From a virus, in the IMG/VR virus record IMGVR_UViG_3300018080_000148, positions 25,923 through 89,922 of that record: a stretch of DNA of 64,000 bases. The stretch is one strand, 5' to 3'. The notes beneath the pieces were generated by a model. The model saw only the letters and a list, made by a program, of their open reading frames with translations. It was not told the origin of the DNA and did not search any database. The position numbers and the translations under genes are program-made. How positions within the stretch are numbered: the first letter of the stretch is position 1; each line of letters opens with the position of its first letter. Positions 1 through 64,000 of the stretch are shown piece by piece.

Positions 1-4
1 AAGC

Positions 5-556
5 TCACGAAGCCTCTTCATCTTCAGCCAGTAATTCATCTTTTGTCCTAACCAATGCACCACTGCACATGGTCATTGTTTTCTCTCGCATCATCGTTAA
101 TGCTTCTTGAATTCCAACATCTGGCAATTCCGGCAAGCCGAACTTTTTCAAAACTTCAATCGGGACTATAATGGTTGAAGATTCATCTTCCTGTTTTTCA
201 AAATCTTCAATCACTTCAAGTTCATTACCTGGAATGTGTCCAATGTGCGGAAGGTCTTTACATGCCTCCCTCTCCCAGGAGCGGAAGTTCTTCTCGTGTT
301 CATAAGAATGAAAAACAACCGGTGTGATGACTACCTCGGCTCCACCATTGATTACCTGCAACCCCTGTGTGATGGTGCAATTACCATACACATCTTTAAA
401 GTCAAAACTCTCGGGGTCTATCCAAGTGGCCGCATCTTCCTCTTTGATGTGTACATCACAACGCCTAACATAAAGTGAACTGGAATGAGGGTATCGAATG
501 AACCTTTGTCCCTCAAGCTTCCTGAGGGCGTCCTTAGGAATCGCTTTGTTTTCCAT
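5..556 (-). CDS. Hypothetical protein (183 aa)
   Basis: I do not recognise this protein. The reading frame stays open upstream, but the start at 556 (MENKAIPKDALRK) is preferred because it overlaps the end of the next gene by 23 nt, as is usual in this tightly packed minus-strand operon. The protein is acidic, with a Glu/Asp-rich C-terminal tail and no signal peptide or membrane segment. It is the last gene seen of the operon that starts with the capsid protein at 4737. Confidence 0.6.
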   Translation of the reverse strand: MENKAIPKDALRKLEGQRFIRYPHSSSLYVRRCDVHIKEEDAATWIDPESFDFKDVYGNCTITQGLQVINGGAEVVITPVVFHSYEHEKNFRSWEREACKDLPHIGHIPGNELEVIEDFEKQEDESSTIIVPIEVLKKFGLPELPDVGIQEALTMMREKTMTMCSGALVRTKDELLAEDEEAS

Positions 557-1181
557 GACAATCTCCACAAAGGTACTCGAACATGTTATTGGTGCCCCAA
601 AACAATTCTTTGCCGGTGTCTTGAGTTTTGCCACATTTGGAGCAATGCATCGGTCTGATTTTATGCTGGACCTCATCACACTTCTCTGAAAGCGCCCGCA
701 TCTTCTGAAACAACTCTGCACCATAAATGCGGCCCGTGTGTTTATCATCCGCTTCCTGGAACTCGCCTCGGAGCTTCTTCTGGATCTTTTTTCGTCGGCT
801 GCAACACGACCTTGTTTTGCGTTCGGCCCGAAGACCCTGCTGCTTGGAAGCAAAGTTGGCCTTAATCCCTTCCATGAGTTTGTGGCCCGCACTCTCATTC
901 CTGGTCTTTACCTGCACCGAAAAAGACTGCTTGTCACTCACCATTTCCTTGGGAACCTCTTTCCACTCCACTCCCGAGTCAATTCCCGCTCTTTCCAGTT
1001 TCCTCGCCACCTTCACATCTTTGGCTGCGATTTTCTTCGCCCGAGCTACATCCCCCGACGTGAGATTGTCCCCCCGAGTCAACTTGTAAGTCACCAGGGC
1101 ATCCTTCACTATCTCCAATACCTTCAGACGATTTTCCTCCTGCTTCTCCGCTTCCTGTAGCCAAAAGTTCTTGCTGCTCAT
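534..1181 (-). CDS. Basic protein with C-terminal zinc ribbon (215 aa)
   Basis: The N-terminal part is Lys/Arg/Glu-rich and probably helical. The C-terminus carries two CxxC knuckles (CSKCGK near residue 180 and CGDC near residue 206) about 26 residues apart, typical of a small structural zinc ribbon. The start at 1181 has a GGAGAG ribosome site four nt upstream. The 5' end overlaps the out-of-frame tail of the membrane-protein gene at 979-1419. The function is unknown; nucleic-acid binding would fit the charge and the ribbon. Confidence 0.6.
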   Translation of the reverse strand: MSSKNFWLQEAEKQEENRLKVLEIVKDALVTYKLTRGDNLTSGDVARAKKIAAKDVKVARKLERAGIDSGVEWKEVPKEMVSDKQSFSVQVKTRNESAGHKLMEGIKANFASKQQGLRAERKTRSCCSRRKKIQKKLRGEFQEADDKHTGRIYGAELFQKMRALSEKCDEVQHKIRPMHCSKCGKTQDTGKELFWGTNNMFEYLCGDCHGKQSDS

Positions 1182-1419
1182 TTTCTCTCCTGAATAGCGA
1201 CCATAATTGCGGCAGGTCTCTCTTAAAGGCATTGACGAACTGGTGCCGCACCGGCCAGATCGCATAAACCATGAACAAGGGGAACGATATGGCAAACACA
1301 CCAACCCACCACATCCACATGGGCGTGATGGCCAGGGCAAACAAAATACACCCCAGCGCTATCACAATGTCAATCGTCTCATCCTTCAGACTCGTCCACC
1401 AAGATTTCTGGCGGTCCAT
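979..1419 (-). CDS. Small membrane protein with long out-of-frame overlap (146 aa)
   Basis: Residues about 17-60 form two hydrophobic segments rich in Ile, Leu, Trp and Met, so this is probably an inner-membrane protein. After about residue 78 the frame runs for 203 nt inside the next gene (534-1181) and the protein becomes a low-complexity Gly/Ser/Glu tail. That tail may be the by-product of a lost stop codon or a real overlap. The start at 1419 is chosen because AGGAG lies 9 nt upstream; the ATG at 1428 would have no spacer. Confidence 0.45.
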   Translation of the reverse strand: MDRQKSWWTSLKDETIDIVIALGCILFALAITPMWMWWVGVFAISFPLFMVYAIWPVRHQFVNAFKRDLPQLWSLFRRENEQQELLATGSGEAGGKSSEGIGDSEGCPGDLQVDSGGQSHVGGCSSGEENRSQRCEGGEETGKSGN

Positions 1420-1837
1420 CTTCCTCATCTCCTATGTGCGCCTCGATTCCTTTTGCCTTAAGTTCTTCCTTGGCCCTCTTCTCAAGCTCATCGAGTTTTT
1501 CTTTCAGAGTCGTCAGCCCTTCAGCCTCCAACTCCTCATTGAGTTTTTTCTTCTCGCCCTCCTCCTTAAGATACTCTTCTTCCAAGGCTTCTAGAATCTG
1601 GTAATTCTTCTCTAGCTGCGCCCGAACCTCTTCCTCCCGCCGCTCATCACGCTCCTTCTGTTTTTCGGGATCATTGATGATGGGACGAATTTTCTCACGG
1701 GTTCTGTGGGCTGCCCGCTCGGCACGCTTCCTTGCACGATTATCGGCTTTGATTTTCTCACTCCGACGTTGAGCCTTCTTTTTCCTGTCAGCTTCCTTGC
1801 TATGCTTCTTGCGTTCTTTGAGTTTTTTGTTACCCAT
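1379..1837 (-). CDS. Highly charged coiled-coil protein (152 aa)
   Basis: Almost the whole protein is Lys/Arg/Glu with heptad-like spacing, and it ends in an acidic tail. It has no cysteines, membrane segments or catalytic motifs. The start at 1837 overlaps the stop of the upstream gene by 8 nt; GGAGG lies 12 nt upstream of it. From composition and its place downstream of the capsid gene, a scaffold-like or head-assembly role is possible, but this is inference only. Confidence 0.55.
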   Translation of the reverse strand: MGNKKLKERKKHSKEADRKKKAQRRSEKIKADNRARKRAERAAHRTREKIRPIINDPEKQKERDERREEEVRAQLEKNYQILEALEEEYLKEEGEKKKLNEELEAEGLTTLKEKLDELEKRAKEELKAKGIEAHIGDEEDGPPEILVDESEG

Positions 1838-2468
1838 TAAACCTAATTGCCTCCACGGTTGTGCCGCCTTGCTCACGAGTGGGCAGCCAGATTGTCTTCC
1901 ACGTATTGGGCAGGCGATCATTCAATTCCTTGAAAACACGATCCTTCATGCGTTCAACGAAAGCCTCTGCCTTTTCAGTTGGAAGTTGACCAACTTCCAC
2001 ATAAAAGATCAACAGCCCCTCAAGAGGCGGCTGGTCCAACTCGGTCTTCTTGGCCTCTATGAAATTATAATACTTGGAAAGTGCTTCTCCAAGCTTCTTC
2101 TCGTCCACAATGTCTGGATGCTTCATTGGAGGGAGTTTTCTTTTAACTTCATCTTCAGCCTTAACTCTTTTCATGAACTCCTCCAACTCTTCACCTTCTA
2201 GCCCATCATACACTTCGGCGTTTGAGGGAACTTCCTGATAGTGGGAAACCAAGTGTTTGCAATAGGCGTTCGTGTCTATTGGGTGCTCTGCTGGCCTAGT
2301 CATATCGAGCATGTCATCCTCTACTGGATCGCAATAGCTGCACTTACAACCTTGTTTGTGATCGGCTGCAAGCTCGTCTCTATGCTTAAGCGAGTCCCTA
2401 TCAAGCTTCTTTTGATATTCCCCAATCCTGTTAGACTGTTCCTCCCAATAATTTTCCACACTGTTCAT
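1830..2468 (-). CDS. Hypothetical protein with CxCxxC motif (212 aa)
   Basis: I do not recognise the family. A CKCSYC motif near residue 41 could bind a metal. The N-terminal half is Asp/Glu-rich and the C-terminal third is mixed alpha/beta-like. Start and stop are nearly contiguous with the neighbours (2 nt to the upstream gene, 8 nt overlap downstream), so it belongs to the capsid-gene operon. Confidence 0.6.
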   Translation of the reverse strand: MNSVENYWEEQSNRIGEYQKKLDRDSLKHRDELAADHKQGCKCSYCDPVEDDMLDMTRPAEHPIDTNAYCKHLVSHYQEVPSNAEVYDGLEGEELEEFMKRVKAEDEVKRKLPPMKHPDIVDEKKLGEALSKYYNFIEAKKTELDQPPLEGLLIFYVEVGQLPTEKAEAFVERMKDRVFKELNDRLPNTWKTIWLPTREQGGTTVEAIRFNG

Positions 2469-2469
2469 G

Positions 2470-3237
2470 TTATCCCCTTAAATCTGGTACTCCGAATTTG
2501 TCATCCACCCCATCCCAAGCCAACGTTGGCTCTTCACCAGCCGGTGGGCCCTGATTCTCAAATGGACCATCCAACTTGCCCGGCAAGTTGAAGTGAATGC
2601 TGTTGATTGTTCTTTTTTGCCCTGCATCATCGACTGTTACATAGTCCATCCCCGCCTGCGCATTGGGATTGGGCTTCTCATCATAAATCGGGTACTTTTG
2701 CCCCCGAGTAAATGGAAGCCCTCGCTTGGCAATCTCATCCCGCAGAAAAGCGGGCGGATCAAACACCTCTTCCCGTAACGCACGACCAAGATTGACGGGC
2801 GCACGTGGCTGCGGAGCAGTCACGTTGGGTCTTCTTGGGGGAGATGCCCCTCCCTGCTGTTGAATAATTTGCCCCAGCAAGTCGGGATTCGCAGCCAACA
2901 AGGCCGCTAATTGATCTCTCGGATTAGACGACTCTTCCGGAGATTCTTCTGAGACCATGGCCGTGGGGCCATCGTCGAACTTGAACTTCTTGTTTTTAAT
3001 CATGAAGCCGTCATCGACTTCTCTGTAGTTCAACTTCTTCTTGGTGTACTCGTAGATCTCCACATCCGTCACTAAAATATTACGACGTGCCAATTGTGCA
3101 AAGATCTTGGCGGCGGCTGCCTCTAAAGGAATGTCGTCATTGGCTTTGCCCACTCGAACCTTCCGGGTCAACACTTCATCGCCATATTTTCCTTTTTCAA
3201 TTTCCTCCTGAAAATGAAATATCAGTTCATAACCCAT
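2470..3237 (-). CDS. Hypothetical protein with Pro/Gln-rich linker (255 aa)
   Basis: An N-terminal domain of about 90 residues rich in charged beta-like segments is joined by a low-complexity Pro/Gln/Ala linker (residues about 105-150) to a C-terminal domain containing a run of Pro, Asn and Asp. There is no signal peptide. The architecture of two folded parts on a flexible linker is common in phage structural proteins, but no family is recognised. It lies in the operon downstream of the capsid gene, with 8 nt to the upstream gene. Confidence 0.55.
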   Translation of the reverse strand: MGYELIFHFQEEIEKGKYGDEVLTRKVRVGKANDDIPLEAAAAKIFAQLARRNILVTDVEIYEYTKKKLNYREVDDGFMIKNKKFKFDDGPTAMVSEESPEESSNPRDQLAALLAANPDLLGQIIQQQGGASPPRRPNVTAPQPRAPVNLGRALREEVFDPPAFLRDEIAKRGLPFTRGQKYPIYDEKPNPNAQAGMDYVTVDDAGQKRTINSIHFNLPGKLDGPFENQGPPAGEEPTLAWDGVDDKFGVPDLRG

Positions 3238-3245
3238 GTTGCTCC

Positions 3246-3785
3246 TTACCAGCTATCCACGCCTGCAAATTCGCCTCGATATTCATACTGATGGTACTCA
3301 CCAGTCAGATCATGCTGAGTCTTGGTGCGGACCTTCTGTGCGAAGATCTTCATCCTCTTGTAAAGACGCATGAAATGAACCAACTCCTGAGCATTGGGAT
3401 CAGACAAACCCATCTCTTCTAAGATGTCAGCGTCCGTGATCGTCGGCTTCTTCGGATCAAGAAACGCCTTGTGTCTAAACTTACTGTGTGACGAAGGGAA
3501 GGCCGACTGGTTTACAATCGAAAACAAGCCGGAATAAATCCCCACCAAAAGGGTTGTGAGCCTATTGGGCGGCTTGCCATCTATCACAGAAGACCTACGA
3601 GTGGCCTTTTCCCAACCATACTTGCGTTCATACTCGCCCGCATCCATGGTAAAGAATTCCTTGTTTTCCTCGGTCAACTCCTTGCAGTATCGATCAAGAT
3701 CCAGGTGTTGCCACCCAATTTCTTCTTCCCATTTCTTACGTGCGGCCTCTTCGTCAGCCTTGTTTTCCCATACGTTCTTAGCCAT
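3246..3785 (-). CDS. Hypothetical protein in the capsid operon (179 aa)
   Basis: The protein is charged and mostly helical, with Trp and Tyr clusters in the first 60 residues. The start at 3785 (MAKNVWENK) has a GAGGAG site 10 nt upstream. An alternative ATG at 3794 would sit directly against that site. The 8-nt overlap with the capsid gene suggests translational coupling, so it may be a head protein made alongside the capsid protein. No motif identifies it. Confidence 0.55.
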   Translation of the reverse strand: MAKNVWENKADEEAARKKWEEEIGWQHLDLDRYCKELTEENKEFFTMDAGEYERKYGWEKATRRSSVIDGKPPNRLTTLLVGIYSGLFSIVNQSAFPSSHSKFRHKAFLDPKKPTITDADILEEMGLSDPNAQELVHFMRLYKRMKIFAQKVRTKTQHDLTGEYHQYEYRGEFAGVDSW

Positions 3786-4737
3786 CTTCTTCATTCTCCT
3801 CGTTATTAGGTGAGTAACCATGCACTTGAATCCGTCCATAGAATTCCGGGAACGGCATGGCTTTGCCATACCTGGACATAATCCTCTCTTCCCGAACGTT
3901 CAGGCCGGGGATTTTCACAGGAGAAATAAAAAGAGTGACGTATGGGCAGTAGAAATACCCACTAGAATAAAAATCGCCCTTGTGCCCCACCAAAATCGTC
4001 CCCTCTTGACAAGATGGGTGTGCATAAACCTTTTGCCTGCCCATCGCACCTCTATGGAAACTCTTTATGTCAAACTCATCCTGTTCCAATAGAGTAGAGG
4101 CCAACTGTGGCGTAGTCAAAATCCAGGTGGGTTGACGACCACCTTGCTTTTCAACTCGGCCCATCGTCATTCGCAAGTGGGCTTCCAGGTCATCTCTGTT
4201 CTTCCATTGGTGTTCAGAAGTTGTTGGCGCATTCCTGGCCACGTCATTGATGACCTCCACGTTCATCTTGTTGACAAGCCACTCTGCATATTCAGCACAA
4301 GCCTCTGCTTCCGCATCTAGATTGTGATCTTCACTTGATGGCCGAGATGGCATTCGCTGAAGAGAAGCCGTCTTGGCTTTAACCGCACGAGAACGAATGT
4401 TACCATACAAGTCTCGATACGCAATAGAATGTTCGGCCCCCATCATTGTTTGGACCGAACCAATCTGAAAGCCAATAAAAGAAGACGGGTTGATGACCCT
4501 GCGGACAATGGGAATACTTACCCGCTTGAGATAAGGGAAGTATTCATTGAAAAATTCCGTAACTTCCTTCAGGTCGCCATGCGTTTCGTTGATGGTTCTC
4601 TGGCTATCTAACGCAAGAGCCACCTGTTCTTTCTCTAAGTTGTCTACGATCCCTCTTAACAATCCAGTGCTTTCCCAGAGATCTACTATTTGCTGTTTCT
4701 GACTCAAAATCCTTTCGTGTACTGATACTTCATCCAT
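3778..4737 (-). CDS. Major capsid protein, T4 gp23-like (319 aa)
   Basis: The C-terminal 70 residues match the end of gp23-type HK97-fold capsid proteins of myoviruses: ILVGHKGDF, then SGYFYCPYV, then a block ending RYGKAMPFPEFYGRI. The segment around residues 75-115 (VRRVINPSS ... GSVQTMMG) corresponds to the gp23 region before the A-domain, and WILTTPQLAS near residue 205 fits the A-domain strand. At 319 aa it is shorter than T4 gp23 (521 aa), mainly N-terminally, and no scaffold-like delta domain is visible. It heads a run of small co-oriented genes. A vertex protein (gp24-like) is the main alternative. Confidence 0.75.
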   Translation of the reverse strand: MDEVSVHERILSQKQQIVDLWESTGLLRGIVDNLEKEQVALALDSQRTINETHGDLKEVTEFFNEYFPYLKRVSIPIVRRVINPSSFIGFQIGSVQTMMGAEHSIAYRDLYGNIRSRAVKAKTASLQRMPSRPSSEDHNLDAEAEACAEYAEWLVNKMNVEVINDVARNAPTTSEHQWKNRDDLEAHLRMTMGRVEKQGGRQPTWILTTPQLASTLLEQDEFDIKSFHRGAMGRQKVYAHPSCQEGTILVGHKGDFYSSGYFYCPYVTLFISPVKIPGLNVREERIMSRYGKAMPFPEFYGRIQVHGYSPNNEENEEDG

Positions 4738-4749
4738 ACTGCCTCCTAA

Positions 4750-5406
4750 TTACCTTTCTATAAGTCCAACACCATATCTGGTGTTTACAACGGTTGGCTC
4801 CCGGCCTTGGACTTTACAGAAATCCCGAAACACATCTCCTGTCGGCTGATGGAAATTGACGTACTCCACCACGATCAGCCCACCCTCTTCCACATGCGGC
4901 CAAACCATGTCCATGTGCAGCCGCATTTTGTCATGTGTGGTTTCCTCATTGAACATCACCATGTCCCATTTCGTGGCTTGTAAAGCCTTGGTGAAATCGA
5001 CATCCATGAAATCCCCCACATGCACGTCCACGGCACGTGGGTTGGGATAAGCATCTTTTATGTTGGCAACACCCATCCGGGGAGAAAAATACTCATCCTC
5101 TTTTTCTTGGAAGCCAAGAAATGTTTCCACCGAACGACAGCTTTTCAAAAAACAGCCACTTAAAAGTCCGAGGCGAAATCCAATTTTCAGAAGAGATTTG
5201 GGGTGAATGTGTTTTCCCAAATGATAATAGAAAGGCGTGTAGGTATCATCTGTGTAAGCAAAGGTCCGACGAGACCTCTCCTCAATGACCCTCATGCGAC
5301 CCAAAAGAATGCGGGCGCTAATCAATTTTGCACCAAGCTCTTTTTCGAGCTTGGTTCGTAGCTCTTGAATATCCACTCTTGACCTTTCTAAAATAAAGAG
5401 ACCCAC
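4750..5406 (-). CDS. Class I SAM-dependent methyltransferase-like protein (218 aa)
   Basis: The protein has a Rossmann-type pattern: an acidic motif after a strand (AVDVHVGDFMDVDF, residues about 130-143), then WDMVMFNEETTHDKM and a GGLIVVEYVNF strand typical of Methyltransf_24-like enzymes. The usual glycine-rich SAM loop is weak (KIGFRLGLLSGCF), so activity is uncertain. It lies 12 nt upstream of the capsid gene on the same strand. The substrate cannot be guessed. Confidence 0.5.
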   Translation of the reverse strand: MGLFILERSRVDIQELRTKLEKELGAKLISARILLGRMRVIEERSRRTFAYTDDTYTPFYYHLGKHIHPKSLLKIGFRLGLLSGCFLKSCRSVETFLGFQEKEDEYFSPRMGVANIKDAYPNPRAVDVHVGDFMDVDFTKALQATKWDMVMFNEETTHDKMRLHMDMVWPHVEEGGLIVVEYVNFHQPTGDVFRDFCKVQGREPTVVNTRYGVGLIER

Positions 5407-5500
5407 CCCTATCGCCCTAGTTTACCGTTGAGGACTTGAGATGGGCTGGATATGTAAACCGGCAAAGCCGGGTAGTCCAACCTTTCGGTTATATAGAGAG

Positions 5501-6076
5501 CTACTTAATAATTTTTTCCCAACCCTTCCGCAGCATTTTTACCACATCCATGGCATCGGGAACCGCCGTATGCGTGACACCACGAGACTCTCCGATCCTC
5601 TTGCGGCACTCTGAACTGTCCGGAAGAGCCGTATCGCCCGCTCGAAGAAGTAGCATGCCCGGATCGAGGATGCGATGGCGGTACTTGACCCAATCGTCCC
5701 ACCCAGGCAACCGATTCAAGAACTGGAGATCGAAGGCGGCAAAGTTCTTGCCAGCAAAATTCACCTTCTCTTGATCTGGATAACCTGGATAGTGGTGACA
5801 CAACCAACCGTGAAAAATCTCGGGCACCTGTCCAGGCTCGTAGTAATCGTACCCCACTTCACGCTTAGCGATGCGCTTGAAGATGGCGGGGTGCATGGAT
5901 AATGCGAATGGCTCACCCTGGAAAATCGGGTGGACCACATAACAATGAAACTTTGGAAGCTCTTCAATGGGGCGTTGTTCCCGCAAATCGTCAACCACCG
6001 CCCCGATCTCGATGACTTGACACATGTAGGGATTCACCCCGGTCGTTTCAATATCAACACTTACATACTTCATCAT
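5501..6076 (-). CDS. DEDDh 3'-5' exonuclease (191 aa)
   Basis: This is a DnaQ/RNase T superfamily exonuclease. Motif I is SVDIETTG near residue 6, motif II is GKNFAAFDLQFL near residue 109, and motif III is THTAVPDAMDV near residue 166 with the His and Asp expected of the DEDDh class. It is a single compact domain without polymerase. It could proofread for the polymerase at 9986-11296, which lacks a convincing exonuclease domain, or trim RNA 3' ends such as tRNA precursors. Its start overlaps the end of the DUF1937 gene. Confidence 0.85.
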   Translation of the reverse strand: MMKYVSVDIETTGVNPYMCQVIEIGAVVDDLREQRPIEELPKFHCYVVHPIFQGEPFALSMHPAIFKRIAKREVGYDYYEPGQVPEIFHGWLCHHYPGYPDQEKVNFAGKNFAAFDLQFLNRLPGWDDWVKYRHRILDPGMLLLRAGDTALPDSSECRKRIGESRGVTHTAVPDAMDVVKMLRKGWEKIIK

Positions 6077-6401
6077 TCGCTCCTATGAACTTAACAGGCT
6101 TGCCGAGATCTTCTGCTATCTTGATTTCGGCGTTAACACCAGTGGATTCTTTCCACCCGTCTAATGTCAGTATCCAAACCTCGTCCGACCATTCGATAAA
6201 AGATCGATCCAGAGCTTCCCAGTATTCCCACGTGCCAGGAAGAGAGCAGCGTGTAGCCACCGGATGGCAAGCGGTAATTGGAGAATAGACGATGTGCCCG
6301 GCATTCATAAGTTCGCCGGTTTTGTCTGTCACCGCCTCGAATCTGGCTTCCTTTACCTTTTCATCAGGATCGGAGTAGGGCACTCCCAGATATATTTTCA
6401 T
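6054..6401 (-). CDS. DUF1937 protein, nucleoside deoxyribosyltransferase-like fold (115 aa)
   Basis: The sequence follows the DUF1937 pattern: IYLGVPYSDPDEKVKEARF at the start, HIVYSPITACHPVA, LPGTWEYW, VWILTLDGWKES and a final AEIKIAEDLGKPV. The family has a fold related to nucleoside 2-deoxyribosyltransferases and is common in phages, though its reaction is not firmly known. The start at 6401 is taken at MKIYLG; an in-frame ATG lies 7 codons upstream. Confidence 0.75.
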   Translation of the reverse strand: MKIYLGVPYSDPDEKVKEARFEAVTDKTGELMNAGHIVYSPITACHPVATRCSLPGTWEYWEALDRSFIEWSDEVWILTLDGWKESTGVNAEIKIAEDLGKPVKFIGANDEVCKC

Positions 6402-6463
6402 GCTTCCATTCCCATTTAACATGTCCATCCATGATATTACATTCAAGAAATTGCATCAAGGCA

Positions 6464-6511
6464 TAAAAAAAAGAGATCCTGCGAATCACGTCTTCACAGC
6501 ATCTCTTACCC
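6464..6511 (-). terminator. Rho-independent terminator (- strand)
   Basis: On the minus strand AAGAGAT-G-CTG pairs with CAG-G-ATCTCTT (7 bp, mismatch, 3 bp) and is followed directly by eight U. It overlaps the last codons of the small gene at 6486-6641 and ends the replication-gene operon upstream. Confidence 0.75.
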
Positions 6512-6641
6512 GGAAAATCGGGATGGTGTTCCCTGTTGGATCAGCATGAGTTGTAACGTTTCCATTATCCAACTCCCATGCAAGCTGGTGTCCTCCCATG
6601 GTGGCCAGTGACGCATTCGCATGGGCGGCGGCATCGGCCAT
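6486..6641 (-). CDS. Small hypothetical protein (51 aa)
   Basis: This short frame starts MADAAAHANASLATMGG and ends IFRVRDAVKT. It looks more protein-like than the other two frames, with balanced composition and aliphatic strands at the end. The ribosome site is weak (GTGGCAG). The 3' end lies inside the terminator hairpin, so termination and the stop codon coincide. Function unknown. Confidence 0.35.
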   Translation of the reverse strand: MADAAAHANASLATMGGHQLAWELDNGNVTTHADPTGNTIPIFRVRDAVKT

Positions 6642-6681
6642 TCTGCCACGGGATGAAGATGGACCTCAATCCAGGATTTTA

Positions 6682-6713
6682 TGTGGACACGTTTTTTCCC
6701 AATGACCACACCT
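6682..6713 (-). repeat. 32-nt dispersed repeat, copy 1
   Basis: These 32 nt are identical to 11452-11483. On the minus strand the element reads AGGTGTGGTCATTGGG followed by an A-run and CGTGTCCACA, so TGTGG and CCACA at its ends can pair. It lies between two small genes on the minus strand. Shorter relatives occur at 9265, 42026 and 43535. Confidence 0.7.
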
Positions 6714-6888
6714 AATATCTATGAATTACCACGTCGATTTTCACGAGCAAGTAATTTTGCCTCAGCTTATCGTAGAACACCCTGTAATATGCTCCGTCCT
6801 CTAGCTGCCAGCTTTTGCCAGGGTCTTTAAGTTGCTCGAAAAAATGCAGTTGTTCCAAGTGGTTAAGTCCCGTGGTGTCAAACTGCAT
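6712..6888 (-). CDS. Small hypothetical protein (58 aa)
   Basis: The frame starts MQFDTTGLNHLEQLHFF after a good ribosome site (AGGGGATAA-ATG). It has a compact mixed alpha/beta composition ending in DVVIHRY. The stop codon touches the dispersed repeat. Neighbouring genes on the same strand are UvsY-like and DnaB-like, so it belongs to the replication operon. Function unknown. Confidence 0.5.
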   Translation of the reverse strand: MQFDTTGLNHLEQLHFFEQLKDPGKSWQLEDGAYYRVFYDKLRQNYLLVKIDVVIHRY

Positions 6889-6924
6889 TTATCCCCTCCC
6901 AGACAGTTGTGTTGCCACAAGTAT

Positions 6925-7425
6925 CTATGCGGGAGGATCGACAGCTTTCACAACTTCATCAACTTTTCGTTCTAAGTCCGGGTCTACTTTGGTCATAATG
7001 CGAGGCTGGATTTTGTCCATTTCCCGTCGCAGCATGTGGCCGTAAGACATGGCGTTGTCGTGGGCCTTGTCCATGGCCTTGAGAAACAACTGAAGTTTTT
7101 TGACGGCCCTTTTTCCGGCAATCACTTTCTTCTTGGCGTCCACAACTTTGGGATCACTCTTCGATTTTGCCTCGGCCAACTTATCGGACCCACCATCTTC
7201 CTTAAAACCACGGAATCGATCAGCATAAATCTCATCGTATTGCGTCTCGTACCACTGGAGGTAACTTTCGGCATCCGCTAGTTTCTGACCGTAGTAATTG
7301 TACCAAGTCGCCTCTTCTTGAAGGTGCTTGTTCAAACTAGCTTCATCAAATGTCAGTTGATCGGGGTTAAGGTTTACCTCACCCCCACCAATGTTCACTT
7401 TTTTCTCTTTGTCTGATAGGTCCAT
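6925..7425 (-). CDS. UvsY-like recombination mediator (166 aa)
   Basis: The central 110 residues resemble T4 UvsY in layout: an N-terminal helix (ATWYNYYGQKLADAESYLQW), a basic middle with a Tyr/Phe-rich turn, and a long C-terminal helix (AVKKLQLFLKAMDKAHDNAM) before a final IQP segment. UvsY loads the UvsX recombinase on ssDNA coated with gp32. The position next to the replicative helicase and upstream of the UvsW-type helicase supports the call. No UvsX is visible in this window, so this remains a similarity-based guess. Confidence 0.5.
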   Translation of the reverse strand: MDLSDKEKKVNIGGGEVNLNPDQLTFDEASLNKHLQEEATWYNYYGQKLADAESYLQWYETQYDEIYADRFRGFKEDGGSDKLAEAKSKSDPKVVDAKKKVIAGKRAVKKLQLFLKAMDKAHDNAMSYGHMLRREMDKIQPRIMTKVDPDLERKVDEVVKAVDPPA

Positions 7426-7484
7426 TACATGCCTCCAGTTATCTTATCGGGAGATTGTACCAAAAAAGGAAAACGTTCTAAAGA

Positions 7485-9221
7485 TCATTCCTCGCCAAAG
7501 AACTCTTTGTTGTATTTCTCTGCAATTTCTTCAGGAGTAGGGGCGGGCTCTATTATGGCATCCACCTCTTTGTCGGGCGCACCACCCACAAGCTGAGACA
7601 TGGCATCTTCGGGACTGACCTCCTGACGATCACGATGTTCCTGCTCCACCTTTGCCATCACCTTTTCAGCCTGCTTCTTCTTGAAATGGTCCATCCTCTT
7701 TTGTTCACGAAGGTTTTCTTCTGTTTTCTCAGCCGCCGTCGTTTCTCGCAGTTGATCGGCCTGATGCTTAATCCGTTTGTATTCCTGCTCACCAATCGTC
7801 TCTAACACAAGACGGAGAGGGTCCATTCTCAAATAGAATTTCTTCCCCTTTTTGCCGTGGCGGTGTTTGGCCACAAAACCCCTGGCGATGTTCAGGTCGG
7901 ACTCATCCCGTGTCTGGTTTAGCGTCCAAAAAGCATCCAAAGGACGAACCTGCCCAAAAGCATCAGCAAGGTTTTCATCATCGATCATGCCGCCTTCTCG
8001 TATGACTTCCTTGGCGCTCTTGTTGGGCTGCAAAGCCGTCAAAACGCAGACATGTTCGTCAACGGCAAAACTACGCAGGTCACGAACAATTCGATACTTC
8101 GACTCCCACCCCGGTATGCCAGGGTAATCCTTCATCTCGCCAACATAATCCACAATCACAAGATCAGGATAAAAACCATGAAGAAGAGACTGTTGAAAGT
8201 AAGACCTGAACTCCGAGAGTCCCATGTGACTCCCAGGAAACTGCTTAATGATTAACCGTTGACGGTCATCCCCGAATATGTCCCTGTTGTCCTCGATATA
8301 GTCATTCAACCCTTGAATAACCACACCTTCGTAATCCACAAGATTGTCGATGTTCATACCCGTTTCACGGGCTTTGTCAGCAATCTGAGCATCGAATCGC
8401 TGGGCAACTCGATCCCACGCTAATTCCAACGAGATGTAAAGTACCTTGTACCCCTTGTTCATGTTGGCCATAGCAGACCGCAACAAGGCCAAGGATTTGC
8501 CCACACCCGACAAACCCATCCAAGCCCCTATTTCACCTCTGTCCAAGCCACCGCCAGACAACAACCCATCAATTACATCAAACCCAGAAGAAAATACATC
8601 ATTCTGCTCCTGCTTCCGCTTCATCTCCGCATACCGTTCCTCAATGGTTTTGGGGTCAAAATAATCCAACCCAAGATCGGTGTTGCGGTCCACCAGAATG
8701 GCCTCATTGAGAATTTCCCGCACCTTATCCAAAGACGCCTCGTCCTCGGGGTTTTCCTTCATGATACGGCTACATGTGCCAAAGGCCCGCTTCATCGCCA
8801 TGCGCTGAGCGAACTTGACTATTTTGTCGAGAATGAAATCTCTCGACTCTTCCACGATGGAATAGTAGTCGTAGACAAGATTGAACTCTTGACGATAAAG
8901 TTGCTTAAAGTCCGCTTTCTTTCCTTCAATTACATCTTCCAACTGAACCGCCAAGAAAGTCTTCTTGGGGACGCTTCTGTATTTTTCAAAATAATTCAAC
9001 AGAAGCTTGGACACTACCTTGTGAACTTCATTCGTAAAATATTCCGGCTTAACCAATCCTAAACTCAGCGTCAGTAGCTTCCGATCCTTCAATAGCATGT
9101 TCAATAATTCACGCTGAAACTCCTCATCCCACTTGTAGTGGTCTTCATTCGCTGGAATGTCCGGATCGACGAAGCCATCCAGCATTCGCTCCTCTTCCGG
9201 CGTCAGTTCCATATCATCCAT
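7485..9221 (-). CDS. DnaB-type replicative DNA helicase (578 aa)
   Basis: This is a RecA-fold hexameric helicase of the DnaB/gp41 family that would unwind the replication fork. The N-terminal helical domain spans residues about 25-190. The ATPase domain has Walker A GLSGVGKSLALL near residue 238, Walker B LVIVDYVGEM near residue 352, and a sensor/arginine-finger region with LTALQPNKSAKE. A charged C-terminal tail of about 110 residues (Glu/Lys/Gln-rich, ending KYNKEFFGEE) goes beyond the usual core. It is flanked by the UvsY-like gene downstream and the polymerase gene upstream. A dispersed GTGTGG element lies about 44 nt before the start codon. Confidence 0.9.
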   Translation of the reverse strand: MDDMELTPEEERMLDGFVDPDIPANEDHYKWDEEFQRELLNMLLKDRKLLTLSLGLVKPEYFTNEVHKVVSKLLLNYFEKYRSVPKKTFLAVQLEDVIEGKKADFKQLYRQEFNLVYDYYSIVEESRDFILDKIVKFAQRMAMKRAFGTCSRIMKENPEDEASLDKVREILNEAILVDRNTDLGLDYFDPKTIEERYAEMKRKQEQNDVFSSGFDVIDGLLSGGGLDRGEIGAWMGLSGVGKSLALLRSAMANMNKGYKVLYISLELAWDRVAQRFDAQIADKARETGMNIDNLVDYEGVVIQGLNDYIEDNRDIFGDDRQRLIIKQFPGSHMGLSEFRSYFQQSLLHGFYPDLVIVDYVGEMKDYPGIPGWESKYRIVRDLRSFAVDEHVCVLTALQPNKSAKEVIREGGMIDDENLADAFGQVRPLDAFWTLNQTRDESDLNIARGFVAKHRHGKKGKKFYLRMDPLRLVLETIGEQEYKRIKHQADQLRETTAAEKTEENLREQKRMDHFKKKQAEKVMAKVEQEHRDRQEVSPEDAMSQLVGGAPDKEVDAIIEPAPTPEEIAEKYNKEFFGEE

Positions 9222-9264
9222 TATCTACCTCACAACATCTTTCATCGGGGGAGTGTAACCAATC

Positions 9265-9283
9265 TTTCCCACAAGCCACACTA
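9265..9283 (-). promoter_or_regulatory. Dispersed GTGTGG-element, copy upstream of the helicase gene
   Basis: On the minus strand this reads AGTGTGGCTTGTGGGAAA, a variant of the elements at 6682, 11452, 42026 and 43535. It sits 44 nt upstream of the helicase start codon. A promoter or protein-binding role is inferred from the recurring position upstream of genes. Confidence 0.35.
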
Positions 9284-9355
9284 CGTAAGCATATTAACCC
9301 CGCAATTTCTGCATCGGGCATTATTATCGCTGGGAAGTTTTTAGTCAATGCGAAA

Positions 9356-9384
9356 CGCCCGCCCGGCAACAAGCCGGGCGGGCG
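9356..9384. terminator. GC-rich 12-bp hairpin between the helicase gene and the 9415 gene
   Basis: CGCCCGCCCGGC pairs perfectly with GCCGGGCGGGCG across a 5-nt loop. Only a short U-tract (GTTT) follows on the minus strand. It could terminate the transcript of the upstream minus-strand genes or stabilise the mRNA end. Confidence 0.5.
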
Positions 9385-9414
9385 CTGAAGAAGTCACAGA
9401 AGTGATCTGTGATT

Positions 9415-9975
9415 TTAGCCAACTCCGAGATAATCATACTCGGATAGGGACACTTGCCCTGATCTAAGAGATTTCTCTCGTGTTATTTTTTTGCCAGCCG
9501 CTTTTTGTTCGTTCCAAGTAATCGCCTTGCAGTACGCCTTAAATTTCGGGTGATCCAGTATTAACCCAGCCTTTCTCGATGGTCGCTCATGGGCTGGAAC
9601 GAGGGTGCGGACCAACTTCTCCAACAACCTCTCCTGATATATCCCGAACTTTTGCCGGTTTGCCCCATGCCTCGTTTTGTTCTCCCACAGCTTGATTAGC
9701 TCTCTAACCAGCCGCTTGAGAAAACGATCCTTCGCATGCTTCCGACACAATTCAAGGCATCGTTCAATGTACGTCTGCCTCTTGAAATACGACCCGGCCC
9801 TTAAAAGCGATATGCTCAAGTCCTGAAAGAAGTCCTCGGGATCTTCCGTATGGTTATTCTTGTCATTCTTCCTGATTAGCTGCCACGATTGGTACTTGGT
9901 CAGCTTCCCGTACTTGTCTTCCAACTCTTGAAATTCGTCTTCGCTTACAGGGAAACGCTTGTAGACATGCTCCAT
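9415..9975 (-). CDS. Hypothetical helical basic protein in the replication operon (186 aa)
   Basis: The protein is Lys/Arg-rich and predicted to be nearly all helical. The segment DPEDFFQDLSISLLRAGSYF (residues about 46-65) recalls sigma-region-2 helices, but the similarity is too short to call. It starts 10 nt after the polymerase gene on the same strand and has a Gly-rich C-terminus. A DNA-binding accessory role in replication or transcription is possible. Confidence 0.5.
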   Translation of the reverse strand: MEHVYKRFPVSEDEFQELEDKYGKLTKYQSWQLIRKNDKNNHTEDPEDFFQDLSISLLRAGSYFKRQTYIERCLELCRKHAKDRFLKRLVRELIKLWENKTRHGANRQKFGIYQERLLEKLVRTLVPAHERPSRKAGLILDHPKFKAYCKAITWNEQKAAGKKITREKSLRSGQVSLSEYDYLGVG

Positions 9976-9985
9976 AAGACCTCCA

Positions 9986-11296
9986 CTAAACTGTTTCTAG
10001 TTGATGCAGCCGCTCGCCGACCTTAACAGTGACCTTTAAGTCCAACCCAGCGTAAAGATCATCCGGCTTTTCCAACGTGTCTACGCACAGCCGAACATTC
10101 TTCTCCAGGTCTTTTTTCTTGACTGTCACCATATAACCGTCATGGACATGACATGCGATCCGAGCAAAGCCTTTCAAGGCATCAAACAACTGGACCAGCT
10201 TGTGCAAGCATACAATTGAGGCGGGCGCTTGCACCACGAAATTCCTGATTCGATGTTCTTTCCCATCAAACCTACGTCTTCGTCCATAGTGATCGTAGAC
10301 AAAGCCGTCGTAATCATTGGAATTCTGCTGATCTCTTACCCACGCCATGGCGGCGGGGAACTCTGCACAGACATTTGCTTTCAATCGCTCAGCCACCCAT
10401 TCATCGACTTTCAGCCTTCGAGAAAGCGTTTTCGTTCCCAATCCGTACATGATGGGTAGAAAAATTGATTTGCATACTTCTCGATAGGCGGGGCTACACT
10501 TAACACTAGTTATCCTCTCCCAAATAATTTTATACACATCTTCCCCGGTTTCCAAAATTTCTTTCAGAGCGGCATCTCTCGATAGCCACTGAAGAACCCG
10601 CACTTCCAAACTGGCGTAGTCCAAAACGATAAACATTAGGTCGCCGTATTCGCCCGGCAGGTAGTTGTGCATTTCATCTTTCGACAAGCTGTGAGGGTTA
10701 AACCCCTCCTTGAAGGCGTTGGAGCCTTTCAGCCTTCCATTCGCTTGCCCCTCTATCTCGTAGTGGGGATGAACCCTCCTTCGACCCCGCACCAATCCCG
10801 TTGATTCAATGGCAGGGAGAACCTCTTTGATGAGCGGAAGAAAAACTTGACCGTAGAGAGACTTGATCTGCTCCCACCGAGAGTATCGTGTCACCTTTGC
10901 CAGTCGCTCGGCTGCTTCTGCATAGTTCTCGGGACGATCCCCCTTGTATGCCATCAAGGATTCGAGCACTTTTAGATCGAGGATGGGGCGGCTGGTGACC
11001 AGCCTGTAGCCCGTTTTTCCGTAGAAGTAGGAGAAGATGTCCTTCAGTCCCCACCCTATCATCACGTTCTTGCAGTTCAGGTAGTGGGTGAACTTCGAGG
11101 CAAAAGACTTTAATTCATTTCCATCGAGGGGGAGAGGGTAATTGATAGCAACCTGTTCATTCGCCATGAAGAAGGCAGGTCTCTTCTTCGTCTTCAACTT
11201 CTGGTCAGGTCTTAAAGTGAAATCCCAAACATCTCCTCCAGGGGCAAAAAACATATTCTTGTCAACAAACGTCTCCAATGCCTCATTAGCATCCAT
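9986..11296 (-). CDS. Family A DNA polymerase, short form (436 aa)
   Basis: This is a PolA-type polymerase domain. Motif A is LDYASLEVRVLQWLS (residues about 226-240), motif B is REVCKSIFLPIMYGLG (about 274-289) with the Arg-Lys-Tyr-Gly pattern, and motif C is ACHVHDGYMV (about 383-392). The palm, fingers and thumb fit in about 300 residues. The N-terminal 130 residues are too short and lack the DEDD motifs of a proofreading domain. Motif C has HDG where HDE is usual, so the second carboxylate next to the catalytic Asp is replaced. Proofreading might come from the separate exonuclease at 5501-6076. Confidence 0.9.
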   Translation of the reverse strand: MDANEALETFVDKNMFFAPGGDVWDFTLRPDQKLKTKKRPAFFMANEQVAINYPLPLDGNELKSFASKFTHYLNCKNVMIGWGLKDIFSYFYGKTGYRLVTSRPILDLKVLESLMAYKGDRPENYAEAAERLAKVTRYSRWEQIKSLYGQVFLPLIKEVLPAIESTGLVRGRRRVHPHYEIEGQANGRLKGSNAFKEGFNPHSLSKDEMHNYLPGEYGDLMFIVLDYASLEVRVLQWLSRDAALKEILETGEDVYKIIWERITSVKCSPAYREVCKSIFLPIMYGLGTKTLSRRLKVDEWVAERLKANVCAEFPAAMAWVRDQQNSNDYDGFVYDHYGRRRRFDGKEHRIRNFVVQAPASIVCLHKLVQLFDALKGFARIACHVHDGYMVTVKKKDLEKNVRLCVDTLEKPDDLYAGLDLKVTVKVGERLHQLETV

Positions 11297-11358
11297 GTTA
11301 TCCCTCTTGTGGGGTATTCGCTGCTGCGCTTAAGTCCTCTTTAAAGCTCTTTATTTTC

Positions 11359-11760
11359 AAAAAAGGGCCGCTTCCCTTAGTGGATACCTAGTTCTTTAAA
11401 GAACTACCGAGTCCTATAAGGCCCGGAAAATCCACAAGGTTACGGCTCTTGTGTGGACACGTTTTTTCCCAATGACCACACCTTTCAATTTTCCCCGATT
11501 TGCACCTCGTTGAAGATCCTCGTTCTAGGCTACTGACCCAAGATTTTGGATTACTCTCTGACGAGAGAACTAGGTATCCACGTAAACCCCTCCTTTTGGG
11601 AGGGGCAAGGACCAGGACGTAGCGACCATACAGGAAGCAGGACTAAGCTAAAGCAAATTCCCAACATCAACTACCTGTCCGGAGCCTGGAAGACAGTCTT
11701 GCGACTGCCCACTTGGTTTCACCAGGAAGAACGTTCACCCTCCTATTGCATACGCAGGTT
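11359..11760 (-). ncRNA. Candidate large structured RNA upstream of the polymerase gene
   Basis: About 400 nt without a convincing gene are full of helices. A 16-nt segment (11566-11581) is the exact reverse complement of 11380-11395 and closes a domain of about 200 nt. AGTTCTTTAAAGAACT is a perfect 16-nt palindrome at 11390-11405. CCCCTCC pairs with GGAGGGG at 11586-11606. CAGTC-GCAA-GACTG near 11704 has a GNRA tetraloop only when read on the minus strand. The minus-strand transcript would end at AAGGG-AAGCGG-CCCTT followed by U6 (about 11359-11379), a rho-independent terminator directly after the closing helix. I recognise no RNA family. Large phage RNAs such as GOLLD and ROOL are comparable in kind only. 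Confidence 0.5.
11452..11483 (-). repeat. 32-nt dispersed repeat, copy 2
   Basis: Identical to 6682-6713. Here the element is inside the domain closed by the 16-bp long-range helix of the candidate structured RNA, where its TGTGG and CCACA ends would form a hairpin arm. Confidence 0.7.
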
Positions 11761-11784
11761 AGGATCACTCATGGAGGTTTTAAC

Positions 11785-11871
11785 ATGATAGGTCAGCGCC
11801 CGCCGAGAGCTTATTTTTTCTCATTGAGCCTTTGCAAATCAGTTTATTTCCTCAATCGTGCGCAATTCTAA
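11785..11871 (+). CDS. Possible 28-aa peptide
   Basis: The ATG at 11785 follows a good ribosome site (GGAGG, 7-nt spacer) and encodes MIGQRPPRAYFFSLSLCKSV and eight more residues. It lies between the candidate RNA and the plus-strand gene at 11960. It could be a leader peptide or chance. Confidence 0.2.
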   Translation: MIGQRPPRAYFFSLSLCKSVYFLNRAQF

Positions 11872-11900
11872 TGCCAAACTGAACCCAAATCAAGTTCGAT

Positions 11901-11929
11901 TTGACGATTCTTTACACTTCGGCTATCAT
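11901..11929 (+). promoter_or_regulatory. Sigma-70-type promoter for the gene at 11960
   Basis: TTGACG at 11901-11906 and TATCAT at 11924-11929 are separated by 17 nt, the optimal spacing. Transcription would begin near 11936, leaving a 24-nt leader with a GGAGG ribosome site before the ATG at 11960. This suggests early expression by host RNA polymerase. Confidence 0.6.
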
Positions 11930-11959
11930 AGTGTTCATAATTGAAAATCTGGAGGAGCG

Positions 11960-12661
11960 ATGTACGATCTTGAAGCTATTCTTGAGTGGAACATGGACGA
12001 ATTGCAGGCCAAAGCCTACAAGATCGCCCTCATATGGGAAGAACTCACGAGAGAAGAGTTTCCAGATTATCAACACATTAGGTTGCGGCGGAAAGGAGAC
12101 CCTCGAAAGTCCATTTTGTTTAAGTATTGTCGCAAGCTGGTGATGGAAACACAAGGCATGATTGCGGATAGCGAGTATCGACTTTATGTCTTGGCCCAGC
12201 TTCACATCTTGAAAAACGCCAACCCCACCAACATTCACGCCAGGATTGATCCGGGCATTCTCTGCGGGCCGAGAGCTTGGCGGCGCTGGAAAAAATGGAA
12301 AGGGTTGTACGACAAGAAAAGAAGGGAGTACGACAACGACGTTGAAGTTGCGAAGATAACAACGCAGGTGTCGTCGATAGAAAAGGAATTGGAAAGAACC
12401 AAGAAGTTCTTTTTTGAAAAATATAATCGGGAGCCGACCTACCAGCAGATTTATCAGGCAATGCACGATCACACGATGATTCGGTGGGTTACGATTGACA
12501 GGGTGTCGCCTTATTACATTTTGATGTCACCTTATGTCGCTCGATCCCTGGAGGAGAGGGGGTTAGAGGAATTTTTTCTCTTCGACCTTAGTGTTTACCA
12601 AGAATCGATAACTCCAGAGATCGAGGACGTGTTTCATAAGGTATTCGATTACGAGTCTTAA
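11960..12661 (+). CDS. Hypothetical protein with its own early-type promoter (233 aa)
   Basis: The family is not recognised. The protein is basic and mostly helical, with a Trp-rich stretch GPRAWRRWKKWKGLYDK near residue 110, a coiled-coil-like segment about residues 135-160 and an aromatic-rich C-terminus. GGAGG with a good spacer supports the start. It is the only plus-strand gene between the replication operon and the 12658-16458 block. It overlaps the convergent gene by 4 nt. Confidence 0.65.
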   Translation: MYDLEAILEWNMDELQAKAYKIALIWEELTREEFPDYQHIRLRRKGDPRKSILFKYCRKLVMETQGMIADSEYRLYVLAQLHILKNANPTNIHARIDPGILCGPRAWRRWKKWKGLYDKKRREYDNDVEVAKITTQVSSIEKELERTKKFFFEKYNREPTYQQIYQAMHDHTMIRWVTIDRVSPYYILMSPYVARSLEERGLEEFFLFDLSVYQESITPEIEDVFHKVFDYES

Positions 12662-14127
12662 GCTTTGCCGAGCAATCTCGCCATTCTTTCTTCTTCTTCC
12701 CGATCTCGCTTGGCAGCCTCAACGCCTTTTCTGCCCTGCTTGGCCAATCTATCCTTGATTACATGTCTCACGTAATCAGGGTCTAGCTCCCTATCTTTCC
12801 CGAAATAGTGCAGCATTGATGGCTCCATTCCCATTCCCACGCCTTTATCGAGCGGCTCAAATTCGGACTCTCCTGGTCGGCGTCGTCTGTAAAATGGAAT
12901 TGAGGTAGCCGCATCCCCGCCCGGTTGGCCCATGCGGTATATTCTGTGGAGTTGTCTATACATCTTCTCTGGTGATAGTTGTAGATGTGTAGCGCTTGCG
13001 CCTAACCCCCCGCCCCTGGCCAGGGGAACGTCGAACTCTCCTGTGACGATGCCGCTCTTGGTCTTCTTTCCAGCCGATGGTCTTTTCTTGATGGGCCCTT
13101 GCTGTGACAACCACTGGTAGAAGGGGTCGTCCTTGTCTATGGCTGATCCCATTGGAAAATACACTCCCATTCCATGCTCAGACATGTATTGGTAGAAGCT
13201 TTCTACGAAATCTACCCAAACATCCCACAACTGCTTGGTTCCAACACCTCTTCCTTGGAGTTTTTCCAGGGTTTTAACATAGCGATCCACTTCCCCTGGA
13301 ATCCCCTTTTCAAGGGCAGCCGCCTTATCTCCTTTTACACTCCATTTCTGGGGATCGAGATCACCGGCCATATCTGGGAATACGGTGGAGTAGATGTCGA
13401 TGTTGTGCGTGTCAATGCATCCAGCCCTACCGAATAGTAGTTGGGCCATAAACCCGGCTTTTACTGGTTGCACTCCTGGCAATTTGGAAAGGTGGGCGAT
13501 GAGAGCCCTGTCGTCTCCCTTTTTGGCTAATGCGGGTAATGTTGTGAAATACTTCTCTTTATTAGACCATATTTGTGACACCGTGTCCAACTTCCATCCA
13601 CTTACCGTGTGCGCAAGTGAATGGTACTTGTCATCAAAAACCTTGACGATTTCTTGTAGTTGTTCTGGGGTTACTTTGTGAGGAAAGTAATGGTGCAGTA
13701 TTGCCATCATCGTGTTGAATCCATCCCAATGTTTTGGAAATGGCACGTTGGCCGAGAGCGGGGAAAACATCATCGTTTGGGCGAAGTTCTCCGGGCTACT
13801 CATGGCAAAGCTTTGTATCTTTTTGATGTGCCTTGCATATCCGCTAAGGGGTGTTATTGGGCACGATCTTTTGAGATCTTCAAAAGGAGGTTCGTATTTT
13901 GCGTCGTATGGCGGCGTCCATATTTCACCTCCAGGATCTCTTTCTTCAGGAGGGGGCACTCGTTTGGGTTCGGGAGTCGTGTCAAATAGGCTGCCTTGTA
14001 CATGTGTCGGCTTTTTCTTTTTCTTGCGTGCTGCTTCTTCTAGAACTTCACATAGACCAGTGCCCAGGCTGGACAATACATAGCCCCAACAAGCTTCTTC
14101 TATATTAAACCATTCCTTGAATTCCAT
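12658..14127 (-). CDS. HhH-GPD glycosylase-like protein with capsid-targeting-like N-terminus (489 aa)
   Basis: Residues about 210-250 contain SKLPGVQPVKAGFMAQLLF followed by GRAGCIDTHNIDIY. This is the helix-hairpin-helix plus Gly-Pro-Asp pattern of endonuclease III/OGG-type base-excision glycosylases, with the catalytic Asp in IDTHN. The N-terminus MEFKEWFNIEE resembles the capsid-targeting peptide of T4 internal proteins and is followed by a Lys-rich stretch. CTAGATA lies 5 nt before the ATG, with no Shine-Dalgarno sequence. The C-terminal 200 residues are Pro/Gly/Arg-rich and unrecognised. It may be a head-packaged DNA-repair or DNA-attacking protein; the catalytic activity is inferred. 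Confidence 0.55.
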   Translation of the reverse strand: MEFKEWFNIEEACWGYVLSSLGTGLCEVLEEAARKKKKKPTHVQGSLFDTTPEPKRVPPPEERDPGGEIWTPPYDAKYEPPFEDLKRSCPITPLSGYARHIKKIQSFAMSSPENFAQTMMFSPLSANVPFPKHWDGFNTMMAILHHYFPHKVTPEQLQEIVKVFDDKYHSLAHTVSGWKLDTVSQIWSNKEKYFTTLPALAKKGDDRALIAHLSKLPGVQPVKAGFMAQLLFGRAGCIDTHNIDIYSTVFPDMAGDLDPQKWSVKGDKAAALEKGIPGEVDRYVKTLEKLQGRGVGTKQLWDVWVDFVESFYQYMSEHGMGVYFPMGSAIDKDDPFYQWLSQQGPIKKRPSAGKKTKSGIVTGEFDVPLARGGGLGASATHLQLSPEKMYRQLHRIYRMGQPGGDAATSIPFYRRRRPGESEFEPLDKGVGMGMEPSMLHYFGKDRELDPDYVRHVIKDRLAKQGRKGVEAAKRDREEEERMARLLGKA

Positions 14128-14138
14128 ACTTCTATCTA
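14128..14138 (-). promoter_or_regulatory. TAWATA late-promoter box for the 14127 gene
   Basis: On the minus strand TAGATA is followed by 5 nt and then the ATG at 14127. There is no ribosome site in between. It matches the TAWATA-N5-ATG arrangement seen at several other genes. Confidence 0.45.
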
Positions 14139-15650
14139 GCTCCCGGCTGTAAGATTTGTTACTTTCACGATCACTCGTTCAGAACGAGGCTCGAAGGTGA
14201 TTGCCGTGCCGCTACGAGAGCCACCCGGCCTGTGATAAATCAGTTTTACGTAGGTGCTGTTGTCTATCACATCAACAGTTGCATCCGGTCTTGCCTTCAA
14301 TTTGGATTTGGGGTCCGAGGTGGCGATGAAGTCTTTTTGCATGTTTCCCGACCAATTTGCACCGCCTCTGGATGTACGAGCATAATTCCTAACGGCTGGG
14401 AGTGTGTCGTATCGCTCTCCCTTTGCTACCACCCCGGACATTAGGTCATTCAATAGTGCAACGAACTTCTTGGGATTTCCCTGGAATGCTTGGGCTGGCC
14501 TGCTGAGCAAGTCGATCACAGCTACCCTCCAGTCCTTGTAGTATGTGTCGTGCGCTGTGTTTGCCAACGCATTGCTCAAATCCCGGTCGAATTTCTGATC
14601 GCCACGCCCACCAAGAAGGTGGTAGGCGGGCAAGGGCCCGAGGCTGGCAATGTGAACTTTATGCTCCGTGGTGAATTTTACATTCCACCCCAACTGACTT
14701 CTTTCGCCCTGTTCTAATGCTGAACTACAAAACAAAACCAAATCGGCTGGATTATGTCTGACATCCGGCCAATCAGCTTCCCCACCGGTAAAAGCTATTT
14801 GATCCGGCTGACATTTAAGCACCTGTTGGCTGCGACGAAATATTTGATCTCCCAAGTCCCTAGCATTTTCCACGACCATGTGGTGCAAAAGATCGACAGC
14901 TTGTTGTTTCTTGGTGCGGAAATGAATCATCTTAGAAGCAATCTGTTCTAAGTACCTTTCTCGCTTTTTCTCAAACAAATCAACTGTTGTGGCACCATTG
15001 CCGAAATCAAATTCGTCCCTATCCACAAGCTTCCTGGTAGTTATGAGGTGAAGAAACACCTCCACCTCAAACAAATATCCAAGTTCTGCGCCAAACCTAC
15101 TTGCGCTTTGCCGAATAGCACGCTTAAAAGTATCCCATTCGCCAGTATTCCAGCCAGGATCGTTTAAGCCTTTTAGAGATGCAACGGCCCCCAACTCTTT
15201 TTCATTGGGTCTTGTTTCCAGCATAGGGTCGTTGTGAGCAGCCAACCGCATGGGACTAAGACTGCCCGCTCCTGTACGCATCGGCATACTAAGTGTAGCG
15301 GGCTCGGATGAGGCCCCCATTATCGATTCATAGTCGTTGGGGAATTGGAAAGACACCCTTCCTTGTTCGGACTCAAACTTCTGGAGAGTTCGTTGTTTTA
15401 CCTTGTTGAAAAAATCATCCAATCCCTCCTCCTCCTGCATCCACTCTTTGAAGCTTAGGGCTAGTTTGCGGAATTGGTTGAGGGGACGGTATGGGTTGGT
15501 GAGGATTTTGTTCACTTCTTTTTTGCCCTTTGCGTTGGTAAGCTTATCCCACGCCTTTCTCCGGGACTCACGAGTGTATTTCTTGAACACACCCGCCAGC
15601 TTTTCCATCATGTCCTGAATGGCTTCTTTTTGGCTTGATTTTTGTCCCAT
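14136..15650 (-). CDS. Hypothetical protein (504 aa)
   Basis: I do not recognise the family. The first 75 residues are basic and helical, and near residue 65 there is LSFKEWMQEEEGLDDFF, which resembles the capsid-targeting-like peptides that begin neighbouring proteins. A block rich in Asp/Glu and aromatic residues follows. Near residue 310 DLVLFCSS and, slightly later, GWNVKFTTEHKVHIASLGPL recall a nuclease-like core, but not enough for a call. A GGGAC site precedes the ATG. It lies between two late-type genes on the same strand. Confidence 0.55.
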   Translation of the reverse strand: MGQKSSQKEAIQDMMEKLAGVFKKYTRESRRKAWDKLTNAKGKKEVNKILTNPYRPLNQFRKLALSFKEWMQEEEGLDDFFNKVKQRTLQKFESEQGRVSFQFPNDYESIMGASSEPATLSMPMRTGAGSLSPMRLAAHNDPMLETRPNEKELGAVASLKGLNDPGWNTGEWDTFKRAIRQSASRFGAELGYLFEVEVFLHLITTRKLVDRDEFDFGNGATTVDLFEKKRERYLEQIASKMIHFRTKKQQAVDLLHHMVVENARDLGDQIFRRSQQVLKCQPDQIAFTGGEADWPDVRHNPADLVLFCSSALEQGERSQLGWNVKFTTEHKVHIASLGPLPAYHLLGGRGDQKFDRDLSNALANTAHDTYYKDWRVAVIDLLSRPAQAFQGNPKKFVALLNDLMSGVVAKGERYDTLPAVRNYARTSRGGANWSGNMQKDFIATSDPKSKLKARPDATVDVIDNSTYVKLIYHRPGGSRSGTAITFEPRSERVIVKVTNLTAGS

Positions 15651-15669
15651 TTGTCCCTTTTGTGTCCCA

Positions 15670-16458
15670 TTAGTACCAATGCAGAGTGTTGGCTATTGTT
15701 TCAGTAATCTCTTCTCTTGGTTGAGTGGGACAGAAGTACCAGTCTGTATCTGTGGGCATGATCTCCCAACTGTGTCCTCGCCCCACTGCGGATTCCACGT
15801 TGTAGTTGGTCATGCGGATCAAGCCTGTCTGTGGATCGTAAGTGACGTGAGTTTGGTTTTCTTCTACCCTTTGCTGATCTTGAGCTTCGATTCCGTGGCC
15901 TCGTACCCCAAGTCGGATGATATAGCTGTTTTCATTCAATTTGCGGATACCCTCGAACATGAAAATAGACCGAGCGGTGCGCCGCACAGCGCTGGCGATA
16001 TTGGCCACCAAGGCTTCCATTTCATCGAAGTCGTGTTTGGCGGAATCGGGTGGTTTCTCGTCGATCTTTTCCAATGCTTCAAGAAGTTCGTGAGCCACAG
16101 CGTCTTCGTACCCGCCGTATCCTGTTTGGTCAACTTGATACACCTTCTTGGTGATCCATCTGGGGATGCCAGTTAGATCGACCGTCTGCTTTTCCAGCAT
16201 GATGTTCAGACCCGTGCCAATCCAAATTCGCACGGCTCCCGGCCCCTCACCCCAATGAAGTTCATTGACGAATTTGATACAGGGCTCTTTGTGTCCTAGT
16301 CTATGCATCTCCAGGTACTCAAGGAGCTTTTCGATGTTTATCTGTTTGACTGGCTTGTCGTCCTTCTTCTTGTTGTATTGCGGCTTGATGTCTTGGTCGA
16401 AGCCGAACACATCTCGGAATTCCTTTAATAACCAGTTCTTGAAGCTAAAGTTCACCAT
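15670..16458 (-). CDS. Hypothetical protein with capsid-targeting-like N-terminus (262 aa)
   Basis: The N-terminus MVNFSFKNWLLKEF fits the F-x-x-W-L pattern shared by several proteins here. A Lys-rich linker follows and then a globular domain of about 200 residues containing HELLEALEKIDEKP and EGIRKLNENSYIIRLGVRG. No family is recognised. CTAAATAAC lies 4 nt before the ATG, with no ribosome site, so it is probably a late gene. It is divergent from the 16504 gene, which has the same kind of start region. Confidence 0.55.
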   Translation of the reverse strand: MVNFSFKNWLLKEFRDVFGFDQDIKPQYNKKKDDKPVKQINIEKLLEYLEMHRLGHKEPCIKFVNELHWGEGPGAVRIWIGTGLNIMLEKQTVDLTGIPRWITKKVYQVDQTGYGGYEDAVAHELLEALEKIDEKPPDSAKHDFDEMEALVANIASAVRRTARSIFMFEGIRKLNENSYIIRLGVRGHGIEAQDQQRVEENQTHVTYDPQTGLIRMTNYNVESAVGRGHSWEIMPTDTDWYFCPTQPREEITETIANTLHWY

Positions 16459-16462
16459 ACGT

Positions 16463-16498
16463 TATTTAGAATTGCATTCACTGTTTCTGTACTATATA
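16463..16498. promoter_or_regulatory. Back-to-back TAWATA boxes between divergent late genes
   Basis: TAAATA (minus strand, 16463-16468) is 4 nt from the ATG at 16458, and TATATA (plus strand, 16493-16498) is 5 nt from the ATG at 16504. Neither gene has a Shine-Dalgarno sequence. If these are -10 boxes, both transcripts would start at or very near the start codon. Confidence 0.55.
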
Positions 16499-16503
16499 CT
16501 GTC

Positions 16504-16881
16504 ATGAAAAGATTTACTGTTTGGATGGAACAACGGAACGAAGCGGTTGTCAGAGACGCCATTGTGTCAAAAGTTCGCTCAGATCTCGGCGGTGGGGACG
16601 ACGATGAAGTCCTCCAGATGAGAACCACAGAACTGAGTAGCGAGATGCAGCGGGAATTGCTGAAGCTAGGGCCGGTAATGGATCTGGTCGATGATTCGCA
16701 AATCGATCAACTGATGGACTTTATGCGTCAAGAAGACACCACTGTAGGCACTTTGGTAGAAAAAATTCTGGGAGGAGGACCGAACCCTACGCCAGAACCG
16801 GAGTCTTTACCTCCAGAAACCAATCCGGCTATGGCTCCCCAACAAGTTCAGAGTACGCCTACGGGGACGGGATGGTCATGA
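16504..16881 (+). CDS. Small acidic protein with capsid-targeting-like N-terminus (125 aa)
   Basis: MKRFTVWMEQRNEAVV begins the protein and fits the motif M-K-x-F-x-x-W/F-x-E. The middle is helical and acidic, with LVEKILGGGPNPTPEPES near residue 80 and a Pro/Gln-rich tail. VEKIL followed by a Gly/Pro tail also occurs in the Gly/Pro-repeat protein at 59328, so the two may be related. A TATATA box lies 5 nt upstream. The gene is coupled to the kinase gene by an ATGA overlap. An internal head or scaffold-like role is inferred. Confidence 0.6.
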   Translation: MKRFTVWMEQRNEAVVRDAIVSKVRSDLGGGDDDEVLQMRTTELSSEMQRELLKLGPVMDLVDDSQIDQLMDFMRQEDTTVGTLVEKILGGGPNPTPEPESLPPETNPAMAPQQVQSTPTGTGWS

Positions 16882-17516
16882 GGAAGTTTCACCAGTTTGT
16901 AGAAGAGAGAGAAAAAATGGCAATGCCAGGAGAGAAAGTGTGCATTATCATGCGAGGGCTGCCCGGCTCGGGCAAGTCCACCAAGATCAATGCGCTCTTG
17001 AAGAAATATGGTGGCGACTGGGATCACGTCTTCTCGGCGGATAACTACTTCATCCCCAAAACCCTAGAGAGAAGGGCCCGAGGAGAAGAGGTCTCTGCCG
17101 CAGATGAATTGGGGGAGTACACTAGCAATTGGAAGCCCGACCGATTGGGAGCGGCACATGGCAACAACATCAAGCAGGCTAAGGCTGCCATGGATCTGGG
17201 CATGTCGCCCATTATCATCGATAACACCAATGTTAAGCCTTGGGACTTTCAGAAGTATATCGAATACGCCGATAAGGTTGGTTACAAGATCATCTTCGAG
17301 GAGCCCACATCTCCCTGGTGGCTTGAGTACCGGCCTTACTTGCGTGATCGTAAGCTCGATCCTTCTAAACTGGATGAGTTCGCCGCCATCCTTGCGCAAC
17401 GAAACATGCACGGCGTCCCTCAAGCTACTATTCGTCGAATGATGGATAAGTGGCAGGACAACTTTGACTTGGACGTGCTTCTTGGAAAGAAGAAGCCGCC
17501 GAAGGACAAGAAGTAA
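16878..17516 (+). CDS. P-loop polynucleotide kinase-like protein with capsid-targeting-like N-terminus (212 aa)
   Basis: After MRKFHQFVEEREKMAM comes an AAA_33-type kinase domain: Walker A MRGLPGSGKSTK near residue 30, IIIDNTNVKPWDF near residue 114, FEEPTSPWW near 139, and a lid/C-terminal pattern RNMHGVPQATIRRM near 176. This arrangement is typical of N4BP2-like or T4 Pnk-like kinases that phosphorylate nucleic-acid 5' ends. No phosphatase domain follows. The start at 16878 overlaps the previous stop as ATGA. A kinase bearing a head-targeting peptide could be injected with the DNA. Confidence 0.75.
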   Translation: MRKFHQFVEEREKMAMPGEKVCIIMRGLPGSGKSTKINALLKKYGGDWDHVFSADNYFIPKTLERRARGEEVSAADELGEYTSNWKPDRLGAAHGNNIKQAKAAMDLGMSPIIIDNTNVKPWDFQKYIEYADKVGYKIIFEEPTSPWWLEYRPYLRDRKLDPSKLDEFAAILAQRNMHGVPQATIRRMMDKWQDNFDLDVLLGKKKPPKDKK

Positions 17517-18956
17517 TCACATTGGGAAGTCAATCTCTTCCCGAACCTCAACGTCGTGGCCCTCCTCTTTGAGGATCTTGATTCGCTTCATGGAGTGGCC
17601 TTCTAGGTACTCGTTGATTTTAAAAATGAAATCGTAGTAGTTCAGGATGTTCTTGTCGCCCGCCACTCGGAGCCCACGACCCATCCTCTGTACTATTTGG
17701 TGGTCTGCTTGACCACCTGCGGCGTTGATTAGGTTGTGGACGAATACGTTGATGCCAGCATTGAAAATGCCCTGGGTGGCGATTCCCACCACATTTCCCG
17801 CCGAGGAAGTGAGTTTCTCAATAACATACTTGCGTGTGTCTAAATCGTCTTTACCCTGGACCCATAATGACCCTGGAATCATCTTGTTCAGGGTGTCTCC
17901 GTGCGGAAGTCGCTCCACCAAGATAAGTGTTCTGCCGGTGAGGGTTTTTGATAATCCCACCACCATTTTGTGGAAATAAATGTTTTCGGCTATACCTTTG
18001 GTAACAGCGTCCAAATAGATTTCATAGGGCAGATCGGGTTTGCTGACTATGTAGAATGTGCATTTCGATCCCGATAGAATGTCTCTTCCCTGCAATTCCT
18101 TGGTTGTTAGAACGCCGTCTTCGCCCGCCGTATCTGTTCGCATGATCGGCCCGAAGTATCCCTTGACGGCATACTTCTGCGTTTTATGTTGCCCACCATA
18201 CTTGAATGGTGTCGCACTCACCGCCACACGAACTGAACACGCCTTTAGCTTGTTGTAATACTTCTTCGGCGTCTTGGACATCATCTCGTGAATTTCATCC
18301 ACGATTAACGCCCGCACGTGCGGAAGTAACTTCTCTATCTTATGGAGGGACTGAACGGTCGCACAAGTGAATACGTTGGGGTCTTTGTGCTTGTCGTAGA
18401 GGCGACCGACGTTCTCGAACCCCCACGATCTCATGGCATCATAGTTTTGATCTACCAAACTTTTTCTGTTGGCGAGGATCAGGGTGGGAGTTTTTGGCGG
18501 CAATGCCTTCAGGATTCCCATCATGATTACGGTCTTGCCAGCCGATGTGGGAGCCTGTATCACCCCTCTCCTGTGTAGAAGCATCTGATTTATCAGATCA
18601 ATCTGATAATCATAGGGGTCTTTGTGCTTGTCTTCTTCGGGAAGCCATTCCCGGACTAACTTCTCGGTGATCTTCGGAATCCGAAATACAACTGGATTCC
18701 TCTTGTCTTTTAGTTGGTAACCCACTTTCCAGTGCCTAAGCGCAAGTTCCACCTCCGGAAGAAGACCTGTCAGAAACCTTCCCGTTTCTCTTTTGAAAAA
18801 GTCAATGTATCCATCCCACAGTTTTTGCTTGTACAGACGACTGTGCCAGTAGCCTCTTTCCTTCCATCGCAAGGCTCGCCACAAACCGTCTTTTACACGC
18901 TTGTCAGATTGCAGATATGAATAGCAGTTTTCAGCTACGATTATTGCCTGTTTCAT
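17517..18956 (-). CDS. UvsW-like SF2 helicase (479 aa)
   Basis: This is a superfamily 2 helicase. Motif I is QAPTSAGKTVIM near residue 135, motif II DEIH near 217, motif III VSATPFKYGG near 245, and motif VI QRMGRGLR near 425. T4 UvsW has the same layout with a small N-terminal DNA-binding domain and acts in branch migration, R-loop removal and the shift to recombination-dependent replication. The length is close to UvsW (503 aa). The gene is convergent with the kinase gene with no gap, and its 5' end faces the plus-strand gene at 19061. Confidence 0.85.
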   Translation of the reverse strand: MKQAIIVAENCYSYLQSDKRVKDGLWRALRWKERGYWHSRLYKQKLWDGYIDFFKRETGRFLTGLLPEVELALRHWKVGYQLKDKRNPVVFRIPKITEKLVREWLPEEDKHKDPYDYQIDLINQMLLHRRGVIQAPTSAGKTVIMMGILKALPPKTPTLILANRKSLVDQNYDAMRSWGFENVGRLYDKHKDPNVFTCATVQSLHKIEKLLPHVRALIVDEIHEMMSKTPKKYYNKLKACSVRVAVSATPFKYGGQHKTQKYAVKGYFGPIMRTDTAGEDGVLTTKELQGRDILSGSKCTFYIVSKPDLPYEIYLDAVTKGIAENIYFHKMVVGLSKTLTGRTLILVERLPHGDTLNKMIPGSLWVQGKDDLDTRKYVIEKLTSSAGNVVGIATQGIFNAGINVFVHNLINAAGGQADHQIVQRMGRGLRVAGDKNILNYYDFIFKINEYLEGHSMKRIKILKEEGHDVEVREEIDFPM

Positions 18957-19049
18957 GTTCTATTATGCCTTTAGCGCATACCCTCACATCCTCCGCAAGT
19001 CTATCAGTATCTATCGGTTTTGTAAACACGAATTTCGGCCTGGAGCACT

Positions 19050-19055
19050 TAAATA
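19050..19055 (+). promoter_or_regulatory. TAWATA late-promoter box for the 19061 gene
   Basis: TAAATA is followed by ATGAC and then the ATG at 19061, giving the same 5-nt spacing as at 16504, 27956 and 56610. This supports the chosen start, since the frame itself is open further upstream. Confidence 0.5.
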
Positions 19056-19060
19056 ATGAC

Positions 19061-19621
19061 ATGGAGATAGTGCCAACAATCAAAAAGTTGAGAAACAATT
19101 ATGACTTGAAGACATGGTTCGGCTTCAAGGGCTATGTAGAAAAGAATATTGAGGATGTCTGCAAGGCATTAGACACGAGATGGTTGGTTTCGATCTGCGA
19201 TACATATGCTGATTTTGCAGAGCCCCATGAGGCGGCGTGCGCCCTGATAGTTGTTACTACCGTCAACATGGAGAAGTTGGCATTCTCCATCCGTGGGTCG
19301 AACAATTTTGATCGGCCTCCACGCCAACCATTGTGGGATGGAGTGGAATCCTATCTCCTTGCGAAAGGCGATATGATTCCCAATTTTTGTTTCCGGTTAC
19401 GTCGCACGCTCAAAGAATTCCCTCACCTGCTAAGAATTTATGAAACCGTGTGGAGAAGGATGGTGGCAGCCGAGAATACCAGTCTGGGAGTTATGCAAAA
19501 AGCAAACAGGTTTGACTTCAATCAACTTTTGACCAGCGATAAAGTGCCTCGTGCGATGACAAGGCTGCAAAAGTCTAAGATGAAATTGTTGGCCAATGTG
19601 AATAGGATTAAATTATCGTGA
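19061..19621 (+). CDS. Hypothetical protein (186 aa)
   Basis: The family is not recognised. The protein starts MEIVPTIKKLRNNYD and is mostly helical and basic, with two cysteines near residue 45 (VSICDTYAD) and another in ACALIV. The start is placed at 19061 because a TAAATA box lies 5 nt upstream. It is followed after 6 nt by the cupin gene and probably shares its transcript. Confidence 0.5.
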   Translation: MEIVPTIKKLRNNYDLKTWFGFKGYVEKNIEDVCKALDTRWLVSICDTYADFAEPHEAACALIVVTTVNMEKLAFSIRGSNNFDRPPRQPLWDGVESYLLAKGDMIPNFCFRLRRTLKEFPHLLRIYETVWRRMVAAENTSLGVMQKANRFDFNQLLTSDKVPRAMTRLQKSKMKLLANVNRIKLS

Positions 19622-19627
19622 GGTAAC

Positions 19628-20011
19628 ATGAAAGCTGGAAAGATCTGGGGACAAACAGAGTTGATTCATGCTAATGGCTTGTTTGAATTTCATCGTGTGG
19701 AATACAAAGCTGGTTTCAGATGTTCGGAACATCACCATCAATACAAATGGAATGGGTTTTTCGTGGAATCCGGCAAGTTGATTGTTAGGGTATGGCAGGA
19801 TGAACAGGGTCTAGTCGATGAAACCACACTGGAAGCTGGCGACTTCACGATGGTGAAGCCGGGGAAGGTACACCAGTTCGAGGGCGTTGAAGATGGGGTG
19901 GCTTTTGAACTTTATTGGGCCGAGTTTGACCACAGCGATATTGTCAGGAGGACGGTTGGGGGGCGGGCTCCCAAGGCGGCAGCCAACAAGGATTCTCCAA
20001 ATCCCCCTTAA
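19628..20011 (+). CDS. Cupin-domain protein (127 aa)
   Basis: This is a single cupin barrel. The metal-binding cluster is RCSEHHHQYKWNGFF near residue 33 and the second motif is KPGKVHQFEG near residue 79. It resembles small sugar-isomerase-like or capsule-associated cupins. Its neighbours at 26.8-36 kb act on surface sugars, so a role in sugar modification is possible. The 3' end overlaps the convergent methyltransferase gene by 68 nt. Confidence 0.75.
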   Translation: MKAGKIWGQTELIHANGLFEFHRVEYKAGFRCSEHHHQYKWNGFFVESGKLIVRVWQDEQGLVDETTLEAGDFTMVKPGKVHQFEGVEDGVAFELYWAEFDHSDIVRRTVGGRAPKAAANKDSPNPP

Positions 20012-20540
20012 ACTGATCTTTGCGAAACACTACAAGCTTGACACAGAGATCAACATGCTCTCCAACAGGGAAGTAAGTGTTTACGGCTCGAACTGGGCCG
20101 TTTAATCCCCTACCATCTTTGGCATAATCATGGAAAGCCAGCAACCCATCATCCTTTAGCTTGGGGATAGACACAAGAATGTCTTTTGAAACACTATCGA
20201 ACTTGTGGCAACCATCAATAAATGCCAAGTCAAAATGCTTGTCGGGCAACTGGGGGACAATCTTCTCGCTTCGCTCCCTGTGGTGAGTAATTTCAGGATA
20301 TGGCTCCACGTTCTCTCGAAATGTGTCATACCTAGCAAGATCTGCGCCCTCCCAAAATGGATCAATACAGGTGACTGATTTAGCCCCCCCTTGAATCATG
20401 GCAATGGCCGAAGCCCCAAAAGCACTTCCTATTTCCAATACGTCCTTGCCAGCAGCGTGTCGCTGTAGCATTTGCAACTCGTCTCGACGCACTAAAGCTT
20501 GAATCTTGCCCCAGTGTTTTCTTTTCAATGTATTTTCCAT
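19944..20540 (-). CDS. Class I SAM-dependent methyltransferase (198 aa)
   Basis: The SAM-binding motif is VLEIGSAFGASAIAMI near residue 34, followed by the acidic loop SVTCIDPFWEG near 55, FDLAFIDGCHKFD near 105 and GLLAFHDYAKDG near 133. This is the Methyltransf_24 pattern of O-methyltransferases acting on small molecules or sugars. Its C-terminus is Pro-rich and encoded on the strand opposite to the cupin gene end. Confidence 0.8.
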   Translation of the reverse strand: MENTLKRKHWGKIQALVRRDELQMLQRHAAGKDVLEIGSAFGASAIAMIQGGAKSVTCIDPFWEGADLARYDTFRENVEPYPEITHHRERSEKIVPQLPDKHFDLAFIDGCHKFDSVSKDILVSIPKLKDDGLLAFHDYAKDGRGLNGPVRAVNTYFPVGEHVDLCVKLVVFRKDQFKGDLENPCWLPPWEPAPQPSS

Positions 20541-20560
20541 GTTAATAGGAGAGTGTGGTG

Positions 20561-20676
20561 AATCTAATTGTAATCAAATGGCCGAATATCCCAATTATTT
20601 TTAGAATACGATTTGGCGAAAATCTAATTGGGTGAAAAGGTGCCTAAAACAAGGGGAAAACAGGGGCAATCTAATT
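20561..20676. repeat. Three AATCTAATT direct repeats upstream of the methyltransferase gene
   Basis: The 9-mer AATCTAATT occurs at 20561, 20621 and 20668 in the AT-rich gap between the methyltransferase start (20540) and the terminator at 20725. Repeated words in a promoter region can be operator sites. Nothing else is visible in this gap. Confidence 0.35.
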
Positions 20677-20724
20677 TTTTGCATGTTAGTGAAATGTAAC
20701 AAATTTATAATTACTCTTCAACAA

Positions 20725-20759
20725 CAAAAAAAGACCGTCACGCTGGGCGTGACGGTCTT
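20725..20759 (-). terminator. Rho-independent terminator (- strand)
   Basis: AAGACCGTCACG pairs with CGTGACGGTCTT (12 bp) and the minus-strand transcript continues into a run of seven U. It ends the operon that includes tatA and the gene at 20785. Confidence 0.85.
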
Positions 20760-20784
20760 GGCTGATTGTTAAAGTAGTGGTGGG

Positions 20785-21012
20785 TCAGCACACGTCGCCA
20801 CATCTACGCCCGTACAGTTCTGCGTTCACTGTGGCAAGAACCTTCTTGAGAACTGCACGCTCTAATTCATTGTCCATATCCGGCCCATGCAAGGCCATTT
20901 CTTGGATCAATCCATGGTATTGACGCAACCCCGCCCAGGCTTGGTCTCTCGTGGCGTTAAGCATTGCTGCTCGATCATCTGGGTTTTCCGGTGGGCTTTC
21001 CGGCACTGGCAA
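20785..21012 (-). CDS. Small hypothetical protein (75 aa)
   Basis: The first 20 residues are Pro/Glu/Asp-rich; the rest looks helical, with a Cys pair at the end (RRCGDVC). It overlaps the 3' end of tatA by 38 nt and is followed by a strong terminator. Function unknown. Confidence 0.45.
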   Translation of the reverse strand: MPVPESPPENPDDRAAMLNATRDQAWAGLRQYHGLIQEMALHGPDMDNELERAVLKKVLATVNAELYGRRCGDVC

Positions 21013-21208
21013 CTTCCTTTCTGATCTCTCGATCAGCTTCTCGAAGGTCTTCGGTAATATCCACTTCTTTTAATCCCTGCTTGAAGGCGGTAACAGACCC
21101 GCCCAGGGACCGCATTACGCTTGGAAGCCTGCTACCGAATAAAAGAAGCATTATTCCAGCGATAATCAAAAGCTCGGTGGGTCCGGGCATTCCGATGAAG
21201 GCGAACAT
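20975..21208 (-). CDS. tatA: TatA-family twin-arginine translocase protein (77 aa)
   Basis: The protein has the TatA/Hcf106 layout: a short N-terminus, one membrane helix (GPTELLIIAGIMLLLFGS), the hinge SRLPSVMRSLGG, then an amphipathic helix (AFKQGLKEVDI) and a charged tail. The hinge LPSVMRSLG followed by SVxxFKxG is the form I know from Planctomycetota TatA proteins. TatA forms the pore of the Sec-independent export system that moves folded proteins. No TatC is visible in this window, so it would have to work with host TatC or act as a free-standing pore, which could also affect lysis. Confidence 0.85.
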   Translation of the reverse strand: MFAFIGMPGPTELLIIAGIMLLLFGSRLPSVMRSLGGSVTAFKQGLKEVDITEDLREADREIRKEVASAGKPTGKPR

Positions 21209-21217
21209 GGGGAACCC

Positions 21218-21514
21218 TTATGCTTGATTGATTTCGGACGTAACCTTGAAACATTGTCGGCAGAGATAGTTGGCAATGGCCACGGAATCGTGTGGCCAAA
21301 AACCCTCCCCTTCGGGATTGAGCCGAGGAGGATCATTATCATGGATGCGGCAGATCGAAGCATCACCACCGGTCATTTCCATGGCCGTGAGGATCAGTTC
21401 GGCCTCTGCGCCGCAGTGGACGCATTTCATGGTCTCGGGCCAAGGGGCCTGCCAACTGGCGTCTACCCCCTTGTTGCCGATGTAAACATCTACGTGTTCT
21501 GCGGGTTCGCTCAT
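21218..21514 (-). CDS. Zinc-ribbon hypothetical protein (98 aa)
   Basis: Two CxxC knuckles (CVHC near residue 31 and CRQC near 86) frame a 50-residue insert containing CRIHDND. GAGAGAAAAA precedes the start at 21514. A small zinc-binding protein of unknown role in the tatA operon. Confidence 0.55.
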   Translation of the reverse strand: MSEPAEHVDVYIGNKGVDASWQAPWPETMKCVHCGAEAELILTAMEMTGGDASICRIHDNDPPRLNPEGEGFWPHDSVAIANYLCRQCFKVTSEINQA

Positions 21515-21522
21515 TTTTTCTC

Positions 21523-22278
21523 TCAGCACATGTTGATGGGATTTTGACCCTTGGTGAACTCTCGGGCGACCGCTTCTTCGATGGGCTGAATGTTGAAGGC
21601 GTCAATCAAATAGCCCCGATTACCGCTCAAGCCGATAACCAAGGGATCAATCACTCTCGGCGGCGGCGGGATTCGTCTCTTTTCGATGTCCTCGTGGTAA
21701 GTCCACTTGTCAGCCTCTTCGATCAGGACCACGCTGTCGAATTTGTCTTTATGCGTCCTGATTTTTTGTCGGACTTCATGAGGGATCACACCACTGAAAC
21801 GACGGTAGATTTGAGTGGTGGCCCTAACCTGTACGAACGGGGTCCATCCGGTTCTTCTGCGAAGCCGCTTGGCACGCAGTTCCAGTCGCTTGACCACATC
21901 CTTGAAGTATTCGTCCAACACACTGGGGGGAGAGGTGGTGTGGGAGGAGGAGCCTCTGTCACGAAATTCCACCCTGAAACGACAGACCCCTTGGGGGTTT
22001 TCGTAGCTGCCTCTTCCGAAGATGTTGTAAACGGCGAAAGTCGGCCATGGGCCTCGTCGCATCTTCAAGAAACTCATGTCGATGGGGTTGAATTGTTGAG
22101 CAAGCTGAAAGTCAGCAATAGCGGCAGCCACTTGTTCTTCGGCGGCTGCTTCGACTGGAAGCATGTCTCTTCGCAGCCGCTTGAGGGATTCTAGGTCGTT
22201 TCCTGGGGCTTTATCACCCACGTGGGTTGTTTGGATCTGGGCGATCATGGCACCGGGTTTGGGGGTAGTAGCAAACAT
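21523..22278 (-). CDS. Hypothetical protein (251 aa)
   Basis: I do not recognise this protein. It is basic (many Arg pairs, RAKRLRRRTGW) with an alpha/beta C-terminal half ending in an LVIGLSGNRGYLIDAF segment. AGGAG precedes the ATG at 22278. The gene begins 35 nt after the 3' end of tRNA-Leu(UAA), so RNase P and 3' processing of that tRNA would free its mRNA. Confidence 0.55.
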   Translation of the reverse strand: MFATTPKPGAMIAQIQTTHVGDKAPGNDLESLKRLRRDMLPVEAAAEEQVAAAIADFQLAQQFNPIDMSFLKMRRGPWPTFAVYNIFGRGSYENPQGVCRFRVEFRDRGSSSHTTSPPSVLDEYFKDVVKRLELRAKRLRRRTGWTPFVQVRATTQIYRRFSGVIPHEVRQKIRTHKDKFDSVVLIEEADKWTYHEDIEKRRIPPPPRVIDPLVIGLSGNRGYLIDAFNIQPIEEAVAREFTKGQNPINMC

Positions 22279-22313
22279 AACGCACTCCTTCACATGGGGC
22301 TGGGGAAAAACAG

Positions 22314-22399
22314 TGGCCGAGGCGGGACTTGAACCCGCACGGGCGTTACCGCCCACAGGATTTTAAATCCTGAGTGTCTGCCAATTCCACCACTCGGCC
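22314..22399 (-). tRNA. tRNA-Leu (UAA), copy 1
   Basis: A class II cloverleaf: acceptor GGCCGAG/CTCGGCC, anticodon loop TTTAAAA between CAGGA and TCCTG, a variable arm GTGGGCGGTAACGCCC and T arm GCGGG/CCCGC. CCA is not encoded. The last 54 nt of the HNH gene overlap its 5' half on the same strand. Confidence 0.95.
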
Positions 22400-22849
22400 C
22401 AACACTTTCGCTCGCAACTCTTCGAGTGTCATGTCGTGGTCTTTCTTGACCTCATTACACCGACTGCACAGTAGTTGCAAGTTGGACTCTTCTGTTTTGC
22501 CGCCTTTGGACTTGGGGGTTATATGATCCATGGTCATCAGGACCGCTCTGCCGCTCTTAAACACTCCATAGAGGTTGAAGTGAGGCGGTCTAGCACCACT
22601 GGATTCCAGCCAGAAAAACTTGCCTTCGACACCACAGCACGCACACTTTTGGGTGCGGCCCAAAAGCTTCATGCGTTCACCACTCATTTTCACATTGAAA
22701 GTTCGCCATTGACCATCAACCTGCGCACGAACCTTCCACCGTTTTGGCCCAATCCGATTGAGAACCGGGCTGAGCCAAAACTTGGCAATTCGCTTCATCC
22801 CTCTCGGGGTGGGGTCTTGGAGTTTTCTCATAGCGGGCCAATGCATCAT
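22346..22849 (-). CDS. HNH endonuclease running into tRNA-Leu (167 aa)
   Basis: The zinc/HNH core is CACCGVEG near residue 78, TMDHITPKSKGG near 115 and LLCSRCNEVKKDH near 134, the ββα-metal nuclease pattern of HNH homing-type enzymes. The start at 22849 overlaps the upstream stop. The final 18 residues (GRVVELADTQDLKSCGR) are simply a translation of the tRNA-Leu gene, so the natural C-terminus is shaped by the tRNA. If RNase P cuts at the tRNA 5' end, the mRNA loses its stop codon. Confidence 0.8.
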   Translation of the reverse strand: MMHWPAMRKLQDPTPRGMKRIAKFWLSPVLNRIGPKRWKVRAQVDGQWRTFNVKMSGERMKLLGRTQKCACCGVEGKFFWLESSGARPPHFNLYGVFKSGRAVLMTMDHITPKSKGGKTEESNLQLLCSRCNEVKKDHDMTLEELRAKVLGRVVELADTQDLKSCGR

Positions 22850-23319
22850 TCCATTCCTTGTGCGATCTTTACCTCGTTGAGCAGTTCTTCGGACCAGACG
22901 GTCCACGTAGGGTCTGACCAGGGCGGGTCTTTGTTGATGTCGTCGGGATTGACTTTGAGCACACAGTAGTCACCATTTTCCACCTGATGAAACTCAATGA
23001 TTTTGACGTTTTTCTTGTAGTCGTTGCTTACATCATAGGCAGCAAGCGGACGACCGGTTTTCCCTTCTTTTACAACCGGCTCTCCCAATCGCAAATTGCC
23101 ATCCTCCATAACCCGCACTGTCTGGGCGGTAAAACCCAATTCAGTGTGAGGAAGCATAATTGCCCGCTCAATGTCGTCCGGTTCTTGGACGTAGTAGTTG
23201 CCGTCCTCATAGCGGCATTTGGTTTTTTCTGGCTGTTGTGTTCGCAGGTAGAAAACTGTTGCAAGAACGATCAACAGGGCCATGACGGCGAAAGTGAGGC
23301 CATTACGTAGCTTCGTCAT
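22846..23319 (-). CDS. Membrane-anchored hypothetical protein (157 aa)
   Basis: An N-terminal signal anchor (residues 8-25, LTFAVMALLIVLATVFYL) is followed by a soluble domain of about 130 residues, probably outside the cytoplasm. It has two cysteines (KCRYEDG and DYCVLKV) that could pair. The stop overlaps the start of the HNH gene. Function unknown. Confidence 0.55.
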   Translation of the reverse strand: MTKLRNGLTFAVMALLIVLATVFYLRTQQPEKTKCRYEDGNYYVQEPDDIERAIMLPHTELGFTAQTVRVMEDGNLRLGEPVVKEGKTGRPLAAYDVSNDYKKNVKIIEFHQVENGDYCVLKVNPDDINKDPPWSDPTWTVWSEELLNEVKIAQGME

Positions 23320-23659
23320 CCTTCACCTCCTCAAAATGTTTCCCTTTATCTAAGTAAGCCAACTCCCTGATCCAATGGAGAAAATTGTGTCCGCCATGTT
23401 CTCCGGTTTTGAGAAAGTGTTGCTGCTTTGGGGTCCAAGCTTCATCGCCTTCGGGTTCTTCATCTTCACCAACAACTTCCCACACCTTTTCCTCTCGCCA
23501 GAATGGTGGATCAAAAACCCAAGAATGTCCACAATTCCAGCAGGTGATGCCCTCACAGACAAATTCTGTATCGTCCCGCTCGTCGAACTTGCCTTGATAG
23601 GCCCAGTTCGCCTTTTTGCACTCAGGGCACCAATCTTTAACCCACATGGAACCGTTCAT
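23303..23659 (-). CDS. Zinc-ribbon hypothetical protein (118 aa)
   Basis: CPEC near residue 10 and CWNCGH near 38 form a treble-clef or ribbon-type zinc site. A Trp/Glu-rich region follows and then a C-terminal acidic tail. The start at 23659 has GGAG with a 7-8 nt spacer. It overlaps the neighbouring genes at both ends. Function unknown. Confidence 0.55.
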   Translation of the reverse strand: MNGSMWVKDWCPECKKANWAYQGKFDERDDTEFVCEGITCWNCGHSWVFDPPFWREEKVWEVVGEDEEPEGDEAWTPKQQHFLKTGEHGGHNFLHWIRELAYLDKGKHFEEVKDDEAT

Positions 23660-23871
23660 GCAACTTTCTCCGGGTATTTCTTGCCACAGATTGGGCAGTA
23701 GGTGGGGACTACGGTGATGGGTTTTTTGCGTTTCTTCTTGTCGATTTTTTCCACCGCCAGCAGGGGCAGTGACCGCATCCTGCCCCGCTCGAAGTCCATT
23801 TGCATGGTCGTCACAATGCGGGTGTTGTAATCTTCGAGGGCTTCTTGGGTTTTTTCCAAGCAATCACACAT
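23656..23871 (-). CDS. Small zinc-finger protein (71 aa)
   Basis: MCDCLEKTQEALEDY begins the protein, a basic linker KIDKKKRKK follows, and the C-terminus carries CPICGKKYPEK. The two Cys pairs may share one zinc. It overlaps both neighbours by a few nt. Confidence 0.5.
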   Translation of the reverse strand: MCDCLEKTQEALEDYNTRIVTTMQMDFERGRMRSLPLLAVEKIDKKKRKKPITVVPTYCPICGKKYPEKVA

Positions 23872-25240
23872 CTTCGTCTTCCTTGTTCTTCTCTTTAAGT
23901 TCCTTGGCCCACTCGGAGAAGTTTTCTTTGCTCAAATCGTCGTCCGTCGTGTCGGCAAAGTCCTGTAGCATTTCCGCAACGCTGGAAAAGGGACCGTGCA
24001 TTTCAGCCGTCCCTTCTTTTATCTCGTCCATGCGATCATGCATCTCTTCCAAGAACGCCTTATTGTCTTCGGGACCACCATGAAAGCTAATGTCCCAATA
24101 AACGGCGTCAATGATTTCTAGAAGAGTGAAGGGGTAGTGGCACTTCAGATGCAGAGTGTTTTTGCCTAAATCTGAAACCCACTCACGCACTTCCATTTCT
24201 GTGTTGATGGAGAGAGGGAGATGGACCAATTCGTTCACAGGCGTGTAAGAAACGCCGTAATTTTGTTCTTCGGGCGGCTCGTCTCCGGTTTCTGCGTAGT
24301 GCTTCAATAGGTCTTCGTCGCAGGGGCCGAGGCCGTGGAAGTCGTAGTTGAGATCGAGCGACACACGATGAGCACGGGATTTGTTCTTCTCTACCCAACG
24401 GTGAACTTCTCCAGTGCGATAAATCTCCAGGCGGTTTACCACCGTGTCCGGTTCACACGGCTCTTTGGCCTGCGCATGAAATTCGTCGATGGCTCGGCAC
24501 CACGAGTAACAAGAGATGAACTGTTTGAGATCTTCGTGAGCCTCAACGAAGTTGAACAGATCCCCCAGCGTCATGCCATCCACGTTGCACGTGTGCATCA
24601 AGTAGTTGATGGGATTGAAGATTTGCTCACCATCTTCATTGAACAACCCTTGCGGCATCAAAACCAACGATTTTTCGGAGTGGCTGCCGAAAAGGTGGTA
24701 GAGAAGATCAAGTAGGGTATATCCCCACTCGCTCGTGATCGTTTCCTTGCCGCAGAACAGTTCTACCTTTTCGTCGATCTTCAACGGAGCGTAGGGGTGG
24801 AGACAGGGAGTGTGATCGCTATCGTAGGTGGTTTTTAAAATCCCATCCTTGACTTCGAGTTTCTGAAAGAGGGTGATCGGGTCGTCGGAGATGGGGCCGG
24901 GTAATTCGTGGTAGATGTCGAAACCGGGCAAAAACCAGCCGGTTAGCCCCAAGAGAAGATCGTCGCCTTCCACAATTTCCATGATGTCACGAACGGAGAC
25001 ATCTTCAGTGAATTTGATGGGGTCACGCAGAGCGGCCCAGGTGTTTTTGGGCGGACTCTCTACGTCGAAGAAGAATTCCTCGACCTCTTCTTTGTCGGGC
25101 GTGGCCGAGACCACTTCCTTGGTCTCGTCGTTGATGACGGCCCAGAGGTTGCCCTGCTTCTTGACCGTGTGATCGCCTCGGCGATCAGAATTCCATCTAC
25201 GGAGGGTCAGTCCGTTGCGTGCTATCTGAAGATTTCTCAT
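23864..25240 (-). CDS. Hypothetical protein (458 aa)
   Basis: A large soluble acidic protein with no recognised domain. It has aromatic and Asp-rich stretches throughout, for example GWFLPGFDIYHELPG near residue 101, and a Lys/Glu tail. It overlaps the AMP nucleosidase gene by 4 nt (ATGA), which suggests coupled translation and perhaps a joint role. Confidence 0.5.
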   Translation of the reverse strand: MRNLQIARNGLTLRRWNSDRRGDHTVKKQGNLWAVINDETKEVVSATPDKEEVEEFFFDVESPPKNTWAALRDPIKFTEDVSVRDIMEIVEGDDLLLGLTGWFLPGFDIYHELPGPISDDPITLFQKLEVKDGILKTTYDSDHTPCLHPYAPLKIDEKVELFCGKETITSEWGYTLLDLLYHLFGSHSEKSLVLMPQGLFNEDGEQIFNPINYLMHTCNVDGMTLGDLFNFVEAHEDLKQFISCYSWCRAIDEFHAQAKEPCEPDTVVNRLEIYRTGEVHRWVEKNKSRAHRVSLDLNYDFHGLGPCDEDLLKHYAETGDEPPEEQNYGVSYTPVNELVHLPLSINTEMEVREWVSDLGKNTLHLKCHYPFTLLEIIDAVYWDISFHGGPEDNKAFLEEMHDRMDEIKEGTAEMHGPFSSVAEMLQDFADTTDDDLSKENFSEWAKELKEKNKEDEDV

Positions 25241-26079
25241 CCGTGATTCCCACTTTCTCCAAAAACCAAATGGCGGACAGATTGTCCAGTATCTTTCAAT
25301 TCTCGGAGAGATTCAATCCCTATTTGCAGGTGTTGTGAGGTGAACTGTTGGGTCACTTCGTCATCCCCCTTGTCCGTTTTTACGCCTTCGGGGGTCATAG
25401 GCATGTCCGAGCATAGTAGGAAGGCGCTGTGCGGGATGTGATTGGCGAAGCTGACGATAAAGAAGGTTGCCGTCTCCATGTCAATGCCGATACACCGAAG
25501 TGAATGGAGATACTCCTTGAACTTCTCGTCATGCTCCCACAGTCGGCGGTTCGTTGTGTAAACCATGCCGGTGTGGTAAGCAAGTCCGTTGTCAGTGATG
25601 ACGTGAGCGGTAGCCTGCATCATCTGGAAAGATGGTAGGGCTGGAACCTCGGGTGGATAGTAGCTGTCGGATGTACCCTCGCCACGGATAGCGGCAATAG
25701 GAAGGATGAAGTCGCCGACGTTCACAAACTCTCTCAATCCTCCGCACTTGCCCAAGAACAACACAGCCTTGGGGTGGACCACCGATAGAAGGTCGCATAG
25801 GGTTGCCGCCATTGGCGAACCCATGCCAAAGTTGATGATCGTGATGCCGTCCGCTGATGTGGCGGTTTGCATGGGATTGCCAAGACCACGCATCTGACAA
25901 TCCTCAACCAGGGCGAACTCCTTCACATAGGAAATAAAATTGGTAACGAGGATATACCGGCCAAACCCATCCAAGGGCGTGTCGGTGTAGCGAGGCAGCC
26001 AATTTTCTGCTATTTCACTTTTGGTCTTCACTGTCGCAAAACCCTTCGCCCAAGACATCGAATTCGTGGGTGTAACCAT
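25237..26079 (-). CDS. AMP nucleosidase-like protein (280 aa)
   Basis: This is a PNP/UDP phosphorylase-fold protein with the AMP nucleosidase pattern: INFGMGSPMAATLCDLLS near residue 82, LFLGKCGGLREFVNVGDF near 107, RGEGTSDSYYPPEVPA near 130, IGIDMETATFF near 194 and SDMPMTPEGVKT near 219. AMP nucleosidase splits AMP into adenine and ribose 5-phosphate. It has only the catalytic half; the long N-terminal regulatory domain of bacterial Amn is missing. In a phage it could deplete or recycle host adenylates. The start is uncertain; the first 65 nt overlap the gene at 26015. Confidence 0.8.
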   Translation of the reverse strand: MVTPTNSMSWAKGFATVKTKSEIAENWLPRYTDTPLDGFGRYILVTNFISYVKEFALVEDCQMRGLGNPMQTATSADGITIINFGMGSPMAATLCDLLSVVHPKAVLFLGKCGGLREFVNVGDFILPIAAIRGEGTSDSYYPPEVPALPSFQMMQATAHVITDNGLAYHTGMVYTTNRRLWEHDEKFKEYLHSLRCIGIDMETATFFIVSFANHIPHSAFLLCSDMPMTPEGVKTDKGDDEVTQQFTSQHLQIGIESLRELKDTGQSVRHLVFGESGNHG

Positions 26080-26197
26080 TTAACCCACGCTCTTGCCAGC
26101 AACCACAATCCCAGCGAACAGTGTCGCCTTCGTCGTAATTGATGATAATCCCCGTGCGGCAGTTGCCGCACGGGGATTCGGTGTTCATGAATTTCAT
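26015..26197 (-). CDS. Small zinc-binding protein (60 aa)
   Basis: CGNC near residue 10 and WDCGCW near 29 form a likely zinc site. The codons for ESPCGNCRTG lie in a perfect GC hairpin (AATCCCCGTGCGGCA with its complement, 26137-26167). The protein overlaps the AMP nucleosidase start and the upstream gene end. Confidence 0.5.
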   Translation of the reverse strand: MKFMNTESPCGNCRTGIIINYDEGDTVRWDCGCWQERGLNGYTHEFDVLGEGFCDSEDQK

Positions 26198-26505
26198 TTT
26201 GGTCGTCTCGGAGGCTTTTTACCTTGCTTGTGGTTCGCCAGCAATTTCAAAAAAGCTTTGGCAAAAGCTGGCGGCAGTTCAACTTTTTGGCTCAGAAGGC
26301 CCATTGTCCCCTTCATGAGGGTGCCGTTACAGCCAAAATTGCAAATGTCGATTCCGCCATCCTCGAAGAGGTAGAAGTCGTACCAATTTCCTTCTACTTC
26401 GATTTCACCGAGAAATGTGGATGGGTTGGTTGGGTCGTAGCCAAACCGCTCGATTTTCAATGCCCGCTGTTCTTCCGGTGTCATTTGATTCCAGGGCTTT
26501 TCCAT
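26194..26505 (-). CDS. Hypothetical protein (103 aa)
   Basis: A small protein with a beta-rich middle (GEIEVEGNWYDFYLFED) and two Cys (DICNFGCNG), ending in a Lys/Arg/Pro tail. It starts about 50 nt downstream of the RNase P RNA 3' end on the same strand. Function unknown. Confidence 0.5.
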   Translation of the reverse strand: MEKPWNQMTPEEQRALKIERFGYDPTNPSTFLGEIEVEGNWYDFYLFEDGGIDICNFGCNGTLMKGTMGLLSQKVELPPAFAKAFLKLLANHKQGKKPPRRPK

Positions 26506-26556
26506 TGCGGGGTTCTCCTTGTGGAAATTGTAGCCCAGGAAGAGTGAATTGTAAAC

Positions 26557-26748
26557 GAGAGTCCCCGTAAGCCGGATTCTGTTCTATGCCGCCATTTATC
26601 TGTTGGCCACTACCCGGCGTCACAGGGTTGCTCACCCCCTCAGCCTGTTTGTGTTGCAACCTGGGTGGTGTGTGCGGGCGATGCCCTCCCACCGTGAGCA
26701 ATGTTGTCCGGACTTTCCTCACCGAAGTGCGGCGGCTCGGGACTACTC
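26557..26748 (-). ncRNA. rnpB: Miniature RNase P RNA
   Basis: On the minus strand this carries the hallmark sequences of bacterial type A RNase P RNA. GAGGAAAGTCCGGAC is the 5' half of P4 with CR I. AGATAAATG, then AGAACAGAATCCGGCTTAC, match the J15/2 region and the 3' half of P4 with CR V. AGTCCC pairs with GGGACT to form P1. TTGCTCAC pairs with GTGAGCAA in the P7 position, enclosing GGTGG/CCACC and the GCAACACAAACAGG region that corresponds to J11/12. At about 190 nt it is half the usual length: the catalytic core remains and most of the peripheral helices are gone. It would mature the 5' ends of tRNAs, of which this window has 19. Confidence 0.9.
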
Positions 26749-26782
26749 TTAGACACAGTATAGCGGAAAAGGTTCGCCTCCC

Positions 26783-27937
26783 CTACTTCCCTTCCTCTTC
26801 CCCCTTACGACCGGAGGTTTGCTGTAAGTCGTGTGGCCGCAATTCTTTGCGGCATGCATGAACAGCAGCGGCAATCACCTGATGCATGTCGTAGTATTTG
26901 TAGGTTCCCAGCCGTCCACCAAAGATTACATCGGGCTCTTGCTTGGCAGCCTCCTGGTACTTTTTGCACAAGGCGTTGTTCTGTTCGTCGTTGATCGGGT
27001 AATACCGGGGTTCTCCCGGCTTCCATTCTTGCGGGTACTCGAATGTGAAGACGGTCTTCTCTTGTGTGCCGAACTCGAAGTGCTTGTGTTCAATGATCCG
27101 GGTGTGTTGCTTTTCTTCTTCGGTGTAGTTGACAACAGCGTTGCCCTGCATGTCTCCGGTAGACGTTACGTGTGTAAACCTTAGAGAACGATACTCCAAA
27201 GGACCGTGCATGTACATGAAGAACTCATCGATGGGGCCAGTGAACACCAACTTCTTGGCCAACCTCTGCCAATCTTCCCCTGGGGTGAATTTGCAATTCA
27301 GTTCAAGGTCAATGCCCTTTAGCATCTTTTCAACGATTTGGGTATAACCGCCGATAGGGATGCCCTGGTATCTATCCTTGTAGTAGTTGTCGTCATAAGT
27401 CAGTCGGATCGGCAATCGTTTTATGATGAAAGCTGGCAACTCCTTGGGATCTCGGCCCCACTGTTTCTTCGTGTACCCTCGAATGAATATTTCGTAGATC
27501 TCTTCGCCAACCTGAGACAGAGCCCATTCCTCTAAGTTGCTGGGGTTTTCACACGGCACACGGACAGACGCCAGTTTCTTTTCCGCTTCTTCTGGAGATC
27601 CCACGCCCCATAATTGATGGAGGGTCAATAGGTTTATGGGGAAGGAGTACATTCTTCTCTTGTATCTTACCTTTGGGCGGTTGACGAAGTGGTTGAACTC
27701 GGCGAACCGGTTTACGTAGTTCCAGATTTCGTAGCTGTTGGTATGAAAGATGTGAGGTCCGTGGCAATGTACGTTGATGCCGCCAACGTTTCTCGTATAG
27801 ATGTGCCCAGCCACATGCTTGCCTCTTTCCCAAACAAGGACTTTTTTGCCATTCATTGCCATTTCATGGGCGAAGGTGGCACCGTATAGTCCTGCGCCCA
27901 CTACAAGATAGTCGTATTTCATATTTAATAATTTCAC
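26783..27937 (-). CDS. glf: UDP-galactopyranose mutase (384 aa)
   Basis: This FAD enzyme converts UDP-galactopyranose to UDP-galactofuranose. The dinucleotide-binding motif is DYLVVGAGLYGATFA near residue 9, followed by WERGKHVAGHIYT, HCHGPHIFHTN near 59, and the GYTKKQWGRDPKELP region near 156, all typical of bacterial Glf. A C-terminal GRLGTYKYYDMHQVI block completes the FAD site. It starts with GTG at 27937 or ATG at 27922. It is divergent from the methyltransferase gene at 27956 and shares a TATATA box with it. Confidence 0.95.
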   Translation of the reverse strand: MKLLNMKYDYLVVGAGLYGATFAHEMAMNGKKVLVWERGKHVAGHIYTRNVGGINVHCHGPHIFHTNSYEIWNYVNRFAEFNHFVNRPKVRYKRRMYSFPINLLTLHQLWGVGSPEEAEKKLASVRVPCENPSNLEEWALSQVGEEIYEIFIRGYTKKQWGRDPKELPAFIIKRLPIRLTYDDNYYKDRYQGIPIGGYTQIVEKMLKGIDLELNCKFTPGEDWQRLAKKLVFTGPIDEFFMYMHGPLEYRSLRFTHVTSTGDMQGNAVVNYTEEEKQHTRIIEHKHFEFGTQEKTVFTFEYPQEWKPGEPRYYPINDEQNNALCKKYQEAAKQEPDVIFGGRLGTYKYYDMHQVIAAAVHACRKELRPHDLQQTSGRKGEEEGK

Positions 27938-27944
27938 CTTCTGC

Positions 27945-27950
27945 TATATA
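27945..27950. promoter_or_regulatory. Shared TATATA box between divergent genes
   Basis: TATATA is self-complementary here. On the plus strand it lies 5 nt before the ATG at 27956, and on the minus strand 7 nt before the GTG at 27937. The plus-strand gene has no ribosome site. Confidence 0.5.
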
Positions 27951-27955
27951 CAATC

Positions 27956-28645
27956 ATGATAGATATGACGCACAATTTTTTCGATTCACATCCGGATTTT
28001 TATGAGGGCGACTATGCCAACCAACCTGAGGCTATGTCTCTTAGGTTCAAGGCCATCATTGGCGACAATGTTGAAATTATACGAGGAGCCAGAATAGTTG
28101 ACCTTGGCTTTTTTGATGGACGGTGGGGTTTTGCCGCATTAAAGAACGGAGCCCAGTTCGTTAGGGGGTACGATGCCAGAAAAGAAAACCTAGATCGAGC
28201 AAAGCATTTGTTCGAGAAGTATGGCATGAAGAACTATGAATTTGTACAACTCAATTTAGATACGCATCCAGAGGGAATTGTCGGCCACTACGATGTGGCG
28301 TTTGTTTTGGGGTTGATTTATCACACGGCAAATCACTTGTCGCTATTGAGTCACATAGTAGATACTGGCGTGAAACACATTATTGTTGATTCCAATGTTA
28401 TACGCAGTAATAAACCCACCGTGCTGTTGAAGTGGGAGAACACAAGCAAGTTGGCGTGTGGTTTTTCTGAAGTCGCAACAGTCCCCGTCGCTGTTCCGTC
28501 TGTAGGATCTCTTAAGCTGCTATTGAGCTATTTTGGCTTTAATCAATTGAGGTTTTTTGATTGGAGCAACATCCCCAAAAGCAACATAAGATCACTGGCT
28601 AAATATCGCAAAGGTGAACGAGTCACATTCGTGGCTTCTAAATGA
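27956..28645 (+). CDS. SAM-dependent methyltransferase (229 aa)
   Basis: The SAM motif is RIVDLGFFDGRWGFAAL near residue 45, followed by FVRGYDARKENLDRA near 66 and the strand YDVAFVLGLIYHTANH near 105. The protein at 37923 has the same order (GRWSYAAL ... GFFYHTPRH), so the two are paralogues. The start region is TATATA-N5-ATG without a Shine-Dalgarno sequence. The context of sugar genes suggests a glycan or lipid substrate. Confidence 0.8.
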   Translation: MIDMTHNFFDSHPDFYEGDYANQPEAMSLRFKAIIGDNVEIIRGARIVDLGFFDGRWGFAALKNGAQFVRGYDARKENLDRAKHLFEKYGMKNYEFVQLNLDTHPEGIVGHYDVAFVLGLIYHTANHLSLLSHIVDTGVKHIIVDSNVIRSNKPTVLLKWENTSKLACGFSEVATVPVAVPSVGSLKLLLSYFGFNQLRFFDWSNIPKSNIRSLAKYRKGERVTFVASK

Positions 28646-28648
28646 AAA

Positions 28649-28683
28649 AGCCGTCGCCCAAAAGGGCGACGGCTGTTATTTTC
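28649..28683 (+). terminator. Rho-independent terminator (+ strand)
   Basis: AGCCGTCGCCC pairs with GGGCGACGGCT (11 bp, AAAA loop), followed by GTTATTTTC. It lies right after the methyltransferase stop codon. Confidence 0.9.
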
Positions 28684-28684
28684 T

Positions 28685-28799
28685 AGGGGCCAGTTTTGAC
28701 ATTGCCCACGCTGAACTGAGCAGGATCACCCTCCTGGCCCCTGACCCCATTCCCGATAAGAATCGAGGTTCTAAGTAAATGGTCGGGTTCAGCGAACCC
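28685..28799. other. Structured intergenic element
   Basis: AGGGGCCAG (28685-28693) pairs with CTGGCCCCT (28734-28742), closing a 40-nt internal region, and GGGTTC-AGC-GAACCC forms a second hairpin at 28785-28799. No gene is present between the terminator at 28649 and the stop of the secreted protein at 28844. I recognise no RNA family. The element could be a small RNA or the 3' end structure of the minus-strand transcript. Confidence 0.35.
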
Positions 28800-28843
28800 A
28801 GTTCGGGCTGTTCTATCTTATGTATCCCTATTATATCAGATTC

Positions 28844-29194
28844 TCAGTGAATCCGAATCACAATCCCGCTTCCGTTGTAGTACCAGAAAAAGTTTGGGGG
28901 ATACGGCTTGTAGTAATACGGGTTGATGTAATACGGGTGCGGGTACGGTCGTGGTGCAGGTCGATACCAATGGTGATGGTAGAAATGTGGATTCAATCCA
29001 TGCCTTTGAAAACCAGGGTAGTACCCATGGTGGTTCATAAATGTGGCAGCCTTTTTGGGCGCATGAGTTGATGGCGTAGGTGGCTTTGGGAAATGCGCAG
29101 AAGCTCTTGGGTGTCTCACCGTTTGGGCTGCCGCCACTCCACCAAATAAAATTGCGACTGCAATGAATGCCGCTATTGCGTAAATCATTTTCAT
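28844..29194 (-). CDS. Secreted His/Tyr/Pro-rich protein (116 aa)
   Basis: A typical signal peptide (MKMIYAIAAFIAVAILFGG, likely cut after VAAA) is followed by a mature part dominated by His, Tyr, Pro and Asn, with HHHWYRPAPRPYPHPYY near residue 72. Such composition suggests an extended, metal-binding or surface-adhering protein. AAAGGA precedes the start. No family is recognised. Confidence 0.6.
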   Translation of the reverse strand: MKMIYAIAAFIAVAILFGGVAAAQTVRHPRASAHFPKPPTPSTHAPKKAATFMNHHGYYPGFQRHGLNPHFYHHHWYRPAPRPYPHPYYINPYYYKPYPPNFFWYYNGSGIVIRIH

Positions 29195-29218
29195 ATTTAT
29201 CCTTTCTGTTCGCAGTTC

Positions 29219-29224
29219 TATATA
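29219..29224 (+). promoter_or_regulatory. TATATA box for the pyruvyl-transferase gene
   Basis: TATATA lies 9 nt before the ATG at 29234. There is no Shine-Dalgarno sequence. The spacing is longer than the 5 nt seen elsewhere, so this is the weakest member of the set. Confidence 0.35.
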
Positions 29225-29233
29225 TTGTTGACA

Positions 29234-30202
29234 ATGAATATTCTAGCATCTACTACACGACAATGGAACTGCGGAGACGAATTCATTTTCTTTGGTGTTC
29301 GGAATCTCCTGGAAGAGTTTTACAAAGATAGCATCAATTGGGTTATCTATGATCGCAACCCCGACCTACACGACAAAGGCAGAATTTTGAGTGATAGTTG
29401 GAGGGGTCGTGGGCTAGATTACATTGATGAGATAGTTATTGCCGGATCTCCTCAGTGGTTCGGCAAATCGATGCGGGATCTTTTCGAGAAGGTTTTGAGT
29501 GATAAAAGAAGTCCTATTTTTCTAGGCATTGGTTTGGGCAGCAAGAATGATTCATTTGCGGGCAACGCACGTGACCTTGCCGTCCTTCGTCAGGCTGCTC
29601 TTATTACCACTCGTGATCCCCGTGCAAAAAAAGCTGTTGAACAACAAGCTGGAGTGTCAGCCATTTCGAGAGTATGTCCAGCTTTTTTCGCTTCCAAGTC
29701 TGCCAACATACGCAGAAGGAGTAGGGTAGGGTTCTGCTTACAAACAAATGCGGGCAGGGGTGGGCATGGAATCACCAAGGAGTTGATGGACGGCGCTATT
29801 GAGTTGTACAAAGACATTGGCGGAACGATCATCTGTCACTATATGGATGAATTTGAGTATGCCGCCAGAAACTTCAGTGATGTGGTTTATTCAAGCGATG
29901 CGGTGGATTATTTGGATATTTACAACCAGTTCGATGTGGTAATTAGTACGAGATTGCATGGTGCCATTTTGGCCCATTCACTGGGGATTCCGAGTTTTGT
30001 TTTAACCAGCGGGGATGGCAAACACACTCAAAGGTGTTCGGGTGCTGCGAACATGTTTCCCCATCTGGTTGCCACTGCGCCAAATAATGTGCCTGCCCTT
30101 CTCAAGGAATTGGACATAGAGGGGGTATCAAAGAGCATCGTTCTCTTCAAAGACCGAGAGAGGGTTAATTATCTTGAATTGTTGCAGGAGAAATTGAACT
30201 AG
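29234..30202 (+). CDS. Polysaccharide pyruvyl transferase family protein (322 aa)
   Basis: This has the CsaB/WcaK-type pattern: NCGDEFIFFGVRNLL near residue 13, a middle strand PIFLGIGLGSKND near 95, and the family signature DVVISTRLHGAILAHSLGIP near 240. Members transfer pyruvate from PEP to surface sugars. It is 322 aa, the usual size. The frame permits a TTG 3 codons upstream. It stands alone on the plus strand among glycan genes. Confidence 0.8.
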   Translation: MNILASTTRQWNCGDEFIFFGVRNLLEEFYKDSINWVIYDRNPDLHDKGRILSDSWRGRGLDYIDEIVIAGSPQWFGKSMRDLFEKVLSDKRSPIFLGIGLGSKNDSFAGNARDLAVLRQAALITTRDPRAKKAVEQQAGVSAISRVCPAFFASKSANIRRRSRVGFCLQTNAGRGGHGITKELMDGAIELYKDIGGTIICHYMDEFEYAARNFSDVVYSSDAVDYLDIYNQFDVVISTRLHGAILAHSLGIPSFVLTSGDGKHTQRCSGAANMFPHLVATAPNNVPALLKELDIEGVSKSIVLFKDRERVNYLELLQEKLN

Positions 30203-30540
30203 TTTTTTTCTTTCTCTTTCATGGCCTCGTAGAGGATTTCTTCGATAGGGCGTTTAACTGTGTCGATCCATTTGGAGAGCACAGAAATGTTTGTGCCCAT
30301 ATCATGAATTGGTTCAGGCAAAACAATGGAAACACGATCTCCGACTTGTCCTAGCATGTCTACTGTTACCCAACCTCTTTTCCCTGGATCTCCCTCAATA
30401 GCTTCAACGCACCACCTTGTCATTTTAGCGATTTTTGATGTGTCTTCATCGAGGTGGATTCTTATCGTCCACATTTTGGTTGTGGCATTGTAGTCCATGA
30501 TGTCAACCACCAGGAGCCCTTTGGGGTTTAGCTTGTCCAT
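30199..30540 (-). CDS. Hypothetical protein downstream of tRNA-Ser (113 aa)
   Basis: The protein starts MDKLNPKGLLVVDIMDYN and has a beta-rich first half, then an acidic region and a Lys/Glu tail. Its start is 17 nt after the 3' end of tRNA-Ser, so its mRNA may begin at the tRNA processing site. It is convergent with the pyruvyl-transferase gene (4-nt overlap). Function unknown. Confidence 0.5.
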   Translation of the reverse strand: MDKLNPKGLLVVDIMDYNATTKMWTIRIHLDEDTSKIAKMTRWCVEAIEGDPGKRGWVTVDMLGQVGDRVSIVLPEPIHDMGTNISVLSKWIDTVKRPIEEILYEAMKEKEKN

Positions 30541-30557
30541 AATTTTCCTTTCTATAG

Positions 30558-30637
30558 CGGAAGCGACAGGACTCGAACCTGCAACCCTTTCGGGCAACCG
30601 GCTTCCAACCGGCTTCCTCACCATTCGGATCGCTTCC
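30558..30637 (-). tRNA. tRNA-Ser (GGA), copy 1
   Basis: Acceptor GGAAGCG/CGCTTCC with discriminator G, anticodon loop TTGGAAG between GCCGG and CCGGT, variable arm TTGCCCGAAAGGGTTG and T arm GCAGG/CCTGT. It is away from the main tRNA array. A C39-peptidase gene diverges just beyond its 5' end. Confidence 0.9.
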
Positions 30638-30660
30638 GGCGTATATATCTAGGAGAGAAA

Positions 30661-31302
30661 ATGCAACAAAAATTCAAGTGGATAGCTGTACTCAATCAGT
30701 GTATTATAATAGTTCTGTTCATGAGGATGCAAACACCGGACCATCCGCCCGAGCATTACCTGGAATGGGATCACTACATTGCGCAACCTGATGGCATTAC
30801 TTGTGGCCCCACCAGTTGTGCCATGGTTATTAACTGGTATGGGAAGGAAGCGACAGTAAAAAGTTGCAAGGAGCAAGCCAGAACTAAATGGTTTGAGTAT
30901 CAAGGGCAAGAAGTGGGTATGTCTTTACCGGACTACCTTACCTTCTGCTTACGGTCGCACGGGGTTCCCGCCAAGTTGGAATCAGGAAATGCCCACAAAC
31001 TCAAATACTACGTTAGTGAGGGAAGGCCACCCATTGTTCTTCTGCGGAGTGGTGATCGCTATTGGCATTACGTGGTGGTGACCGGCTATGGCGACGGTAA
31101 GATAGTCACTGCGGACCCAGGCGGTGGTCGGCGAGAGGAGTTGGATGAAGAGGTATTTTTGGGGTCATGGGATTTCTCTTGCGACATGCGGGGCGATGTG
31201 GTGGAGGGGTTCGATCTATTTCGTTACATCGTGGAGCGTATCGCAGGAGTGGGCGGACACACAATGATTGTGCCCAGACATCAAAGAAAGGATTTGCCGT
31301 AG
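30661..31302 (+). CDS. C39-like cysteine peptidase (213 aa)
   Basis: Catalytic Cys in QPDGITCGPTSCAMVINWYG near residue 48 and His in DRYWHYVVVTGYGDGKIVTA near 136 give the papain-fold peptidase C39 pattern, the same fold that removes double-glycine leaders in bacteriocin exporters. An N-terminal hydrophobic segment (VLNQCIIIVLF) may anchor it. AGGAGAG lies 4 nt before the ATG. Possible roles are processing of a secreted phage protein or cell-wall peptide cleavage. Confidence 0.7.
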   Translation: MQQKFKWIAVLNQCIIIVLFMRMQTPDHPPEHYLEWDHYIAQPDGITCGPTSCAMVINWYGKEATVKSCKEQARTKWFEYQGQEVGMSLPDYLTFCLRSHGVPAKLESGNAHKLKYYVSEGRPPIVLLRSGDRYWHYVVVTGYGDGKIVTADPGGGRREELDEEVFLGSWDFSCDMRGDVVEGFDLFRYIVERIAGVGGHTMIVPRHQRKDLP

Positions 31303-32012
31303 AACAAATTACATGTTTTTACAAACTCTCTCTTGTGACGACTGTTTGGAATGTCATCTAGCGTGAGATCTCTGGCTCTTCTTTCTTTCCCCTCCATTCC
31401 AGAGTTCGTTTTTTTATTCTCGTGGTAATTTCTTGGGAGGCGGTTCACGCCAATGAACTTTAACAACTCTTGTGTCGGCCCGCTTTCTATTTGGTGTCTG
31501 AAGTACGGGCGGTATCTTTTTTCTTCCATGATTAACCTGTGCCATTCCGTATAAAAGTAACACACCCTCGTGATTTGATCTGGCACGTGAAGCACTCTTG
31601 GCAAAGCCACTAGGATTTGATCGATCCATTTGTGTTGCCACCGAGGCGTGTTGTCTGCCAAGAAATTGTAGTCCAAAATCAATGAGCTTATTACCTTCAT
31701 TGGATGTCTTACGATGTGGAGCAAGGGGATGTCTTCCAGAATCGGCCATCTTAGAAATGGAACTGCCAGATAAGAACACTCAGCAACTATTTTGTTTACA
31801 TCAACCCACTTTGCATTTTCGCCCTCTTCCCTTTTGGAAACAAAACTCAGAATAGGCTTTTCTTTGCCCTTGAACACTTTTTTTACATGTTCTGCTCCTG
31901 CGCTTTTGAAAACACTTTCATGGCCGCATGGCATCCCCAAAGACGTGAGCAGTTTTGCAGTGTAGACGGTGCCGCTTCTCGGCGTACTGGTCGCAATCAA
32001 TCTTAGCTTCAT
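31281..32012 (-). CDS. Sulfotransferase family protein (243 aa)
   Basis: The 5'-phosphosulfate-binding loop is STPRSGTVYTAKLLTSLG near residue 9 and the 3'-phosphate-binding motif is LLHIVRHPMKVISSL near 97, with a helix containing WVDVNKIVAECS between. This is the PAPS-dependent sulfotransferase fold, here probably acting on a surface sugar. The 4-nt overlap with the upstream DUF3431 gene suggests a joint glycan-modification role. Confidence 0.7.
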   Translation of the reverse strand: MKLRLIATSTPRSGTVYTAKLLTSLGMPCGHESVFKSAGAEHVKKVFKGKEKPILSFVSKREEGENAKWVDVNKIVAECSYLAVPFLRWPILEDIPLLHIVRHPMKVISSLILDYNFLADNTPRWQHKWIDQILVALPRVLHVPDQITRVCYFYTEWHRLIMEEKRYRPYFRHQIESGPTQELLKFIGVNRLPRNYHENKKTNSGMEGKERRARDLTLDDIPNSRHKREFVKTCNLFYGKSFL

Positions 32013-32629
32013 TGAGCCTTTCTGTGTGTTATTCGGTCTTCTGTCTGACCATCAAATATTATGGGCCACAGCCTTTCTAGAAAGTGCGCTTCTTTGACAT
32101 TCCTTTGATAGTTAGTCGTTTTTATGACCTCCTCGTAGAATTTTTTCGACCTAAACAGAATGGCCTCTCGGGGAACCATGAATTGGGCTCCGCAATTGAA
32201 TTTGAATTTTTGTATTGGTGGCAAAAACCATTGGTCGGCGTATTCTCCCAAGTTTATCCTGCCCCATGGCCCCCATTTCCTTTCAATTTCCAATACCCTT
32301 GGGTTGGTGGCTGTTATCTTCGGATAGAATGGTTGATACGCATTAACAAACTGCAATTTTGCTATCTTTTGGGCGATATTGTGTTTCTTAACTGTTCTCG
32401 TATGGTCGAAGGGCCCTCCTTGTAAAAACAAAGTGAAATCTGTCAAATCGGAATAGTTTTCCAGTATGTGTCGGAGATATGTTTCTGCCTCCAGGCCCAG
32501 GTTGGGTATGTCTTTGTCTTTGTCATATACGATGCATCTGTACGGTAGAGATTTGGTCCACCTCACATCTTCCCGGTATTTGGCAACAACGATGGTTACT
32601 TGGTGTCGGGGCAACTTGAGCTTCAACAT
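32009..32629 (-). CDS. DUF3431 protein, paralogue 1 (206 aa)
   Basis: VTIVVAKYREDVRW near residue 11, then YDKDKDIPNLGLEAETYLRH and FTLFLQGGPFDHTR fit DUF3431, a glycosyltransferase-like family seen in sugar loci. The protein at 34069 shares the same blocks in order, including GPWGRINLGEY versus GPWGWVNVGEF, so these are paralogues. The reaction is not established for the family. Confidence 0.65.
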   Translation of the reverse strand: MLKLKLPRHQVTIVVAKYREDVRWTKSLPYRCIVYDKDKDIPNLGLEAETYLRHILENYSDLTDFTLFLQGGPFDHTRTVKKHNIAQKIAKLQFVNAYQPFYPKITATNPRVLEIERKWGPWGRINLGEYADQWFLPPIQKFKFNCGAQFMVPREAILFRSKKFYEEVIKTTNYQRNVKEAHFLERLWPIIFDGQTEDRITHRKAQ

Positions 32630-32685
32630 GCAATAAAGGAGCGAGATTTCCAGCTAATTTCCAATACAATAGAGTAGGAGATTAT

Positions 32686-33321
32686 ATGAAGATTGTTGCA
32701 TTTGTCCCCATTCGATTGAATAGCACAAGACTGAAGAATAAGAGCATTTTGCCGTTGGGTAACAAGCCTTTATGCTGGCACATTCTGAATACTCTAACGA
32801 AGGTCTTCAACGAGGTGTATGTTTACGCCAGTACGGAGCAAGTTATGGACTTCTCTCCAGAAGGCACGATTTTCCTCAAGAGACCCGCCGTTCTTGATCG
32901 AGATGAGACCTTAGGCATGGAAATCTACTCTTCTTTCGTTGGAGAAATAGACAGTGATTATTATTGCTTGGCGCATGTTACTTCGCCCTTCCTAACTGAG
33001 AAAACCTTGCAGTCGGGGGTTGATGCGTTGTTGTGTGGGCATGATAGTGCTTTTACAGCACGCCGGGAACAGACGTTTGCTTGGTTTCGCAACAAGCCGA
33101 TCAATTACGCCACCAATTTCATTCCCCGCACACAAGACATGGAACCGGTTTACATAGAGACCTCCGGCTATTACATGTTTGATAATCAAACGATAAAAGC
33201 AGGCCGAAGAATAGGTGGCAATCCAGCCATTATTGAAGTGGGCGCAGTAGAGGGATTGGATATAGATGAAGAAGGTGATTATGAGGTGGCAAAACTCTTT
33301 GCGAGAGGGTTGATTTCGTGA
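32686..33321 (+). CDS. Cytidylyltransferase, CMP-sugar synthetase family (211 aa)
   Basis: The nucleotide-binding start is FVPIRLNSTRLKNKSILPLG near residue 6, followed by ILNTLTKVFNEVYVYAS, YYCLAHVTSPFLTEKTL near 92 and DIDEEGDYEVA near 195. This is the NeuA/KdsB-type fold that activates acidic sugars as CMP-sugars. AGGAG precedes the start with 6-7 nt. With the pyruvyl, sulfo and DUF115-like genes it points to phage-directed remodelling of surface sugars. Confidence 0.85.
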   Translation: MKIVAFVPIRLNSTRLKNKSILPLGNKPLCWHILNTLTKVFNEVYVYASTEQVMDFSPEGTIFLKRPAVLDRDETLGMEIYSSFVGEIDSDYYCLAHVTSPFLTEKTLQSGVDALLCGHDSAFTARREQTFAWFRNKPINYATNFIPRTQDMEPVYIETSGYYMFDNQTIKAGRRIGGNPAIIEVGAVEGLDIDEEGDYEVAKLFARGLIS

Positions 33322-33326
33322 TTCTT

Positions 33327-34064
33327 CTAACAGAATGTTTTACGACAGAATTGGTGGAAAGGCACACGCTCGAATATCTCTAAAGCACCACCTTCTGTGG
33401 AATTGTAGATTTTCCTTCCACTTTTCTCAAATACTTTCTTGCATATCCTGTACATTACGAACACGGGCTCCCAGTTTTGTCTCCAATAGAAGTCTACTTT
33501 GCTTCCGTCAAAATGGTGAACTTTGTCTCCTCGGTAGTGGCAATCGCAGCCCAATAAATACACTTCATTAAATCCCATGTGGTAAGCCATTTGGAGGGCC
33601 AAAGCAACAACCGTGTAACCCTGGTAAATCCCATATCTCATGTCTCCCCACTTATTCCAGTCTGGCATCAATCGGAATCTTTGGTCATGTTCCGTAAAAC
33701 GACCTCCCGAATTAGGGCGAGGAGGTATGTAAACCAGGGACTCATCTTTGAGTTGTCGGCGAATGTAACTCACAAATAATTCTGTGCTTGTTTCTTTGCA
33801 TGCTTTTTTGATGCTTCGGTTGTACTTGTTCCAATAAGAAGGGTCGATGACACACAAATATTGCGCCCTCTTCATAGCGGGGTGTTTGTAAAAGGAGTTA
33901 ACGCCAATAATCACTTCATCGGGAGGAAGAAGCTGCACTGGGGTGCGATTGAGGGAGGGGCCGGTAGCGCAGATGAAACATCGTTGGCCTTTGTGAATAT
34001 CTAGATATTTGCTTAATCTAGGAGCAATCATGGGCGGTATTGGTTTCTTTTGCGCATACAGCAT
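33327..34064 (-). CDS. DUF115/MAF-like protein (245 aa)
   Basis: RCFICATGPSLNRTP near residue 28, EVIIGVNSFYKHP near 49, LCVIDPSYW near 70 and NEVYLLGCDCHYRGD near 168 with HHFDG nearby form the pattern of DUF115/flagellin-accessory-like proteins, which resemble sialyltransferases and hydroxymethylpterin kinases. In this neighbourhood a glycan transferase is the more likely role. It ends 5 nt from the convergent cytidylyltransferase gene. Confidence 0.65.
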   Translation of the reverse strand: MLYAQKKPIPPMIAPRLSKYLDIHKGQRCFICATGPSLNRTPVQLLPPDEVIIGVNSFYKHPAMKRAQYLCVIDPSYWNKYNRSIKKACKETSTELFVSYIRRQLKDESLVYIPPRPNSGGRFTEHDQRFRLMPDWNKWGDMRYGIYQGYTVVALALQMAYHMGFNEVYLLGCDCHYRGDKVHHFDGSKVDFYWRQNWEPVFVMYRICKKVFEKSGRKIYNSTEGGALEIFERVPFHQFCRKTFC

Positions 34065-34068
34065 GTTG

Positions 34069-34701
34069 TTATATTGGTATCCTGTGGGTAATGCGGTCTT
34101 TTGTTTTTTGGTCGAACATTATTCGCCAGGATCGTTCCAAAAAATGACCCTCTACAGGGTTGATGTCGTAGTTTACGGTTTTGATTATTTCCTTGTAGAA
34201 TCGCAAAGAGCGAAAAAGGATGGCATCACGAGGCACGATGAAACACCCCCCGTTGGCGAATGTGAAGCTTTTAACTCGTTGTACCACAAACCACCGCTCT
34301 ATGAATTCGCCCACATTTACCCAACCCCACGGCCCGTAGCGAGGCTTCATGTGGAACACTCTTTGTTCACGACAACTTGGCCTCTTGAAGAACGGTTCGA
34401 ATTTGTTCGATAATTTATGCGACATTATCCTCTGAATAATGTTTGTCCTATTTATTCTCCTGCGAGCATCAACGTGCGGGAAGGGATCACCTTGGAGACA
34501 GATTAACCAGCGAGGCAGGTTTTCGTAATTGTTGATGATGTGTCGCAGGTAAGTCTCTGACTCACGCCCCACATTTTTTACATCCTTACTTTTGTCATAT
34601 ATGATGTAGGGCACCTGTTTTTGGACCACCCAAGATGAATCTTCTTTGTATTTGGCCACAACAATTAAAACGTCGTTGGCTCTTATCTTGGCGTGTAACA
34701 T
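34069..34701 (-). CDS. DUF3431 protein, paralogue 2 (210 aa)
   Basis: VLIVVAKYKEDSSWV near residue 11, VKNVGRESETYLRHIINNY near 41 and LICLQGDPFPHVD near 66 match the DUF3431 pattern and the paralogue at 32009. C-terminal blocks (GCFIVPRDAILFRS, HFLERSWRIMF) are shared as well. It lies 4 nt upstream of the DUF115-like gene on the same strand. Confidence 0.65.
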   Translation of the reverse strand: MLHAKIRANDVLIVVAKYKEDSSWVVQKQVPYIIYDKSKDVKNVGRESETYLRHIINNYENLPRWLICLQGDPFPHVDARRRINRTNIIQRIMSHKLSNKFEPFFKRPSCREQRVFHMKPRYGPWGWVNVGEFIERWFVVQRVKSFTFANGGCFIVPRDAILFRSLRFYKEIIKTVNYDINPVEGHFLERSWRIMFDQKTKDRITHRIPI

Positions 34702-34732
34702 AAAGCAATCTCCTGCTTTATGTAGTTCGCTG

Positions 34733-35350
34733 CTATTCGAAAGCTTTGATTAGTAAAGGTGCCAGATGCCGGTGGCTAGAATAGACCCTCCATATTATCA
34801 GATCGAGGTCGGCTGCACTTCTGCCACTCTTTTTGACAAGTTCGAGGTACTGTCTTTCGATTTCTTCGTACCGCTTTCTGGAGGTGGGGGTCGCTTTGGG
34901 CACGTCGTAGTCCAACGCCCTCATAAATTTGAGAACGTGTGTGTCCAAACCCGCCATTTCCAGGCCGGGCCGACTGTGCATCAGAAAGCAACTGGCTGTT
35001 TTGTACTTGATTCCTGGAAGTGCCACGAGATCCCATAGCGTGCAGGTTTTCAGATCAAGGCCGCTATTGGCGACGGCCTTGACGTACCGTGCTTTCTGGT
35101 TGTACGGCGACAGGGCGTACTCCTTGAACTTGAGAGCCAGAAACCATTCCGGTAACTGTTGGATTATTCCGAATGGTCTTCGCTTTCTAGGCGAGTAGCC
35201 AAGTTTTGAATGCGTCTCCTTCATGAAAGCTTCCAGCCGAGGTGCAATTGTCTTGGCCGTCTTGCCTGCCACACAGATCCAGAAAATGAGAAGCTCTTCA
35301 AGTTGATACCTGTTCAGCTTGAAGTTGGTAATCGTATCGGGGTTTACCAT
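34733..35350 (-). CDS. HhH-GPD DNA glycosylase (205 aa)
   Basis: The helix-hairpin-helix is LVALPGIKYKTASCFL near residue 108, followed by MAGLDTHVLKFM near 132, the GPD loop with the catalytic Asp. The overall pattern matches the archaeal-type 8-oxoguanine/endonuclease III-like family without an iron-sulfur cluster, as no Cys ladder is present. It would remove damaged bases. A second, unrelated-looking HhH-GPD protein lies at 12658. Confidence 0.75.
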   Translation of the reverse strand: MVNPDTITNFKLNRYQLEELLIFWICVAGKTAKTIAPRLEAFMKETHSKLGYSPRKRRPFGIIQQLPEWFLALKFKEYALSPYNQKARYVKAVANSGLDLKTCTLWDLVALPGIKYKTASCFLMHSRPGLEMAGLDTHVLKFMRALDYDVPKATPTSRKRYEEIERQYLELVKKSGRSAADLDLIIWRVYSSHRHLAPLLIKAFE

Positions 35351-35359
35351 GATTTACTT

Positions 35360-36007
35360 TCATAAGTGCTTGCATGATTTACGGTTACATATAAACCGGA
35401 ATTCTTCGCAGAATCCTTTTACAAGAAATACCATACCTTCATAAAAATGCATTGACAGCAGTTGGCGGTCGAATGTCTCGTTGGCCTCCTCGTGCATTTT
35501 GAAATTTACAGAATCAATCAATTGCTTGAGGAACTCCACCGTGGTGCCTTGCCTACGAAGACCTCCTTCGTATCTCGGCCAATAGGACGTGTGTAAATCT
35601 TCTATGACATATGTTCCACCTATTGTCACATAGGGGAACAGTGTTGTGCAAGACGTAATTTGCTGATGCATTACATGTCCGCCGTCATCAATGATGATGT
35701 CAAACGGCCCATGCTCTTGGGCTACTTCCAGCAAAAAAGATTCATTGGCTTGGTCGCCCGTGTGAATTTTTATTTTGTCACCGTTGAATTGCTGACAAGC
35801 GGGGTTGATGTCTATGCCGATGATTTCTGCGTTGGGGAAATAATCCCTCCACATCAGAAGGGAACCGCCATGTTGAACCCCAATTTCCATGACTTTGCCT
35901 ACCCGCTCCCTGATGTCGGTGAAATGGCGATCATAGATCTCGAAGTAGTGTAACCATTTGTCTGATTGTAGGTTGCAACTTCTAAATATTTGTTTAAGAG
36001 TTTTCAA
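35360..36007 (-). CDS. SAM-dependent methyltransferase, cephalosporin-hydroxylase-like (215 aa)
   Basis: KVMEIGVQHGGSLLMWRDYF near residue 38, EIIGIDINPACQQF near 60, FDIIIDDGGHVMHQQI near 100 and GGTYVIEDLHTSYW near 128 follow the CmcI/Methyltransf_24 group found in sugar and secondary-metabolite loci. It lies 9 nt downstream of the glycosylase gene start on the same strand and faces the YqaE/Pmp3 gene. Confidence 0.8.
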   Translation of the reverse strand: MKTLKQIFRSCNLQSDKWLHYFEIYDRHFTDIRERVGKVMEIGVQHGGSLLMWRDYFPNAEIIGIDINPACQQFNGDKIKIHTGDQANESFLLEVAQEHGPFDIIIDDGGHVMHQQITSCTTLFPYVTIGGTYVIEDLHTSYWPRYEGGLRRQGTTVEFLKQLIDSVNFKMHEEANETFDRQLLSMHFYEGMVFLVKGFCEEFRFICNRKSCKHL

Positions 36008-36068
36008 CGAGCCCCCAACCTGTGAAGTCCGTGGTTATTATGAGTATATATGGTAACAGGAGGTGACT

Positions 36069-36236
36069 ATGACTGTTCTGATTAAAGTGGTTTTGGCGTT
36101 CATTTTGCCGCCACTCGCCGCCCTCATGCAAGTGGGATTGGGGCTCCACTTCTGGCTCAACATCATCCTGACCCTATTTGGATGGCTGCCAGGACTAATT
36201 CATGCTCTCTGGCTCGTGTTGAGCGAGCAGAAGTAA
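36069..36236 (+). CDS. YqaE/Pmp3-family membrane peptide (55 aa)
   Basis: Two hydrophobic segments separated by GLGLHFWLNIILTLFGWLPG and preceded by FILPPLAALMQV make the YqaE/Pmp3 signature (two membrane helices, N-x-x-L-T-x-x-G-x-x-P-G-x-x-H-A). The family is stress-linked in bacteria and plants and is thought to tune membrane potential. AGGAGG precedes the start and a TATATA box lies 18 nt further upstream. A bidirectional terminator follows directly. Confidence 0.85.
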   Translation: MTVLIKVVLAFILPPLAALMQVGLGLHFWLNIILTLFGWLPGLIHALWLVLSEQK

Positions 36237-36268
36237 AAAAAAGGCCCGCCGTAAGGCGGGCCTTTTTT
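36235..36268. terminator. Bidirectional rho-independent terminator
   Basis: AAGGCCCGCC pairs with GGCGGGCCTT across GTAA, with A-run and T-run flanks that work on both strands. It separates the YqaE gene from the convergent secreted-protein gene. Confidence 0.95.
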
Positions 36269-37119
36269 CATTTCAGATCAGCCTCCGTTTGCCATTCCCC
36301 TTTCTCGTTTTTCCATATGCGAGCAGAAACCTCCTCACCTTTCAGCTTCTTGATTTGATCGCTGGGGATAAGGTTTTCATTCTTCAGCATACGTAGGATT
36401 GTGGGGATGACAACAGCGTCATCTTTGTGTCTCGCCGCCGCTTCTCGGATCGTCTTCTCCATCTCGACTTGCGATTGACAATTGATATTGTAGGCAATCT
36501 TCCAAGCGATGCTGTTGACGATACGAGGGAACAAGCGTGTCACAGACACATGTGCGTGGAACATGAATCTAGTTTCCACGAGTGTTCGGTTTCCATGCTT
36601 TCTAAACACCACCTCACCGTCACATCCCATGATACGGGCTTGTTGATAGGAGATTTGGTTTAACAGTACCAAGTGGAGTTTAGTGGATTCAGAACCCACC
36701 TCCATGTCGTGTCGGACATTAAAGGTGAGTCTGCCGATCTGCCTGTCGTCGATTCTGATTTTCGAAACTCCGATAGCACGGCCTTCCAACGCCATTGTGC
36801 TCAGGTTACACTTTACTTTCACTTCTTCCCAATTCTGCTCTAGGATTTCCACCTTTCTGATCTTAACTCCACGCTGTCCAACTGGAACGTTTTCTAGCTG
36901 GATGTTCCCTCTTTCATTCATTGAAATGCTGTCTTCCAGATCTTCTAGTTGAGATTGCAAGACCGAACCCATCACTTCGCCGTATGGCTGGTTGATGATG
37001 AACTGGCGTTTCAGATTAGGCTTCACGCACTGTGTTCGACGACACCCTGCATCGGCCTGCACTACTAGACAAGTAGCTACCAATAGCGCAAAGATTGCGC
37101 CTACAGAGAGTGCTTTCAT
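36268..37119 (-). CDS. Secreted protein, paralogue of the 37203 gene (283 aa)
   Basis: A signal peptide (residues 1-24, ending VVQADAG) is followed by CRRTQCVKP and a domain of about 180 residues. The order of blocks, an N-terminal INQPYGEVM strand and a KWNGF-like centre with LVETRFMFHAHVSVTR, resembles the next gene upstream, so the two look like duplicates. The fold could be START/SRPBCC-like, but this is a guess. A ribosome site AGGAGGAGAG precedes the start. Confidence 0.55.
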   Translation of the reverse strand: MKALSVGAIFALLVATCLVVQADAGCRRTQCVKPNLKRQFIINQPYGEVMGSVLQSQLEDLEDSISMNERGNIQLENVPVGQRGVKIRKVEILEQNWEEVKVKCNLSTMALEGRAIGVSKIRIDDRQIGRLTFNVRHDMEVGSESTKLHLVLLNQISYQQARIMGCDGEVVFRKHGNRTLVETRFMFHAHVSVTRLFPRIVNSIAWKIAYNINCQSQVEMEKTIREAAARHKDDAVVIPTILRMLKNENLIPSDQIKKLKGEEVSARIWKNEKGEWQTEADLK

Positions 37120-37202
37120 CTCTCCTCCTATGGGTTATAGTTCGTCTCCAGAACTATTTATGGAGGAGCAGGTCAACAATTCCTATCGAAGTGCATATTA
37201 AC

Positions 37203-37862
37203 TCAGGCAGCTTCCTTTCCTATTGGGATAAACCACCTGCGATCCTTGTAAATTTTTATCACTTCTCTGAGGCTATGTTCTTGTTCCCACATGCTTTCCG
37301 TGGCGGCTTTATCTAATTCGCTTTCAACAATCTTCTTCAAGTTGCGGGTGTGAACAATTTTGTAGTGGATCGTCATCACCAGCCGTTGCTTCACCTTAGT
37401 TCGACTACCACATCTTTCGAGATGGGTAAATGTATCATAGGCTACTAATGTCCCCACCGGTTCTGTGAGCGATATAGTAGAATCCATCTTGTCCTTGGTA
37501 AAAATTACATGCTGACGCAGAGTTAGGATCTGTCCTTCTAGGTAGCCGTTTTGGTGTCTCACTGTGAACCATCCATCGGCTTCTACCATCCAGTTGGGAT
37601 CGAGGATGCGATTGAAGCCGACAACGATGTCCTCTTGCTTAGATTCAATCAATGTACCGTGCCCTAGCTCGACCATCTTCTTCATGGTCGGCGCTCGAAC
37701 GAGAACCCGTCGCACGGTGTCGAAGTCCTCGTTGATGTAGAATGTGCTTTCCTTGACTGACGTTGCCTCATATGGTGTGTAGATGTAAAACGAGAAAATG
37801 ATCGTGAGAATTATGAGCACGGCGAGGCTAATGGCGACCCCCGGCAGAATGTATTTCATCAT
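37203..37862 (-). CDS. Membrane-anchored paralogue of the 36268 protein (219 aa)
   Basis: One N-terminal membrane helix (residues 7-27) anchors an external domain: FYINEDFDTVRRVLV, then DIVVGFNRILDPNW, and TKVKQRLVMTIHYKIVHTRN near 165. The layout parallels its downstream neighbour. GGAGGAG lies before the ATG. Function unknown; exposure on the outer face of the membrane is inferred from the anchor. Confidence 0.55.
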   Translation of the reverse strand: MMKYILPGVAISLAVLIILTIIFSFYIYTPYEATSVKESTFYINEDFDTVRRVLVRAPTMKKMVELGHGTLIESKQEDIVVGFNRILDPNWMVEADGWFTVRHQNGYLEGQILTLRQHVIFTKDKMDSTISLTEPVGTLVAYDTFTHLERCGSRTKVKQRLVMTIHYKIVHTRNLKKIVESELDKAATESMWEQEHSLREVIKIYKDRRWFIPIGKEAA

Positions 37863-37922
37863 GTCTCCTCCTTCTATCGTTATTAGCTCTACATATATTT
37901 AGAGCGCAATTAGGGAGGAACT

Positions 37923-38588
37923 ATGGGGTTTTTCGATCAAAGACCAATGCTCAGGGGGAAAATTGCAGCCCATCACAATAGGCTGGAATGTCGCTATCGA
38001 GCGATGCTTTTGTGGAATAGGATTTGGATCAAAAGACAGCGAATCCTAGACATCGCATCTTATAATGGCCGGTGGAGCTATGCCGCCCTGAACTTGGGGG
38101 CGAAGCATGTTACGGGCGTGGAAAAGAATCCCGCCTTCGTCGAACGTGCCCGAGCCAATATGGAGCAACTAGAGGCCAAAAAAGATGAATACGAGTTCAT
38201 CTGTGGTGACATTCACAGGGAAATCACCAAATTTGAGCCCGACCAGTTCGACACCATCTTCTGCTTTGGCTTCTTCTACCACACGCCACGGCATGAATTC
38301 CTGGTGGAGAAGATGGTTGCCTTGCAACCAAAGGCCATCATTATGGATACGCAGTTGGCCAAGCCCGGCCAGGGCATACAGTTCAACGACAAGCCGTATT
38401 ACGGTCGCCAAGGAAAGGTGCCTTACGGTGTCCTGCAAAAGATGTTCGGAACACGAGGCTACAAGATCGTCAAGCGAGCCAACTATAACCAGTTTAAGAA
38501 CCAGACTGAGATTTCTGATTACATTACAGGTGTAGGTGGCGGTCGAGTGACGCTGTTGATAAGACCCAAAAAAGACTTGGCAGAATAA
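37923..38588 (+). CDS. SAM-dependent methyltransferase, paralogue of the 27956 protein (221 aa)
   Basis: RILDIASYNGRWSYAALNLG near residue 40 is the SAM loop, then HVTGVEKNPAFVERA near 62, FDTIFCFGFFYHTPRH near 107 and IIMDTQLAKPG near 140. It shares order and motifs with the protein at 27956. GGGAGG precedes the start. A bidirectional terminator follows the stop codon directly. Confidence 0.8.
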   Translation: MGFFDQRPMLRGKIAAHHNRLECRYRAMLLWNRIWIKRQRILDIASYNGRWSYAALNLGAKHVTGVEKNPAFVERARANMEQLEAKKDEYEFICGDIHREITKFEPDQFDTIFCFGFFYHTPRHEFLVEKMVALQPKAIIMDTQLAKPGQGIQFNDKPYYGRQGKVPYGVLQKMFGTRGYKIVKRANYNQFKNQTEISDYITGVGGGRVTLLIRPKKDLAE

Positions 38589-38590
38589 AC

Positions 38591-38620
38591 AAAAAAGCCC
38601 GGCCTTTGGCCGGGCTTTTT
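38591..38620. terminator. Bidirectional rho-independent terminator
   Basis: AAAAAAGCCCGGCC pairs with GGCCGGGCTTTTT across TTT. It ends both the plus-strand methyltransferase and the long minus-strand tRNA/small-ORF operon. Confidence 0.95.
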
Positions 38621-39025
38621 CTATGCCGTTTTCGCCTTACGGCGTTTTTTAGGGGCCTGTCGGTGTCGAAGCCGAGGCTTTTGACGGTCTTCGCTCTTTT
38701 TCATAGCCTCAAATTCGGCGACCCTTTGATTCCATCGCTTCTGAGTCTTTTGGGGATCTTCCATGAGGCTTTCGATAAACTGCTTGGCCTCCAACAGGCC
38801 GCAATCGGTGATCTGGCGGTAGAGTTTGATCGCCGGGATCTTCTGTCCGCTGGAAGCCAGTTTTTCAATTGCCCTGCGCTGACTAGCACTGACGTGAATT
38901 GGCGTGGGCCTGACTTCCATCAGCAACTCTTTGATGATTTCAATGAGTTGCCATTGGCCAACCGTACCGCCCAGTTCGGCGTCCTGGAGTTTCCTTCTGA
39001 TCTGATTGTATCTGACGATATTCAT
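38621..39025 (-). CDS. Protein with L7/L12 C-terminal-like segment (134 aa)
   Basis: Residues about 68-95 (GQKIPAIKLYRQITDCGL then EAKQFIESLM) resemble the C-terminal domain of ribosomal protein bL12, a segment reused in several small phage and bacterial proteins. The tail is very basic (RHRQAPKKRRKAK), so RNA or ribosome binding is possible. GAGGAAG precedes the start at 39025. It is the last gene of the operon that contains the tRNA array. Confidence 0.55.
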   Translation of the reverse strand: MNIVRYNQIRRKLQDAELGGTVGQWQLIEIIKELLMEVRPTPIHVSASQRRAIEKLASSGQKIPAIKLYRQITDCGLLEAKQFIESLMEDPQKTQKRWNQRVAEFEAMKKSEDRQKPRLRHRQAPKKRRKAKTA

Positions 39026-39032
39026 TTCTTCC

Positions 39033-39243
39033 TCAACTGTTGTTAATGCGGATGCCATAGGCCATCGCCGAGAAGCAGGCGCATATGACGAAGAATGGGA
39101 TCATGACCCAAAATGGAATGTATGCCCCACACTTGATTGCAATCCCCAAGACGATGATGGGGGCGAATGCGATGCTCATGGCGGTAATGTATCTGGTCCT
39201 TGCCGAAAGGTTCCCCCCACCAGTCCAAAAAATCCCTTAACAT
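39033..39243 (-). pseudogene. Small membrane protein split by a frame change at a G6 run
   Basis: Translation from 39243 (strong AGGAGAGGAAGC site) gives MLRDFLDWWGEPF and then a poor, His-rich frame to 39043. The neighbouring frame after the run of six G at about 39217-39222 reads GNLSARTRYITAMSIAFAPI and continues as a good membrane helix ending at 39033. Joining the two frames gives one sensible membrane protein of about 70 aa. Either the G-run has one base too many in the assembly, the gene is broken, or the ribosome shifts frame there. Confidence 0.4.
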
Positions 39244-39476
39244 GCTTCCTCTCCTGTGAAGGGTAGAACGATTGCGTACTGAGCGTAAAGGGTGACGGTC
39301 CTACCGACACCTCCCCGCTTTGTTGTCTTCGTTGGTCTGACTGATATACGGTCAATGTATTTGTTGGGAAATAGCTTCACTACCTCGCCGATGGTGTATT
39401 CGGTGCCAGCCGATGAGTTGGTACTGTAGAGGATTGTATCCCCCAACTTGACTTTCTTTCCGAATGCGCCTTTCAT
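39237..39476 (-). CDS. Hypothetical SH3-like small protein (79 aa)
   Basis: A beta-rich short protein, MKGAFGKKVKLGDTILYST at the start and TLYAQYAIVLPF near the end, consistent with a small barrel. GGAAGG lies 7 nt upstream of the start. It overlaps both neighbours by a few nt. Confidence 0.5.
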   Translation of the reverse strand: MKGAFGKKVKLGDTILYSTNSSAGTEYTIGEVVKLFPNKYIDRISVRPTKTTKRGGVGRTVTLYAQYAIVLPFTGEEAC

Positions 39477-39628
39477 CCACACGCCTTCCAGTAGATCGGC
39501 CAGAGCAGGATTACTAGGAGCAGCGTGGTGGCGTCGGCTATTGGACCGTGCTTTCTACTGCCTTTGATGAGGAAGCCGATCCCGATTACGGCATAGATTA
39601 TAGCAATGATTGTGATCCACATCCACAT
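39473..39628 (-). CDS. Small membrane protein (51 aa)
   Basis: Two hydrophobic segments (WITIIAIIYAVIGIGFLI and TTLLLVILLWPIYW) around a charged turn SRKHGP. GGAAGG lies 9 nt before the ATG at 39628. An upstream in-frame ATG at 39661 has no good ribosome site. A holin-like role is possible but not shown. Confidence 0.45.
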   Translation of the reverse strand: MWMWITIIAIIYAVIGIGFLIKGSRKHGPIADATTLLLVILLWPIYWKACG

Positions 39629-39687
39629 GGGTCTATTCCTTCCGACCCATGATTTTAACATGTATTTGGTTGGGAACCTACGAAAAA

Positions 39688-39903
39688 TCAGGCACCGCCT
39701 GTTTCTTGGAGGTATTGGAGGTATCTGTCACGTCTTTGTTTTTCATCGCCTTTCCAATGGCGACTTGTGCCGTCTGATAGCTTGTTGTTCAGGCAGTGGG
39801 CACAATTGACTTCATCCCACTCGTATCTTTGGTCTGTATCGGCCTGTTGAATGCTGCCGTCTGCCCACGGGCATCCGTGATAGAAATGAATTTTCATTGG
39901 CAT
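39688..39903 (-). CDS. Small hypothetical protein (71 aa)
   Basis: MPMKIHFYHGCPWADG begins the protein and CAHC lies near residue 34, so a metal site is possible. The C-terminus is Arg/Gln-rich. The gene begins 5 nt after the stop of the zincin-like gene at 39909. Function unknown. Confidence 0.45.
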   Translation of the reverse strand: MPMKIHFYHGCPWADGSIQQADTDQRYEWDEVNCAHCLNNKLSDGTSRHWKGDEKQRRDRYLQYLQETGGA

Positions 39904-39908
39904 GGAAG

Positions 39909-40358
39909 TTAGCTCAGTTTTGTTACAGTGCGGTTGTAATGCCACTGGCGGGCGAATTCCTCGGCCTGTTCTTCGTCGTCTTCTAGCCCCTCTGCTTCTT
40001 GTATGGCGTGAGCCAATTCATGAGCGATGGTGGTCTCCACCCCAAGTTCTACAGGCAGGTCGTATTTTTCGCAGGCACCTCTAATTGCCTCAGTATCCAG
40101 AACGATTACGGGCTCTGAAACCGTGCCGTTAGAATACCTGCCCAGTTTGCCACCAAGAGAATGAGGTGCGGCATAGAACACGGTGAAATTCTTGAAAAGC
40201 CGCAGTTGTGGCAAAAGTTTTTCTCTCATTTCCAGGACCGTCTTTTCGACGATACCCTTCATGTCCTTGTTGGGCGATTCGTGTGGCTCATAATCCCATT
40301 CGGGATCGTAATCATGTGTCCGGTCGTCGTACCGATAAAGCCACTTAGAAAAACTCAT
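39909..40358 (-). CDS. Zincin-like metallopeptidase with capsid-targeting-like start (149 aa)
   Basis: HELAH in TTIAHELAHAIQEAEGL near residue 115 is the HExxH zinc site, and a downstream acidic helix (EEQAEEFARQW) can give the third ligand. The N-terminus MSFSKWLYRYDD resembles the F-x-x-W-L start of the probable head-packaged proteins, but lacks the following Glu. A good GGAGGTGG ribosome site precedes the start, unlike the leaderless genes. The gene starts 14 nt after tRNA-Leu(GAG). A protease delivered with the head or made after infection are both possible. Confidence 0.55.
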   Translation of the reverse strand: MSFSKWLYRYDDRTHDYDPEWDYEPHESPNKDMKGIVEKTVLEMREKLLPQLRLFKNFTVFYAAPHSLGGKLGRYSNGTVSEPVIVLDTEAIRGACEKYDLPVELGVETTIAHELAHAIQEAEGLEDDEEQAEEFARQWHYNRTVTKLS

Positions 40359-40372
40359 TTCCACCTCCAAAG

Positions 40373-40457
40373 TACCCAGGGCGAGACTCGAACTCGCACC
40401 CCCGGAATGGGGACTAGGCCCTCAACCTAGCGTGTCTACCAATTCCACCACCTGGGC
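40373..40457 (-). tRNA. tRNA-Leu (GAG)
   Basis: Class II cloverleaf with acceptor GCCCAGG/CCTGGGT, anticodon loop TTGAGGG between CTAGG and CCTAG, a GC-rich variable arm and T arm GCGAG/CTCGC. Its first 44 nt overlap the 3' end of the SET-domain gene. CCA is not encoded. Confidence 0.95.
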
Positions 40458-40893
40458 GTATGAATTTCTTTTTTATTTTTGTCCTAATGGGCTTTTCTGG
40501 CGTTTGGCAATCCAACCTACTTGGGCTGCCGTAGTGGCCCAATATCTCTTCTCCTGATTTAATATCACGGTTAAAAATATATAGCACCCTGCCGTCATCT
40601 GTCTGGACTAAAGTCGCATTTTGTTGTCGCACGGTCGGTGCCTGATTGACGATGCCCCCAATTCCCATGGGAACCAAGCTGTGCTCTCTGCCATCGGCAA
40701 AAAACTTGTAGTTGTGAGCGTATTGTGTGCAGTTGTCTTCAAGAGACCCGTATTTCACCTTGGCTCCGATAACCTCGATGAAATCCCCTTTCTTCAGATC
40801 TACCAGGGCAAAGACGCCTCGGCCTGCATTCGGGATCGTGGAGGCTGCTATCCGGTATTTACGAAGGTTTTCTTCGGGCTCTTGGAAAATCAT
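40414..40893 (-). CDS. SET-domain protein ending inside tRNA-Leu (159 aa)
   Basis: This is a compact SET domain. NAGRGVFALVDLKKGDFIEV near residue 23 is the N-SET motif, GGIVNQAPTVRQQNATLV near 78 is the region that usually reads NHS, and FNRDIKSGEEILGHYG near 108 is the C-SET motif. SET proteins methylate lysines, so a phage version could target host or phage proteins. NQAP replaces the usual NHS, which may change activity. The last 15 residues are translated from tRNA-Leu sequence. Confidence 0.7.
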   Translation of the reverse strand: MIFQEPEENLRKYRIAASTIPNAGRGVFALVDLKKGDFIEVIGAKVKYGSLEDNCTQYAHNYKFFADGREHSLVPMGIGGIVNQAPTVRQQNATLVQTDDGRVLYIFNRDIKSGEEILGHYGSPSRLDCQTPEKPIRTKIKKKFIRPGGGIGRHARLRA

Positions 40894-40905
40894 TCCTTAA
40901 TAGAG

Positions 40906-41029
40906 TGGCCGGGACTGGAATCGAACCAGTGACCTTTGGGGGAACAGCTTGAGAGGTAACTATGAGCCTTTCGGCGTCGTGCAATCAAGCGTCTTGTCCC
41001 AATGCTCTACCAACGTGAGCTACCCGACC
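40906..41029 (-). tRNA. tRNA gene with 50-nt insertion in the anticodon loop (possibly Asn)
   Basis: All other parts of the cloverleaf are standard: acceptor GGTCGGG/CCCGGCC with A73, D arm GCTC/GAGC with ACGTTGGTA loop, anticodon stem TTGGG/CCCAA, variable AGGTC and T arm ACTGG-TTCGATT-CCAGT. The anticodon loop is 57 nt instead of 7. Inside it GCTTGA pairs with TCAAGC and GCC-GAAA-GGC makes a small hairpin. The only register with U33 places GUU as the anticodon, giving Asn, but then 37 and 38 are both C, which is unusual. It must be spliced or is non-functional. Confidence 0.7.
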
Positions 41030-41223
41030 TTATTTTTGCCCTCCCAACTGACTCCGTGCGTCACGCTGAGGTAACGACACAATTCGTCGGCTGCGTCTTG
41101 GGGGAGAGAGGCAATTCTGTCACCAAGCTCCCGAATGTAATCTTCCTCAAAAGCAGTTCCAGTGGTTGTTGTAGGCGGTTTGATTCCATCGCCTTGTGTT
41201 TGCGTACAACCGTATCCGTTCAT
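41020..41223 (-). CDS. Small hypothetical protein (67 aa)
   Basis: MNGYGCTQTQGDGIKPPTTT begins the protein and a helical second half (IRELGDRIASLPQDAADEL) follows. AGGAG lies 8 nt before the ATG. The stop codon lies 10 nt inside the 5' end of the following tRNA gene. Confidence 0.45.
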   Translation of the reverse strand: MNGYGCTQTQGDGIKPPTTTTGTAFEEDYIRELGDRIASLPQDAADELCRYLSVTHGVSWEGKNKVG

Positions 41224-41257
41224 AGACACCGCTCCTATTGATGGGGTTCGTTTTTAG

Positions 41258-41337
41258 TGAGCAGGGCAGGAATTGAACCTGCAACTACTGGTTGCGACAT
41301 CGGCTTTGTAACTGGTGGACTTTCGCCCACACCGCTC
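41258..41337 (-). tRNA. tRNA-like gene, anticodon not assigned
   Basis: T arm GCAGG-TTCAATT-CCTGC is clear and the ends pair (GAGCGG with CTGCTC, extended by flanking AGT/ACT). GTGG/CCAC could be the D stem, but its loop GCGAAAGT lacks the conserved GG. The anticodon arm cannot be folded with a 7-nt loop containing U33; GTTAC and GCAAC pair with one mismatch around 12 nt. It may be another tRNA with an insertion or a decayed copy. Confidence 0.5.
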
Positions 41338-41375
41338 ACTCTCCAGCGTGCTTACCAGAGCACCTCCCGCCCAAT

Positions 41376-41564
41376 TTAGCCGCCAAATTGGACTCGTGCG
41401 TAATCTGTCAAAAGGTGATGGATTCTTCGATGTGCCACTTTTTTGGCGTTAAAGTCTGCCAACTTGCCACCGAGGTAGGCATCAAGCAGTTCTTGGTCAG
41501 TCAATAACTCGGCCATGTCTGCGTTGATACTTCTGATTTTCGCTTTCGATACGTTGATAGACAT
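41376..41564 (-). CDS. Small hypothetical protein (62 aa)
   Basis: [20 protein letters not shown] begins a helical protein that ends in [14 protein letters not shown]. The stop is 38 nt upstream of the tRNA-like gene, and tRNA-Leu(CAG) ends 31 nt before its start. Function unknown. Confidence 0.45.
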
Positions 41565-41595
41565 CCTTTTTTCCTTATGCGGGCGGGGGATGTAG

Positions 41596-41679
41596 TGCCC
41601 CTGGCAGGACTCGAACCTGCACGGCCTTGCGGCCACAGCATCCTGAATGCTGCGTGTCTACCATTTCCACCACAGGGGC
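41596..41679 (-). tRNA. tRNA-Leu (CAG)
   Basis: Acceptor GCCCCTG/CAGGGGC, anticodon loop TTCAGGA between CAGCA and TGCTG, variable arm with GGCCGCAAGGCC and T arm GCAGG/CCTGC. It starts 1 nt after the stop codon of the membrane-protein gene at 41681. Confidence 0.95.
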
Positions 41680-41680
41680 A

Positions 41681-41920
41681 TTAGCTTGGGGGTGGGAACC
41701 CCGGATTGTCGTTCTTCTTTTTCTGTTTATCATCCTTGAATGTTGGTGTCCACGCCAACATGATCCAACATGTGATCCCAAACACTGCCAGTGTTACCGA
41801 AATCGACCACGGCAACATATTCACCTTCTCGGTCATCTTGAAGGCAACGGCGTCGGCTACGCCGAAGCCTCCTACGCAGATGGCCACTAAGATGGCAACA
41901 CTCTTTACAATTTTTATCAT
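41681..41920 (-). CDS. Small membrane protein (79 aa)
   Basis: Two membrane helices (VAILVAICVGGFGVADAVAF and ISVTLAVFGITCWIMLAW) are followed by a Lys/Asp-rich cytoplasmic tail and a Pro-rich end. GGAGAGGTCC precedes the start. It sits between two tRNA-Leu genes, 1 nt from one and 14 nt from the other. Confidence 0.55.
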   Translation of the reverse strand: MIKIVKSVAILVAICVGGFGVADAVAFKMTEKVNMLPWSISVTLAVFGITCWIMLAWTPTFKDDKQKKKNDNPGFPPPS

Positions 41921-41934
41921 GGACCTCTCCTAAG

Positions 41935-42016
41935 TAGCCCCGGAGGGAGTCGAACCCTCACGCCTTGCGGCACTGGATCTTAAATCCAGCGTGTCTACCG
42001 ATTTCACCACGGGGCC
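41935..42016 (-). tRNA. tRNA-Leu (UAA), copy 2
   Basis: Acceptor GGCCCCG/CGGGGCT, anticodon loop TTTAAGA between CTGGA and TCCAG, variable arm TGCCGCAAGGCG and T arm GAGGG/CCCTC. Unlike copy 1 at 22314, position 37 is G. A dispersed GTGTGG-element lies 10 nt upstream of its 5' end. Confidence 0.95.
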
Positions 42017-42025
42017 TTGCAACCG

Positions 42026-42047
42026 TTTTCCCCACTAGCCACACTTA
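42026..42047 (-). promoter_or_regulatory. Dispersed GTGTGG-element before tRNA-Leu (UAA)
   Basis: This 22-mer is identical to 43535-43556, which also precedes a tRNA-Leu. On the minus strand it reads TAAGTGTGGCTAGTGGGG followed by AAAA. It may be a promoter or processing element for the tRNA downstream. Confidence 0.5.
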
Positions 42048-42218
42048 TGGTGGAACGGCAAACATGCTGTAACATTCGATGCTCCGCTCCCTAAGGTCTC
42101 TTTGTTCTTCTTTGGAAAGCTTCTCGCAATCCTTGCAGGGTCCGTCACCGTTGAAGTGCTCTTCGGCGTACACCTCTAAACAGATTGGGCACTGAAATTG
42201 TATGGGGCCGAGGCTCAT
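42045..42218 (-). CDS. Small zinc-ribbon protein (57 aa)
   Basis: CPIC near residue 9 and CKDC near 27 form a zinc ribbon, followed by an acidic/basic helix (LSKEEQRDLRERSIE). The start at 42218 is 5 nt from the stop of the M23 gene. Function unknown; nucleic-acid binding is plausible. Confidence 0.5.
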   Translation of the reverse strand: MSLGPIQFQCPICLEVYAEEHFNGDGPCKDCEKLSKEEQRDLRERSIECYSMFAVPP

Positions 42219-42222
42219 TGTT

Positions 42223-42762
42223 TTACCTGGGGTTTTGTGCGCTTTCAATCAAGTGTGTTGTTGGATCAAGTAGGCCGAATGGTTGGCTCTCACCTTTCTC
42301 CCACACGCCGTTGCTCAGGAAGCCGTGGCGATGCATGGCAAGGTGGAGCATGGAGGTTGGTCTGCCCTTGTCCTTCTTGAGCACTCGTTTGACGTGCCCG
42401 ATCAGGTCGCCTTGTCGCACCTCTTTTTCCTGAATGTAGAACTTTTGTTTTCCCTCGACGGTGGATTCCCCGATAACTCGAAAGCCGTGGTGCTTGATTT
42501 CCCCATAAACTACGATCCCGCTATTGCCCGCAACTGATACGGCCCATGTGTTCTCCCACCAATCACACCCCGCCACTTTGCCCGTGAATGGCCGAATGTG
42601 GCAAAGCACTCCATCTTCTACGGCGAAGACTTCAGTTCCTTCAGGACAATAAAGATCCACGCCCTTGTGAACGTCATGCCGCCGCTCGATGCCAAAAGCG
42701 CCGACATGCGGCTTGATGGGTATCTCCACTTCCGAAGTAATGTCGATATACTGAAAAGACAT
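42223..42762 (-). CDS. M23-type metallopeptidase (179 aa)
   Basis: HDVHKGVDLYCPEGTEVFAV near residue 30 holds the H-x-x-x-D zinc motif, and SMLHLAMHRHG near 140 holds the H-x-H motif of LytM/lysostaphin-type peptidoglycan endopeptidases. There is no signal peptide, so export for lysis would need a holin, or it may be a virion wall-degrading enzyme. Its first 89 nt overlap the ParB-like gene. Confidence 0.75.
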   Translation of the reverse strand: MSFQYIDITSEVEIPIKPHVGAFGIERRHDVHKGVDLYCPEGTEVFAVEDGVLCHIRPFTGKVAGCDWWENTWAVSVAGNSGIVVYGEIKHHGFRVIGESTVEGKQKFYIQEKEVRQGDLIGHVKRVLKKDKGRPTSMLHLAMHRHGFLSNGVWEKGESQPFGLLDPTTHLIESAQNPR

Positions 42763-43078
42763 CGAGTTGGAAGTGGGCCCTAACTTCTTCATCTTCAATG
42801 GAAACAACCAAGTCACTGACCTCTCCTCTCACGCTGCGATAGAGGAAATCCTTCTCCACCAAAATATACTCATATTTACGCAAAAAGCGCCGTCCAGCCA
42901 GCCAAGCGGCAACGGTGCGGTGGTGTCCATTTTCGATTGCCATCGTACCGTCCGCCAGTCGAGCTATTTGGATTGGTTCTACGTATCCACCTTGCCTTAT
43001 CTCTTCCACTAGCTTCGGCAACTGGTGTGCTCGATTCAACCGGTGTTGTGTTGTTTTAAGTTTTGCAATGTCTATCAC
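42674..43078 (-). CDS. ParB/sulfiredoxin-fold protein (134 aa)
   Basis: LPKLVEEIRQGGYVEPIQIA near residue 20 and DGTMAIENGHHRTVAAWLAG near 43 match the ParB N-terminal fold, with GHHR as the nucleotide-binding box. It lacks the DNA-binding domain of true ParB. Free-standing versions in phages act as nucleases, CTPases or modifiers. It overlaps the M23 gene by 89 nt and the receiver-like gene by 4 nt. Confidence 0.65.
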   Translation of the reverse strand: MIDIAKLKTTQHRLNRAHQLPKLVEEIRQGGYVEPIQIARLADGTMAIENGHHRTVAAWLAGRRFLRKYEYILVEKDFLYRSVRGEVSDLVVSIEDEEVRAHFQLDVFSVYRHYFGSGDTHQAACRRFWHRAAA

Positions 43079-43443
43079 AGGCCACCCGCTCCATCTTGTT
43101 TGAGTCGCCTTTTTAGATTAGGGAATGGAACCTGTTCTACCTTGTAGTTGTGGCGAAGGGCATCTTCCATCCTTTGTGCGCCTCGCCTATTTGTCGAGTG
43201 GATGATGACCTTCTTTATTTGCGGCCTTTCTTGAGCAAGCCATTTTGCGGCTACTGCTCCATTTTTGCCCTCGTAACCCGGTGCCTCTTCCAAGTCGTGA
43301 TCGAGTAGGGCTAAATCCCATTCTCCTAGCACGACTCGACGCTTCAGGTCTCTAAATCTCCTACACACAATGGCGTAGGGGAAGTGTTTCAGGAGAAATT
43401 CCAACCGCACCTTCCAACGGTCTTCCAAAATTATTACGTTCAT
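43075..43443 (-). CDS. Cyclic-phosphate-processing receiver-like (cREC) protein (122 aa)
   Basis: VIILEDRWKVRLEFLLKHF near residue 3, WDLALLDHDLEE near 43 and KVIIHSTNRRGAQRMEDAL near 77 match the cREC family, a receiver-like domain in which LDHDL and HSxN are the hallmark motifs. The family has been linked to RNA repair and conflict systems, where it may open cyclic phosphates. Next to a tRNA array this suggests a link with cleaved-tRNA repair. It starts 3 nt after tRNA-Leu(CAA). Confidence 0.6.
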   Translation of the reverse strand: MNVIILEDRWKVRLEFLLKHFPYAIVCRRFRDLKRRVVLGEWDLALLDHDLEEAPGYEGKNGAVAAKWLAQERPQIKKVIIHSTNRRGAQRMEDALRHNYKVEQVPFPNLKRRLKQDGAGGL

Positions 43444-43445
43444 AG

Positions 43446-43530
<85 letters not shown>

Positions 43531-43534
43531 TTGT

Positions 43535-43556
43535 TTTTCCCCACTAGCCACACTTA
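43535..43556 (-). promoter_or_regulatory. Dispersed GTGTGG-element before tRNA-Leu (CAA)
   Basis: Identical 22-mer to 42026-42047, in the same position before a tRNA-Leu gene. It fills nearly the whole gap between the stop of the gene at 43557 and the tRNA. Confidence 0.5.
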
Positions 43557-44036
43557 TTACGCCGTTTCCCCACGCATGAACCTGCGAGCCATCTGCCAAC
43601 CCCTTTCTGTTGCCTCAAACCTCGCCACTGGCGAACTTTCTCTGCCGAAGTGTGGGTCGATTTGCTTGGCGTCATCGGCTGGGGCGTTGCCCTCGTAAAC
43701 CATGATCTTGTGGCTGTTCGGACAGTTTGGGTAATGAACCCACAGAGCCGTCCAGTAACACTCTTCTGCCCGCCGCAGGATCGTGAACACCTCTTCCTTC
43801 TCGTCGATCATCTTGATCGCTTGAAGATGTTCTGCCTGGATCACGAAATCCACGTCAGGGTCAAAGTCTGTCAAGTCGTTCATGCCGACCGCAAACAACA
43901 CCTTGTCGTCGTCCACATCAGCCAACACGATCACATCGCTTTTTGGTCCGCCCAAGAATTGGAATCTGCCAATTCTCTGAGGGTGGTGTGGGTGACCCGA
44001 TACAACCTTGTACTGTGTGTCATAGACCAGATTCAT
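43557..44036 (-). CDS. Hypothetical protein (159 aa)
   Basis: A soluble alpha/beta protein starting MNLVYDTQYKVVSGHPHHP, with two Cys near the middle and an RxxMRGE end. GGAG lies 6 nt before the ATG at 44036, and the start overlaps the upstream stop. Function unknown. Confidence 0.5.
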   Translation of the reverse strand: MNLVYDTQYKVVSGHPHHPQRIGRFQFLGGPKSDVIVLADVDDDKVLFAVGMNDLTDFDPDVDFVIQAEHLQAIKMIDEKEEVFTILRRAEECYWTALWVHYPNCPNSHKIMVYEGNAPADDAKQIDPHFGRESSPVARFEATERGWQMARRFMRGETA

Positions 44037-44311
44037 TCTAGACTCCATTCGTTGGGATGCGCCACTTCCAGTTCTTGCTCAGGAAGCCTTTCCTGATACA
44101 CTTCTTGGATTGACTGCCGCACCTTGAGCTTCTCTTCCATCGTCAACTCTCGATGAACCGTAAACTTCATCGTGACGATCTCACTTCTGAGACTCATCTT
44201 TTCGGGAAAGCCGAAACCGTGCATGGTCTCGTTGACCGAATCAACTATTTCCCCAACCGAGGAAAAGACCTTGCCCAGATTGCACGTGATGGGAATGAGA
44301 TACGTTGGCAT
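44033..44311 (-). CDS. Hypothetical protein (92 aa)
   Basis: A small alpha/beta protein: MPTYLIPITCNLGKVFSSVG at the start and a beta strand (EIVTMKFTVHREL) before a charged helix. AAGGAG precedes the start. The start is 15 nt after tRNA-Leu(UAG). Function unknown. Confidence 0.5.
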   Translation of the reverse strand: MPTYLIPITCNLGKVFSSVGEIVDSVNETMHGFGFPEKMSLRSEIVTMKFTVHRELTMEEKLKVRQSIQEVYQERLPEQELEVAHPNEWSLE

Positions 44312-44326
44312 GGTTTGCTCCTTCAG

Positions 44327-44408
44327 TAGCCGGGGCGGGACTCGAACCCGCACGCCTTGCGGCACAGGTTCCTAAAACCTGCGTGTCTGCCAATTTCACC
44401 ACCCGGCC
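44327..44408 (-). tRNA. tRNA-Leu (UAG)
   Basis: Acceptor GGCCGGG/CCCGGCT, anticodon loop TTTAGGA between CAGGT and ACCTG, variable arm TGCCGCAAGGCG and T arm GCGGG/CCCGC. The SRP RNA domain ends 2 nt before its 5' end, so RNase P cleavage here would also form the SRP RNA 3' end. Confidence 0.95.
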
Positions 44409-44410
44409 TC

Positions 44411-44456
44411 ACCGCCTTAGGGCTGCTTCGTTTCCGACCTGACCCGGTTCGGCGGC
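44411..44456 (-). ncRNA. SRP RNA domain IV (4.5S-like), minimal
   Basis: On the minus strand GGGTCAGGTCGGAAACGAAG followed by CAGCCC reproduces the conserved tip of bacterial SRP RNA. In E. coli 4.5S RNA the tip reads GGTCAGGTCCGGAAGGAAGC. The tetraloop here is GAAA closed by a G-C pair where E. coli has GGAA closed by C-G, which is a compensated change. The symmetric TCAG/AGCAG internal loop bound by Ffh is intact. GCCGCC pairs with GGCGGT to close a 46-nt hairpin. No longer arm is visible; a 13-codon frame ends at its 5' edge. It could bind host Ffh and redirect membrane targeting. Confidence 0.8.
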
Positions 44457-44493
44457 TAGACTTCGTTGACGACCTTGCGGAAGCCAACGACAG

Positions 44494-44658
44494 TCATGTT
44501 TCGTTCGTAAACACTTTGTGGATCTGAAAGCGAAGTATCGATAGCTCACGTGGGTGCTCACACTCCTCTTCCACCCATGCCTGAGCCTCTTCGTAGGTGT
44601 TTCTTTCTGCCCTGATTGTCGTCGAACCCCATTCTGTCACAATAAACTTCACTTTCAC
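44494..44658 (-). CDS. Small hypothetical protein (54 aa)
   Basis: A GTG start with GGAGA 5 nt upstream, encoding MKVKFIVTEWGSTTIRAERN, a Glu-rich helix and FQIHKVFTNET. An ATGA overlap leads into a 13-codon frame (44456-44497) that ends at the edge of the SRP RNA. Function unknown. Confidence 0.4.
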   Translation of the reverse strand: MKVKFIVTEWGSTTIRAERNTYEEAQAWVEEECEHPRELSILRFQIHKVFTNET

Positions 44659-44668
44659 GATTGTCTCC

Positions 44669-45004
44669 TTACATCGTCATTTCGTCAACATGCCCCGCAC
44701 TCACAGGGTCGTCGCCCTGGATAGCTGCGATTTTCTCGGCTGCCTCGTTGAGAACTTTGCTGATCTCCAACGCTTTTTCAAAATTCTGCTCCGTCCGCTT
44801 CGCCATCTCGGACAAATACACGGTGGAGAGATTCTGCATGAGTCCTATCATGCGGAAGTTGCACGCCATCATGGCCTTCAGTAGGTAGTCTTCTTGCGGA
44901 AACATGTTTTTATTGTACCCCATGACTAGATAGTTGTGAACCAAGTCTTTTGGTACTATCATCGAGAGGCCCGCCCCCATGGAAACGGGGTGGGCCTTGT
45001 TCAT
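44669..45004 (-). CDS. Hypothetical protein (111 aa)
   Basis: A Met-rich helical protein, MNKAHPVSMGAGLSMIVPKD at the start, with a long second helix (RTEQNFEKALEISKVLNEAAEKI interrupted here for length). The start lies 3 nt after the 3' end of tRNA-Phe with insertion. Function unknown. Confidence 0.5.
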   Translation of the reverse strand: MNKAHPVSMGAGLSMIVPKDLVHNYLVMGYNKNMFPQEDYLLKAMMACNFRMIGLMQNLSTVYLSEMAKRTEQNFEKALEISKVLNEAAEKIAAIQGDDPVSAGHVDEMTM

Positions 45005-45007
45005 GAG

Positions 45008-45102
45008 TGGGCCGGGCTGGAGTCGAACCAGCGACACCTGGATTTTCATTCATGGGGTTGCCTGACCCCTGTCCAGTGCTCTACCAACTGAGCTACCGAC
45101 CC
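45008..45102 (-). tRNA. tRNA-Phe (GAA) with 22-nt hairpin insertion in the anticodon loop
   Basis: The cloverleaf is otherwise perfect: acceptor GGGTCGG/CCGGCCC with A73, D arm GCTC/GAGC with AGTTGGTA loop, anticodon stem CTGGA/TCCAG, variable GTGTC and T arm GCTGG-TTCGACT-CCAGC. The anticodon loop has 29 nt: C, then a segment containing GGGGT-CAGGCA-ACCCC, then TGAAAA. Removing 22 nt after the first loop base leaves CTGAAAA, the standard Phe loop with U33, GAA and A37. The insertion is far too small for a group I intron. Confidence 0.85.
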
Positions 45103-45107
45103 ATATT

Positions 45108-45320
45108 TTAGCAGCAATCAATATAAACCAATGGGTCCATATCGGGGTCCATTTGGTGACCGTTCTTGAGATTGTGGGCGACTTTATATCCCACTGTGCG
45201 AGCAAACCGTTCAAGATCTTCGTGAGTCACCCCATCGAATACTCTTGCATCTTGGTCCCACTTTTTTTTCAGATCATCGTGAACAGACTCGCCTGCCAAT
45301 GCTGTGCTATATGCGCTCAT
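45108..45320 (-). CDS. Small hypothetical protein (70 aa)
   Basis: MSAYSTALAGESVHDDLKKK begins the protein, a helix with AHNLKNGHQMDPDMDP follows and it ends DCC. Its stop is 5 nt upstream of the tRNA-Phe 5' end. Function unknown. Confidence 0.45.
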   Translation of the reverse strand: MSAYSTALAGESVHDDLKKKWDQDARVFDGVTHEDLERFARTVGYKVAHNLKNGHQMDPDMDPLVYIDCC

Positions 45321-45341
45321 TGCGTTTTCCTTTCTGAAGAG

Positions 45342-45426
45342 CGGAAGCGGAGGGAGTCGAACCCCCAAGGCGGTTAAGCTCGTCCCGGTTCGAGCGGGGT
45401 GCAGTCGCCAATCTGCTTGCGCTTCC
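45342..45426 (-). tRNA. tRNA-Ser (CGA)
   Basis: Acceptor GGAAGCG/CGCTTCC with G73, anticodon loop CTCGAAC, long variable arm and T arm GGGGG/CCCTC. The stop codon of the upstream gene lies 1 nt before its 5' end. Confidence 0.9.
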
Positions 45427-45427
45427 G

Positions 45428-45721
45428 TTACTGATCGTATCCAACATTTGATGCTTCATCGATTTCTACATCGATGCCTCGGTCAGTGACCCAAAGACTA
45501 TGTATCAGCCGCCCGATGACGGTGCTCTCGAAGTCGTCCAGTTTGGGGCGGATCTCTCCGATTTGGTCCATTAACGGGTCGGCCAAGTCATCTCGGTCAT
45601 TGGCCAAGTGTTCGTTTGCCTCAACGATCAGTTTGATGCAGCGTTCATAATTGCTCGGTCTTCCACGTTTCGTGGTTGACTTTGCCGCTGTCTTTTTCTT
45701 CGTCGTTTTCTTCTTCGCCAT
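45428..45721 (-). CDS. Hypothetical protein with Lys-rich N-terminus (97 aa)
   Basis: MAKKKTTKKKTAAKSTTKRG begins the protein with a histone-tail-like composition, then RPSNYERCIKLIVEANEHL and an acidic second half. DNA or RNA binding by the tail is plausible. Gap 45728-45867 upstream holds a possible promoter and a short hairpin. Confidence 0.45.
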   Translation of the reverse strand: MAKKKTTKKKTAAKSTTKRGRPSNYERCIKLIVEANEHLANDRDDLADPLMDQIGEIRPKLDDFESTVIGRLIHSLWVTDRGIDVEIDEASNVGYDQ

Positions 45722-45849
45722 TATCATAATCCTCTAGCAAAAAGTGTAGTATAGTACGCACTTGCGCACATTTTTCGCCAAAAGGATTACGACTTTGACG
45801 TTTTAAGTCAAGGCCAACTTCTATACCAAATTGTCAAAGATCAAATCAA

Positions 45850-45864
45850 GCTGGCATTGCCAGC
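45850..45864 (-). terminator. Possible hairpin after the abnormal tRNA-Tyr
   Basis: GCTGGC pairs with GCCAGC across 3 nt, followed on the minus strand by TTGATTTGAT. It is a weak terminator candidate just after three consecutive tRNA genes. Confidence 0.35.
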
Positions 45865-45867
45865 AAG

Positions 45868-46004
45868 TGGGAGAGGTAGGAGTCGAACCTACAAGCCCTT
45901 TCGGGCGTCACGTTTACAGCGTGCTTACCTTGCCAATGGTTGTATGCTTCTAATGTAGGGGACGGTTGCCCGTCCAAGTCTTGAAAGCGTTTAGTTACTC
46001 TCCC
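45868..46004 (-). tRNA. tRNA-Tyr (GTA) with about 55-nt insertion before the D arm
   Basis: Acceptor GGGAGAG/CTCTCCC with A73, anticodon loop CTGTAAA between GCACG and CGTGA, variable arm CGCCCGAAAGGGCTT and T arm GTAGG/CCTAC are normal. D arm ACC-ATTGGCAA-GGT is also recognisable, but 57 nt instead of 2 lie between the acceptor strand and the D stem. That segment contains GGACGG-GCAA-CCGTCC, a 6-bp hairpin with a GNRA loop. A second, normal tRNA-Tyr lies at 46853. Confidence 0.7.
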
Positions 46005-46008
46005 GTTG

Positions 46009-46125
46009 TGGACCGAGCAGGAGTTGAACCTGCATCCTCGCCTTCCAGGGCGCTATGTTACTCGCTGAATCACCGGCGTATTATGTACACTAGCCCACCG
46101 GCTATCAGTTACACACCATCGGTCC
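46009..46125 (-). tRNA. tRNA-like gene with insertion, anticodon not assigned
   Basis: Acceptor GGACCGA/TCGGTCC is a perfect 7-bp match and T arm GCAGG-TTCAACT-CCTGC is normal, but the gene is 117 nt long. TAGCC-GGTG-GGCTA forms a hairpin in the 5' half. Near the T arm CGCC and GGCG could close a 6-nt loop CTGGAA. No standard 7-nt anticodon loop fits. It lies 4 nt from the abnormal tRNA-Tyr and 2 nt from tRNA-Cys. Confidence 0.55.
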
Positions 46126-46127
46126 AG

Positions 46128-46206
46128 AGTCGCCGGGAGGATTCGAACCTCTTACCACGAGTTTTGCAGACTCGCTCCGAGCCATTAGGATTTAGGTTCC
46201 GACGAC
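46128..46206 (-). tRNA. tRNA-Cys (GCA), with 7 extra nt before the D arm
   Basis: Acceptor GTCGTCG/CGGCGAC with T73, anticodon loop CTGCAAA between CGAGT and ACTCG, T arm GAGGT/ACCTC-like with TTCGAAT loop. Nine nt (GAACCTAAA) instead of two separate the acceptor strand from the D stem TCC/GGA. The first 15 nt overlap the 3' end of an HNH endonuclease gene. Confidence 0.8.
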
Positions 46207-46776
46207 ATTCAGCTTGTTGCCTTTGGGTAGGTAGTAAAATTTCCAATTCTTGAATGTTTCTGCCATACATTTTTTCCTGAGTTGTTCTACTGGGAACTTC
46301 TTAGGGAAGGTGTGTATGGTGCGATGACAATTGGGGCACACTACTACCAAATTATCATGTGAATCTGTTCCTCCTTTTTTCTTGGGCACAATATGGTGGA
46401 TGTCGCATGCTGCTTCATTCCACCCACACAGTACGCACTTAATCTTTGCTCTCTTGAGGATCTTTTGCTGTGTTCTTTTTGAAAACTCAAGTATGCTTTT
46501 GGCGTCTTCTTTGCAATATGCTACTTTCCTTTTACATTGTTCGCAGTGTTTTTTCCTGCTTTGACGGATCTTTTTACTCTCGAATGCTTTCCCGCATTTT
46601 TCACAAGTGTATTTGTGTAGCTCGTGGGGGTGCGATGCTGCCCATGCGGCAACCGAACTAGCAATTTTTTCTCTCGTTTGTTTGTTGTGACTTCTGCTCT
46701 TGGCGCACGATTCACTGCAAAATCGCCCGGAGCCAAATGTCCCATCATGTTTTTTGTTGCATTTTTCACACTTCAT
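46192..46776 (-). CDS. HNH endonuclease in the tRNA array (194 aa)
   Basis: CEKCNKKHDG near residue 3 with FCSESCAKS, a second finger CEKCGKAFES with CEQCKRK, and the nuclease core CVLCGWNEAACDIHHIVPKK near 115 followed by NLVVVCPNCHRTIH near 142 make a zinc-finger-rich HNH enzyme of the homing type. It ends 15 nt inside tRNA-Cys and is directly followed by three tRNA genes with abnormal length. It may target tRNA-gene sequence and so relate to the insertions. Confidence 0.85.
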   Translation of the reverse strand: MKCEKCNKKHDGTFGSGRFCSESCAKSRSHNKQTREKIASSVAAWAASHPHELHKYTCEKCGKAFESKKIRQSRKKHCEQCKRKVAYCKEDAKSILEFSKRTQQKILKRAKIKCVLCGWNEAACDIHHIVPKKKGGTDSHDNLVVVCPNCHRTIHTFPKKFPVEQLRKKCMAETFKNWKFYYLPKGNKLNVVGT

Positions 46777-46852
46777 TGTTCAGCCTCCGATTTATCTATC
46801 GGAAACTGAACTTGTTTTGAGTGTAAAAAAATTCACATTTTATCAGGTTCAG

Positions 46853-46938
46853 TGGGCCGAGAGGGACTTGAACCCCCAAGCACCTTACGGTGACGTGGTT
46901 TACAGCCACGGACGCTACCAATTACGCTCTATCGACCC
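46853..46938 (-). tRNA. tRNA-Tyr (GTA), normal
   Basis: Acceptor GGGTCGA/TCGGCCC, anticodon loop CTGTAAA between CGTGG and CCACG, variable arm CACCGTAAGGTG and T arm GGGGG/CCCTC. The last base of the upstream gene's stop codon is its first base. Confidence 0.95.
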
Positions 46939-47210
46939 TACTCTTTCTTGGGCGGCTCCTTCGGCAAGGAGTCACCTGTGTTGTCTCTATGTCTCCTTAT
47001 CATTTGTTCTGGTGTATCGGGGATTTCAGTCGGCTCTCCTGCTGATAAAACCACCCAACCATTTGTCCAGTGTCCGTAATCGTCTTTCAGCTTGACGACG
47101 CCCCCAACCTTTGCAAACTTCTCTGGGATGTATGACACCATCGTGGAGATGCCGGTTCGGGTTTTTCTTTCCATATAACACTGGCAATACTTTACGGTTT
47201 TCTTGCTCAT
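46938..47210 (-). CDS. Hypothetical protein (90 aa)
   Basis: The protein starts MSKKTVKYCQCYMERKTRTG, contains a beta-rich middle (GGVVKLKDDYGHWTNGWVV) and a Pro/Lys tail, and ends exactly at the tRNA-Tyr 5' end. Function unknown. Confidence 0.5.
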   Translation of the reverse strand: MSKKTVKYCQCYMERKTRTGISTMVSYIPEKFAKVGGVVKLKDDYGHWTNGWVVLSAGEPTEIPDTPEQMIRRHRDNTGDSLPKEPPKKE

Positions 47211-47235
47211 TTTCGCATCGTAATGCTCCTTTCAG

Positions 47236-47318
47236 CGGAGGCGACAGGACTCGAACCTGCAAGGCTTTCGCTCGACGGTTTTCAAGACCGCTGCCGTCGC
47301 CAATCGGCTTGCGCCTCC
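47236..47318 (-). tRNA. tRNA-Ser (TGA)
   Basis: Acceptor GGAGGCG/CGCCTCC with G73, anticodon loop CTTGAAA between GCGGT and ACCGT, variable arm GAGCGAAAGCCTT and T arm GCAGG/CCTGT. Confidence 0.95.
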
Positions 47319-47375
47319 TCGCTAGGGCCGAGGGGCGGTGGATCGTCCATGCCGCCCGAGGGCCCGTATAGTTTG

Positions 47376-47723
47376 TTATGGATGCACCTCAAAGTGAATC
47401 CCAGAGCCATGGCTTCCATGGTGGCTCCCATTTCGGCAGTACGGACAAGTGCGATAATCACGCCCATGACGACAGTTGTTGAAATCATGTCGGCAGTGAG
47501 GGCAGCTAACCGCACTGTAACCGTGCCTGCACCTATATGCGTTTCGGCAGTGAGGACATGTTCGATAATCATATCCGTGACGACATCTGGCTACGTGTGG
47601 CTGATGATGTCCACGTTCAATAATTACCGGCCTTTGCTGCCTTGGCTGGCAGTCGTGATGACAGGAACAACCTGTCACGAAAGCCAGCAACAGTAGAACA
47701 AATAACGAAGTGACAACTTTCAT
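47376..47723 (-). CDS. Lipoprotein with three Cys/His repeats (115 aa)
   Basis: A lipobox (LAFVTGCSC, Cys near residue 19) marks a lipoprotein. The mature part contains three repeats of 17-18 residues, CRHGYDYRTCPHCRN, CRHGYSAVSCPHCRH and CRHGRDYRTCPYCRN, each with C-x-H and CPxC. Each repeat could bind a metal. His-rich ends flank the array. Such a protein would sit on the outer face of the membrane. A surface-exclusion or metal-binding role is possible; no family is recognised. Confidence 0.65.
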   Translation of the reverse strand: MKVVTSLFVLLLLAFVTGCSCHHDCQPRQQRPVIIERGHHQPHVARCRHGYDYRTCPHCRNAYRCRHGYSAVSCPHCRHDFNNCRHGRDYRTCPYCRNGSHHGSHGSGIHFEVHP

Positions 47724-47773
47724 CTTCCCTCCTATTGAAAGAGTCCGTCACTTGTATCTACTGTTATTACTAG

Positions 47774-47845
47774 TGGAAAGGGTAGGAATCGAACCTACGA
47801 CGCCCTGGTGTTCAGTCAGGCGCTCTACCACTGAGCTACCTTTCC
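47774..47845 (-). tRNA. tRNA-Phe (GAA), with A31-C39 mismatch
   Basis: Acceptor GGAAAGG/CCTTTCC with A73, D arm GCTC-AGTGGTA-GAGC, anticodon loop CTGAACA between CCTGA and CCAGG, T arm GTAGG-TTCGATT-CCTAC. The last stem pair is A-C and position 37 is C, both unusual. The first 10 nt overlap the stop of the upstream gene. Confidence 0.8.
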
Positions 47846-48009
47846 ATTGCTCTTTGGTTTAGTCTCCTGTTTTCCTTTCTCTTCTCTTTCTTGGCCACAC
47901 GACTTTCGCTGACCTTTTTCTGGTGAGCAAACCACCCCGCCCAGTCCATACGGCCAGTCGGCATGCCGCCACCGGAACCGGGCATCTTCTTGATACGTTT
48001 GTATCGCAT
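47836..48009 (-). CDS. Small basic protein (57 aa)
   Basis: MRYKRIKKMPGSGGGMPTGR begins the protein and AKKEKRKENRRLNQRAMER ends it, so it is strongly basic and may bind nucleic acid. It starts 14 nt after tRNA-Ser and ends 10 nt inside tRNA-Phe. Confidence 0.45.
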   Translation of the reverse strand: MRYKRIKKMPGSGGGMPTGRMDWAGWFAHQKKVSESRVAKKEKRKENRRLNQRAMER

Positions 48010-48022
48010 GGCTTCTCTCCAG

Positions 48023-48111
48023 CGGAGGGCATGGGAATCGAACCCACCGCTCCCCGTAGGGAGCACCTGCTTTCCAAGCAGGCCCGGCTAACCAATATCC
48101 GGCTACCCTCC
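48023..48111 (-). tRNA. tRNA-Ser (GGA), copy 2
   Basis: Acceptor GGAGGGT/GCCCTCC with G73, anticodon loop TTGGAAA between CCTGC and GCAGG, long variable arm CTCCCTACGGGGAG and T arm GTGGG/CCCAT. Confidence 0.95.
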
Positions 48112-48159
48112 AAGTTTAGTTGCAACTTTCAATTGAAGTTGCGACTTTCAATTCCATGC

Positions 48160-48191
48160 AGCCAAATGTAACAAAAGTGTTATATTTGGCT
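48160..48191. other. 14-bp hairpin between two tRNA-Ser genes
   Basis: AGCCAAATGTAACA pairs with TGTTATATTTGGCT with one mismatch and a 4-nt loop. A second hairpin GCAACTT/AAGTTGC lies at 48122-48142. It may guide processing between tRNA-Ser(GCU) and tRNA-Ser(GGA). Confidence 0.4.
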
Positions 48192-48203
48192 ACACTTAAC
48201 AAG

Positions 48204-48291
48204 CGGAAGCGACAGGAATCGAACCTGCACCGGTAGTTGGCCGGAACGCTTTAGCAGAGCGCCGCTACGAACCAATATTAGCCTCGCTTCC
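48204..48291 (-). tRNA. tRNA-Ser (GCT)
   Basis: Acceptor GGAAGCG/CGCTTCC with G73, anticodon loop CTGCTAA between GCGCT and AGCGT, variable arm TCCGGCCAACTACCGGT and T arm GCAGG/CCTGT. The first 27 nt overlap the 3' end of the upstream gene. Confidence 0.95.
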
Positions 48292-48498
48292 ATCTTCGAT
48301 GTCTCTCAGAGCCACGTATGCTCGCCACCAAGGGCGATTGGGCCTGAAGTCATCATTCAGTTTCGTTCTGCTCCCATCCTCGTGTATCTGGAAGATGTCG
48401 TTTCCGTCTTGTTCTACTTCTATTCCCAGTTTCCAAGCTAACTCGTGACAGTTCTTCTTGAAGTCAGCCTCTACTCCTGATCCCCATTCCCATCGCAT
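48265..48498 (-). CDS. Hypothetical protein ending inside tRNA-Ser (77 aa)
   Basis: MRWEWGSGVEADFKKNCHEL begins the protein, with FQIHEDGSRTKLNDDFRP in the middle. Its last 9 codons are tRNA-Ser sequence. It overlaps the upstream gene by 28 nt. Function unknown. Confidence 0.45.
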   Translation of the reverse strand: MRWEWGSGVEADFKKNCHELAWKLGIEVEQDGNDIFQIHEDGSRTKLNDDFRPNRPWWRAYVALRDIEDGSEANIGS

Positions 48499-48905
48499 AA
48501 AGCCTCAACCGTTTCCTGAAGTTCCTCAAGCGTGTAGCACGCTCTTGCATTCCTTGCGCCCTCTCCCTCTCTGAACACACCCGCCCAGGCTGTTTCGTCG
48601 CCCGGTTCACTCCCGAACGGAAAGATCCTGATTACGATGTTGCCGATGCGACCGCAGATCAGGTCTCTCTGTTCATAAGAGATAGCGCCCTGTTCACGAA
48701 TCCACTCGACGGCATCTTGCATCAATTGTATCCTCCGATCAATTCGTTTCATAATTCCGCCGATCTTGCTCGCCGCCTCGCCGAACGAGGCGGCGAGCTT
48801 TTGATCGGCGTCTGACTTCGCCTGCTCCTGTTCGTCTCTGTGCTCGGCGGCACTTTGGTCCAGGACGTGCGTGACGAGGTTCAGTTGCTTTGTCAGTTCG
48901 TCCAT
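48471..48905 (-). CDS. Hypothetical coiled-coil protein (144 aa)
   Basis: The first 60 residues are a long helix rich in Gln, Glu and Ala (LTKQLNLVTHVLDQSAAEH and onward). A compact part with Cys near 83 and 121 follows. It is the first gene after the terminator at 48929 and so may start the tRNA operon transcript. Function unknown. Confidence 0.5.
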   Translation of the reverse strand: MDELTKQLNLVTHVLDQSAAEHRDEQEQAKSDADQKLAASFGEAASKIGGIMKRIDRRIQLMQDAVEWIREQGAISYEQRDLICGRIGNIVIRIFPFGSEPGDETAWAGVFREGEGARNARACYTLEELQETVEALCDGNGDQE

Positions 48906-48928
48906 TTTTCCCTTTTTTAAAAACCAAA

Positions 48929-48965
48929 AGCCCCCTGGAACGGCTCTGATCCGTTCCAGGGGGCT
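48929..48965 (-). terminator. Rho-independent terminator (- strand)
   Basis: AGCCCCCTGGAACGG pairs with CCGTTCCAGGGGGCT (15 bp), followed on the minus strand by CTTTTGGTTTTT-like sequence. It lies just downstream of the structured element at 48985. Confidence 0.85.
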
Positions 48966-48984
48966 CGACCCTACTTATGTTATT

Positions 48985-49081
48985 CCCCGTCGTCAGTCTG
49001 GAACAGATCCTTCACCGTCGCTGCTAAATAGCAACGAGGATAAAAGGTGTGAACAATAGCAGTTCAGACTGCGTAGCGGGG
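48985..49081 (-). ncRNA. Candidate small structured RNA with its own terminator
   Basis: CCCCG (48985-48989) pairs with CGGGG (49077-49081) and CAGTCTG (48994-49000) with CAGACTG (49065-49071), with balanced internal loops. An inner hairpin around TGCTAAATAGCA completes a branched structure of 97 nt. No gene fits here, and a strong minus-strand terminator lies 20 nt downstream. This is the layout of an independent small RNA. The family is not recognised. Confidence 0.5.
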
Positions 49082-49167
49082 AGACTCGATCCATTTCTCT
49101 TTCTCCTGCACGTAATGGTGCTATCTGTATTATATGCCGCAAACGGCAATTTTTCAACCCTAAAAAT

Positions 49168-49404
49168 TCACCGATTGTCTTCCTCTGAGGGGATAGACGC
49201 TTCTGGCGGCGAAAGGTTCGGGGTTTCTGGAGAAATTTCTGGACCTTCCAGAATCGCTCTGGCGGCATCATTCCCCAGGCAAGCTTCGGTGAGGATTGCC
49301 ACACACAACCTGTTCATGGAATCCGCACGTGTATCGTGGACCAGTTCTTTGACGGCGGCGTGGAGATTAGGAGTCATCCGAACTGTTACCACTCGCTCCT
49401 TCAT
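49168..49404 (-). CDS. Ribbon-helix-helix DNA-binding protein (78 aa)
   Basis: VVTVRMTPNLHAAVKELVHD near residue 5 is a short strand plus helix, followed by a second helix (SMNRLCVAILTEACL), which is the Arc/CopG/HicB-type pattern. It would bind DNA as a dimer. A Pro/Glu-rich tail follows. It may be a local transcription regulator or half of a toxin-antitoxin pair; no toxin is evident next to it. Confidence 0.65.
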   Translation of the reverse strand: MKERVVTVRMTPNLHAAVKELVHDTRADSMNRLCVAILTEACLGNDAARAILEGPEISPETPNLSPPEASIPSEEDNR

Positions 49405-49624
49405 CCTTTTGCTTCCTTATGTCGTAGGAGACGGATTTGACGACGATGGGTACGCCGTCAATATCGTCGGGGATTCCATGTTCTTCTTGGGTAGTCCCTT
49501 CGGGGATGCGGACGGTGAGAACAAAGCCGTCATCTGCGGGCGACCCGATGATCCCTGCCATCAGATTGGGAAATTTACTTTTGAAAGTGGTCTTGGCGGC
49601 ACGAACTTCTTCGAGGGTTGGCAT
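49367..49624 (-). CDS. Hypothetical protein (85 aa)
   Basis: A beta-rich small protein (FVLTVRIPEG, IDGVPIVVKSVSYDI) ending in a Ser/Asp tail. It overlaps the RHH gene by 38 nt on the same strand. Function unknown. Confidence 0.5.
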   Translation of the reverse strand: MPTLEEVRAAKTTFKSKFPNLMAGIIGSPADDGFVLTVRIPEGTTQEEHGIPDDIDGVPIVVKSVSYDIRKQKDEGASGNSSDDS

Positions 49625-49628
49625 CGGT

Positions 49629-49880
49629 CTACTCCATGAAAACGAACCACAGGATCAGCAGTTGAATCAAAACTAGCCAGAAGAGCAGCGTGGCCGCACT
49701 CCGAAACTGACGCCAGAATATTCGCTTTCCGATTCGTTCTACCGTATCGGCAAACTCCTCTTTCGGCAACCCCAGTTCATTGAGTCGCCAGTTCAGTTGC
49801 ACATCGGTCAGCTTCCCATCGGCATACAGGATGCCCAGGAGGTAGATCTTTCGCTCTCGTTCGTCACGGAAGAAACTCAA
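49629..49880 (-). CDS. Small protein with C-terminal membrane anchor (83 aa)
   Basis: The start is a TTG overlapping the upstream stop codon, with GGAGG 6 nt before it. The soluble part RERKIYLLGILYADGKLTDV is followed by a C-terminal membrane helix (TLLFWLVLIQLLILWFVF). A tail-anchored membrane protein of unknown role. Confidence 0.45.
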   Translation of the reverse strand: MSFFRDERERKIYLLGILYADGKLTDVQLNWRLNELGLPKEEFADTVERIGKRIFWRQFRSAATLLFWLVLIQLLILWFVFME

Positions 49881-51118
49881 TCGACGCCTCCGACGCTGAC
49901 GCTGCGAACAGCGGTATTGCGGTAGAACGTGTACCAAGTGTTGATGTCGCCTCCCAAGTCCTCGTGTTCGTCGTGTCGCAAGGTTGCCCCCTTTGCAAAG
50001 ACGCCTTCTGGACTGATGCGACCTTCGCCAGAAGCGCCAACGTAATGCTTGTTGGACAGGGGGTCTTGTCGGGGCAGGAACAAATTGAAATCTCCGTCCC
50101 TATTCCAACTGCCGCTCGAATCGTCGAAGAAAGCGAAGCAATCTTCTTCTTTGGGCACGTCTTTGGTTTTCACGGGCACGGCAAACCATTCGCCCTGTCG
50201 CAGGGTGCCGGGGACTTTTGCTTCGTCGGGCACTAAATCATCGAATGCCTCTTGGACCGTTTGCGGCTTTCCAGTCAACTCACAGCCAAAGTAGGTCTCC
50301 TCATCTTGTCCCAAGAGGAAGTAAACCGGCGTTTCGTAATCGTTGTCCCTTACGACGACGGTGGCTGACTGGTGGAATACATAGCGACCACTTTGGAGGA
50401 TCAGGGTGAAGCCAGACGGCGGCACCAACTTGTCTTTTGTACGGAGTTTCTTTTCCGCTTCGGTCAATTCCTGTGACCTGTCGGGGGTGTAGTCCACGAC
50501 TTCGACCACGCCATCACTGAGGGCTTTGCACAATTTGCTGTAATTTGTGGCTTGTTTTGCCCAGTCGTTTTCCCACCTAGAGTAGACCAGCCGACCGAGA
50601 CACTGCAAGCTGAGTGTGGGGAAGTTGAACTTGTCCAATTCCACATCCCCATGTAAAGAGGAGGCGGGTTTGATGCCGTATTCTTCATCGCCATTCAACA
50701 GGAGTGGAAATGCGCAGTCGCTTGCCTCGGGCGACAACATCTTTGTGCCGAAGGGCAGGACGACGCCGCCTGGAGGGGCATTGGCTTGTGCATAGAGGCT
50801 GTTGGGACCGCTTCCATAACCGGAATAGCGTTCTCTGGGAGGTGTGAGTTTGGCGAAGCCAAAGCCAAATTGGCGAATGCCGCCATCCCGGTGAACCTTG
50901 AACATGTGACCGATGTCGGCGCTCCAAACCACAGGATCACCATCGTGCTCCATGACATATTCGCCAGTGCGAATGAAGTGGCTGAGCGAGCAAGTCAGCA
51001 CCAGTTGGAGGTCTTCGTGATACTCCTCGAACCTCTTTTCGCCTTTGACGACGTTGGCGCTGTAAAGGCGCTGGAGCTTCGCCACGTCACTCTGGTCGGA
51101 TAGATTCCATACGCACAT
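49877..51118 (-). CDS. Hypothetical protein (413 aa)
   Basis: I do not recognise this soluble, beta-rich protein with many aromatic and Gly residues (FGFGFAKLTPPRERYSGYGS near residue 88). AGGAGG with an optimal spacer precedes the ATG at 51118. It forms an operon with the 34-aa peptide upstream and the tail-anchored protein downstream. Confidence 0.55.
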   Translation of the reverse strand: MCVWNLSDQSDVAKLQRLYSANVVKGEKRFEEYHEDLQLVLTCSLSHFIRTGEYVMEHDGDPVVWSADIGHMFKVHRDGGIRQFGFGFAKLTPPRERYSGYGSGPNSLYAQANAPPGGVVLPFGTKMLSPEASDCAFPLLLNGDEEYGIKPASSLHGDVELDKFNFPTLSLQCLGRLVYSRWENDWAKQATNYSKLCKALSDGVVEVVDYTPDRSQELTEAEKKLRTKDKLVPPSGFTLILQSGRYVFHQSATVVVRDNDYETPVYFLLGQDEETYFGCELTGKPQTVQEAFDDLVPDEAKVPGTLRQGEWFAVPVKTKDVPKEEDCFAFFDDSSGSWNRDGDFNLFLPRQDPLSNKHYVGASGEGRISPEGVFAKGATLRHDEHEDLGGDINTWYTFYRNTAVRSVSVGGVD

Positions 51119-51129
51119 TTTGGTCCTCC

Positions 51130-51234
51130 TTAGATCCACCCCTGGGCAAATGCGAATACTAGAACGAAGAATCCTATGAGTAGAAGCTCGATGAAGCATC
51201 CCATCACAGGATTGGTTGGTTTTCTACGAGGCAT
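51130..51234 (-). CDS. 34-aa membrane peptide
   Basis: MPRRKPTNPVMGC is followed by a single membrane helix (FIELLLIGFFVLVFAFAQGW). The ATG overlaps the upstream stop codon. The stop is 11 nt from the next start. Holin-like or regulatory small membrane peptides have this form. Confidence 0.4.
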   Translation of the reverse strand: MPRRKPTNPVMGCFIELLLIGFFVLVFAFAQGWI

Positions 51235-51551
51235 CAAATCGGCTCCACACAGAACAAGAGTGATGTGCCGTCATCGAAATCGACGTAAATTCCTTCTCCA
51301 CCAATGCCGAATTTTTGCACCCCTTCACTCGCTTCGACCTCCAAGGAAACAAAATCTTTCTGTTTCACTTCGACCCTCACAACCTTAGGGTCGTCCGGAC
51401 CAACCCAGAAAGACACATCGCATGTAAGCGATGATGCATGATCGCTATTGCCCTCCGCTTCCACGTGCCGAATCATTTTGTGGAACAGCTTCTTCAGTTC
51501 CGACAACTCTTCTGCTGTTTGCACTGAAAAGTAAGGGTCAAATTGCAGCAT
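51234..51551 (-). CDS. Hypothetical protein (105 aa)
   Basis: A helical N-terminus (ELSELKKLFHKMIRHVEAEG) and a beta-rich C-terminal half (VVRVEVKQKDFVSLEVEASE). No family is recognised. It lies between the membrane protease and the 34-aa peptide on one strand. Confidence 0.5.
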   Translation of the reverse strand: MLQFDPYFSVQTAEELSELKKLFHKMIRHVEAEGNSDHASSLTCDVSFWVGPDDPKVVRVEVKQKDFVSLEVEASEGVQKFGIGGEGIYVDFDDGTSLLFCVEPI

Positions 51552-51566
51552 CTCAGATCTCCATTA

Positions 51567-52454
51567 TCAGGCCGAATCCCGCACGTCCCGGATTATACGT
51601 TCCAGATTACGAATGTTTTCGCTGAGGTAGGCGTAGTAGTCAGTATCGGTAACGTCGTCCCTTTCCATTAGTTTTTGTTCTTGCCGCATTCCTTTCAGCG
51701 CCACGTCGCCGTCAAACTCCACTCCGTTGATGTACATCTTGAATGTAACGGTGGGTATGTTGTGTTTTTGGGCTTCCTCGAATTTGACGTTTTCTGACAA
51801 GCCTAGCAGGGCAACCAAAGGAAGGATGATGGCTGCCATCCACCAGCCGTAGTAGATGAAAAAAGGTACAACTCCTATCAAACAACAGAGGGTCACCCGT
51901 TTTGCATATTTGGTGGACTGCTCCCAATTACCGCCCATAAACCATGTTAACGCACACCGCATCAATCGCCCTCCGTCGAGCGGATAAACAGGGATTAGAT
52001 TGAGGCCCAAAAGAATCCAGTTGAATTTGTAGAACATCCACACCAGGGACATCCACCCATCTGATCCCCAAACCAGCAGGGGCGGGACCACGAGCATCAA
52101 CAGGAATACGTTGACCAAAGGTCCGCATAGTGTAATCCAGAATTCGTGCAGGTGATTCTTCCTCCAATCTTTGTTTCCCCCCCCGTTCCCAATAATGGCG
52201 AAGCCGCCAAATGGATGCAGCATAATCTCTTTGATTTGGTATCCCAGTTTTTGTGCGGCAAGGGAATGACCAAACTCATGCATCAACACCACGGTGTAGA
52301 TGACGCTAAAAAAAGTGAAAATGATACCGACGACGATCAGCCTGTCCAGAATCGCCCCGTCGAATCGCAGTGCTCCCATCAGGCACCACATGAACACCCA
52401 GATCCACCAGAACGAGGTGAGTACGACTTTTATCCCGAAGATTTTAAAACTCAT
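51567..52454 (-). CDS. Site-2 protease family membrane metalloprotease (295 aa)
   Basis: HEFGH in VVLMHEFGHSLAAQKLG near residue 59 is the zinc motif in a membrane helix, and LNLIPVYPLDGGRLMR near 153 supplies the third ligand, the M50 family pattern. At least four more membrane segments are visible. The C-terminal 70 residues are cytoplasmic and charged. In bacteria site-2 proteases cut membrane-bound anti-sigma factors. A phage copy could trigger or block a host envelope response. Confidence 0.85.
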   Translation of the reverse strand: MSFKIFGIKVVLTSFWWIWVFMWCLMGALRFDGAILDRLIVVGIIFTFFSVIYTVVLMHEFGHSLAAQKLGYQIKEIMLHPFGGFAIIGNGGGNKDWRKNHLHEFWITLCGPLVNVFLLMLVVPPLLVWGSDGWMSLVWMFYKFNWILLGLNLIPVYPLDGGRLMRCALTWFMGGNWEQSTKYAKRVTLCCLIGVVPFFIYYGWWMAAIILPLVALLGLSENVKFEEAQKHNIPTVTFKMYINGVEFDGDVALKGMRQEQKLMERDDVTDTDYYAYLSENIRNLERIIRDVRDSA

Positions 52455-52870
52455 TTGGTCTCCTTACCCAACGCCCTTTGTGTGGCTCGTATGGAGCCTG
52501 ATAAGAACGCATTGTGCATAGCTATCTTCACGATGTCTCGGTGTTCTACCGGAAGATTCGATAGCCAGTGCTTACCCTGCCCCTTGGCGAATTCATTCAG
52601 GTATGTTTGAAATTCCCCATCAGCCTCCATTAGCACGATTGCTTTTCGTCTCGCTTCTCTCGTCGATTGGCGAGCCTCTTTCAAAGCCCTGGGCAGCCCA
52701 TTCATCTCCAGAGCTTCCTTGGAGTGGCCGGGCGCTCGCTCGCACTTCTCGATCTTGGGTAGATCCATTTGACTTGCGAGTGTGTTGATGGCACCGCCAT
52801 CTACGGCTTTCACGTAAAAGTCGTAGCCGCCAATTGTGACTCGGAATGTCTTGAGTCTAGTCCAGGACAT
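52451..52870 (-). CDS. Hypothetical protein (139 aa)
   Basis: MSWTRLKTFRVTIGGYDFYV begins the protein; a basic middle helix (ALKEARQSTREARRKAIVLM) follows. The start is preceded by GGAG and, further upstream, by a strong hairpin in the leader (CCCTCCCC/GGGGAGGG). It overlaps the protease gene by 4 nt. Confidence 0.5.
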   Translation of the reverse strand: MSWTRLKTFRVTIGGYDFYVKAVDGGAINTLASQMDLPKIEKCERAPGHSKEALEMNGLPRALKEARQSTREARRKAIVLMEADGEFQTYLNEFAKGQGKHWLSNLPVEHRDIVKIAMHNAFLSGSIRATQRALGKETK

Positions 52871-53502
52871 TTTTTCTCCAAAGGCCCTCCCCGCCGTGGT
52901 TATGGCGAAGCCGGGGGAGGGGGCGACTTCTGGAAACGTCGGCTCACGGAGTTAGAACCGGGCGTCGGCCAAATGCAACCTAACGCTCTTCCACCGCACT
53001 CACGGCTTACGGGCTCTGTCGCTGAGCGCAGCCGCACCATGCAAAACTCGTCCAGCGACTTCGGGGCGAAGCTGCCCGAATCTCGTTGTCTAAATTGTAG
53101 CCCAGCAAAGAGTTGATGTAAAACACGAATTTTTCTGTCACGGTCCTGCATATACGTGTCACGAGGGGGACATATAGACGAGGAACTTATCGGAAAGGGA
53201 TTTCGGCGTTATCTCCCTTCTGCGGGGAAGATTTTTCGTATTTTCCGACCTTTTCTGATGCAGGTTACCGGTTTGGTCCCCCATTAGAGATTAGAGGGAG
53301 GAGGGTTTTCGTGGACCTTTGCATCGCCCAAACGTCTGGTTAAGGGGCAAACGTAGTGTTGGTGGAGGAAATTCGTGCCCCGATAGCCTTGTACATGCGA
53401 GGTACAGCATAGGACTTAGCCCCTGCCCGTAGCAGTTTTTTCTCTACCGGCGCTAACTCGTGTAACGGTTGTTCGTATATATCTATAGAAAGGAGTTGTG
53501 CA
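52871..53502. other. 632-nt divergent intergenic region with hairpins
   Basis: No convincing gene is seen between the divergent genes at 52870 and 53503. It contains a leader hairpin CCCTCCCC/GGGGAGGG (52881-52917), CTTCG-GGG-CGAAG near 53064, GGCT/AGCC near 53014, and a TATATA (53468-53475) upstream of the gene at 53503. The minus frame 53340 to about 53480 reads sensibly (HELAPVEKKLLRAGAKSYAV) but has no good start. It probably holds promoters for both sides and maybe a structured RNA. Confidence 0.35.
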
Positions 53503-53898
53503 ATGTACACGACCAAGGATGAATTCAAGAATGTGGACGTGGAGTACGTCCGGTACAAGTTCATTGAGCAGTTGGGATTCGTGCCGCCCATGAACTTGGA
53601 GTTTCCCTGTACAATCCTGATCGACAAGAAAGTTTTCCTGTCGGTCAACCCGGCTTTCTGTGCCCCGCTCTACATGCAACATTATGAGGTGTGGGGGCCG
53701 TCGATGGATGTGGAATACAATGGCGACAAATACGCAGGTTTTGAAAAAGCTGTGGAGAAGGCCATCGAACTTTGGTTGATTCCACCTCCCGGTGATGGCG
53801 ATAACGATTGCGACTTCCCGCCCGATTGTCCCATGCCGAGCGATTCCATCAAGCCCAAGGTGGAAGAAAAAAGAGAATGCTTGGCAACCGCCCTTTAG
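53503..53898 (+). CDS. Hypothetical protein (131 aa)
   Basis: MYTTKDEFKNVDVEYVRYKF begins a protein with a beta-rich middle and a Pro/Asp-rich, Cys-containing tail (CDFPPDCPMPSDS). AAAGGAG with a 7-8 nt spacer precedes the start, with TATATA further upstream. It converges on the ADP-ribosyltransferase-like gene (4-nt overlap). Confidence 0.55.
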   Translation: MYTTKDEFKNVDVEYVRYKFIEQLGFVPPMNLEFPCTILIDKKVFLSVNPAFCAPLYMQHYEVWGPSMDVEYNGDKYAGFEKAVEKAIELWLIPPPGDGDNDCDFPPDCPMPSDSIKPKVEEKRECLATAL

Positions 53899-54257
53899 TC
53901 AACCAGCGTTGCCTTGTCAGGATCTACAAGAATGACAACGTAAAGCGGCCCCAGTGGCGTTGTGCGGACGTTGATGGCACTATCGTACCCTTGTGCTTCT
54001 AGTTCACCCACCGCTTCGGGATCGCCTGCTATACTGTCAAAACGACTCCATTCTTCATCATCAACAATTTTTGGATTTTGGATGTCGAGCTTGAAAGCTG
54101 CAACTGGGCCGTAGGTTTTGGCGAACAGTTCGTTGCTGATAAAGAAACTCGGGCCCGTTAGTTTTTTCGGGTCGCCCGTGCGTGCCCCACGATACATGGT
54201 CATGCCACGAACTGCTTCAGCTTCTTTGTTCTCAAGAAATTGGGCGAAGTTTTTCAT
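53895..54257 (-). CDS. ADP-ribosyltransferase-like protein with capsid-targeting-like N-terminus (120 aa)
   Basis: After MKNFAQFLENKEAEAVRG comes MTMYRGARTGDPKKLTGPSF, then FFISNELFAKTYGPVAAFKL. YRG, a FFIS strand and a following FAxxYG helix form the N-terminal half of an ART-fold domain (Arg of motif I and Ser of motif II). A clear catalytic Glu (ExE) is not obvious, so activity is uncertain. T4 Alt is an ADP-ribosyltransferase that is packed in the head with such a peptide and injected, so the combination is suggestive. TAAATA lies 5 nt before the ATG, with no ribosome site. Confidence 0.5.
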   Translation of the reverse strand: MKNFAQFLENKEAEAVRGMTMYRGARTGDPKKLTGPSFFISNELFAKTYGPVAAFKLDIQNPKIVDDEEWSRFDSIAGDPEAVGELEAQGYDSAINVRTTPLGPLYVVILVDPDKATLVD

Positions 54258-54262
54258 GCTGT

Positions 54263-54268
54263 TATTTA
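54263..54268 (-). promoter_or_regulatory. TAWATA late-promoter box for the ART-like gene
   Basis: CTAAATAACAGC precedes the ATG on the minus strand, with 5 nt between TAAATA and ATG. The sequence CTAAATAAC is the same as upstream of the gene at 16458. Confidence 0.55.
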
Positions 54269-54280
54269 GTCGCAGGAAAT

Positions 54281-54312
54281 GAAAAACGCCCACGCAGCAT
54301 GCTGCGTGGGCG
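54281..54312 (-). terminator. Rho-independent terminator (- strand)
   Basis: CGCCCACGCAGC pairs with GCTGCGTGGGCG (12 bp, AT loop), followed on the minus strand by TTTTTC. It ends the von Willebrand A operon and lies just upstream of the ART-like gene. Confidence 0.9.
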
Positions 54313-54344
54313 CTATATTCCACGATTATAGCGCTATGGCGCTA

Positions 54345-55271
54345 TTACGCATTTTGGTCCGTCTTCCACGCCACCGGCTTGCTGGCGGCGAAGTAGCCGG
54401 TGCCTTCGTTTTGCTCGGGCGGCTGCACGTAACTTTGTCTGGGGGTGGCCACACCGAATGTGTCGCCCCTGGCAGCACCGCCCCACACGTTTCCACCGCC
54501 CACGACTTGATCGGGCGGGCTTGGCATCACCGGGGGCTGCGTCGGCGGCTGGAGGGCGCTGGTGCCGATGGTCTGGTCGGAGGCCGAGGTGACCGAATCG
54601 TTCACACCGGCGTCTTCGTAGTTGGCACAGGCTTCCAGGTTGTCGGAGTGAAGACCCATAGACATGCCTTTCACCCCAGTGGCACGAGCGGCCATGTATC
54701 TCCTCATCTTCTTGGCGCTTTCTTTCATGCCGCCACGAGTCCGCACGGCGTCCTGGTTGCTCCAGGCTGCCATGTTGGAGATCGGGATAGCGGTCTGCTC
54801 GGACAACTGTTGCAGGTAGCGTTCGCTGCAACCCATGTATGAGAAGGTCCAGTCGCCGGTCTTTTGGCGAGCGTCGATTTTTTCTTTCAACGCTTCCGCT
54901 GACACGTGCTTGGACGAATTCTCGCAACCGTCCGAAATGATGATGACCAGGAAGGAGGTATCTTTGTCCATCTGGACCGTCTCGGACAACTTGTCGATGG
55001 TGTAGCCGACCGCATCACGCAGAGCCGTGCTTCCACCGGTGTGATAATCTTCCACCGCTGCTTCAGCGATAGAATCGACAGGCTCGTTCCACAGGTGCTC
55101 GTACACTTCGCCGTTGAAGGTCACGAGGGAAACGAAAATGTCTTGGTCTTTGGCGTCTTCCTTGAACTGTTGAACGTGCTCGTTGAATCCTTCAACGGTT
55201 TGGGCTCGGGTGCCGCTCATGGAACCGGATTTGTCCAGAATGATTGCGGCGTAGGTTTTCTGCTTACTCAT
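54345..55271 (-). CDS. Von Willebrand factor A-domain protein (308 aa)
   Basis: The MIDAS metal site is complete: DKSGSMSG near residue 13, GGSTALRD near 80 and ISDGCENSS near 112. The domain covers residues 5-200. The C-terminal 110 residues are a flexible Pro/Gln/Gly/Ser region. vWA proteins bind partners through the metal ion, and the protein at 55356 is the likely partner in the same operon. A surface, chaperone or assembly role is possible; no ATPase of the MoxR type is nearby. Confidence 0.8.
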   Translation of the reverse strand: MSKQKTYAAIILDKSGSMSGTRAQTVEGFNEHVQQFKEDAKDQDIFVSLVTFNGEVYEHLWNEPVDSIAEAAVEDYHTGGSTALRDAVGYTIDKLSETVQMDKDTSFLVIIISDGCENSSKHVSAEALKEKIDARQKTGDWTFSYMGCSERYLQQLSEQTAIPISNMAAWSNQDAVRTRGGMKESAKKMRRYMAARATGVKGMSMGLHSDNLEACANYEDAGVNDSVTSASDQTIGTSALQPPTQPPVMPSPPDQVVGGGNVWGGAARGDTFGVATPRQSYVQPPEQNEGTGYFAASKPVAWKTDQNA

Positions 55272-55315
55272 CTTATTGTTTACCTTTCAGAATCGCTTTT
55301 GTCTTGGTTTGAGGG

Positions 55316-55346
55316 AATCCACCCCGGCCACATGCCGGGGTGGATT
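55316..55346. terminator. 13-bp hairpin between the vWA gene and its upstream partner
   Basis: AATCCACCCCGGC pairs with GCCGGGGTGGATT across 5 nt. Only on the plus strand is it followed by TTTTAA. On the minus strand it could act as a partial terminator or an mRNA end that adjusts the ratio of the two genes. Confidence 0.5.
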
Positions 55347-55355
55347 TTAAAATTC

Positions 55356-56480
55356 TCACTGGGGCCGCTTTCCTTTGCGGGCCATGTTTACTCGCAAGGG
55401 GCCAATCGTACCACCACCTTGCTTGTATTGTCGATAGCGTTGTTGACTCAACTGCTGGGCCCACTCCAGATTGGAAGTGCTTCGGTCAGCAGTGTTGCCG
55501 TAGTAGTTGGAAACGGGATTCGGCGGCTGGAACCACTGAACACGTTTCCCATCGTCAAAAGGGCCACCTGCGCCTCCCGACGCAGGGTCCGCCTGATTGA
55601 CGGGAATCGGGGACGGCGAGAGAGTGACCAACAGGTTCGGCAGGTCGTTCCGCTTCTGGCGGTCGTCGAACTGGACGGATGCTTCCTGGTAGCGTTCACG
55701 CAGCGTCTTCATGGGATCGCTGGCAGTTGTAATCATGTCCAGGATGTAGTGGCCGTCTTCACGTTGAGTCATGCTGTAATCACCGGATTCAATCATGACC
55801 CGAACGAATTGTCGGACCTCGGTGCTGATCCCGGCCCAACTTCGGTTGAGTTGGTCACAGCTACCATCGGGGCGAAGCGGTCGGCCAGGGTACAGCGGGT
55901 TTTCTTCGGCGTATGCGTCGGGCAGATCGCCGATGTTGTGAACCCGCTTGCCTTCGTAGGTTTGGCGGGGCGGGTAGCCTTGCTTGACTTCCATCAGGAG
56001 TATCAAAGAGGCTTCGATGTCAACGATCCTACCCTGCGAGTACACCAAGAAGGGGTGGCCCTTGGAGAGAGACCGAAGTCTCGTGCCGACTGGACTGTCG
56101 GGTTCCTCGGGATCGAAGGCTTCGAGCAGTTCCCGTGGGGACATGCGGTGGGCTTTCTTCGAGGAAACGTAAGCGGGTACGGGCTGGTCGCCCGCCTCTT
56201 CTTTCTTGCCTTCCTTGGGCGGTCGCCAAGACGTAGCGATATTCTTCGCAAGACCTTCCGGTTCGGGCAAATCGGAGTCTCTAGTCGTTGCGGGCGCAAG
56301 GACTTTCAGAATTTGCGACCAACTGAGACCCTGGAGTGCGTCTTCGGTATGAGCACCGAAGGCTTTGAGAGATTGGACGAACTTGTTTTCGTCCACGTAG
56401 CCGGGGTTGCCTTCCCCGACTGCATCGTTGTGCTCACGGATGTGAGCAAGCGCAGCATCAAGTTTTTCTTGGTAAGCCAT
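55356..56480 (-). CDS. Hypothetical protein, operon partner of the vWA protein (374 aa)
   Basis: The protein has a helical N-terminus (MAYQEKLDAALAHIREHND), a Pro/Glu-rich linker near residue 75, and a central alpha/beta part with a hydrophobic IEASLILLMEVKQG strand near 155. The tail is Gln/Arg/Gly-rich. No domain is recognised. AGGAGG precedes the start. It may be bound or loaded by the vWA protein. Confidence 0.5.
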   Translation of the reverse strand: MAYQEKLDAALAHIREHNDAVGEGNPGYVDENKFVQSLKAFGAHTEDALQGLSWSQILKVLAPATTRDSDLPEPEGLAKNIATSWRPPKEGKKEEAGDQPVPAYVSSKKAHRMSPRELLEAFDPEEPDSPVGTRLRSLSKGHPFLVYSQGRIVDIEASLILLMEVKQGYPPRQTYEGKRVHNIGDLPDAYAEENPLYPGRPLRPDGSCDQLNRSWAGISTEVRQFVRVMIESGDYSMTQREDGHYILDMITTASDPMKTLRERYQEASVQFDDRQKRNDLPNLLVTLSPSPIPVNQADPASGGAGGPFDDGKRVQWFQPPNPVSNYYGNTADRSTSNLEWAQQLSQQRYRQYKQGGGTIGPLRVNMARKGKRPQ

Positions 56481-56598
56481 GCCTACCTCCTATATGTAAC
56501 TGCTTCTACTTCTACTACGGTTTGGGGCGACGAGCCCGACGCACCGCTAGGCGTCTACAGTATTCTAGGCAACTTTCCGGATTTGTCAAGGGTGCAGA

Positions 56599-56604
56599 TA
56601 TATA
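56599..56604 (+). promoter_or_regulatory. TAWATA late-promoter box for the 56610 gene
   Basis: TATATA is followed by GGAGT and the ATG at 56610, the same 5-nt spacing as in other genes. GGAG falls inside the spacer, too close to the start to be a standard ribosome site. Confidence 0.5.
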
Positions 56605-56609
56605 GGAGT

Positions 56610-57152
56610 ATGGAGAAATTGAATTTTCGGCAGTGGCTAGAGATAGCCGGAACTGGCAAATACAGCGATCTGGTTCCGGGTTGGCGGGGCGGTCCCAAGG
56701 GCCCGTATGCCGATCCGAAGAGAATGCCCAGTGATCCCATGTTCTGGCGAAATCATGATTTTCAAAAACAATGGGCAGCAAGAGAGCTAGAAGATGCTAA
56801 AAAGCGGCACGAGCTAGATCCGGAGGATGAAGACAAGAGAAAAGGTTTTGCTCAAGCCACCGCAGATGCTCTATGGTCGGCTATGCCCGTTGTCCCCGAT
56901 AGCAAACCACGGGGGGAGTATGAGGGGTACACCAATTGGGACACTTGGGCTGTGGCGTTGTGGGCCAACAATGAAAGAAAGCACTATGAAGCTACCCGAA
57001 TGAAACCGGCTGCCTTCTTGAAGAAATACGCCTTGCGATACAAAAGGGAAATTTACCGTTTCTACAGTGACGAAGAGGGTGATGAATCACGTCAAGTCGA
57101 TTTCGACATGGTGAATTGGGATGAACTGGCCGAGGATTTCAGCGCCGAGTAA
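56610..57152 (+). CDS. Protein with capsid-targeting-like N-terminus and GYTNWDTW motif (180 aa)
   Basis: MEKLNFRQWLEIAGTGKYSD begins the protein in the style of the other probable head-packaged proteins. Near residue 108 is YEGYTNWDTWAVALWANNE, a motif I know from uncharacterised phage and bacterial proteins, followed by a helical, charged C-terminus. The start is set by the TATATA box and by the motif; a long opposite-strand-shadow frame continues upstream. It may be an internal head protein. Function unknown. Confidence 0.6.
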   Translation: MEKLNFRQWLEIAGTGKYSDLVPGWRGGPKGPYADPKRMPSDPMFWRNHDFQKQWAARELEDAKKRHELDPEDEDKRKGFAQATADALWSAMPVVPDSKPRGEYEGYTNWDTWAVALWANNERKHYEATRMKPAAFLKKYALRYKREIYRFYSDEEGDESRQVDFDMVNWDELAEDFSAE

Positions 57153-57494
57153 TCAAGGGTTGGTCGGGGCGAAACCATGGTTCCGCTGGATCAACTGCTG
57201 CATGTGGCCCAGCATGACGGTGGTGAAGTAGTTGAACATCTTCCCCTTTTTGATCTTGTCGGGGTCGAGCTTTCGCATCTTTAACCACGCCAGTTCGATA
57301 CACTCGCCGATCACCGTATCTCGCCAAACTGAATTGCATTCCGGCCAGCAGTTTTGTACGAGCAGGGTCGCCATTAACTCAAATGCATACTCCAGATCCG
57401 GATCGGGTGGAAAAACGTACATTCCTTCTTCAACCAGATCCTCGAAACGATGCATTGCTTCATTTCGAGCATAATCAATCCAAAAGTTCTTCAT
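57153..57494 (-). CDS. Late sigma factor, T4 gp55-like (113 aa)
   Basis: The segment IELAWLKMRKLDPDKIKKG followed by MFNYFTTVMLGHMQQLIQRN resembles sigma region 2 in the compact form found in T4 gp55 and other phage late sigma factors, where A-x-x-Y-F-T-x-x-x-x-N is the most conserved block. gp55 reads promoters made only of a -10-like TATAAATA box. The TAWATA boxes in this window would be the matching targets. The first half (AMHRFEDLVEEGMYVFPPDP) is not diagnostic. Confidence 0.55.
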   Translation of the reverse strand: MKNFWIDYARNEAMHRFEDLVEEGMYVFPPDPDLEYAFELMATLLVQNCWPECNSVWRDTVIGECIELAWLKMRKLDPDKIKKGKMFNYFTTVMLGHMQQLIQRNHGFAPTNP

Positions 57495-57768
57495 GTGCCT
57501 TCCTCAGCCAGAAGTTTGAGCGATCTACCTTGAAGCAAGTGGCGTCTTCCGGGGCATGCTCCGAGCAAAAATACTCGAAGTGTGGATTACGTCTGGAATA
57601 CGTTGCAGGTTCACCGCACTCTTGGCAATTAGCCATCAGGCGATGACTTTCTAGCAAGATGGCGGTGTGGCTGCGGACGTATTCGTCTCGGGTATCTTGC
57701 AGGACGGGAATTCCCCAGAGCTTTTCCAGTTTTTTCGCTTCTTCTAGCAACCGTTTGTTAAAGGTCAT
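57475..57768 (-). CDS. Zinc-finger hypothetical protein (97 aa)
   Basis: CQECGEPATY near residue 48 and FEYFCSEH near 66 form a zinc site of Cys/Cys/Cys/His type. It overlaps the sigma-like gene by 20 nt on the same strand, so it may be made together with it and perhaps work with it. Confidence 0.5.
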   Translation of the reverse strand: MTFNKRLLEEAKKLEKLWGIPVLQDTRDEYVRSHTAILLESHRLMANCQECGEPATYSRRNPHFEYFCSEHAPEDATCFKVDRSNFWLRKAHEELLD

Positions 57769-57800
57769 GCTCTATTGTAGTGGTTTATTTTCAAAATTCA

Positions 57801-58406
57801 TCAAAGTCCCAACACGATTTTGGCAACCACCTGCTTGTCTGGGCTGTCGTGGTAGAGGTATTTGTACTGGAAGCGGGTTTCTTCCAAGAATTCCAGCCAC
57901 GCCTTCATTTCATGCCTTGCATAGTGGGGGTAGTTTATCAATTCGTCGAACAGCAGGATCGTGCTTTTGCGAATGAAGGGGCGGATGTGCTTCAACACTG
58001 TTTTGGTCGATGAATAGAGATCGCAGTCAATGTGGCAGAGGGCTATCGAAGACGGGTAGCTCTGAAAGAATTCCGGCAGGGTGTCTTCATACCAGCCTTT
58101 GATGAATTTCACGTTGTCGGGAGCGTGGGGCACTTTGCCTTTGGCACTGAAGGAGCCTTTATCAAATGTTCGCTTTGCGCCCCGCCAAGCTTCTGGCAGT
58201 CCCTCGAATGAATCGAATCCGTAGATCGTTCTCTCGGGAAGAGCATTAGCCAGCAGATTGATGGACCTGCCTTCCCACACACCGAACTCAAACACGTCGC
58301 CCGGCCTCTCTAGTGCCTTAATTGCGTTTTGCCTGAGCGATGGCCTGTGTGGGCACCTACGTGCTTCTCGGAGTATCCTCAGTCTCTCTTGACGTGGGTT
58401 GTTCAT
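57801..58406 (-). CDS. TylF-like SAM-dependent O-methyltransferase (201 aa)
   Basis: VFEFGVWEGRSINLLANALP near residue 38 is the SAM loop, YGFDSFEGLPEAWRG follows near 61, then FIKGWYEDTLPEFF near 98 and LCHIDCDLYSSTKTVL near 123, with ILLFDELINYP near 150. This is the macrocin-O-methyltransferase (TylF) pattern. The ATG overlaps the upstream TGA (TGATG), so translation is coupled to the HExxH protein. Substrates in this family are sugars. Confidence 0.85.
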   Translation of the reverse strand: MNNPRQERLRILREARRCPHRPSLRQNAIKALERPGDVFEFGVWEGRSINLLANALPERTIYGFDSFEGLPEAWRGAKRTFDKGSFSAKGKVPHAPDNVKFIKGWYEDTLPEFFQSYPSSIALCHIDCDLYSSTKTVLKHIRPFIRKSTILLFDELINYPHYARHEMKAWLEFLEETRFQYKYLYHDSPDKQVVAKIVLGL

Positions 58407-59278
58407 CAAAATCCTAGCACCCTTTTTGTCCATTCTTCGCCCAGATAGTCCCTCGTGGATTGGCGAAGCCCTTCGGCATCCGAGCTTGTCTTCCATTTTT
58501 CCATGTATTCATCTTGCCATTTGTGGGTCAGGTTCGGATGTTTGCGTGCTTCTTTATAGAGCTTGGCGGACCTTTCGAGTTGCCAGCCCAACATGTTCTT
58601 GAATTGCTCGTCTTCCGGCTTGACGGTCATGGCCAGTGTTAATGCATACACGTCGAATTCTCGCATGAAGAGAACTGTGTCCCACCGTTGTTGGGTCCAA
58701 CCTTGGCTCTCGGTCATGTCGATGGCACATGCAGTCCCACCGGCGTAGGCGATCCACTCGTCGAAGATGTAAATGGGTTCCGAGTTGAAGTATTGTTGTT
58801 GTTGACGCAGGTAGAGGTTGTACGTTCTGCCTCGCAGTGATTTGGGGACGTTGTTAGCGACGGTGTTCAACGTGGTGTTGAGATCTTCCACCCACACCAT
58901 TTTGTCATCCATGCAGTAGATGCCGTATTTGTTGGACTCTCTTTTGCAAATGCCGTGTAATGTTTCGTGGACTTCCGTGCATGGTCCGTTGCCGCTGTAA
59001 CTTTCGCTGCCGCTGGCGTGATTCATGACATCGATCCAGATGTCGCATTTTCCGCTCGTTCGATTCCCCTTGGGTGGGTAGTTCGTCCATTTTGGTTCGT
59101 ACCTTTTTACTTCTGGCTCTGGTTCTGGCTGTGGTTCTTCCGGCTTCGGCTTTTCCGGTTCTACTATTTCGTTGTTGATGTTGCTCTCCCCCGGTGGTTT
59201 TTCTCGAAATCCTCGCAAGGCAATCCCAGCGATAAAGAAAAAGTTCACCACAACCACGATTACCAATAATTTTTTCAT
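58406..59278 (-). CDS. Membrane-anchored HExxH metalloprotein (290 aa)
   Basis: One N-terminal membrane helix (residues 4-22) is followed by a Pro/Glu-rich stalk (EPEKPKPEEPQPEPEPE, residues 40-56) and an external domain. TEVHETLHGICKRES near residue 104 holds HExxH, and FDEWIAYAGGT near 173 offers Glu as third ligand, the gluzincin order. Cys pairs (KCDIW, GPCTE, GICKR, IYCMD) suggest disulfides outside the cytoplasm. It is probably a surface protease or wall-linked enzyme. Confidence 0.6.
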   Translation of the reverse strand: MKKLLVIVVVVNFFFIAGIALRGFREKPPGESNINNEIVEPEKPKPEEPQPEPEPEVKRYEPKWTNYPPKGNRTSGKCDIWIDVMNHASGSESYSGNGPCTEVHETLHGICKRESNKYGIYCMDDKMVWVEDLNTTLNTVANNVPKSLRGRTYNLYLRQQQQYFNSEPIYIFDEWIAYAGGTACAIDMTESQGWTQQRWDTVLFMREFDVYALTLAMTVKPEDEQFKNMLGWQLERSAKLYKEARKHPNLTHKWQDEYMEKWKTSSDAEGLRQSTRDYLGEEWTKRVLGF

Positions 59279-59313
59279 CTCCTCTCCTTCCGCATTTTAC
59301 GTCTCCCCTATGC

Positions 59314-59319
59314 TATATA
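59314..59319 (+). promoter_or_regulatory. TAWATA late-promoter box for the 59328 gene
   Basis: TATATA is followed by 8 nt and the ATG at 59328. No Shine-Dalgarno sequence is present. Confidence 0.45.
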
Positions 59320-59327
59320 ATGGTGCT

Positions 59328-59801
59328 ATGAAGACTTTCGATGAGTTCTTGATGTTAATGGAACAAGACCCCCTTGGGGGAATGGGTGGTCCGCCGCCTC
59401 CTCTTGGTGGCCCTCCAGGCATGGGCGGTCCTCCGGGTTTGGGTGGTCCTCCGGGTGGCCCTCCAGGAATGGGTGGTCCTCCAGGTGGCCCTCCGGGAAT
59501 GGGTGGCCCTCCAGGCGGTGCGCCCGGTGGCCAACAACCGCCAATGAAGGTTGAACCTCAATCCGTTTGGGACGTGTTGGAAAAGATTCTTACAGGTAAG
59601 AAAGTTGAAGAGCCGCAAGAGAAGCCACAGCAACCACCTCCTGGTGCGGCTCCTCCAGGAATGGGTGGTCCTCCAGGTGCTCCTCCAGGAATGGGCGCTC
59701 CTCCAGGAATGGGTGGTCCTCCAGGAATGGGTGGTCCTCCTCCGGGTCCACCGCCCGGTGGCGCTCCACCTCAACACTTAATGGGTACACCTGGATTCTA
59801 A
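59328..59801 (+). CDS. Gly/Pro-repeat protein with capsid-targeting-like N-terminus (157 aa)
   Basis: MKTFDEFLMLMEQDPLGG begins the protein and is the closest match here to the T4 internal-protein peptide MKTYQEFIAE. Two long arrays of GGPPGMGG-type repeats flank a folded insert of about 35 residues (QSVWDVLEKILTGKKVEEPQ). The insert resembles VEKIL of the 16504 protein. The repeats make the protein flexible and extended, so it could fill the head or spool with DNA. Confidence 0.65.
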   Translation: MKTFDEFLMLMEQDPLGGMGGPPPPLGGPPGMGGPPGLGGPPGGPPGMGGPPGGPPGMGGPPGGAPGGQQPPMKVEPQSVWDVLEKILTGKKVEEPQEKPQQPPPGAAPPGMGGPPGAPPGMGAPPGMGGPPGMGGPPPGPPPGGAPPQHLMGTPGF

Positions 59802-59859
59802 AACACATTCCTGCTATACTCCCTTACTCCCATGTAAGCGACCATGTAGGAATGAATGA

Positions 59860-60993
59860 ATGAAATGGCTCATAACTGCTGACATCCATGTTCACCATCA
59901 CAAAAAATCCGCCGAGCGATTACAAGATTGCTTGGATGCACTCAACTGGGTTTTTCAGACCGCTGTAGAGAAGTCGGTAGAGCACATTATCGTGGCGGGC
60001 GATCTGTTTTACGACAGATTCAAGATCGATGTGCCAACTTATCAGAAGACCTTTGAGATTTTCAAGAAGTACACCGACAAGCATGATTTTGGAGTGTGGC
60101 TGTTAATTGGCAACCACGACATGTTCATGCACAAAGAGTGGGACATCTCTTCTATGGTCCCACTGAGCGGCATTCCTTCTGTTACCGTGATTAACAAGCC
60201 TTGTGTCATCCCCATTGGTGGCGTGCCCGCTGCCTTTCTTCCTTACACTTCTGATCCAATTGCTGATTTAGCAAAGATCGAAGATAATTGTTCGCCCGCT
60301 GACATCCTTTTCGGGCACGTGGCGTTGGACAATGCTGTGCTGAATCCCCTGTACAACACCACGTCTGAAGTGCAGGTTGAAAATGACGGTGACATGGTTA
60401 AAGTTGATTCGGGGATTTTTGAAAAATGGAAGCAGGTTTTTCTCGGTCATTATCATGCTGCTCAAACACTTGGCAGTAATGTGGAGTACGTCGGCTCACC
60501 ATTGCAGCTTTCATACGGTGAAGCCTTTCAACCAAAACACGTGATAATTTACCATCCAACTGCCGATATTAAAGAATACGTGGAGAATGATTTTAGCCCC
60601 AAACATTTCATCATTCGGCGCAATGAAGTGGACAAGTATGACGTGGCTGGAAATTTCGTAAAGTTGCTGGTTGATGGAATGGATGAAGTCGGATTGATGA
60701 ATACCAGGAAGGAATTTTTGGAAGAGTTGGGTGCCAAGACATTCGATGTGAAACCTCCCGATAATGGGAGGGGCCAGAAGGATGATGAGGTAATGGTAGA
60801 GAATGCACGAGCGATACTTGATAACGAGTTTGAGATCTTCAAGCGATACATCGAAGAGGTGGAAAAGAAAGATCCCGAATCTCTCGAAGGGCTGGAAAAA
60901 GATCGACTAATGGAGTTATGTCAAAAAGTAATTGACGCAGCACGTAAGCGTGAAGAAGGGAAAGACGAAACTCATGAGGAAATTGAACTTTAA
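59860..60993 (+). CDS. Recombination nuclease subunit, gp47/SbcD/Mre11-like (377 aa)
   Basis: The metallophosphoesterase motifs are in order: ITADIHVHHHKK near residue 4, VAGDLFYDRF near 45, LIGNHDMF near 84, and FLGHYHAAQT near 195. The C-terminal 140 residues form the capping and coiled-coil-binding region. Together with gp46 it forms an ATP-dependent exonuclease that resects DNA ends for recombination. Its end overlaps the gp46 start by 20 nt, the same arrangement as in T4. Confidence 0.9.
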   Translation: MKWLITADIHVHHHKKSAERLQDCLDALNWVFQTAVEKSVEHIIVAGDLFYDRFKIDVPTYQKTFEIFKKYTDKHDFGVWLLIGNHDMFMHKEWDISSMVPLSGIPSVTVINKPCVIPIGGVPAAFLPYTSDPIADLAKIEDNCSPADILFGHVALDNAVLNPLYNTTSEVQVENDGDMVKVDSGIFEKWKQVFLGHYHAAQTLGSNVEYVGSPLQLSYGEAFQPKHVIIYHPTADIKEYVENDFSPKHFIIRRNEVDKYDVAGNFVKLLVDGMDEVGLMNTRKEFLEELGAKTFDVKPPDNGRGQKDDEVMVENARAILDNEFEIFKRYIEEVEKKDPESLEGLEKDRLMELCQKVIDAARKREEGKDETHEEIEL

Positions 60994-62989
60994 GTACCTC
61001 GCCGCCACCAATTTCGTATGTTTCGGGCCGGAAGGTGTCCAGATAGACCTGACCAAGAAGGGCCCGGTTACGCTTGTGCGGGGTGACAACTTGGATGTTG
61101 TGGAAGACGAAGAGCGGGTCGCCAGCAATGGCGTTGGCAAGAGTAGTCTTGCCGACATTCTGGTTTTCACTCTTTTTGGTAAGCCCATCAAGAATCCCAA
61201 GAAACTGAAGCTGGCCGATCTGATTCACAACAAACACAAGAGTAAGGGATTTCGCACCGAGGTGCGATGGGATCAATATCGTGTGGTGCGAACTTTCCGA
61301 AAATCTCAGAAAGTTCGTCTCTATGAGTGGAATGAAAACGCTGATGAGGAGGCAGATCGCTGGAAGGATATTTCTCCTGGTGGCAATACGCCCACACAAG
61401 CGGAAATTGAAAAAGTGCTGGGAATGACTTTCGAGTCATTCGTAAACGTGGTGGTTTTCACGGATAACAATGCAGGGACATTCTTGGAAAGTGATGCCGA
61501 ATCCAAGAGGAAGATCATTGACAACCTTCTAGCCCTTAATCGCTTCGGTTTATTGCGTGATGTGTCTAAGGATTTTCGCAAGAAGGCAAATGCGGAAACC
61601 AAAACGCTCAAAGCGCTTGTGGAGCAGATGACTGATACTTTGGAAACCTACAAAGATCGCATTGGTGGGATTGAAGAGAACCAGAAGAAGTGGCGGGTAG
61701 AAAAGCAGCGTGAACTAACCGCTTTACACAATCAAAAGTCCGCTCTCCAGGATCAACTCAAGGTAAAGAGCGATCAGGGCGCTGCGTTGGCGGCATATGA
61801 AGCGGCCCAAGACGAGACTAAAGAACTGTCGGCCAAAATCCCAGATTTGGAACAGAAAGAGGGCGTGGTTACCAAAGCCACAAGCCAAGTGCAAGTTGCC
61901 GTGGAACAACTCCGAGGGCAGAAAAACAAATTGGCTTTGGAAATTCAGACGCACCGTTCTTCTCGACAGCACGCCCAAGACGCAATTGGAAGAAAACAAA
62001 AAGAAATTGCCAAACTTGAGTCTCAAGAAGAAGGGGCAATTTGTCCAACTTGCTATGGGGAGGTGAAGCAGGAGAACTATATAAAGGTAGTGGATGCTCT
62101 TCGTCGAGAGATACAAGAGCAAGAAGATGTGACAGCCACAGAAGATGCGGCCATTACCGGCCTTGAAATGAAAGTAGCTGAGGTCGATGCTGCGATTAAG
62201 AAACAGAATGGCAATTTGCAAGTGTGCAAGACCAAGGGTTCTGAAATCAGCAAAAGACTGACAGAAATACGAAGGAAGTTAAGCGAGTTGGCAAAGATTA
62301 GGAAACCAGAAGCCAACGTTGATGAGGCGATATTATTGCAGAGGATCGCACAGATCGATGAGCAAACAGTTGCCAAGAAAACCGAAGCAGAAGGTCCGAC
62401 GCCCTATGATGAAATTCTCGCATCTGCGAAAGAAGATGTGGAAAAACAGCGTGCCGCCTGCAAAGTCAAAGAGGGCGAATTGACAGAAGCCGAAAATGAT
62501 TGTCGCTATTACAAGTTTATGGTTCCGGTGTTTGATACGGAGATTCGTAGCTTCATAATAGATGACATTCTCCCCGGCTTGAACAATAAAGTGGCCTACT
62601 GGCTCCAGTTCCTAATCGACGGTAAGATTCAATTAAAGTTCGACAATCAGATGGGCGAACACATTGATAGGAATCCGCCCGATGGAGACCCCTTTGTTTA
62701 CTACGCCATGTCCGGTGGCGAGCGACGACGAATAAATTTGGCCGTCTCTCAAGCGTTCGCTTACATCATGATGTTAAGTGCTGGCTGTTGCCCTTCTATA
62801 GCTTTTCTCGACGAGGTAACCACCAATGTTGACCCAGTAGGGGTTGAGGGAATTTACCAAATGATTCAAGAGCTTGCTCGTGACAAACAAGTGTTCGTTA
62901 CCACTCACGATCAAGGTTTATTGGAAAAGTTGGGCGGTTGTGATCGCCTCGTTTTGCAGAAAAAAGACGGCTTTACTAAGCTCGTCTGA
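60974..62989 (+). CDS. Recombination ATPase subunit, gp46/SbcC/Rad50-like (671 aa)
   Basis: Walker A is ASNGVGKSSLADIL near residue 50. Two coiled-coil arms (about 205-350 and 395-520) are joined by a zinc hook CPTC near residue 358. The signature motif is AMSGGERRRINLA near 578 and Walker B SIAFLDEVTTNVD near 617, followed by the switch His in VTTHD near 646. The start at 60974 is chosen because the longer frame has no ribosome site. It works with the gp47-like nuclease just upstream. Confidence 0.95.
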   Translation: MRKLNFKYLAATNFVCFGPEGVQIDLTKKGPVTLVRGDNLDVVEDEERVASNGVGKSSLADILVFTLFGKPIKNPKKLKLADLIHNKHKSKGFRTEVRWDQYRVVRTFRKSQKVRLYEWNENADEEADRWKDISPGGNTPTQAEIEKVLGMTFESFVNVVVFTDNNAGTFLESDAESKRKIIDNLLALNRFGLLRDVSKDFRKKANAETKTLKALVEQMTDTLETYKDRIGGIEENQKKWRVEKQRELTALHNQKSALQDQLKVKSDQGAALAAYEAAQDETKELSAKIPDLEQKEGVVTKATSQVQVAVEQLRGQKNKLALEIQTHRSSRQHAQDAIGRKQKEIAKLESQEEGAICPTCYGEVKQENYIKVVDALRREIQEQEDVTATEDAAITGLEMKVAEVDAAIKKQNGNLQVCKTKGSEISKRLTEIRRKLSELAKIRKPEANVDEAILLQRIAQIDEQTVAKKTEAEGPTPYDEILASAKEDVEKQRAACKVKEGELTEAENDCRYYKFMVPVFDTEIRSFIIDDILPGLNNKVAYWLQFLIDGKIQLKFDNQMGEHIDRNPPDGDPFVYYAMSGGERRRINLAVSQAFAYIMMLSAGCCPSIAFLDEVTTNVDPVGVEGIYQMIQELARDKQVFVTTHDQGLLEKLGGCDRLVLQKKDGFTKLV

Positions 62990-63122
62990 TGTGCCAAAAT
63001 GGCGCTCATTCCCTTACTAATGTAACTCGACATTATTATTGTCGAAGGCATAATTTTTTTGAATTCATAAGACTTGATACAAAGCGTATGAGAAAAATCC
63101 ATCATGAGAAAGAGGGAGTGCT

Positions 63123-64000
63123 ATGTCGATAAAGGCTTTGCAAGATTACACGTACTATTCCAAGTACGCACGTTACAATGAGAAAGCGAGAAGGAGAGAA
63201 ACATGGGGAGAAGCGGTAGACCGAGTGATGGATATGCACTTGAAACGCTATCCTCAAATGGCTGATGAAATTGAGTGGATAAGACCGCTGGTGAAAGAAA
63301 AGAGGTTCTTGGGTTCGCAACGTGCCCTTCAGTTTGGCGGCAAGCCGATTGAGAAGATTAACGCAAGAATCTACAACTGCATTTCGTCATATTGTGACAG
63401 GGTACGTTTTTTCCAGGAGTGTTTTTGGCTTCTCCTGTGTGGCTGTGGCACGGGGTTCTCTGTTCAGCGACATCATGTAGATCGCATTCCCGCTTTTCAT
63501 TCACAGGCGGGCAAGGGGTCAACCAAAATCTTTACAATCCCCGATTCGATTGAGGGGTGGGCGGATTCGCTCGGCATTCTTTTGGCCACATATTTCCCAC
63601 ACCCCGATCATCCGGATTGGGAAGGCTACACAGTAGAATTCGATTTCTCTTTAATCCGACCTGCGGGATCAACACTCTCGTCGGGTGTCGGAAAAGCCCC
63701 AGGGCCAGATCCCTTGAAGAAGGCGCTGGACCGTATTCGCAAGTTTCTCGATGAACGACTTGAGATGGGCTTGGAAAGATTGCGGCCAATTGATGCATAC
63801 GATATTTGCATGCACGCTTCCGATGCGGTGTTGTCAGGTGGGGTGCGACGAAGTGCGACCCTGTGCTTGTTTTCCCCCGATGACAAGGAGATGGCAACAT
63901 CCAAAACTGGCAACTGGATGTACGACAATCCTCAGCGAGCCCGCTCAAATAATTCGGCTCTCTTGATTCGCAGCGAAACGTCAAAGGAAGAATTCCTTGA
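63123..64000 (+). CDS. nrdJ: Class II (B12-dependent) ribonucleotide reductase, partial
   Basis: The gene continues past the window end; 292 residues are visible. NARIYNCISSYCD near residue 81 carries the first active-site Cys. FWLLLCGCGTGFSVQRHH near 100, VLSGGVRRSATLCLF near 237 and NPQRARSNNSALL near 269 are typical of monomeric adenosylcobalamin-dependent triphosphate reductases. It makes dNTPs for phage replication without oxygen-dependent metal cofactor assembly, but needs host B12. GGGAG lies 5 nt before the ATG. No intein is seen in the visible part. Confidence 0.9.
   Translation, partial: MSIKALQDYTYYSKYARYNEKARRRETWGEAVDRVMDMHLKRYPQMADEIEWIRPLVKEKRFLGSQRALQFGGKPIEKINARIYNCISSYCDRVRFFQECFWLLLCGCGTGFSVQRHHVDRIPAFHSQAGKGSTKIFTIPDSIEGWADSLGILLATYFPHPDHPDWEGYTVEFDFSLIRPAGSTLSSGVGKAPGPDPLKKALDRIRKFLDERLEMGLERLRPIDAYDICMHASDAVLSGGVRRSATLCLFSPDDKEMATSKTGNWMYDNPQRARSNNSALLIRSETSKEEFL

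Follow-up and report, generated by a model that had tools for sequence, protein, structure and literature searches.

Short hairpin inserts in the tRNA genes of a phage genome fragment, other phages and some gut bacteria

The tRNA genes of bacteria and their phages are not known to harbor introns other than large ones that splice themselves. Group I introns, which are self-splicing and have a conserved catalytic core, are longer than about 200 nt. Bacterial Y RNAs, for their part, mimic tRNAs and bind Ro60. The tRNA introns of archaea and eukaryotes are described in one account as short, removed by proteins and sometimes located at unusual positions (PMC4090602). According to a survey of jumbo phages, a small subset of these phages has TROVE proteins (PMC7824862), and the PDB contains a phage Ro60 structure (9l5y). 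The genome paper of phage Aeh1 listed a tRNA-Val along with predicted tRNA pseudogenes, and reported no group I introns in its sequenced T4-like genomes (PMC1524935). Our literature search, which lay outside preprints and most subscription journals, found no report of short introns in phage tRNAs and none linking the protein family DUF2828 (PF11443) with tRNA.

The stretch of DNA analyzed here (the window) comprises 64,000 nt, bases 25923-89922 of the virus record IMGVR_UViG_3300018080_000148, which is a fragment of 89,922 bases. Phage genes identified include those for a Gp23-type capsid protein, a DnaB helicase and a family A DNA polymerase; a search of IMG/VR with three of the phage's proteins found no close relative. 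Every tRNA gene of the window lies on the minus strand and six of them are interrupted (Table 1). The original prediction had pointed to three interrupted tRNA genes (Tyr, a 117-nt gene and Cys); all three are real, but it had missed the interrupted Phe, Asn and 41258-41372 genes as well as intact copies of Tyr and Phe. Each of the window's 18 canonical T arms has an acceptor partner pairing at 7/7 positions at a distance of 72-137 nt, whereas the chance expectation is about 7% for each, which argues that the interrupted genes are not chance matches. Acceptor pairing is 7/7 and the T arm is intact in each of the six. Two further observations concern this region: a SET-domain protein gene lies within the tRNA cluster, and a match to the bacterial small SRP RNA (41.9 bits, cut-off 40) overlaps the 5′ end of a tRNA-Leu gene.

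Table 1. Positions of the features discussed (window coordinates unless a locus number is given)
Feature	Position	Strand	Remarks
Interrupted tRNA-Tyr(GUA), 137 nt	45868..46004	minus	insert ~54 nt, ~45942-45997; hairpin 45960-45975
117-nt tRNA-like gene	46009..46125	minus	acceptor 7/7, T stem 5/5; TAGCC/GGCTA at 46091-46104
tRNA-Cys(GCA), 7 extra nt	46128..46206	minus	extra nt at ~46193-46199, overlapping HNH stop codon
HNH endonuclease gene, tRNA-Tyr-linked	46192..46776	minus	3′ end overlaps tRNA-Cys by 15 nt
Intact tRNA-Tyr(GUA)	46853..46938	minus	76 nt upstream of HNH gene
Intact tRNA-Phe(GAA)	47774..47845	minus	second, uninterrupted Phe copy
Interrupted tRNA-Phe(GAA)	45008..45102	minus	22-nt insert in anticodon arm, ~45049-45070; 0/100 shuffles
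Interrupted tRNA-Asn(GUU)	40906..41029	minus	50-nt insert in anticodon loop, ~40947-40998; 0/100 shuffles
Asn insert motif GAAAGGCTCATAGTTAC	40956-40972	minus	
Interrupted tRNA-like gene	41258..41372	minus	~42-44 nt extra in anticodon region; 3/100 shuffles
Motif GAAAGTCCACCAGTTAC in 41258-41372 gene	41308-41324	minus	
Second HNH gene	22346..22906	minus	3′ end overlaps tRNA-Leu (22313-22399) by 54 nt
SET-domain protein gene	40414-40893		
Small SRP RNA (bacterial) match	44391-44474		
DUF2828-family locus, BUCT-ZZ01	L130 1369-1612		
DUF2828-family loci, Aeromonas phages	L126-L129, L131		
DUF2828-family loci, bacteria	L144-L207		
DUF2828-family loci, phages	L208-L287		

The predicted insertion of about 55 nt in front of the D arm of tRNA-Tyr was confirmed. 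ARAGORN calls Tyr(GTA) in this gene once 49-62 nt are deleted, and the best-scoring deletion takes out about 54 nt between the acceptor and the D arm. The complete gene folds with all tRNA arms kept and with an extra hairpin containing GGACGG-GCAA-CCGTCC; without the insert, its cloverleaf beats 97 of 100 shuffles. The seven extra nucleotides ascribed to tRNA-Cys were likewise borne out, in that their removal yields a good tRNA-Cys (0/100 shuffles as good). For the second gene, the length of 117 nt and both halves of TAGCC/GGCTA were as described, and its acceptor and T stems are perfect. No deletion produced a credible cloverleaf in it (84/100 shuffles score equally well), and the deletion scan found no readable anticodon arm.

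Freed of their inserts, the Phe and Asn genes give cloverleaves that beat 100/100 shuffles, and the anticodon loop of Asn then reads C37-C38. Removing the extra nucleotides of the 41258-41372 gene gives no clean tRNA. The inserts of Asn and of this gene have GAAAG N6 AGTTAC in common, and in both the T arm is 28 nt away. For this motif, which was picked post hoc, 0.00 occurrences would be expected in the window. We defined a GAAAG-AGTTAC insert group as over-length tRNAs in which GAAAG N5-10 AGTTAC precedes the T arm by 22-34 nt, and within the window these two inserts are its only members. A scan of IMG/VR for the motif in front of a T arm retrieved 12 further contigs, all 12 with interrupted tRNAs; these are 103-120 nt long, have 7/7 acceptors and fall into three distinct sequence groups. 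The Tyr insert contains the motif in reverse and lacks a forward copy. A matched scan with the reverse-orientation motif, which doubles as a control for specificity, gave 19 matches and no interrupted tRNA of the motif kind, and the reverse copy in Tyr was therefore treated as chance. A Phe-specific intron pattern was also tried and rejected (4 matches, 0 intact interrupted tRNAs).

These observations bear on whether the interrupted genes are simply decaying tRNA pseudogenes that have taken up insertions and are tolerated on account of intact copies. Phage tRNA clusters are prone to recombination, and the intact copies of Tyr and Phe would make the interrupted versions of these two genes dispensable. 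For the 117-nt and 41258-41372 genes, neither of which can be read cleanly, decay is possible. It is harder to reconcile with acceptors that pair 7/7 and T arms that are intact in all six genes, with insert hairpins that are stable, or with the recurrence in unrelated phages of the motif common to two inserts. As a general explanation, we regard decay as quite unlikely.

A different origin had been put forward in the original prediction, namely that the extra segments may be short mobile elements spread or fixed by the HNH enzyme. Under this model, they might also protect target tRNAs from cutting. The protein matches PF01844 (E=1.7e-11) and is classed as having an HNH catalytic domain. As had been noted, its gene ends inside tRNA-Cys, with the stop codon at 46192-46194, and its final codons (GTC GTC GGA ACC TAA) constitute the acceptor strand and the seven extra nucleotides of that tRNA. 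Because the stop codon falls within the seven nucleotides, these are best read as a probable boundary scar of the HNH gene and not as an intron. The closest relatives of the protein (50-51% identity) are in the Prevotella phages Lak-A1, B1 and C1, where the matching stretch begins no more than about 20 nt from the 3′ end of a tRNA-Tyr(GUA) and is co-oriented with it; here, the HNH gene sits 76 nt 3′ of the intact tRNA-Tyr. The overlap of the second HNH gene with tRNA-Leu parallels that with tRNA-Cys. Based on the tRNA-Tyr linkage in Lak phages, the tRNA-Cys boundary and the second HNH gene in tRNA-Leu, the HNH gene probably encodes a tRNA-linked mobile, free-standing endonuclease.

The association of HNH with tRNA genes thus holds through its Tyr linkage in the Lak phages, but it does not extend to the larger inserts, which occur elsewhere without HNH. 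Of the 285 loci gathered around interrupted tRNAs, only 11 had a detected homologue, which argues that the larger inserts are independent of HNH; in the 12 motif contigs, none was detected within the stretches examined. Half of the interrupted genes in the window (3/6) are not adjacent to the HNH gene but lie about 1-5 kb from it. Nor are the extra segments confined to loci with HNH, since interrupted tRNAs are widespread in loci that lack it, and inserts at unusual tRNA positions occur elsewhere too. What speaks for the proposed spread by HNH is that three Lak phages have homologues immediately 3′ of tRNA-Tyr, that the window HNH gene follows an intact tRNA-Tyr at 76 nt and that both HNH genes of the window terminate inside tRNA genes; on the counts above, we consider such spread very improbable.

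Short hairpins inserted into tRNA genes occur widely among phages and in some gut bacteria. When tRNAs carrying 20-50 extra nt between the D and T arms were scanned for, at least 119 contigs were returned, and among the matches listed many have perfect acceptors and conserved inserts. The commonest family among the listed matches has an insert of 34-60 nt, mostly after position 28 or 29. We refer to it as the DUF2828-linked family and define it by a hairpin followed by ACAGCAA, after nt 28-29 of the anticodon stem; the hairpin loop is usually of the GNNA type. Each of the six hairpin pairs varies on both sides, and 90% of cells are paired; the covariation score of the whole structure is 0.757, compared with 0.211 for shuffled sequences. 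In-silico removal of the insert produced a perfect anticodon arm (5 bp, U33, R37) in 77 of 150 distinct genes (51%), as opposed to 1.5% when shuffled; about half of the family yields no such arm. With the frame fixed, pair 27-43 forms in 82% and pair 28-42 in 81%, compared with 37-40% when shuffled.

Carriers of this family include the Aeromonas phages Aeh1, PX29, Ah1, phiAS5 and phiWae14, the Synechococcus phage (cyanophage) BUCT-ZZ01 and bacterial contigs, mostly of Lachnospiraceae. The 122-nt interrupted gene of Aeh1 is annotated as tRNA-Val, and the pair in BUCT-ZZ01 is unannotated; standard tRNA annotation overlooks or misnames such genes. When the window inserts were compared with the model of the family (R1), none aligned to its hairpin or to ACAGCAA. 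The window inserts lie outside the DUF2828-linked family and are best regarded as further representatives of a wider collection of short hairpins inserted into phage tRNA genes.

Of 18 phage records with an insert of this family, 17 encode DUF2828, as against none of 30 control phage contigs without the hairpin-ACAGCAA family at the locus examined. In bacteria, a DUF2828 gene is near the interrupted tRNA in most of 64 matches, typically within a few hundred bases. When loci were fetched by the DUF2828 protein alone, 31/80 had an interrupted tRNA within 4 kb, always co-oriented; at least 580 stretches of phage contigs had a match to the protein. The DUF2828 gene of Aeh1 is Aeh1ORF154c. A structure predicted for DUF2828 (pLDDT 80) has Ro60/TROVE proteins as its 11 best Foldseek matches, with a Z of 16.5 to Ro60/TROVE and about 10 to the next fold. 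According to this model, DUF2828 would fold like Ro60, and the DUF2828-linked insert probably works with the neighboring Ro60-like protein. Rnl2-type ligases were found in 16/30 insert-bearing and 9/30 control contigs and Rnl1-type ligases in 11/30 and 7/30, an excess of T4-type RNA ligases that is suggestive only because the contigs are fragments of differing sizes. Searches of the 89,922-base record (a fragment) that contains the window turned up no gene for DUF2828, TROVE, RtcB or an RNA ligase. Four large unannotated window proteins were considered as DUF2828 candidates and had no match in a profile search.

Several further types of unusual tRNA or tRNA-like gene were noted. One is an insert type with GTTCCTAT after a split hairpin (loci L024 2407-2524, L054, L080, L086, L106 and L107), and DUF2828 was absent from the four records of this type that were searched (L024, L054, L080 and L107). 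Another consists of tRNA-Ile-like genes with a UAU anticodon, in which the CTTATA(C/T) loop is conserved and the variable region is long (GTATGCNCNAGAT...; L022, L055, L058, L059 and L096). In a third, tRNA-like genes have a YTCAWGGYRAAGGRCC hairpin between the D and T arms (L027, L044, L072, L103, L111 and L120). Lak-C1 (L308 774-938) has a tRNA gene that apparently encloses a complete second tRNA-like gene in its anticodon region, and L310 is similar.

A Ro60-fold protein beside the DUF2828-linked family raises the alternative that the inserts stay in the mature RNA, and that these genes encode tRNA-like non-coding RNAs with a protein-binding arm, similar to Y RNAs. Sub-threshold Rfam matches to YrlA (Y RNA-like) at three bacterial loci of the family are consistent with this, as are the half of the family that gains no perfect anticodon arm on removal and the 117-nt window gene, which has no readable one. 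However, latent anticodon arms with U33 and R37 at 51%, against 1.5% when shuffled, would be pointless in a pure mimic, and the window record has no Ro60-like gene. We judge retention of the inserts to be unlikely. The DUF2828-adjacent family points to an undescribed route of processing or using tRNA-like RNAs. It is conceivable, and we suggest it tentatively, that phages and Lachnospiraceae possess a splicing or arming system built from a 34-60 nt hairpin, a Ro60-like DUF2828 particle and an RNA ligase, of which the window inserts would represent another branch.

For the window itself, we lean slightly toward the view that the Tyr, Phe and Asn inserts, and probably that of the 41258-41372 gene, are short intron-like RNA elements. 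The insert would be transcribed within the tRNA and fold into its own hairpin as an extra arm, and its removal would leave an otherwise normal tRNA. Such removal would require cuts at both ends and RNA ligation. Support comes from the cloverleaves that Tyr, Cys, Phe and Asn give once the extra nucleotides are taken out, the 7/7 acceptors and the recurrence of the motif. Against it stand the 117-nt and 41258-41372 genes, which are not clean tRNAs, the C37-C38 of the Asn loop, and a record fragment in which no RNA ligase, RtcB, TROVE or DUF2828 was detected. Short inserts whose removal gives back a canonical tRNA point to one of two things, a new route of splicing or a new class of tRNA-like RNAs in phage tRNA warfare, and the DUF2828 link supplies a candidate protein with a Ro60 fold. 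Since cultured carriers exist (Aeh1, phiAS5, PX29 and BUCT-ZZ01), laboratory testing is possible now.

The inserts can be compared with several described systems. As with the free-standing HNH homing endonucleases of phages, which cut the unoccupied allele at the insertion site, the window has an HNH gene adjoining conserved tRNA genes; unlike in those systems, insert-bearing tRNAs also occur without HNH. As with the group I introns of bacterial and phage tRNA genes, the anticodon region is interrupted, but the window inserts measure 7-57 nt and are too short for a group I intron, which rules this class out; Rfam gave no group I match in window positions 40000-49000 at E<=1. The bulge-helix-bulge introns of archaea and eukaryotes, in which exon and intron pair at both splice sites and a splicing endonuclease cuts, are likewise short and sometimes unusually placed. 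The window tRNAs are bacterial in type (tRNA-Tyr has a long variable arm), and the minimum-energy folds of the window inserts show self-contained hairpins. A splicing or arming system of the kind suggested would differ from both group I and bulge-helix-bulge splicing. The likeness to Ro60/YrlA ribonucleoproteins is in the DUF2828-linked family, where a tRNA-like RNA lies beside a Ro60-fold protein; YrlA (RF02553) had no covariance match in window positions 40000-49000 at E<=1. This protein, not found in the window record, matches Pfam DUF2828, which is separate from Pfam TROVE, and the RNA encoded beside it differs from YrlA in being an interrupted tRNA whose anticodon arm is latent.
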